DNA from: a virus
IMG/VR virus record: IMGVR_UViG_3300022602_000505
Coordinates: 1 to 20,559 of that record
Length of the DNA stretch: 20,559 bases
Strand: one strand, 5' to 3'
A model generated the notes under the pieces. The model did no database searches. It saw only the letters and a list, made by a program, of their open reading frames with translations, and had not been told where the DNA came from. Positions 1-20,559 of the stretch are shown piece after piece. Position numbers and translations under genes: made by a program. Every line of letters starts with the position of its first letter. Positions within the stretch are counted from its first letter, which is position 1.

Positions 1-7
1 TAAATAC

Positions 8-91
8 ATGGCTGATAGTTCCTCTTTAACTGTTAGAGCCGATGGATATTGCAAGTATCGCGATCGGCAACTTTATTTATTAGGAGAATAG
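8..91 (+). CDS. possible 27-residue ORF, or C-terminus of a gene starting outside the window
   Basis: An ATG at 8 opens a short frame (starting MADSSSLTVR) that ends at TAG 89-91, just before the next gene. The frame is also open back to the window edge, so this may be the end of a longer upstream gene. The first bases, TAAATAC, match the right half of a T4-type late promoter (TATAAATA). If that promoter is real, transcription would start after this ATG and the stretch would be the leader of the next gene instead. No family is recognised. Confidence 0.3.
   Translation: MADSSSLTVRADGYCKYRDRQLYLLGE
82..86 (+). promoter_or_regulatory. Shine-Dalgarno AGGAG deciding an ATT start
   Basis: AGGAG lies six bases before the ATT codon at 93. 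No ATG, GTG or TTG occurs in that frame between the stop at 81-83 and ATG 288, although the encoded protein clearly begins upstream of 288. The ribosome-binding site therefore supports ATT as the initiation codon. Confidence 0.6.
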
Positions 92-92
92 C

Positions 93-596
93 ATTCAGAT
101 ACTTACATTAGAAGACAAAGTTTTTTACCTCAATGACCTTCCTGAGGAAATTGATGATGATTTAAGATTCGCAGTATTTGACAATAGTGATAGCAGTAAT
201 CCTGATTACTTTTTTATTCCACTAATATTTTTAGAAAGTTTTACAGGTCCTGCTGTAGTACTAAAAATAGGCGAACATGAATTAACCATGCCGTTGGATT
301 GGTGTACCATTGTTGGAGATCCAGAAGGTCCTGCTATGGAAGTGCTACCGTTAACAAGTTTAAATGATAGAGGGTTTAAAACATTCACATTTAATCCATT
401 AAGTAGTTTTAGACCAGAGTTTTTAGAAATAGATATCATTGATGTTTATCAAGATGTCAAGTGGTACTTTCCAAAAATGCGTCCAGGTCAATTATTATGT
501 ACACCGTTACATACAGGCGAGAATCCAACGTGTGCTTACTTTGTAAAAGAGGTCAGCAGACAAAGTGAATTAGTTGATTATACAAAGTGTTGGTAA
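93..596 (+). CDS. conserved phage protein of unknown function, apparent ATT start
   Basis: The protein is 167 residues if started at ATT 93 (MQILTLEDKVFYLNDL...). A start at ATG 288 would discard about 65 residues of ordinary acidic coding sequence containing DDDLRFAVFDNSD and DYFFIPLIFLE. The AGGAG site with six-base spacing fits ATT; ATA at 99 is the only near alternative. There is no signal peptide, membrane helix or enzyme motif. The look is that of a soluble protein conserved among T4-like marine phages, which is my recollection and not a database result. It ends at TAA 594-596, and the next frame begins inside its last codons. Function is not recognised. Confidence 0.75.
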   Translation: MQILTLEDKVFYLNDLPEEIDDDLRFAVFDNSDSSNPDYFFIPLIFLESFTGPAVVLKIGEHELTMPLDWCTIVGDPEGPAMEVLPLTSLNDRGFKTFTFNPLSSFRPEFLEIDIIDVYQDVKWYFPKMRPGQLLCTPLHTGENPTCAYFVKEVSRQSELVDYTKCW

Positions 597-867
597 AATA
601 TCTACAAATAAGTACATCTACGAAAGCCCAGATGGTGGAAAAACTGTGACTAAAAGACCGTTTGGAGTAATAGCACAAGACATATCTAGCCTGCCCGGAT
701 TTAGTGCTGAAGATTTTGATAGTCGCACACCAGACGGTCGGCCGTTACATGAACATTTAAAAGAAGCGGACTTATGGAGTAAAATACGTCGAGCCGCTGA
801 AACAAATCCTGCTTTACACGAAGCATTAGAACGTGCTAAAGTAATATATCACCTTAGTAAGGAATAA
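574..867 (+). CDS. small conserved phage protein, unknown function
   Basis: The frame encodes up to 97 residues. The recognisable part starts STNKYIYESPDGGKTVTKRPFG, a type of N-terminus I associate with short phage proteins. No ATG or GTG precedes it. The possible starts are TTG 574, overlapping the previous gene by 23 bases, or the rarer ATT 577 and ATA 598, the last placed just after the previous stop. No strong Shine-Dalgarno decides between them, so the first eight residues are doubtful. The C-terminal half is predicted helical and charged (HEHLKEADLWSKIRRAAETN). It is followed after one base by the next gene's start. No function can be assigned. Confidence 0.6.
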   Translation: MIIQSVGKISTNKYIYESPDGGKTVTKRPFGVIAQDISSLPGFSAEDFDSRTPDGRPLHEHLKEADLWSKIRRAAETNPALHEALERAKVIYHLSKE

Positions 868-868
868 T

Positions 869-1168
869 ATGAGTACCGAAGACGATAAAATTAAAAACTC
901 TACACGCAGGCATAAGGATACTAATGCCATAAACAAGCAGGTAAAAATTGCTAAGTCTAACAATCATTTTGATCAACAAAATATCAAAGAACCGCATAGA
1001 TTGGTTAAACACCACGCAATGGATTGTGGTAATCCTGAATGTTATATGTGCGGTAATCCACGTAAGACACACAAAGATAAACTTACTACACAAGAAAAAA
1101 GATTGTTTCAAGATGTGGAAAAAACTACAGATCGCCACAGTAATGGATTGCCAAACAAGGACGAATAA
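869..1168 (+). CDS. small basic phage protein with CGNPxCxxCGNPRK zinc-knuckle-like motif
   Basis: The protein is 99 residues with a good start (AAGGAATAAT before ATG 869). It is very hydrophilic and basic. Around residues 48-65 it has HHAMDCGNPECYMCGNPRK: Cys53, Cys58 and Cys61 with His48 and His49 close by, a plausible zinc site, and CGNP occurs twice. I recognise the motif as a recurrent one in short phage proteins placed before EKRLFQD, as here (QEKRLFQDVE). Function is unknown; nucleic-acid or protein binding is a guess from the basic charge and the Cys/His cluster. Its stop and the next start share one base (TAATG). Confidence 0.7.
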   Translation: MSTEDDKIKNSTRRHKDTNAINKQVKIAKSNNHFDQQNIKEPHRLVKHHAMDCGNPECYMCGNPRKTHKDKLTTQEKRLFQDVEKTTDRHSNGLPNKDE

Positions 1169-1626
1169 TGGGACTTGATATTAAACGAGAACTAAGAGCA
1201 GTAGATCAAAAAGATTATAACTTTTATTACAATCTCTCCGACGAAGAAAAGAAAGCATTTAGTCCGTATATATTAATGCGTTATACCAGCAACGCACAAA
1301 TCAATGAGAGAGACATACAAGAATGGTATGTTGAAATGACTAACGAACTGGTCAACAAGAATCATTGGCAACTAAGCAAGAACCATAAAGGTCTATTATG
1401 GAAATTATTTGCCGCATCCGGAACTGGTATAAATGTATACCACCCGTATCTTGCCGCTGGTAAAAAAGAAAAAGCCAATAAAATAGAAAAACTTTTATGT
1501 GAATTGAATCCAACAATGAAGATGGATGAAATTAAATTATTGGCATCTATGATGGATAAAAAAGACAAAGAAGAACTGTTTGATAAAATGGGGTTTGACA
1601 AAAAACAAAGGAAAGAATATGAATGA
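1168..1626 (+). CDS. phage protein, possibly the small clamp-loader subunit (gp62-like)
   Basis: The protein is 152 residues, soluble and mostly helical by composition. Features include DEEKKAFSPYILMRY near residues 25-39, a VYHPYLAAGKKEKANKIEKLL segment near 90-110, and an acidic-basic C-terminus (DKKDKEELFDKMGFDKKQRKEYE). The layout, a short helical protein with an 'F.PY.LMR' segment and a later 'G(K)K...K' segment, recalls the small clamp-loader subunits of distant T4-like phages, where gp62 pairs with the gp44 ATPase. No gp44 lies next to it here, so the assignment rests on weak resemblance. An unknown replication-associated protein is the alternative. It starts by TAATG overlap and ends overlapping the next gene. 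Confidence 0.45.
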   Translation: MGLDIKRELRAVDQKDYNFYYNLSDEEKKAFSPYILMRYTSNAQINERDIQEWYVEMTNELVNKNHWQLSKNHKGLLWKLFAASGTGINVYHPYLAAGKKEKANKIEKLLCELNPTMKMDEIKLLASMMDKKDKEELFDKMGFDKKQRKEYE

Positions 1627-1849
1627 ACAGATTTTTGATTTGGCCGAACAGGCAGGATTTTTTACGTTTGGTGATGGTGTTTATGTAAAAGACACCACAG
1701 GTAGTATACACCCAGTAAATGAGTTGATTGAAAACTTTTCTAAACTATTATTAGAAAAATGTGTTGATATTTGTGTCAACGGAAATGCTACACAAATGAC
1801 ATCCAACGGTGCGGCACAGTCTATTAAATTACGTTTTGAAATTGAATGA
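1619..1849 (+). CDS. small conserved phage protein (LAEQAGF family)
   Basis: The start is placed at ATG 1619 (MNEQIFDLAEQAGF...), giving 76 residues. A purine-rich AAAGGAAAG lies just upstream, and the start overlaps the previous stop, whereas the longer frame from 1580 would overlap the previous gene by 47 bases. The N-terminal LAEQAGF and a later helix with LIENFSKLLLEKCVDIC are typical of a short protein seen in many phages (recollection). There are no catalytic motifs. Its stop overlaps the next start as ATGA at 1846-1849, which suggests translational coupling. Confidence 0.7.
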   Translation: MNEQIFDLAEQAGFFTFGDGVYVKDTTGSIHPVNELIENFSKLLLEKCVDICVNGNATQMTSNGAAQSIKLRFEIE

Positions 1850-2538
1850 TATTAGCAGAGCAACCTTACAATTGTGTACATTGTAATAAGAGTTTTATGA
1901 AAGAAAAGACTCTTGTTGCACACATGTGTGAGCGCAAACGTCGAGCATTACAAAAAGATGAAAAACGTGTACAGGCCGGATTTATGGCTTTTAATCGTTT
2001 TTGGCAACTAACTCAAAACGCCAAGAAAAACAAGACATATGACCAATTTTGTGATACAGCCTATTATAATGCGTTTGTAAAATTTGGTAGTTTTTTAAAC
2101 AATGTTAATCCAATTTACCCAGATAAGTTTATCGATTATGTTATCAAAAGTGGCGTTAAATTAGATCACTGGTGTAGGGACGAATTATACGAAACTTACC
2201 TATATGAAACGTTAAAAGTAGAGCCAGTTGAGTCAGCAGTCCAGCGTAGTTTAACCACAATGATGGAATGGGCAGATGAACATAAATCCGTTTTCAATCA
2301 TTATTTTTTATATGTCAGTCTTAATAAAGCGGTACACGATATAAAGAATGGCCATATAAGTCCGTGGATAATTTTAAACTCAAAATCTGGTTATGATATG
2401 GTACAAAAAATGAACGACGAGCAGTTAAACATGATTGCTCCTGCGTTCGATGTAGCATATTGGTCCAAACGATTTAGAGAAGTACCAGCAGATGTTGCTC
2501 TGGTAAAAGAAATCTGCCGAGAAGTGGGCATTGAATAA
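1846..2538 (+). CDS. phage protein with N-terminal CCHC zinc finger
   Basis: The protein is 230 residues. The N-terminus has a compact finger: Cys10-x2-Cys13, then His26 and Cys28 (NCVHCNKSFMKEKTLVAHMCE), close to the C2H2/CCHC layout but with Cys as last ligand. A basic stretch (ERKRRALQKDEKRVQ) follows, then a long, mostly helical body rich in Trp, Tyr and Phe with no enzyme motif I can identify. The combination suggests a DNA- or protein-binding factor acting during infection. The body seems conserved in T4-like marine phages from memory, but I cannot name its role. It is coupled to the previous gene by ATGA, and its stop abuts a strong dyad. Confidence 0.7.
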   Translation: MILAEQPYNCVHCNKSFMKEKTLVAHMCERKRRALQKDEKRVQAGFMAFNRFWQLTQNAKKNKTYDQFCDTAYYNAFVKFGSFLNNVNPIYPDKFIDYVIKSGVKLDHWCRDELYETYLYETLKVEPVESAVQRSLTTMMEWADEHKSVFNHYFLYVSLNKAVHDIKNGHISPWIILNSKSGYDMVQKMNDEQLNMIAPAFDVAYWSKRFREVPADVALVKEICREVGIE

Positions 2539-2564
2539 TTTTGGTAAAATTACTTTACCAAAAT
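2538..2564. promoter_or_regulatory. perfect 11-bp inverted repeat after the zinc-finger gene
   Basis: ATTTTGGTAAA and TTTACCAAAAT flank a five-base centre, starting in the stop codon of the zinc-finger gene and ending four bases before the -35 box. It has a low-GC stem and no T-run behind it, so a classical intrinsic terminator is unlikely on the + strand. An operator upstream of the promoter is more plausible. It shares TGGTAAA with the second dyad inside the promoter. Confidence 0.6.
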
Positions 2565-2567
2565 GTA

Positions 2568-2596
2568 TTGACACCGCTGGTAAAACCAGTTATACT
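2568..2596 (+). promoter_or_regulatory. sigma-70 promoter of the lipoprotein operon
   Basis: TTGACA at 2568-2573, a 17-base spacer, and TATACT at 2591-2596: close to perfect for host sigma-70. The expected start is near 2603, followed by a short leader and AGGAG before ATG 2626. The spacer contains the inverted repeat CTGGT-AAA-ACCAG (2577-2589), the usual place for a repressor that blocks RNA polymerase. This makes the operon transcribable without phage late factors. Confidence 0.85.
2577..2589. promoter_or_regulatory. inverted repeat between -35 and -10 (candidate operator)
   Basis: CTGGT-AAA-ACCAG is a perfect 5-bp dyad centred in the promoter spacer. Its TGGTAAA half recurs in the larger dyad at 2538-2564, so one dimeric repressor could use both sites. 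No such regulator can be pointed to in this window. Confidence 0.5.
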
Positions 2597-2625
2597 TATA
2601 ACATATTAACACACAGGAGTAATCC

Positions 2626-3297
2626 ATGAAACGTTCGCTTATCGCATTAGCAGTTTTTGGTACAATTGGCTTAGTAGGGTGTGGTTCAACACAAAAACCA
2701 ACAGCACTTGATCAACCAGTTGAGTATAAAACCGCTGTCAAAGATGCTAAAATTACCACAGAATTTATGGATAATGGCATCAAACTTCATTATACATTGC
2801 TTGGCAAATTAGAAAGTATAGAAGTTACTGGTGTAGCAGAAGCATGGAAAAAACAACACGATGTAATTTCTGAAATGGATGCTAAAAATAAATTGGTAAA
2901 ATTTATTTACGGTGAGTCTGTGTCAAATGAACGCAATATGCGAGTAATTGCCAAGTCAATTGAAAATGCAAAAGATGATGTATCTAATGACTTTAAAAGT
3001 TCGCAAGGTACACTAAAGACCGCCGATGGTCCTAAAGAAGATAAGGATTTAATGGCAGATATGGAAGGTAACGAATCTACACAAAAGGCTAATGTAGCCT
3101 TGCGTAGAGCAAGTATCATTAACACTACAATTATCAATACAGTTGATAATATCAAATCAAGTGGTCGTTTAACAGGCGTTATCAAAGTACGTGAGTTTAC
3201 AAAAGATGATGGCAAAACTTATGTGGCTGTTTATGAATGGACTGAACGTAATCAGGCTGTAGCAGATTCGTTGCGTTCTATTATGAGCGGTAAATGA
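2626..3297 (+). CDS. phage-encoded lipoprotein
   Basis: The protein is 223 residues, with a classic type II signal peptide: basic MKR, hydrophobic LIALAVFGTIGL and lipobox LVGC, so Cys19 would be lipidated. Residue +2 is Gly, which fits outer-membrane sorting in a Gram-negative host. The mature part is hydrophilic. Segments near residues 80-110 (DAKNKLVKFIYGESVSNERN) and 165-205 (RLTGVIKVREFTKDDGKTYVAVYEW) are reminiscent of LPP20/FlgT-type alpha-beta domains, but I would not name a family firmly. It is the first gene of the operon behind the 2568 promoter, and ATGA couples it to another exported protein. It could modify the envelope of the infected cell (surface exclusion, outer-membrane assembly). 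That role is inference. Confidence 0.8.
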   Translation: MKRSLIALAVFGTIGLVGCGSTQKPTALDQPVEYKTAVKDAKITTEFMDNGIKLHYTLLGKLESIEVTGVAEAWKKQHDVISEMDAKNKLVKFIYGESVSNERNMRVIAKSIENAKDDVSNDFKSSQGTLKTADGPKEDKDLMADMEGNESTQKANVALRRASIINTTIINTVDNIKSSGRLTGVIKVREFTKDDGKTYVAVYEWTERNQAVADSLRSIMSGK

Positions 3298-4319
3298 ACC
3301 TAGTTTCCTGTGTATTAATTCCTGCGCTATTATTTGGCACAGGAATTTCTAAGGCTGAAATTACACCAGTTGACGCCATACCTTTGGCCGTTACATTTGG
3401 TCGCTGGATAACCAAAGATGATCATAAAGTTTATTATGTCAGAGTAGAAGCATCGGGCAATTCAGTCGATGATGCTAAGAATCGTGCGTTAAAAATAGCA
3501 GTACAACAGGCCATTGGTTCGGTTTTATTAGACGAAACTGAAGTAATTAATAGATCCAGAGTTAACTCTGAAATGGCTATGTACTCAGCAGGCCTTGTAG
3601 AAAAATATGAAATAAAAGATAAAATTGTTGGTATTTCTGAAACTACTCTAATTGTTGATGTTTGGGTCAGTAGTAGTAAATTAGCAGATATGTTAGTGCC
3701 TGCTGGTAAATCTGATGGTATAATCGATGGTACAAGATTAGCCGCTCTTGAAAAATCAAGAGCCGAAGAACAAAAAACAGGCGACCAACTTATACAAATG
3801 GTGGCCAATGATTTTCCGCGCCGTGCTCTAAAAATTGATATTAAAAATTCTCAGGTACTTAATTATAATAGAGAATCAAAATTATTAATTAATGTAAACA
3901 TTGGGTGGAACCCTGAATATATTACAGGTCTAGTTGAGGCACTTGATCGTACTATGAACACTGGAAGCAAAGATTCTAGAAGTGTGGTCAGTGTCAAAAT
4001 ACCTGGTAAATATTTTGTACATTTTTCTGGTTATACTGATAATATAAAACAGCAAAAACTAAGAGATAGATTTTTAGACAGCAACCCCACGGTACATTTA
4101 AGTATTTTTGATGAAACTAGTCAACACATCTTGTATCAAGGATGCTACAATATAAACATAGACGACGGCTTTGTTGAGACAAGAGGATCAAATAATTTAC
4201 ACATAAACGGTAATTATTCTAATTCTTTAACTTTAGAAGTTGACAATGCTTCATATGAAAATATGAAAAAAATAAAAGTCAATATTGATACAGAATCACA
4301 ATGTCTATCAAACACATAA
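3294..4319 (+). CDS. secreted FlgT/LPP20-like protein
   Basis: The protein is 341 residues. The N-terminus is a cleavable signal peptide (MNLVSCVLIPALLFGTGISKA) with likely cleavage after Ala21. Residues about 45-130 contain VRVEASGNSVDDAKNRALKIAV, then an AIGSVL segment, a stretch ending EKYEIKD, and TTLIVDVWV. This pattern matches the FlgT N-terminal / LPP20 type domain: a strand, a helix of 'A...ALe.Av.qa.g', then paired strands. The C-terminal 170 residues look all-beta. The start overlaps the lipoprotein stop as ATGA, so the two are probably made in equal amounts and may form an outer-membrane complex. Family assignment is by pattern only. Confidence 0.7.
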   Translation: MNLVSCVLIPALLFGTGISKAEITPVDAIPLAVTFGRWITKDDHKVYYVRVEASGNSVDDAKNRALKIAVQQAIGSVLLDETEVINRSRVNSEMAMYSAGLVEKYEIKDKIVGISETTLIVDVWVSSSKLADMLVPAGKSDGIIDGTRLAALEKSRAEEQKTGDQLIQMVANDFPRRALKIDIKNSQVLNYNRESKLLINVNIGWNPEYITGLVEALDRTMNTGSKDSRSVVSVKIPGKYFVHFSGYTDNIKQQKLRDRFLDSNPTVHLSIFDETSQHILYQGCYNINIDDGFVETRGSNNLHINGNYSNSLTLEVDNASYENMKKIKVNIDTESQCLSNT

Positions 4320-4328
4320 GGTGAACAC

Positions 4329-4511
4329 ATGGAAATCAAAGAAGGTAGTAAATGGTCTGGCATCGGCGGAACTACATTTGTAGTAATTCATGTTATTGAC
4401 AAAGATGATCATACTTGGGTACATTACAGAAATGACGGCTCAAAGGAGCCACGAGAATACAGTTGCTACATTGAAAGTTTTTTAGAAAGATTTAGAGAGT
4501 TACCAGAATGA
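4329..4511 (+). CDS. 60-residue phage protein, unknown function
   Basis: A Shine-Dalgarno AAGGTG lies eight bases before ATG 4329. The sequence reads as a single small beta-rich domain (GSKWSG...TTFVVIHVIDKDDHTWVHYRND...YSCYIESFLERFRELPE). The 'WVHY...YSCY.ESF..RFR.LPE' ending is one I associate with short proteins common in phage genomes. There is no signal peptide and no catalytic motif. It is the third gene of the lipoprotein operon and is coupled by ATGA to the cupin. Confidence 0.65.
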   Translation: MEIKEGSKWSGIGGTTFVVIHVIDKDDHTWVHYRNDGSKEPREYSCYIESFLERFRELPE

Positions 4512-4867
4512 CACAATTAAAAGGTCTAGTTCTAAAAGGTTGGGGTTCAGAATACATTTGGGCAACCAATGACAAATACTGTGGAAAGTTTATGCACTTC
4601 AATAACGGTGCTAAATTTAGTATGCACTTCCATAAGGATAAGGAAGAAACTTGGTATATACAATCGGGAAAATTTATTGTACGATGTATTGATACAACCA
4701 ACGCAGAAGTTTACGAAAGAGAGTTGAATGAAGGTGCCGTATGGCATAATAAGCCATGTATGCCTCATCAATTAGAATGCCTCGAAGCAGGCACAGTGAT
4801 AGAAGTCTCTACACCAGATAGCGTAGAAGACAATTACAGAGTTGGTAAAGGCGACAGTCAAAAATAA
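4508..4867 (+). CDS. cupin-fold protein
   Basis: The protein is 119 residues, a complete single-domain cupin. The first cupin motif is MHFHKDKEETWYIQSG, with metal ligands His40, His42 and Glu46 or Glu47. The second is around PHQLECLEAGTVIEVSTPD, with His87 as fourth ligand. It resembles the sugar-phosphate isomerase-type cupins (the C-terminal domain of mannose-6-phosphate isomerase and similar nucleotide-sugar proteins), which often start with a 'K.WG.E' segment as here (KGWGSEYIW). Substrate cannot be read from sequence; sugar metabolism is a family-based guess. The start overlaps the previous stop by ATGA. Confidence 0.75.
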   Translation: MTQLKGLVLKGWGSEYIWATNDKYCGKFMHFNNGAKFSMHFHKDKEETWYIQSGKFIVRCIDTTNAEVYERELNEGAVWHNKPCMPHQLECLEAGTVIEVSTPDSVEDNYRVGKGDSQK

Positions 4868-4874
4868 ACAAAAA

Positions 4875-4928
4875 ATGAGAGACGGCTGGGCTAAACGAAA
4901 GGTGTTAAAAGAACAAAATGGATATTGA
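4875..4928 (+). CDS. possible 17-residue ORF overlapping the next start
   Basis: ATG 4875 opens a short frame (MRDGWAKRKVLKEQNGY) ending at TGA 4926-4928, with ATG 4918 of the next gene lying inside it. Translation of this ORF could feed ribosomes to the downstream start, or the segment could once have been the N-terminus in another frame. No Shine-Dalgarno precedes it, so it may be untranslated. Confidence 0.25.
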   Translation: MRDGWAKRKVLKEQNGY

Positions 4929-5484
4929 TATTGATTTCGCTGATAGAAGCAAGGTCCTTAACATAGTTGAACATGTCCCTGCGACTATTGACGGAATCAA
5001 AAAACACAATACTGGCGCCTATTGTCATAAGATTCCTGTTAATCCCCTAACAGGACAAGCCAGTATTGATTACAAAACTGCCGAATCACGTGGATATTTT
5101 AAAATAGATTTTCTTAATGTTAGTATGTATCAAGGTGTTAAAAATGAAGAACATCTTATACAACTGATGTCTAGTGAACCATTATGGGATTTATTGGAAC
5201 AGGATGATTTTACAAATTTACTATTTCATGTCAACGGACATGGCGGTATTTTAAGAGAAATGAAACCACAATCTGTAGAACAACTGGCGGCAGTATTGGC
5301 AATAATAAGGCCTGCCAAAAGGCACTTAATAGGTAAGGATTGGGACGAAGTAATGGCAGAAGTTTGGGTTAAACCTACTAATGATGATTACTATTTTAAG
5401 AAAAGTCACGCACATGCGTATGCGATGGCTATTGTGGTACAGATGAACCTTATCTGCGAAGGTGTTAGTTACGAACAGTCCTAG
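4918..5484 (+). CDS. miniature DNA polymerase III alpha-like protein
   Basis: The protein is 188 residues against about 1,160 for a bacterial alpha subunit. It strings together the palm and finger signatures of C-family polymerases. DIDIDF at residues 2-7, with R10 and VLNIVEHV after it, matches the PDFDVDF...R..VIEHV motif holding catalytic Asp401 and Asp403 of E. coli. FKIDFL at 61-66 matches KFDFLGL with Asp555 and Lys553. LLFHVNGHGGILREMKPQSV then LAAVLAIIRP (102-132) matches the GVFQLES...P..FEDLIAL.AL.RPG block. YYFKKSHAHAYAM (158-170) matches FNKSHAAAYAL. The PHP, beta-binding, OB and tau-binding parts are all absent. It could be a minimal polymerase, a decoy for the host replisome, or a repurposed fold. 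Its 3' end overlaps the convergent gene by 20 bases. Confidence 0.75.
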   Translation: MDIDIDFADRSKVLNIVEHVPATIDGIKKHNTGAYCHKIPVNPLTGQASIDYKTAESRGYFKIDFLNVSMYQGVKNEEHLIQLMSSEPLWDLLEQDDFTNLLFHVNGHGGILREMKPQSVEQLAAVLAIIRPAKRHLIGKDWDEVMAEVWVKPTNDDYYFKKSHAHAYAMAIVVQMNLICEGVSYEQS

Positions 5485-5848
5485 GATTTCTAACTAACTG
5501 TATTGATTTACGTTTGATACGTTTTTCTGCTATTTCTCTAAGATTAACACTTGGACCAAAGATAAGTTCTGCATCTTTGGCATTAAATGTTTTAATAGAA
5601 TATTTAAATAAACTCATTTCTTTTTTAAGAAAGATATTAATTGGTATTTTTCTATTGCTTTCCCACCACCAAACTTCCCCCATTTCTAAGAATAAAGTAC
5701 GGTGATCATCATCTTTAATAACACCTATATCGTAGATGCTAGCAATATATGAATCAAAATTGATAACGATACCAACATATTCTACATCATTTGATTTGAT
5801 ACAGGAAATAAAGGGGTAATTTGATTGGAACTGATTTGGTACTGTCAT
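5465..5848 (-). CDS. conserved phage protein, unknown function
   Basis: The protein is 127 residues from ATG 5848 (MTVPNQFQSNYPFI...). The frame could be extended to 5929, but that would run into the divergent structural gene and bypass the late promoter at 5884-5891. Features are a short beta-rich N-terminal half, then GEVWWWESNRKIPINIFLKKE and a C-terminus NLREIAEKRIKRKSIQLV that is strongly basic. I recall the WWWESNR...IPINIFLK block from T4-like phage proteins, without a known role. It faces the structural gene with 17 bases between start codons. Confidence 0.65.
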   Translation of the reverse strand: MTVPNQFQSNYPFISCIKSNDVEYVGIVINFDSYIASIYDIGVIKDDDHRTLFLEMGEVWWWESNRKIPINIFLKKEMSLFKYSIKTFNAKDAELIFGPSVNLREIAEKRIKRKSIQLVRNPRTVRN

Positions 5849-5852
5849 TATT

Positions 5853-5860
5853 AATAAATA
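5853..5860 (+). promoter_or_regulatory. T4-like late promoter motif AATAAATA
   Basis: AATAAATA differs from the T4 late consensus TATAAATA at the first base. In T4 the element covers -13 to -6, which would put transcription start at 5866, the A of the structural gene's ATG. The mRNA would then have little or no leader, in keeping with the absence of a Shine-Dalgarno there. Confidence 0.5.
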
Positions 5861-5865
5861 TTGAT

Positions 5866-6909
5866 ATGCAAAATTTACCAATCTATTTATACCAAAATAA
5901 TTTCGATGTAATATTAGATTTGGATCCAACCATCCAAGGAGTTAACCGAGTTATGTATCAACGCGATCTAACAATACAAAAGGGAATTAAGAACAAAATA
6001 CGTGTTACTTTTAAAAATAGTGATCAAAAGATACTTCCTATATCAAGCACAGCAACCTATGTATTTTCCATGTTTGATGCCATTAGTCAGCGTTTGTTGA
6101 TACAAAAACAAATTACCGTATTAGATGATACTATAACAACTCAAACCAATGTAGATCAAAGTAACATTAGTAATGTACTTTCATTCAGTGATACTTCTGG
6201 ATTTTCAATAGGACAAACTGTAACAGGGTTTGGTATTCATGCTAATTCTGTTATAACAGGGATTTCAACAGGAACTATAACTTTAAATAATTTTACAATA
6301 TTTCCAGTATCTTCGTCTACAGTTCTTACAGTTGGTACGTTAAATTTACGTGGTGTAGGTCAACTTACATTTACAGAAAGCGATACTATTGGATTAGATG
6401 ATAGTAGTTATACTTACAGTATAACCTACAAAGATCCTACAGATGGTACATATTTACCGGCATACTCTAACACATATTATGGTATAAATGGAACACTATA
6501 CCTAACTAGCGATATATGGCCAACACTTCAACCTAGTTTTGAAGTAGACGTATTTCAGCAAAGTTTTAACTTATCTGTGCCTGAATATGAATTTAAAAGC
6601 AGACCAATTTATGCTTATCCAGAATATAAAAGTAATACCGGTTTACACACTGTTGCGTTTTATATGACCAACTTTATTGGTACCGTATATCTACAGGTTA
6701 CTATGGATAACCAACCAAGCTATTTAGATAATTTTTCTACAATTGAAACCAGAACATACAACGGATTTTCTGGAATTGATTATATAAATTTCAACGGTAT
6801 CTATTCATATATTAACGTCATGTATGTTCCTGCTAAGGGTCCCGGTGATTCAGTAAACAACAACCCCGCTTACTACGGTTCATTTGACAAACTCTTATAT
6901 AGATGTTAA
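5866..6909 (+). CDS. virion structural protein (baseplate/tail type)
   Basis: The protein is 347 residues from ATG 5866 (MQNLPIYLYQNNFDVILDLD...). The TTG-initiated extension at 5821 is ignored because it would run through the late promoter. The N-terminal 90 residues (RDLTIQKGIKNKIRVTFKNSDQKILPI) have the look of a baseplate or tail-fibre connector beta domain. The rest is Thr/Ser/Asn/Tyr-rich and beta-predicted, with TITTQTNVDQSN and GISTGTITLNN stretches typical of phage surface proteins, and a C-terminal GTVYLQVTMDNQPSYLDNF segment. Late expression fits the AATAAATA motif directly upstream. The exact virion position cannot be given. Confidence 0.7.
   Translation: MQNLPIYLYQNNFDVILDLDPTIQGVNRVMYQRDLTIQKGIKNKIRVTFKNSDQKILPISSTATYVFSMFDAISQRLLIQKQITVLDDTITTQTNVDQSNISNVLSFSDTSGFSIGQTVTGFGIHANSVITGISTGTITLNNFTIFPVSSSTVLTVGTLNLRGVGQLTFTESDTIGLDDSSYTYSITYKDPTDGTYLPAYSNTYYGINGTLYLTSDIWPTLQPSFEVDVFQQSFNLSVPEYEFKSRPIYAYPEYKSNTGLHTVAFYMTNFIGTVYLQVTMDNQPSYLDNFSTIETRTYNGFSGIDYINFNGIYSYINVMYVPAKGPGDSVNNNPAYYGSFDKLLYRC
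5884..5891 (-). promoter_or_regulatory. perfect T4-like late promoter TATAAATA on the minus strand
   Basis: The bottom strand reads TATAAATA, an exact late consensus, inside the first codons of the structural gene. The predicted start near 5878 gives a leader of about 30 bases before ATG 5848. It overlaps the divergent late promoter unit on the other strand. Confidence 0.55.
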
Positions 6910-6918
6910 ACTATATGT

Positions 6919-7923
6919 ATGAACGACATACAGTCAGCACTATTAGCTCTCTTACCTCCAAAACGTAAGGCTACCCCTAGCGGGTGGACAAGTTTTGATG
7001 CTGTATGTTGTCACCACAGAAGCGAATCTAGAGATGATAGGAAACGCGGTGGTATATTACTAGGCAATGAAGGCGGATTCCAGTACCATTGTTTTAACTG
7101 TAATTTCAAAGCAGGATGGACTCCGGGCAAACTGTTAAGTAATAATACCAAACAATTGTTCCGTTGGCTTGGAATGAATGAAACTGACATTTCTAAATTG
7201 GGACTGTATACTCTTAAACTCAAAGAGGATCAACCTAAACCAGAAAAAGTTTTAAACTTTGAACTCAAAGAAGTACCTTTACCAGAGGGTGCCCTAACAC
7301 TTACAGAGTGGGCCAATTTTGGGTTACCTGTAGAACATCAGCCCAAGTTGATTGCTGTATATCAGTACCTATTAAATAGAGGGTTTGATCCTGTTAACGA
7401 AACATTTTATTGGACACCTGCTCCTGGTTGGATCGACAGAGTTATTATTCCATTCTATCACGATGGCAAAATTGTAGGGCATACAGGGCGTAAAATTACA
7501 GAAGGCAAACCAAAATATCTTACAGACAGTCAGCCTGGTTATGTGTTTAACATTGATCGTCAACACTACAATAAACAATTTGTTGTTGTGGTAGAAGGAC
7601 AATTTGATGCGTTGGCTATAGATGGTGTTGGTATTATGACCAATGAGCCCAGCGATGTTCAGGTAGCCAGAATCAATGCTTTAGGTAAAAAAGTAATTGC
7701 CGTACCCGATCGAGATCGTCCTGGTGCTAAAATGATCAAAGCGGCCCTGGTTAATAAATGGTCAGTAAGTATGCCACCATGGGGAGATGATGTCAAGGAT
7801 GTAGCAGATACTTGTCTTAAATATGGACGTCTATATACTTTGACCACAATCTTACACTACTGTGAAGACAACGAGATAAAAATACAACTACTGAAGAAAA
7901 AACTAGAGAACCTACATGAATAA
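6919..7923 (+). CDS. DNA primase, T4 gp61-like
   Basis: The protein is 334 residues, near the 342 of T4 gp61. The N-terminal zinc-binding domain has Cys30/Cys31 and His32/His33 paired with Cys58-x2-Cys61 (CCHH...HCFNC). The TOPRIM catalytic core follows: VVVVEGQFDALA with catalytic Glu226, and VIAVPDRDRPG with Asp264 and Asp266. It makes the short RNA primers for lagging-strand synthesis and is expected to work in a primosome with the helicase encoded next. The start lacks a good Shine-Dalgarno and lies nine bases after the structural gene. The helicase ATG overlaps its end by eight bases. Confidence 0.88.
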   Translation: MNDIQSALLALLPPKRKATPSGWTSFDAVCCHHRSESRDDRKRGGILLGNEGGFQYHCFNCNFKAGWTPGKLLSNNTKQLFRWLGMNETDISKLGLYTLKLKEDQPKPEKVLNFELKEVPLPEGALTLTEWANFGLPVEHQPKLIAVYQYLLNRGFDPVNETFYWTPAPGWIDRVIIPFYHDGKIVGHTGRKITEGKPKYLTDSQPGYVFNIDRQHYNKQFVVVVEGQFDALAIDGVGIMTNEPSDVQVARINALGKKVIAVPDRDRPGAKMIKAALVNKWSVSMPPWGDDVKDVADTCLKYGRLYTLTTILHYCEDNEIKIQLLKKKLENLHE

Positions 7924-9367
7924 ACCAAATTACGATTACGAAATGCAAAAACTTTATCTCGAAATGTTTTTAAGCGATGCTGAAACATTTGTGAGATGCC
8001 AAAATATTTTTGATCCATTAAACTTTGATCAACGATTACAAGATTCGGCAGAGTTTATCACAAAATATGTTGATGAATATAAAGTCATGCCTGAAGCAAA
8101 TATTGTCAATGCCTCGTGCCGTAGTGAGTTTAATCCTGCTCCATTACCAAGAGAAAACTATGATTGGTTAATGGACGAGTTTGAAAACTTCAGTAGACAC
8201 AAAGGACTCGAACGTGCGATTTTACAATCAGCAGACTTATTAGAAGCAGGTGATTATGGTCCAGTTGAAAAATTAATCAAGGATGCTATACAGATATCTT
8301 TGAACAAGGACATGGGCACAGATTACTTTGAAGATCCTAGAGCGAGGTTGAGCAAACTCAAAGACAGTAATGGACAAATCAGTACCGGATGGCCCAGTGT
8401 TGATAGGAAACTGTATGGCGGATTTAATCGAGGTGAGTTGAACATTTTCTGTGCGGCATCTGGTGGTGGTAAGAGTTTGTTTTTGGCCAATTTGGGTGTT
8501 AACTGGGCATTGGCAGGACTCAATGTAATCTATCTAACATTTGAGTTGAGTGAAGAACTTGTCAGTATGCGACTAGACAGTATGGTTACTGGAATTGGTA
8601 CTAGGGAGATTTTTAAGAATATTGATGATGTTGAATTAAAAGTTCGAATGATGAGTAAGAAGTCAGGACACATGCAAATCAAGTATATGCCCAGTGGAAA
8701 AAATTGTAACGATATTCGTGCGTATTTGAAGGAATATCAAGTCAAAACAGGACAAAAAGCCGACGTAATTTTAATCGATTACTTGGATTTAATGATGCCT
8801 TTAAGTGTCAAAGTAAGTCCCAGCGATTTGTTTATCAAAGACAAGTATGTGTCAGAAGAGATTAGAAATCTGGCAATGGAAACACAATGTATTACTGTAA
8901 CAGCCAGTCAATTGAATCGTAGTGCGGTGGAAGAAATTGAATTTGATCACAGTCATATTTCGGGTGGTTTGAGTAAGATTATGACAGCAGATAATGTTAT
9001 CGGTATCTTCACAAGTCGTGCTATGAAGGAACGTGGTCGTTATCAAATACAGTTTATGAAGACACGTAGTAGTTCCGGTGTTGGACAAAAAGTTGATTTG
9101 GAATTTAATGTTGATACATTACGTATCACGGATTTAGGTGAAGAGGAAGAAAGTAATTTTAGCCAACAACGTGTTTCTAGTAATACCACAAACCTTGTAA
9201 ATTCTTTTAAACGTACAAGTACAGTATCAACTACAACAGATGCGGAAACTGGAGAAATTAGAGATGTTGATCCTACGATAGGGATCAATATTAAAGCAAT
9301 TAAAGCAAAATCTGCGGCACCGGGTATTCGCAGTATGTTAGCAACTATTAATCCTGAAAAAGATTAA
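7916..9367 (+). CDS. replicative DNA helicase, T4 gp41-like (DnaB family)
   Basis: The protein is 483 residues, close to T4 gp41 (475). The N-terminal helical part (1-150) is followed by a RecA-type core. ISTGWPSVDRKLYGGFNRGELNIF leads into Walker A AASGGGKS at 180-187. Catalytic Glu210 sits in YLTFELSEE, Walker B VILIDYLD at 284-291, and ITVTASQLNRS and ISGGLSKIMTADNVIGIF carry the later DnaB motifs. It is a 5'-to-3' hexameric helicase that unwinds the fork and stimulates the primase encoded just upstream, with which it is probably cotranslated. The last 70 residues are Ser/Thr-rich and low in complexity. Its TAA shares TTAA with the stop of the convergent gene. Confidence 0.9.
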   Translation: MNKPNYDYEMQKLYLEMFLSDAETFVRCQNIFDPLNFDQRLQDSAEFITKYVDEYKVMPEANIVNASCRSEFNPAPLPRENYDWLMDEFENFSRHKGLERAILQSADLLEAGDYGPVEKLIKDAIQISLNKDMGTDYFEDPRARLSKLKDSNGQISTGWPSVDRKLYGGFNRGELNIFCAASGGGKSLFLANLGVNWALAGLNVIYLTFELSEELVSMRLDSMVTGIGTREIFKNIDDVELKVRMMSKKSGHMQIKYMPSGKNCNDIRAYLKEYQVKTGQKADVILIDYLDLMMPLSVKVSPSDLFIKDKYVSEEIRNLAMETQCITVTASQLNRSAVEEIEFDHSHISGGLSKIMTADNVIGIFTSRAMKERGRYQIQFMKTRSSSGVGQKVDLEFNVDTLRITDLGEEEESNFSQQRVSSNTTNLVNSFKRTSTVSTTTDAETGEIRDVDPTIGINIKAIKAKSAAPGIRSMLATINPEKD

Positions 9368-9927
9368 AACCACTGGTTAACTTGTTCTTTGGCGCTGGTC
9401 TCTAAAGTATTGTACCACTGTTCCATACCTTCAGATTTGAAAACAGTTTCTATATTTGCTGGTGCCATTTCCCAACGGTGAGCAACTTCGGATCCTGTTT
9501 TAGCAGATAATTGTACGTCTAGTGTACCGGGTTCCCACATCCAATATCCTACACAACTTCTATAATATTCAGGACCTTCGCCTTGGCTAATGGCGGCCAA
9601 AATGGATACATCATTAGTAATACTAATTTCAGAAGTAAGTCGTATTGTATTAAGCCCGGTCCAATCTGGACTATGTAGTACATGTACCTTACCAGTTTCC
9701 ATATTACCGCCACGATACATAGGATCTTCATTTACATTTTGTATACCTAGTCCTTCCATAACATTACCTAAAGTAAGATCATTTAGTCTAGCATTAATTT
9801 GTAATCCTACACTACCGTGATCGCTATGGTTTATAATTAATATAACACTACCATAAAGCCCGTCTTTGGGATTATTTGGGTTAGCGGCAATCAGTTGACC
9901 TTGATAAGGGGTATTGGTTTCAATCAT
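9364..9927 (-). CDS. YqgE/AlgH-family protein (DUF179)
   Basis: The protein is 187 residues, the usual length for this family. Diagnostic blocks are all present and in order: YQGQLIAANPN, LYGSVILIINHSDHGSVGLQIN (family: SVI.I..H...GA.GLVIN), MYRGGNMETGKVHVLHS (family: Y.GGPV....VLH) and YYRSCVGYWMWEPGTLDVQL (family: ..GYAGW..GQLE.E). Bacterial homologues are widespread; AlgH of Pseudomonas was linked to alginate regulation, but the molecular function is not settled. In a phage it may mimic or replace the host copy. It starts divergently from the nucleotidyltransferase with 32 bases between, and an ATTAAATA late-like motif lies seven bases before ATG. Confidence 0.85.
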   Translation of the reverse strand: MIETNTPYQGQLIAANPNNPKDGLYGSVILIINHSDHGSVGLQINARLNDLTLGNVMEGLGIQNVNEDPMYRGGNMETGKVHVLHSPDWTGLNTIRLTSEISITNDVSILAAISQGEGPEYYRSCVGYWMWEPGTLDVQLSAKTGSEVAHRWEMAPANIETVFKSEGMEQWYNTLETSAKEQVNQWF

Positions 9928-9934
9928 AATATAC

Positions 9935-9942
9935 TATTTAAT
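9935..9942 (-). promoter_or_regulatory. late-promoter-like ATTAAATA for the YqgE-like gene
   Basis: The bottom strand reads ATTAAATA, followed by seven bases and ATG 9927. The predicted start falls about two bases before the ATG. It has two differences from TATAAATA, so by itself it is weak. The mirror-image arrangement with the + strand motif at 9945-9952 raises it. Confidence 0.35.
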
Positions 9943-9944
9943 CC

Positions 9945-9952
9945 GATAAATA
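9945..9952 (+). promoter_or_regulatory. late-promoter-like GATAAATA for the nucleotidyltransferase
   Basis: GATAAATA, one base from the T4 late consensus, is followed by seven bases and then ATG 9960. The predicted start near 9958 would leave a two-base leader. No Shine-Dalgarno is present between it and the gene. Confidence 0.5.
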
Positions 9953-9959
9953 CCTAACC

Positions 9960-10655
9960 ATGAAATTAAATGAAATTGCGGCCCCTGTTGAAAAACATAC
10001 AGTATTAAACCCAAAACTATGGGAACACGATCGCTTGAAATCTGATGTAAGAGGCGCATTATTACGTATTGCTGAAGATTTTATTAAATTTGTTGAAGTG
10101 CCAGTTGATGTAGAAGATATTGTAATTTACGGTGGAAATGTCAACTATAACTATACTGCCCATTCAGATATTGATCTACACCTAGTTGTAGATTATAGTA
10201 CAGTCGAATGTGAGCGTACTATAGACGAATTGTTTGATAGTAAGCGTAAACTATATAAAGAAAAATATAACATACAGGTACATGGCATTCCTGTTGAGTT
10301 GTATGTTGAGGACATAAACGAAACACCTGTGAGTAGTAGTTATAGTGTTTTACGCGGAGAATGGATTAAAAAACCTAGTCTAGATATGCCTGAATGGGAT
10401 CATAAAAAAGTTGCTTACATGGTAGCAGTTTGGCAGGTAATAATACAACATGCTATTAGAACAGCAGATTTAAAAACTTGTAGACAAACAATGGAACTAC
10501 TAAGAAAGTATCGCAAAGCAGGACTAGCAACACCCGATGCTGAATTCAGCGTACCAAATCTAGTGTTCAAAAGTCTACGCAATGATGATGCCATTAAAGG
10601 TATTCAAACAATCATTGATCGTTTACATGACCGTGATTTGAGTCTAGGATATTAA
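9960..10655 (+). CDS. nucleotidyltransferase-fold protein
   Basis: The protein is 231 residues. Residues 56-80 hold the nucleotidyltransferase signature: IYGGNVNYNYTAHSDIDLHL, with GG at 58-59, Ser69, and catalytic Asp70 and Asp72. A third acidic residue, Glu113, lies on the strand VHGIPVELYVED, giving the complete metal triad. The rest is helical (WQVIIQHAIRTADLKTCRQTMELLRKYR). Members of the superfamily attach NMP to proteins, RNA or small molecules; T4-like marine phages commonly carry such a protein (recollection), substrate unknown. Its TAA overlaps the convergent gene's stop in a shared TTAA. Confidence 0.8.
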   Translation: MKLNEIAAPVEKHTVLNPKLWEHDRLKSDVRGALLRIAEDFIKFVEVPVDVEDIVIYGGNVNYNYTAHSDIDLHLVVDYSTVECERTIDELFDSKRKLYKEKYNIQVHGIPVELYVEDINETPVSSSYSVLRGEWIKKPSLDMPEWDHKKVAYMVAVWQVIIQHAIRTADLKTCRQTMELLRKYRKAGLATPDAEFSVPNLVFKSLRNDDAIKGIQTIIDRLHDRDLSLGY

Positions 10656-11092
10656 GCGTACAAGTAATTTACTGTATCAGGATTTACGCGAAATACCTCA
10701 GCCCCGTTACGTAAATGAAACACTCGAGCCATTTCAGTAGGTGGACTTAGTGTAACAAACTTTGTAACATTTTTTCTGTTATCTAACAACCAATTCCTAG
10801 AAGCAGTAATTAGTTTTCTACCCGCTCCGGGTTTGTAACTCCAAATAGTATAAAATACAGCAATAACCGGTTCCTCTTCAGGATTTCTTAATAGTTCAAT
10901 TACATTTTCAGGGATCAGTGTTCTGTAAGCTGCACATACAGCGGCAGTAGGTTCTCGAGTTGTGTCGTCTAGTAATACAAATATTTCAGAATATTCGCTG
11001 ACTCTGAATGTTAATGGAATTTCAGGACGAACAGGATCGTCATTGATAAGCCGACATAACGGATCATGTATATCTTGGATGACGTGCAACAT
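10652..11092 (-). CDS. GNAT-like phage protein
   Basis: The protein is 146 residues. AAGGGG lies eight bases before ATG 11092, the best Shine-Dalgarno in this part of the window. The order of elements is acetyltransferase-like: beta strands EIFVLLDDTTREPTAAVCAAYRT, then VIAVFYTIWSYKPGAGRKLITASRNWLLDN (strand, G-x-G-like turn PGAGRKL, helix), then VTKFVTLSPPTEMARVFHLRNGAEVF. This matches the GNAT core, where the turn binds CoA pyrophosphate. The acceptor is unknown. I recall similar short proteins in T4-like phages. Alternative: a GNAT fold without activity. Confidence 0.6.
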   Translation of the reverse strand: MLHVIQDIHDPLCRLINDDPVRPEIPLTFRVSEYSEIFVLLDDTTREPTAAVCAAYRTLIPENVIELLRNPEEEPVIAVFYTIWSYKPGAGRKLITASRNWLLDNRKNVTKFVTLSPPTEMARVFHLRNGAEVFRVNPDTVNYLYA

Positions 11093-11179
11093 TGGAAAAA
11101 CCCCTTAGGAAAAAAATAGTGTTTACATATCTTTAATTATCAATATACTTAAAAAAATGTAAGATATTGATTTTTTTCT

Positions 11180-11187
11180 GATAAGTA
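11180..11187 (+). promoter_or_regulatory. weak late-promoter-like GATAAGTA before the desaturase
   Basis: GATAAGTA has two differences from TATAAATA and is followed by four bases and ATG 11192. Nothing else in the 99-base gap 11093-11191 resembles a + strand promoter, apart from AT-rich runs. The placement is the same as at other late-type starts, which is the only support. Confidence 0.25.
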
Positions 11188-11191
11188 AAAT

Positions 11192-11929
11192 ATGAACCTT
11201 ATACTATATACATTATTGGTAACACACATTACCATTGTTTCTGTAACACTTTATCTACATCGTGGCCAAGCACACCGCGGAGTAATATTCCATCCAACTA
11301 TAGCACATTTTTTTCGTTTTTGGTTATGGCTTACTACCGGAATGGTAACAAAGCAATGGGTAGCAATACATCGAAAACATCACAGATATAGTGACGTAGA
11401 AGGAGATCCACATAGTCCACATGTGTTTGGAATTCGTAAACTATTAACGCAGGGAGCATTGCTTTATAGTCGTGCCGCTCAAGATAAAGACATGGTTGAA
11501 AAGTATGGGGTTGGAACACCCGATGATTGGATTGAACGTAACCTTTATAACAAATATAATTTTCTAGGAATTACTTTATTATTTCTCGTAAATTTACTTT
11601 GTTTTTCCTGGTGGGGCTTAGTAGTATGGGCGGTACAAATGTTATGGATTCCATTCTGGGCTGCCGGAGTTATCAACGGTCTAGGACACTGGTGGGGTTA
11701 TCGCAATGGTGAGTCTAAGGACAAATCACGCAACATCAGTCCTTGGGGTATTATTATAGGCGGCGAAGAACTACATAATAACCATCATCTAAGTCCAGCA
11801 AGTGTTCAACTAAGCCGTCGTTGGTTTGAGTTTGATATCGGTTGGATGTATATAACTATACTTAAAACACTAAAATTAGCAACCGTTACTGATCGATCAA
11901 ACACAGTTCTTGAAACACCTCAGGGTTAG
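11192..11929 (+). CDS. fatty-acid (acyl-CoA/acyl-lipid) desaturase
   Basis: The protein is 245 residues, somewhat short for the family. It has the full set of iron-binding histidines of delta-9 type membrane desaturases: HRGQAH (His23, His28), HRKHH (His60, His63, His64) and HNNHH (His195, His198, His199), plus His166 in NGLGHWWGYRN. Hydrophobic segments at about 1-22, 37-52 and 125-160 are the expected membrane spans. It introduces a double bond into host acyl chains using O2 and a host electron donor. As a phage auxiliary metabolic gene it could adjust membrane fluidity. The 3' end overlaps the convergent gene by 44 bases. Confidence 0.88.
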   Translation: MNLILYTLLVTHITIVSVTLYLHRGQAHRGVIFHPTIAHFFRFWLWLTTGMVTKQWVAIHRKHHRYSDVEGDPHSPHVFGIRKLLTQGALLYSRAAQDKDMVEKYGVGTPDDWIERNLYNKYNFLGITLLFLVNLLCFSWWGLVVWAVQMLWIPFWAAGVINGLGHWWGYRNGESKDKSRNISPWGIIIGGEELHNNHHLSPASVQLSRRWFEFDIGWMYITILKTLKLATVTDRSNTVLETPQG

Positions 11930-12728
11930 GATCAGTAGGTTCTTGCCAGCACCAGGTATCATCTAAGCAGTTAACGGCTCGCAATCGATCAGATAGACAG
12001 TGCTCAACATTAGTCCAAGTTCCTCTATTGATCCCTTTTGAAGTCCAATTTATACTCAATTGAAATTGTTTGTTTTCAAATTCGCTATATAGTCTACGAC
12101 TAATACGTACTCTTTCGTGATGTTGAGCACATGGTAGTATCATATATTCCCATATCCAATCTCTTATTTCAGGAGTATAATTATTTTTTATAATTTCTGA
12201 AAGATTGGCGCATCCAAACATATTTGTTGTATTCACGTAAACATAAAAGTTAGAAGCAAAATATATAGGAGTAGGATCTGTTTCAGCCCAATGTATGAAC
12301 GCACGATTAAAAGAATGTATAATTCTATTTTGTGTACCAGATCCTCCAGCACCGGATAACTGTCCTAAATCTCGATATTCATCATATGAATTTGACGGAG
12401 CAGATCCGTGTAATACAACACCAAAAAATTCATAAACATTACACCAATTTGCAAGTCTAGCATATAGTTGACGAGCAGAATCTTGACTGTAATTTTCTAA
12501 GTCTAACTCTCTCCAGGTATCTAACTCTCGCCAAGAACGAGTATGATGATGATCATTTACTGAAACAATCACAACTGTATCAGCTCCGCGGTTTTCTCGT
12601 AAAAAATTTCTCAATTCAGTACTGTCAGGTGACGGATCCAACAAAGAACCTGTTTCAAAACAAATGGTATTTGGATCTGAATCTTTAAACATTGTGGCAT
12701 TAGTATCGCCGATTAATAAGTATTTCAT
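11886..12728 (-). CDS. unknown phage protein, possible SGNH-like fold
   Basis: The protein is 280 residues, starting four bases after the sedolisin-like gene, so probably cotranscribed with it. The N-terminus MKYLLIGDTNATMF and the later ADTVVIVSVNDHHH are placed like blocks I and III of SGNH/GDSL hydrolases, but the catalytic Ser of GDS is Thr (GDTN), and I see no clear C-terminal D..H block. Enzymatic activity is therefore doubtful. A short internal duplication, WRELDTWRELD near residues 66-77, comes from an 18-base tandem repeat. Trp, Asn and Cys are frequent in the C-terminal half. A glycan-binding or processing role near the virion protein is only a suggestion. Confidence 0.55.
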   Translation of the reverse strand: MKYLLIGDTNATMFKDSDPNTICFETGSLLDPSPDSTELRNFLRENRGADTVVIVSVNDHHHTRSWRELDTWRELDLENYSQDSARQLYARLANWCNVYEFFGVVLHGSAPSNSYDEYRDLGQLSGAGGSGTQNRIIHSFNRAFIHWAETDPTPIYFASNFYVYVNTTNMFGCANLSEIIKNNYTPEIRDWIWEYMILPCAQHHERVRISRRLYSEFENKQFQLSINWTSKGINRGTWTNVEHCLSDRLRAVNCLDDTWCWQEPTDPNPEVFQELCLIDQ

Positions 12729-12732
12729 AATT

Positions 12733-15700
12733 TTAAGAAAAGTTAGATATTGTTGTCACAGGAAGATTACTGCCATTCCACCCAACAGCAACAAATGATC
12801 CTGTCGAAGTTGCTATAATAGCGTTTAAACCTCCACCTGTGATTCCTGATATTGTCTGAGGTGGTTTAACCCAGTTTGTACCATCAAACGACACAGCATA
12901 ATCAGCTACGCCCGAAGGATAAGTATAACCCACAGCCGCTAATACTCCTGAAAACGCTGTTGTGTAAGTAACAGACTGCATGTACGATGAAGTTGTACTA
13001 CCACCCATTGGCGCAGGCACACTCCAAGTGGTGCCATTGGTGCTGGTAGAAACCAAAGGATATCCTGGAACACCACTGACATCTTTCCATCCCACTGCTA
13101 CCCACAGATTCAATCCTGATGCCCACACCACACTTTGCATAACTGTGGCAGTGCTGGTGCCGGCCATTACAGCAGGAGCTGACCAAGTGGTGCCATTGCT
13201 ACTTACAGAATATATTGGTAGTCCTGTTAAGTTACTGCCAACTGATACCCAAGAGCCTGCGGTATTAACAGCCACAGCGTTCATTAAAGAAACTGTTGTT
13301 GTTCCGCCCATAGTGGCTACACTTGACCAAATATATCCATTACTGCTGTATGAATATGTGGCATAGTTATTGCTGTTGAATCCCACTGCCACAAACAAAT
13401 TTTGTGTCTGCGACCAAGCAATTGCAAGCATAGGACTGTTAGACAAGGCTTGAATATTGAGTGGTATACTCCAAGTGATTCCGTCTGTGCTGGCCGAGTA
13501 CATGGGATATGAGGTAGTGGGATTATATCCCACCGACACAAACAAATTCAAAGCAGGACTATAAACCATGCCCGTGGGAGACATATTACCAAATGTAACA
13601 GGCGAGCTCCAAACATTTCCATTGTTGGACCATGTGCTATAACCAGCAAAGCTAATGGGACTGTAGCCCACTGCGGCCCAAATGCCGGAAGTACTCACGG
13701 CCACACCTGTTAGTTCTACTGAGGTGTTAGTTGACACCACAGTGGCTGTGGTAAAAGTAGGACGTATGTTTGGAGTAAAGCTGATGATATTACTGACAGG
13801 ACTAGTTTCTAAAATATTGAATGCCTGCATGGTAGCAGTATAAGTAACTCCATTGGTTAGTCCAAACAGTCCAACGTTGGGATTGGTCGTAGAACCTGCC
13901 AACACTGTTGAGGTTGTAAATCCCACAGCCGTAGAAGTAATAACATAGCGCGAAATAGGAAGACCCATGGTATAGGGTGGCAATGAGAAAAATATACTGG
14001 CAGAAGTATTAAGTCCATAGGCCGCAATTAAAATTGGAGAACTTAAATTTTGATCATCCAAGGCCCATCCTTGCCCAATTGTGATGCCAGACCCGATCAC
14101 AAATGCTCCGCACGAAACATTGATCACATAAGTGGTGGTGTTGATGTTGTTTTCTGCTGTTACCGCAATATCTATCACATTGTTGCCTATTGTGATAGGT
14201 AGCGAGCCAGAAGGTGTGCCCGACACAACAGCAACACCGTTGACAGTGATTGAAGTCAGCGCAGAGGCTGCAGTGGGTGTAACTGTGATTGAAGACACCC
14301 CAGAACTCAAGTTGACAGAGTAGTTGGTCACCGAAGGATTAAAAAATGGAATCAGCAGTCCTTGCGACACAGTCAAATTGTTCAACTGACTGATAGAGGT
14401 TCCTGCTTGCAACAAGGATATGATTGCTTGACCATTTGGAGAACCTAGTCCTGTACAGGCATCCCAGCCAGTGCTGGCTCCATAGCCCACAGGTGTAAGA
14501 TCTGCATTGTTGCCCGAAGTTACATCGTACAGCACTGAAGGATTTCGATACAGCGCAGGTGTGATAAATCCTGCCCTTATATTGGTCAGTTGGTTTACTC
14601 CAGCAATTAGTCCAGCCCATAAAGGAGCTGCCGCCGATGTGCCACCCACGGGTGTAGGAACCACTGTGCTAGGAGTGCCAACAAAGTAGGTGTAGCCCGA
14701 AGCAGGGTCAGCATTGGCTGCCACGTCGGGTATGCCCCGGCCAGTCAGTGTGGCTGAAGTTTGTGAACTGTTGCCATAAGCCTCAAAGGCCTGATAAGTG
14801 GCTGTAGAGTATGAGAGGCCTGCTTGCCAAGTGGGCAGACTCTCATATTGGCTAATGCCACCACCTGATCCATACCCAGGATATACTCCTCCCCAGACTG
14901 TTTCCGAGTAAATGGTGCCTGTGGTATTGAGCTGTAGCCGGGTTCCGCCCACAGCCAAAACCCAAGGACTGGTAGCTGGATAACTGGCCTGTACCGTGTA
15001 GTAACTGTTGTTGTAGACTCCTCCTGCTCCGGTATCGCCTGTGGCCACAACCAGTGTAATACCCAGAGCCACACTCTGTACCAGTACAGAATCCACATAG
15101 GCCACAGTACTTGTGGTCCAATACCAACTGTTTTCTCCAGCACCATAGCTGATGCTGATCACTGAGGGATTATTCGTTGTATCGTGTATGGCCGCGTTGA
15201 TGGGATCTGCCCAACTGGGTCCTGCTCCTGTACTGGTAGTGATGGGTCCACCAAAATAGGTCACAATGGTAGCACTGTTGGCCACCGACCCAGCCACAAA
15301 CAGATCCAGCATGACTTCAGACGAGTAGCCATCATAGTAATTGCTGGCAGTACTATTGACCTGTCCATCTACCAGTACATAACTGTTGGCAGGAGGAGGC
15401 AGGCCAATGGCCGCAAACGAGTCCGTGACATTCTGCTGATTGTAGCCGCCACCATACTGTACAATGCCTATGGTCTGCCCAGCTCCTGTGGCAGTGGTGG
15501 GTATTGCATAAGCACGAGCCGCTTGTACAGGAGTTATAGGTGCTAGAGCTACAGCAGTTCCTGTACCAAAAGCCACAGAATCTGAGACTTTAGTACCACG
15601 CTCATAAGGTGGTGCGGTTGACAAATTGGCTATGTGATCAATCACCAACTCTACCAAATCAGGTACTGAAACCTCCCCTGTCCAAGTTCTAACACGAGTT

Positions 15701-16131
15701 CCATTGATTTCAGCCCATACTAACCGTATGCCTAATAACTGATTAACAGCGGCAGCAGAACCAGAAACACGCAGAGTAGCACTGGCGGAATGCGCAGAAT
15801 CTACCGATATGCCCGCTGACTCTAACCAAACGCTAACCAACTCAATATCAGAATCTAACGCCGCAAACTGTGAACAAAAATCCTGATAACTCAAATAACT
15901 GACTTCACGCTCAATAACACGTTGTGCAAACTCCTCTAAACTGGCAGGTCTACGTAGAGCGATAACAAAAGCAACAGATTCTTCCCCTAGTAAGGGAGTG
16001 GTAACAGTATCTAGAGGTAGACTTAGAGCAACAGGTTGAAACATGAATAGGTCCGTAATACTGTATTTATTGATGGCGGTTTGGCCCGAACCCGACTCGC
16101 GATAGCGCGGCGCCAGCGGTTGCAAAGCCAT
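12733..16131 (-). CDS. sedolisin (peptidase S53) with cadherin-like, Fn3-like and beta-propeller domains
   Basis: The protein is 1,132 residues in the longest reading. Residues 50-175 form a pro-kumamolisin activation domain (VAFVIALRRPASLEEFAQ...SASATLRVSGSAAAVNQLLGI). Residues 200-575 are an intact S53 catalytic domain: Glu272 and Asp276 in SSEVMLDLF, oxyanion Asp366 in VATGDTG, catalytic Ser499 in GGTSAAAP, and calcium-site segments YDVTSGNN and GWDACTGLGSPNG. Residues 580-673 resemble a cadherin-like beta-sandwich, and 690-790 an Fn3-like region. From about 810 on, seven AVG strands alternate with six NGxxW/DGxxW strands, as in a six-blade propeller closed by the last strand. Family members are acid serine peptidases. 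Start is uncertain: ATG 16044 (29 codons later) follows an AATAAATA motif and would omit an unusually GC-rich N-terminus. Confidence 0.85.
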   Translation of the reverse strand: MALQPLAPRYRESGSGQTAINKYSITDLFMFQPVALSLPLDTVTTPLLGEESVAFVIALRRPASLEEFAQRVIEREVSYLSYQDFCSQFAALDSDIELVSVWLESAGISVDSAHSASATLRVSGSAAAVNQLLGIRLVWAEINGTRVRTWTGEVSVPDLVELVIDHIANLSTAPPYERGTKVSDSVAFGTGTAVALAPITPVQAARAYAIPTTATGAGQTIGIVQYGGGYNQQNVTDSFAAIGLPPPANSYVLVDGQVNSTASNYYDGYSSEVMLDLFVAGSVANSATIVTYFGGPITTSTGAGPSWADPINAAIHDTTNNPSVISISYGAGENSWYWTTSTVAYVDSVLVQSVALGITLVVATGDTGAGGVYNNSYYTVQASYPATSPWVLAVGGTRLQLNTTGTIYSETVWGGVYPGYGSGGGISQYESLPTWQAGLSYSTATYQAFEAYGNSSQTSATLTGRGIPDVAANADPASGYTYFVGTPSTVVPTPVGGTSAAAPLWAGLIAGVNQLTNIRAGFITPALYRNPSVLYDVTSGNNADLTPVGYGASTGWDACTGLGSPNGQAIISLLQAGTSISQLNNLTVSQGLLIPFFNPSVTNYSVNLSSGVSSITVTPTAASALTSITVNGVAVVSGTPSGSLPITIGNNVIDIAVTAENNINTTTYVINVSCGAFVIGSGITIGQGWALDDQNLSSPILIAAYGLNTSASIFFSLPPYTMGLPISRYVITSTAVGFTTSTVLAGSTTNPNVGLFGLTNGVTYTATMQAFNILETSPVSNIISFTPNIRPTFTTATVVSTNTSVELTGVAVSTSGIWAAVGYSPISFAGYSTWSNNGNVWSSPVTFGNMSPTGMVYSPALNLFVSVGYNPTTSYPMYSASTDGITWSIPLNIQALSNSPMLAIAWSQTQNLFVAVGFNSNNYATYSYSSNGYIWSSVATMGGTTTVSLMNAVAVNTAGSWVSVGSNLTGLPIYSVSSNGTTWSAPAVMAGTSTATVMQSVVWASGLNLWVAVGWKDVSGVPGYPLVSTSTNGTTWSVPAPMGGSTTSSYMQSVTYTTAFSGVLAAVGYTYPSGVADYAVSFDGTNWVKPPQTISGITGGGLNAIIATSTGSFVAVGWNGSNLPVTTISNFS
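16064..16071 (-). promoter_or_regulatory. late-promoter-like AATAAATA inside the 5' end of the sedolisin gene
   Basis: The bottom strand reads AATAAATA followed by C, as at two other late-type sites. The predicted start near 16058 would give a 14-base leader before ATG 16044. If used, the protein begins at MFQPVALSLPL. If not, the motif is only part of the coding sequence (INKYS). Confidence 0.35.
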
Positions 16132-16156
16132 TTTTGAGTGGTCTTTAATCTACACA

Positions 16157-16310
16157 CAGAATGAATCGTACAGTGAGTCTTACAATGAATCTTACTATAC
16201 ACATAATGAATATCTACAGTGAATCGTACAGTATACACTACAGTGAATCGTACAGTATACACTACAGTGAATCTTACAGTATACGCTACAGTGAGTTCTA
16301 GACTGCCGCC
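16157..16310. repeat. 12-bp hemi-repeat array (24-bp iterons)
   Basis: About twelve consecutive 12-base units. Type A is TACAGTGAATCK and type B is TACAGTATACRC. The core 16215-16286 is three perfect-phase A-B pairs (24-base direct repeats, two of them nearly identical), with more degenerate A units on the left and a decayed end on the right. All TACAGT elements point the same way. The array lies just upstream of the sedolisin gene, ending 26 bases from ATG 16131. Iterons for a DNA-binding protein, at a promoter or origin, are the likeliest reading. Confidence 0.8.
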
Positions 16311-16580
16311 GAACTCTACACACAGTAGTGAGCCGAGACCTATATGCAACTCTAAAAAAATAGCGCAAAAAAATTTTAGAATCCAGAATCGGGGACCCGA
16401 GACCGGTATATGCAGGCTAAAAAATTGCTGTGCAATAAAAAGCAGATCTGGAGATCTAGATCTAGGGGTTTTTAATCTAACTCGGGTTTTTTAAGGTGGA
16501 GGGATTTTAGAAGAATTTAGGAAGAATTTTAGAACTTTAGGCAAGCTAGTTGTTAAAAAACAACAAGGATTTAGTTGTAT
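16311..16580. other. non-coding stretch with a 12-bp AGATCT palindrome
   Basis: No credible gene on either strand. AGATCTAGATCT at 16452-16463 is a perfect palindrome, with another AGATCT at 16444-16449. Two short T-runs follow on the + strand (GGGGTTTTT, CGGGTTTTTT), and GTTGTT-AAAA-AACAAC forms a weak dyad near 16550-16565. The purine-rich stretch around 16495-16540 has A/T-G bias only. I see no tRNA and no convincing promoter. Confidence 0.5.
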
Positions 16581-16640
16581 AGACCAGGCCACCCCTCAGT
16601 ACAGACCAGGCCACCCCTCAGTACAGACCAGGGCACCCCC
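16581..16640. repeat. 22-bp tandem direct repeat, two copies plus a partial third
   Basis: Unit AGACCAGGCCACCCCTCAGT plus AC occurs at 16581-16602 and 16603-16624 with no differences. A third begins at 16625 but diverges after AGACCAGG. It is GC-rich, unlike the AT-rich stretch to its left. It sits downstream of the last early gene (minus strand), in the untranslated 3' region. Confidence 0.8.
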
Positions 16641-16649
16641 ACCGTGCCC
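16631..16649 (-). terminator. GC-rich hairpin after the last early gene
   Basis: GGGCAC and GTGCCC flank a seven-base C-rich loop, about 15 bases downstream of the stop of the minus-strand gene ending at 16665. The stem is strong but no U-run follows on the minus strand, so it would be a non-canonical or protein-aided terminator. An RNA-stabilising structure is the other possibility. Confidence 0.35.
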
Positions 16650-16664
16650 CAGCCTGCCTACACC

Positions 16665-17024
16665 TTAATCTAAGCGTGAACCTGCGTAAACACTCTCAAG
16701 TCCCAAGCGCTCTTCGAGTACCTTTGCGTAGGCCACTGCGCCTGCTTCTAATATGCTGACACTCTGTGTGCCCATTTGGCTGGGATTCCACAAGCAAAGC
16801 GCACCCGTGTAGTCCTTACGGAAGCCTGCGCTCTGTAGGGCTTTGCCTAACCGACTGTTACTTCTTACACCGTACACATTGACCCAAGCAAAGCCACAGG
16901 CATCTCTATCACCGTGCCGGCTGTAGAAGTCTTTAGCCGCTGTACGGGCTTGGATACCTGCTTCGTTGAGTACGTCTTGTACTGCTGTCGGGTTAAATGC
17001 TTCTCGAGTTGCTAGTGCGAACAT
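16665..17024 (-). CDS. conserved phage early protein, unknown function
   Basis: The protein is 119 residues. AAGGAG lies nine bases before ATG 17024, and its own sigma-70 promoter is at 17059-17087. The central block RHGDRDACGFAWVNVYGVRSNSRLGKALQSAGF and a C-terminus ending AGSRLD are ones I associate with a short protein found in many T4-like and other phages. It has no signal peptide or known catalytic motif. It is the last gene of the cassette block in transcription order. Confidence 0.7.
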   Translation of the reverse strand: MFALATREAFNPTAVQDVLNEAGIQARTAAKDFYSRHGDRDACGFAWVNVYGVRSNSRLGKALQSAGFRKDYTGALCLWNPSQMGTQSVSILEAGAVAYAKVLEERLGLESVYAGSRLD

Positions 17025-17058
17025 AGTGTGTGCTCCTTAGTGCGTTGTTGATGTATGT

Positions 17059-17087
17059 ATTATACTGAATTATCTGCGGGTTGTCAA
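17059..17087 (-). promoter_or_regulatory. sigma-70 promoter, cassette 1
   Basis: The bottom strand has TTGACA (17082-17087), 17 bases, then TATAAT (17059-17064), followed by ACATACATC, a variant of the shared leader. The -35 region lies inside the end of the membrane-protein gene 17070-17255 and is flanked by CGGG...CCCG. It drives the gene ending at 16665. Confidence 0.9.
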
Positions 17088-17255
17088 GCCCGTTACGCCT
17101 GCCGCAAATAAGCCACAGCCTGCTAGGGCAATGACTGCGAGTGTGATCAGTTCACTATCCGGGGCGGTGTCAACTGTGCCTGAGACCGCGTAGACTAAAA
17201 AGAATCCTGTGGCGGCTACGGTTGCATCGCATAGTGCGTATAGTTTATTTGACAT
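17070..17255 (-). CDS. 61-residue membrane protein with two helices
   Basis: The start is at ATG 17255 (MSNKLYALCD...), with CAGGAG just upstream and the promoter at 17287-17315. The longer TTG frame to 17315 would overlap the -10 and -35 boxes and is rejected. There are two hydrophobic stretches, about 10-27 (TVAATGFFLVYAVSGTV) and 36-55 (LITLAVIALAGCGLFAAGVT), with a short acidic loop between. The C-terminus is TTRR, suggesting it stays cytoplasmic. A small inner-membrane protein made early; function unknown. Confidence 0.65.
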   Translation of the reverse strand: MSNKLYALCDATVAATGFFLVYAVSGTVDTAPDSELITLAVIALAGCGLFAAGVTGLTTRR

Positions 17256-17286
17256 AGTGTACTCCTGTTTGTTTGTCGATGTGTGT

Positions 17287-17315
17287 ATTATAACGGGTTT
17301 AGGATAACCCGTCAA
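17287..17315 (-). promoter_or_regulatory. sigma-70 promoter, cassette 2, with perfect spacer dyad
   Basis: The bottom strand has TTGACG (17310-17315), 17 bases, TATAAT (17287-17292). ACGGGTT and AACCCGT (17293-17312, six bases between) form a perfect inverted repeat running from the last three bases of -35 to the base before -10. The unusual G of TTGACG is matched in the dyad. The shared AACCCTACAGGTT box lies at the -35 edge. Confidence 0.88.
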
Positions 17316-17326
17316 CCTGTAGGGTT
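17314..17326 (-). repeat. AACCCTACAGGTT box, copy 1
   Basis: A dyad-like 13-base element (AACC-N5-GGTT) abutting -35 and following the stop of the GP88-like gene. It is identical to copies at 20166 and 20546. Confidence 0.75.
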
Positions 17327-18022
17327 TTAGGCCTGTTGTAAACGGATCACAAAGCCCGAGTAATCTTTCTTTGCCCGTCCCTTAGCCCGAAGCCCTGCGA
17401 TACTACCTTTGGGATCTAAGAAGCGCAGATCGTGCTCGTCAGCATCGTGTACTGGTAGTCCCCGGTACTCTGCGGGAACTTGATCAAACACTGCCGCAAT
17501 CGTATATCCCTGACGACGGGCTTCGGCTACATCAGCTTCGTTGCCATCTGCTTGGCTGAATGTAAGGTGGTAGTTGGGCAGGTGCTTTATTTTACGACCT
17601 AAGACCTTGGTGTAGTCATAGAACTGTACTGTAGGAAACTTTTCAATAATGCCCCACTTTTCTACTGCCAAGTCACTGGTACCATTTAAACGGAATACAG
17701 GCGTGAGTCCTTGCTTCTCTGCGAAGCGGATGCCCCGGCGGATGTCAGCTTCTAAGTCTGCTAAGAATTGATCGCGATCAAAGAAGTACTGTACAGTCTT
17801 GCGGATGCGAGCCTTTTGGATTGTATTCGTGTTCTCGCCTTTGCGGAACATGCCACCGCGTCCTGCTGTATTAAGGCAAGCGGCCCGACAGCCTGCGGTA
17901 GCCTTAGGGCATGTATTATGTCCTGACAAGTCTGCTGGCGCTAGATGCAGGATGAAGCTAAGGTAGCCCAACTTGGTGCCCTTTTGGATTTTGGGATTGG
18001 CTGTACTAAGTAATTTAAACAT
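17327..18022 (-). CDS. GP88-family-like phage protein with three conserved-looking cysteines
   Basis: The protein is 231 residues. AAGGAG lies eight bases before ATG 18022, and its own promoter is at 18050-18078. The N-terminus has DLSGHNTCPKATAGCRAACL, with Cys38, Cys45 and Cys49 (C-x6-C-x3-C), followed by AGRGGMFRK and strand-helix alternation (LTPVFRLNGTSDLAVEKWGI, TVQFYDYTKV, YHLTFSQADGNEADVAEARRQGYTIAAVFD). This order matches the 'Gene product 88' phage family as I know it. The Cys cluster plus barrel-like alternation recalls radical-SAM folds, but the spacing is not the canonical C-x3-C-x2-C. Function is unproven. Confidence 0.7.
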   Translation of the reverse strand: MFKLLSTANPKIQKGTKLGYLSFILHLAPADLSGHNTCPKATAGCRAACLNTAGRGGMFRKGENTNTIQKARIRKTVQYFFDRDQFLADLEADIRRGIRFAEKQGLTPVFRLNGTSDLAVEKWGIIEKFPTVQFYDYTKVLGRKIKHLPNYHLTFSQADGNEADVAEARRQGYTIAAVFDQVPAEYRGLPVHDADEHDLRFLDPKGSIAGLRAKGRAKKDYSGFVIRLQQA

Positions 18023-18049
18023 CTCTGCTCCTTTTTAGTGTATGTGTGT

Positions 18050-18078
18050 ATTATACAATTAATCAATCTGGATGTCAA
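18050..18078 (-). promoter_or_regulatory. sigma-70 promoter, cassette 3
   Basis: The bottom strand has TTGACA (18073-18078), 17 bases, TATAAT (18050-18055), then ACACACATACAC. It overlaps the 3' end of the gene 18059-18244. No spacer dyad and no AACCCTACAGGTT box. It drives the GP88-like gene. Confidence 0.9.
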
Positions 18079-18244
18079 CCAGGCGACCAGATCGAAATAT
18101 CCAGTAGGTTTCCAATCTGTTGTAACTAACCCACACACAATCATTGCCAGGTCGCATGGTGTAATGCTCTACGTTATCCGTTGCAAGTAGTTCCGCTATA
18201 ATCATAACTTCTAAGGGATTCAGGCTGGGATCGATGTGTCTCAC
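18059..18244 (-). CDS. 61-residue early protein, unknown function
   Basis: The start is placed at GTG 18244, which overlaps the upstream stop as GTGA and has an AGAGGG site about eight bases before it. Another GTG at 18304 would overlap the previous gene by 64 bases. The sequence (RHIDPSLNPLEVMIIAELLATDNVEHYTM...VWVSYNRLETYWIFRSGRLVDIQID) is soluble, acidic, alpha then beta. It is the last gene of the ATPase operon by position. No family is recognised. Confidence 0.5.
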   Translation of the reverse strand: MRHIDPSLNPLEVMIIAELLATDNVEHYTMRPGNDCVWVSYNRLETYWIFRSGRLVDIQID

Positions 18245-18468
18245 AGCTGGCCCTCTGCTTCTAGTTCTGCTACAGCTTCGTTGAAGGCACTCGCAATATC
18301 CCACACGCTGTTGGCCACTCTGATGTCCCTGTGTCGTTTGCGCTGTGCCGATCCCTCCCGGTAGACCATGGGATAGTGATGTTCACAATAAGAAAACAAT
18401 TCAACTGAGGGATTAGAACATGTTTCTACCGTGCTGGCCGGTCCCATCCAGGTACATTTATTTGTCAT
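18241..18468 (-). CDS. 75-residue Cys/His phage protein
   Basis: Cys5, Cys17, Cys28, His30 and His31 (KCTWMG...TCSNPS...YCEHHYPMVY) suggest one zinc site. YREGSAQRKRHRDIRVANSVWDIASAFNEA follows, a basic segment then an amphipathic helix. I recall 'YC..HYP..Y..G.AQRKR..D' from small phage proteins. It overlaps the preceding membrane-protein gene by 11 bases and is coupled to the next gene by GTGA. Role unknown; nucleic-acid or protein binding is a guess from the charge pattern. Confidence 0.65.
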   Translation of the reverse strand: MTNKCTWMGPASTVETCSNPSVELFSYCEHHYPMVYREGSAQRKRHRDIRVANSVWDIASAFNEAVAELEAEGQL

Positions 18469-18700
18469 CGTTGTCTTTCAATAGTTGCCTAATTTCATCT
18501 ACCTTGTCTGGTGGCATTTGAATCACTGAGTGTATGCCATCACCCATGCCTGATATGTAAGCCACAAACTCCATAATCAAAGCCAGTGATACAATGCCCA
18601 TTGATAAGACCCAATCCACTTGGGCCTGCCATAACATCACTATTATGGCACCCAGGCACACTGCCCTTTGTCCCAGTCTGCCTGTAAGTGCGTCCCACAT
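18458..18700 (-). CDS. 80-residue membrane protein
   Basis: Two hydrophobic helices: about 11-26 (RAVCLGAIIVMLWQAQ) and 31-49 (VLSMGIVSLALIMEFVAYI). A polar C-terminal tail follows (QMPPDKVDEIRQLLKDNDDK). It begins one base after the ATPase stop, with AAGGAAATAAT serving as ribosome-binding region across the junction, so it is translated with the ATPase. A membrane partner for the ATPase is possible but unproven. Confidence 0.6.
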   Translation of the reverse strand: MWDALTGRLGQRAVCLGAIIVMLWQAQVDWVLSMGIVSLALIMEFVAYISGMGDGIHSVIQMPPDKVDEIRQLLKDNDDK

Positions 18701-18701
18701 A

Positions 18702-19562
18702 TTATTTCCTTTTCATACAGGTTGTACGGGCCATGGCTTGCCAGTTGTTAGGAAAGGATTTACGCAGATCAGCAATCTTAAGAACCATGCGCAGACTCAA
18801 TTCACGCAGAGTATCAGCATTGGCTAGAATGAAGTCGACGATCTCATCCTTTGCTACAGCTGGCTCGTTGAACTCGTAAGCGTCCAACATACCATCGCTT
18901 ACGATCTGCCGGATGCGCAAGATCTTCTCACGTGTGGTGTCCATCTGTAGATCAATGTAGTGACAGCGTGACTCAAGCGCATCCAAGTGATCACGTAGAC
19001 GTTTGCTCTTTACGTGTTCAAACTTGATGTTGGTGATGAAGATGGCCGCGCCTTTGAACTCAAAGCGATCTGGAATGCCTTCACTACGCAAGAGTCTGCT
19101 GTCAGTGTTCCAAGCGATATAACGCTTCTTGCTGGAGTCCAAGGCACCCTTGAGAATGTTAAGACTCAAGTCTTCCATTAAGATGCTGTCGCAATCATCA
19201 AACACCAACACATTGCCTTCTGCGGCAAACTCGTAGAGCTTGGCATACAGGCCTAAGGCGCTCATAGCACCTTTGACGATTTCGTATTTGGGTTTGCGTT
19301 CAGCCAGTGTGTTGAACAGATCCGACTTTTGTAGTACTGCCTCAACTCCAAAGCTCTTACCAACCCCAGGAGGTCCACTTACGATCATAGCACGAACATC
19401 ACCCTGCTTGACAGCCAGGGTCATGTCGTTGAGAATTTGAAAACGTTCGCGTAATCGTTCGATGATACTCTCATCACTCTCACGTGCCACTTCTCGTTCT
19501 CTTGCTTGGATAGCGTCTGTATCAAACTCTAAAACCGTTGCTGATGCCTTTGCTTTTGCCAT
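18702..19562 (-). CDS. AAA+ ATPase, early phage gene
   Basis: The protein is 286 residues. Walker A is GPPGVGKS at 63-70, Walker B VLVFDDCDS at 118-126, sensor-1 IFITN at 174-178, and RDHLDALESRCHYIDL near 190-210 looks like the arginine-finger/sensor region. A C-terminal helical lid follows (DEIVDFILANADTLRELSLRMVLKIADLRKS). The N-terminal 40 residues are charged and helical. It fits the compact AAA+ proteins found in T4-like phages, rather than a clamp loader or terminase. Its target is unknown. Promoter 19598-19626 drives it and the next three genes. AAAGGAAAG lies just before the ATG. Confidence 0.82.
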   Translation of the reverse strand: MAKAKASATVLEFDTDAIQAREREVARESDESIIERLRERFQILNDMTLAVKQGDVRAMIVSGPPGVGKSFGVEAVLQKSDLFNTLAERKPKYEIVKGAMSALGLYAKLYEFAAEGNVLVFDDCDSILMEDLSLNILKGALDSSKKRYIAWNTDSRLLRSEGIPDRFEFKGAAIFITNIKFEHVKSKRLRDHLDALESRCHYIDLQMDTTREKILRIRQIVSDGMLDAYEFNEPAVAKDEIVDFILANADTLRELSLRMVLKIADLRKSFPNNWQAMARTTCMKRK

Positions 19563-19597
19563 TTGCTTTCCTTTGCTGGTTTATTTACTATGTGTGT

Positions 19598-19626
19598 ATT
19601 ATACTATCATTTACCTATCTTGTCAA
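19598..19626 (-). promoter_or_regulatory. sigma-70 promoter, cassette 4 (ATPase operon)
   Basis: The bottom strand has TTGACA (19621-19626), 17 bases, TATAAT (19598-19603), then ACACACATAG. The -35 and most of the spacer lie inside the last codons of the gene 19607-19840. No box and no spacer dyad. Confidence 0.9.
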
Positions 19627-19840
19627 TCAATGCGGATCTCTCGTCATCGGCTTTCAATTGATTAACACGGATTTGAAATAGATTGTAGAAGCAGAAGATC
19701 ATTAAGATAAACGATCCTGCTACTGTAAGATCTTCAACACTGAAAAACCTTACTAGAGTTTGAACTACAGCAACGACGATTACTACACCGCCTGCGAATT
19801 TCAACATGTCTAAGAGTGCTTGTTTTTGATACTTGTTCAT
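19607..19840 (-). CDS. 77-residue membrane protein
   Basis: A short polar start (MNKYQKQALLDMLK) is followed by two hydrophobic helices at about 15-31 (FAGGVVIVVAVVQTLVRF) and 38-55 (LTVAGSFILMIFCFYNLF). The C-terminal tail (RVNQLKADDERSALIDKIGK) is charged. AAGGAAAC lies before ATG 19840, and its own promoter is at 19870-19898. It is the third small two-helix protein in this block. Function unknown. Confidence 0.65.
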   Translation of the reverse strand: MNKYQKQALLDMLKFAGGVVIVVAVVQTLVRFFSVEDLTVAGSFILMIFCFYNLFQIRVNQLKADDERSALIDKIGK

Positions 19841-19869
19841 TTTGTTTCCTTTTTAAAATGTATGTGTGT

Positions 19870-19898
19870 ATTATAACGCAGGCCTTAGGCCTTGTCAA
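19870..19898 (-). promoter_or_regulatory. sigma-70 promoter, cassette 5
   Basis: The bottom strand has TTGACA (19893-19898), 17 bases, TATAAT (19870-19875), then ACACACATAC. AGGCCT-A-AGGCCT (19880-19892) is an inverted repeat in the spacer, and the upstream gene's TAA stop sits in its centre. Confidence 0.9.
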
Positions 19899-20106
19899 GT
19901 AGTCTCATGAGCTCGTTGTGTAAAAACGACATCTCCTCATGGCTGACATAGAAGTCAGTAGTGGGATCATAGTAGGAGCCTTCCTTAGGATCGTAGTATA
20001 GAACACGACCTGAGAAGTTGAATGGACCTTCGAGACCCCGGCGTGGACCGTACTTGGTACGCATCTGATCTGTTTCAAATCTGTCTGCTACAACTCGGTA
20101 TCCCAT
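19885..20106 (-). CDS. 73-residue early protein, unknown function
   Basis: AAGGAG lies six bases before ATG 20106, and its own promoter is at 20139-20167. The sequence is short and hydrophilic, with aromatic residues in a probable beta region (GYRVVADRFETDQMRTKYGPRRGLEGPFNFSGRVLYYDPKEGSYYDP) and a helical end (EEMSFLHNELMRLLDKA). Its last codons contain the -35 box of the next cassette. Not recognised. Confidence 0.6.
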   Translation of the reverse strand: MGYRVVADRFETDQMRTKYGPRRGLEGPFNFSGRVLYYDPKEGSYYDPTTDFYVSHEEMSFLHNELMRLLDKA

Positions 20107-20138
20107 ATCGCGCTCCTTGTTTGTTTGTGTATGTGTGT

Positions 20139-20167
20139 ATTATAACAGGGAACCTAATCCCTGTCAA
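20139..20167 (-). promoter_or_regulatory. sigma-70 promoter, cassette 6, with perfect spacer dyad
   Basis: The bottom strand has TTGACA (20162-20167), 17 bases, TATAAT (20139-20144), then ACACACATACAC. ACAGGGA and TCCCTGT (20145-20164, six bases between) form a perfect inverted repeat from -35 to -10, the same geometry as at 17293-17312 but a different sequence. The AACCCTACAGGTT box abuts it. Confidence 0.92.
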
Positions 20168-20178
20168 CCTGTAGGGTT
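20166..20178 (-). repeat. AACCCTACAGGTT box, copy 2
   Basis: Begins within the TAA stop of the gene 20177-20488 and runs into the -35 box. Identical to the copies at 17314 and 20546. Confidence 0.75.
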
Positions 20179-20488
20179 ACCAGGTCAATACTCGAGCAGG
20201 GTGACGTATCACGCCTTCATAGTCCAATTGGTCTTGCTCAAACTCTGTGAGGAACTTGTTATCAACAAGGTCCCAAGCAATGATTGTTTCGCGGAAGCCT
20301 TCATTGTTGCATTCGATCTGTGTGCGGAGAGCCATCACTGCCATTGTGGCCTCTGTGTCGTTCTTTACCTTAGGCACCATGTAATCACGTCCGCCTTTGG
20401 CTTTCCAGTACTGTGGGCAAGATCCCACGCCATCCCAATCGTGTGCGCCGTAGTTTTCGTAGACTTGAGTTTGAATGTGTAGTTTCAT
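20177..20488 (-). CDS. 103-residue conserved phage early protein
   Basis: CAGGAG lies seven bases before ATG 20488, and its own promoter is at 20519-20547. The N-terminus KLHIQTQVYENYGAHDWDG with CPQYWKAKGGRDYMVPK is one I recall from short proteins of T4-like phages. The rest is alpha-beta, acidic, with no membrane helix or known active site. Function unknown. Confidence 0.68.
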   Translation of the reverse strand: MKLHIQTQVYENYGAHDWDGVGSCPQYWKAKGGRDYMVPKVKNDTEATMAVMALRTQIECNNEGFRETIIAWDLVDNKFLTEFEQDQLDYEGVIRHPARVLTW

Positions 20489-20518
20489 ATCAGCTCCTGT
20501 TTGTTTGTGTATGTGTGT

Positions 20519-20547
20519 ATTATAACGGATTTGGAATACCCTGTCAA
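20519..20547 (-). promoter_or_regulatory. sigma-70 promoter, cassette 7
   Basis: The bottom strand has TTGACA (20542-20547), 17 bases, TATAAT (20519-20524), then ACACACATACAC. The spacer slot has only an imperfect dyad (four of seven arm positions). The AACCCTACAGGTT box abuts it. The TTA at the window edge (20557-20559) is probably the stop codon of the next gene. Confidence 0.9.
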
Positions 20548-20558
20548 CCTGTAGGGTT
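20546..20558 (-). repeat. AACCCTACAGGTT box, copy 3
   Basis: Third identical copy, again between a likely stop codon and a -35 box. Confidence 0.75.
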
Positions 20559-20559
20559 A

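Follow-up and report, generated by a model that had tools for sequence, protein, structure and literature searches.

Results

A short viral ORF encodes the metal-binding part of a C-family polymerase palm

We wanted to understand what a viral open reading frame (ORF) of 188 amino acids, in which the three catalytic aspartates of bacterial DNA polymerase III α are recognizable, might be: an enzyme in its own right, a mimic of the host replicase, a decaying remnant, or one chain of a larger enzyme. The ORF (referred to below as mini) is located in a 20,559-bp stretch of viral DNA, IMG/VR record IMGVR_UViG_3300022602_000505, which was analyzed as a whole and is termed the window. The gene and its diagnostic residues are the following.

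4918..5484 (+), mini gene, C-terminal (Mg2+/DNA-binding) half of a split minimal DNA polymerase III α, PHROG 11778, 188 aa
4921..4935 (+), DIDID motif, in which D2 and D4 correspond to DnaE D401 and D403; invariant in 62/62 homologues, with the split point just upstream
5101..5109 (+), K-I-D (K62 and D64), corresponding to DnaE K553 and D555; D64 is the third catalytic Asp
5227..5229 (+), H104, corresponding to DnaE Q610 and Mycobacterium tuberculosis DnaE1 Gln638 in the nascent base-pair pocket; Gln in Atu_ph07
5308..5313 (+), R131-P132, corresponding to DnaE R639-P640 and M. tuberculosis DnaE1 Arg667-Pro668; pocket residue
5395..5409 (+), FKKSH, in which F160, K162, and H164 correspond to DnaE F756, K758, and H760; H164 corresponds to M. 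tuberculosis His787

The ATG start codon directly precedes DIDID, and an in-frame stop is found three codons upstream of it; thus, no N-terminal part of the protein has been overlooked. A search of PHROGs matched residues 1-181 to PHROG 11778, annotated as ‘DNA polymerase’ (8e-67), and Pfam returned a subthreshold fingers match and nothing else. The single mini sequence retrieved only a match with E = 0.63 from the PDB, and detection of C-family structures there needed a profile; weak PDB matches of the mini-family profile search (a tRNA hydroxylase and others) were set aside as chance. Alignment to DnaE of Escherichia coli MG1655 paired D2, D4, D6, K62, and D64 with D401, D403, D405, K553, and D555, as the initial annotation had proposed for D401, D403, K553, and D555, and, in the distal part of the protein, H104, R131, P132, F160, K162, and H164 with Q610, R639, P640, F756, K758, and H760. 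In M. tuberculosis DnaE1, nargenicin sits where the incoming nucleotide and the template base would be and touches Gln638, Arg667, and His787 (PMC8922275). Because H104, R131, and H164 of mini align with these contact residues, the pocket has been retained as well as the metal site.

The AlphaFold model of mini (pLDDT 86) matched C-family polymerases almost exclusively, at ranks 1-14 in Foldseek and ranks 1-15 in VIA, with the best Z score (9.3) given by alignment to residues 462-841 of Thermus aquaticus (Taq) α. The predicted fold thus agrees with the polymerase assignment made originally from motifs, but it is not independent of the sequence because AlphaFold can recall solved C-family structures. 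Compared with bacterial DnaE and PolC, mini shares the metal-binding residues of the palm, the equivalent of K553, the RP and FxKSH motifs, the order of these motifs, and the predicted fold, but it lacks PHP, the thumb, most of the fingers, the tandem HhH/clamp-binding region, the OB domain, and the C-terminal region. In the alignment, nothing in mini corresponds to PHP, to DnaE residues 419-494 (taken here as the thumb region) or 515-527, to most of residues 648-751 of the fingers, R709 and R710 among them, or to anything beyond approximately residue 784. As mini has 188 of the 1160 amino acids of DnaE, 84% of the length is absent, in keeping with the original estimate of about 85%.

The mini family is under purifying selection

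Such a loss of length is what a decaying remnant of a full-length α gene would show. However, a scan of viral contigs revealed 175 that encode relatives of mini, and tblastn revealed 63 phage records with the gene, the length of which is nearly constant across relatives. The protein in the window is 42-55% identical to those of RaK2, Phosso, Cassandra, and Atu_ph07, and 71% identical to that of a 331-kb metagenomic phage (G003). Across 62 distinct aligned sequences, which included RaK2, Phosso, Cassandra, and Atu_ph07, residues D2, D4, D6, K62, D64, R131, P132, K134, K161, and H164 did not vary, and H104 was kept in 61 of the 62, with Gln in its place in Atu_ph07. The distant members SCTP-2, Vibrio 2.275.O, XacN1, CM1, and Slicko01 all retain the Asp residues, K62, the RP motif, and the His. 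Further, dN/dS was 0.05-0.15 for pairs in which dS was computable. We conclude that the mini gene family is under purifying selection and is not decaying. The conservation found refutes decay of a full-length α, and the earlier argument against simple decay from the retained catalytic set is borne out.

The remainder of the palm is encoded by a second gene

A search of complete relatives with PF07733 brought up another small protein, PHROG 11127 (∼170-180 aa), in RaK2, Phosso, Cassandra, and G003. We refer to it as the partner; mini and the partner are gp411 and gp373 in RaK2 and 0017 and 0087 in Cassandra. The partner retains G139, G141, R142, G143, and S144 (the GS motif) in 18/18 sequences, and its C-terminal pattern resembles S..Y.LD..EF. 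Its profile matched residues 275/285-392 of E. coli α (E ∼4e-5), and all of its PDB matches were C-family α subunits. When mini and the partner were modeled as separate chains, residues 81-176 of the partner aligned to 303-459 of the same Taq α entry (Z 6.5), and the best structural match of the partner was PolC (Z 10.1); residues 1 to ∼75 were assigned no counterpart. Because the partner ends at approximately DnaE residue 392 (ERFL) and mini begins at approximately 400 (D401-x-D403), the two halves abut without overlap, and their models likewise occupy adjoining, non-overlapping segments of Taq α. The break falls within the single palm domain, which is therefore divided over two chains, with the GS motif on the separate partner, unlike in DnaE and PolC.

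We fetched 80 of the 175 related loci for comparison and found the two halves fused in none of them (0/80); in every case, DIDID was near the start of the frame, and no GS motif was present upstream. The partner was also not seen among the ORFs scanned in the window, which is a 20,559-bp fragment. One contig that carries a mini gene (L088, IMGVR_UViG_3300032300_000346, 67.6 kb; 34037-34678, −) also encodes a 567-aa PHP-less, single-chain C-family polymerase resembling PHROG 405/11165. This protein has a C-family palm with a GS motif, but, unlike mini, it has the GS motif followed by PDIDLDF in one chain and retains some of the thumb-region insert along with the fingers motif WRRAFAKK. We rejected it as a fusion of the two halves and regard it as a separate, fuller C-family enzyme.

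Both halves co-occur in phages with a family B polymerase

Profiles detected both mini and the partner in 11/11 complete or large genomes, i.e. eight long phage records of 288-490 kb, G003, G011, and the 141-kb Slicko01, and the two genes were at distant loci in the complete relatives checked. The best 60 partner records in a tblastn search were all from phages that carry mini, if Serratia phage BF is taken as a carrier by its listed RefSeq twin. The exceptions, in which tblastn found mini without a partner match, were two Alishewanella phages, for which the profile found the partner in the one phage tested (Slicko01), and one Klebsiella record of 109.5 kb, the relatives of which are ∼346 kb. 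Among shorter metagenomic contigs, some had mini and others the partner, a pattern that would be expected of genes lying far apart. Slicko01 (OQ508956) is a non-jumbo Alishewanella phage in which the halves are only ∼11 kb apart; its partner is highly divergent and annotated as hypothetical.

These results bear on the proposal in the initial annotation that mini is a self-contained minimal nucleotidyl transferase or primer extender. It has in its favor that the catalytic Asp triad is in one small chain and that the gene adjoins those for a primase and a helicase. However, the GS motif and the first helices of the same palm are on the partner, which is encoded elsewhere in the same genomes and co-occurs in every complete genome tested, and the break is inside one domain; activity without the partner is thus very unlikely. 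We conclude that mini is one chain of a split enzyme and not a stand-alone mini-polymerase.

All 11 complete or large relatives also encode a family B polymerase (PF00136), and eight of them encode a DnaQ-like exonuclease. The earlier remark that the window has no ordinary polymerase is correct, but it reflects nothing more than the fragmentary state of the record (20,559 bp). Neither a full-length α nor a third or fourth split piece (thumb, fingers, or HhH) was found in the same 11 genomes, the latter by searches with PHROG 405, PF17657 (fingers), and PF14579 (HHH_6). Because these searches detected no third fragment, and because neither R709/R710 and the thumb nor any of the C-terminal domains that hold DNA are represented in the two halves, the catalytic competence of the pair is not assured. 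The two proteins could instead form a non-catalytic, palm-like accessory that binds primer-template DNA, the family B polymerase, the clamp loader, or the primase without polymerizing, a reading with which the absence of these DNA-binding parts and the presence of a family B replicase would agree. We consider it rather unlikely, given that the three Asp residues, the Lys, the pocket Arg and His, and the GS motif of the partner are kept in very divergent phages, whereas from a scaffold one would expect some losses at these positions.

Mini and the partner are located among replication genes

The neighbors of mini in the window are listed below.

1168..1626 (+), PHROG 11758, function unknown, upstream neighbor in 74/80 loci
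1846..2538 (+), PHROG 11058, function unknown, N-terminal C2H2-like finger, upstream neighbor in 78/80 loci
5465..5929 (−), PHROG 11637, function unknown, convergent and directly downstream of mini; same place in 78/80 loci and in RaK2, Phosso, Cassandra, and Atu_ph07
5821..6909 (+), virion structural protein-like gene, PHROG 14467, conserved neighbor; the true start may be inside the ORF
6919..7923 (+), DNA primase, PHROG 47, conserved replication-module neighbor
7916..9367 (+), DnaB-like replicative helicase, PHROG 19, conserved replication-module neighbor

The order in which mini is followed by PHROG 11637, the virion structural gene, the primase, and the helicase is common to the window, RaK2, Phosso, Cassandra, Atu_ph07, and most of the 80 loci. 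The partner gene is ∼0.7-1.6 kb upstream of a gp44-type clamp loader in RaK2, Cassandra, SCTP-2, XacN1, and Atu_ph07, and, in Slicko01, mini itself is just downstream of the clamp loader. With mini beside the primase and helicase and the partner beside the clamp loader, both genes are replication-associated. The conserved position in a phage replication module also argues against the suggestion, made initially, that mini is a dominant-negative mimic of host DNA polymerase III α. Although mini descends from the polymerase family to which the host replicase belongs, the parts of α that bind the clamp, τ, and ε, as well as the OB part, are absent and the catalytic residues are invariant, which makes this role highly improbable. 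The PHROG 11637 gene overlaps mini by 20 bp and is nearly as conserved as mini, and it is possible that its product is a functional partner of mini.

Several other genes in the window vary among related loci. Directly upstream of mini is a cupin gene (4508-4867; PHROG 7851, ‘cysteine dioxygenase’) found in only 13/80 loci. An AlgH/YqgE-like DUF179 gene (9364-9927, −; PF02622, 2.8e-23), convergent to the helicase, has homologues in 30/80, and a fatty acid desaturase (11192-11929; PF00487, 7.9e-15), an unusual metabolic gene for a phage, in only 2/80. An ORF at 12733-16131 (−), absent from related loci, encodes a 1132-aa protein with pro-kumamolisin activation and cadherin-like domains that looks like a secreted or virion-associated serine peptidase. 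The GC content increases along the window, being ∼0.36 over 1-12.7 kb and ∼0.46-0.50 over 13-19 kb, and the 80 related loci contain no homologue of any of the six ORFs tested beyond 11.9 kb; a chimeric contig or a block acquired by transfer may be the reason. Near the GC shift is a 24-bp tandem array (16214-16294, 3.4 copies, 96% match), and a 22-bp array is found at 16577-16639. Genes at the right end include GP88 (PHROG 1617) and an AAA ATPase (PHROG 1250).

Discussion

We consider it probable that mini and its PHROG 11127 partner are the two chains of a minimal C-family DNA polymerase, likely of low processivity, that is present beside a family B replicase. Homology, the conservation of residues, purifying selection, the complementarity of the halves, their co-occurrence, and synteny are established here, whereas the formation of a heterodimer, its catalytic activity, and its biological role are inferred. 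The partner would contribute the beginning of the palm, which carries the nucleotide-binding GS motif (G-x-G-R-G-S), and mini would contribute the metal-binding strands (D2, D4, and D64, with K62) and inner fingers predicted to hold the nascent base pair (H/Q104, R131, F160, K162, and H164). Docking of the chains where the palm is interrupted (DnaE residues ∼392 to ∼400) would rebuild a pol-β-like palm able to perform two-metal nucleotidyl transfer. Because the thumb, most of the fingers, PHP, HhH, the clamp-binding region, and OB are absent, such an enzyme should be distributive. It probably works with the adjoining primase and helicase and with the clamp loader encoded near the partner, and its role may be in primer extension, in lagging-strand synthesis or gap filling, or in repair. 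More tentatively, the two ∼180-aa proteins might constitute the smallest known C-family polymerase, which would borrow its hold on DNA from the primase-helicase or the clamp loader and act as an initiator that hands primers to the family B replicase, by analogy with the hand-off between Pol α and Pol δ; we regard this as possible but doubtful.

The split enzyme was published in 2021, and the gene in the window is a metagenomic member of that kind. Iyer et al. (PMC7824862), who inferred the same split independently, described a minimal Pol III α in two pieces for RaK2/Atu_ph07-like jumbo phages (“group 2.2”). Their system has the same family (PHROG 11778 with PHROG 11127) and the same type of phage (RaK2, Atu_ph07, PA5oct, GAP32, and CBB) and, as observed here in the complete or large relatives, the same division into two genes at distant loci and a family B polymerase alongside; the window member is metagenomic, with nothing essential different. 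A truncated, 172-aa α (CBB_328) had been reported for CBB (PMC5259590), and, for Atu_ph07, gp316 was entered as α (PMC6102473); our analysis shows gp316 to be the partner half. Our literature search found no work on the split enzyme beyond that of Iyer et al., nor an experimental study of it. What the present analysis adds is the exact break point, the loss of the thumb and of R709/R710, the mapping of the pocket residues, the co-occurrence counts, and a 141-kb non-jumbo carrier.

As the system is present in cultivated phages (RaK2, PA5oct, Atu_ph07, and 121Q), it is directly testable. If the pair is active, it would be a naturally occurring minimal core for the bacterial replicase family and would reveal which parts catalysis can spare, and these phages would be running a bacterial-type and an archaeo-eukaryotic-type DNA polymerase together.
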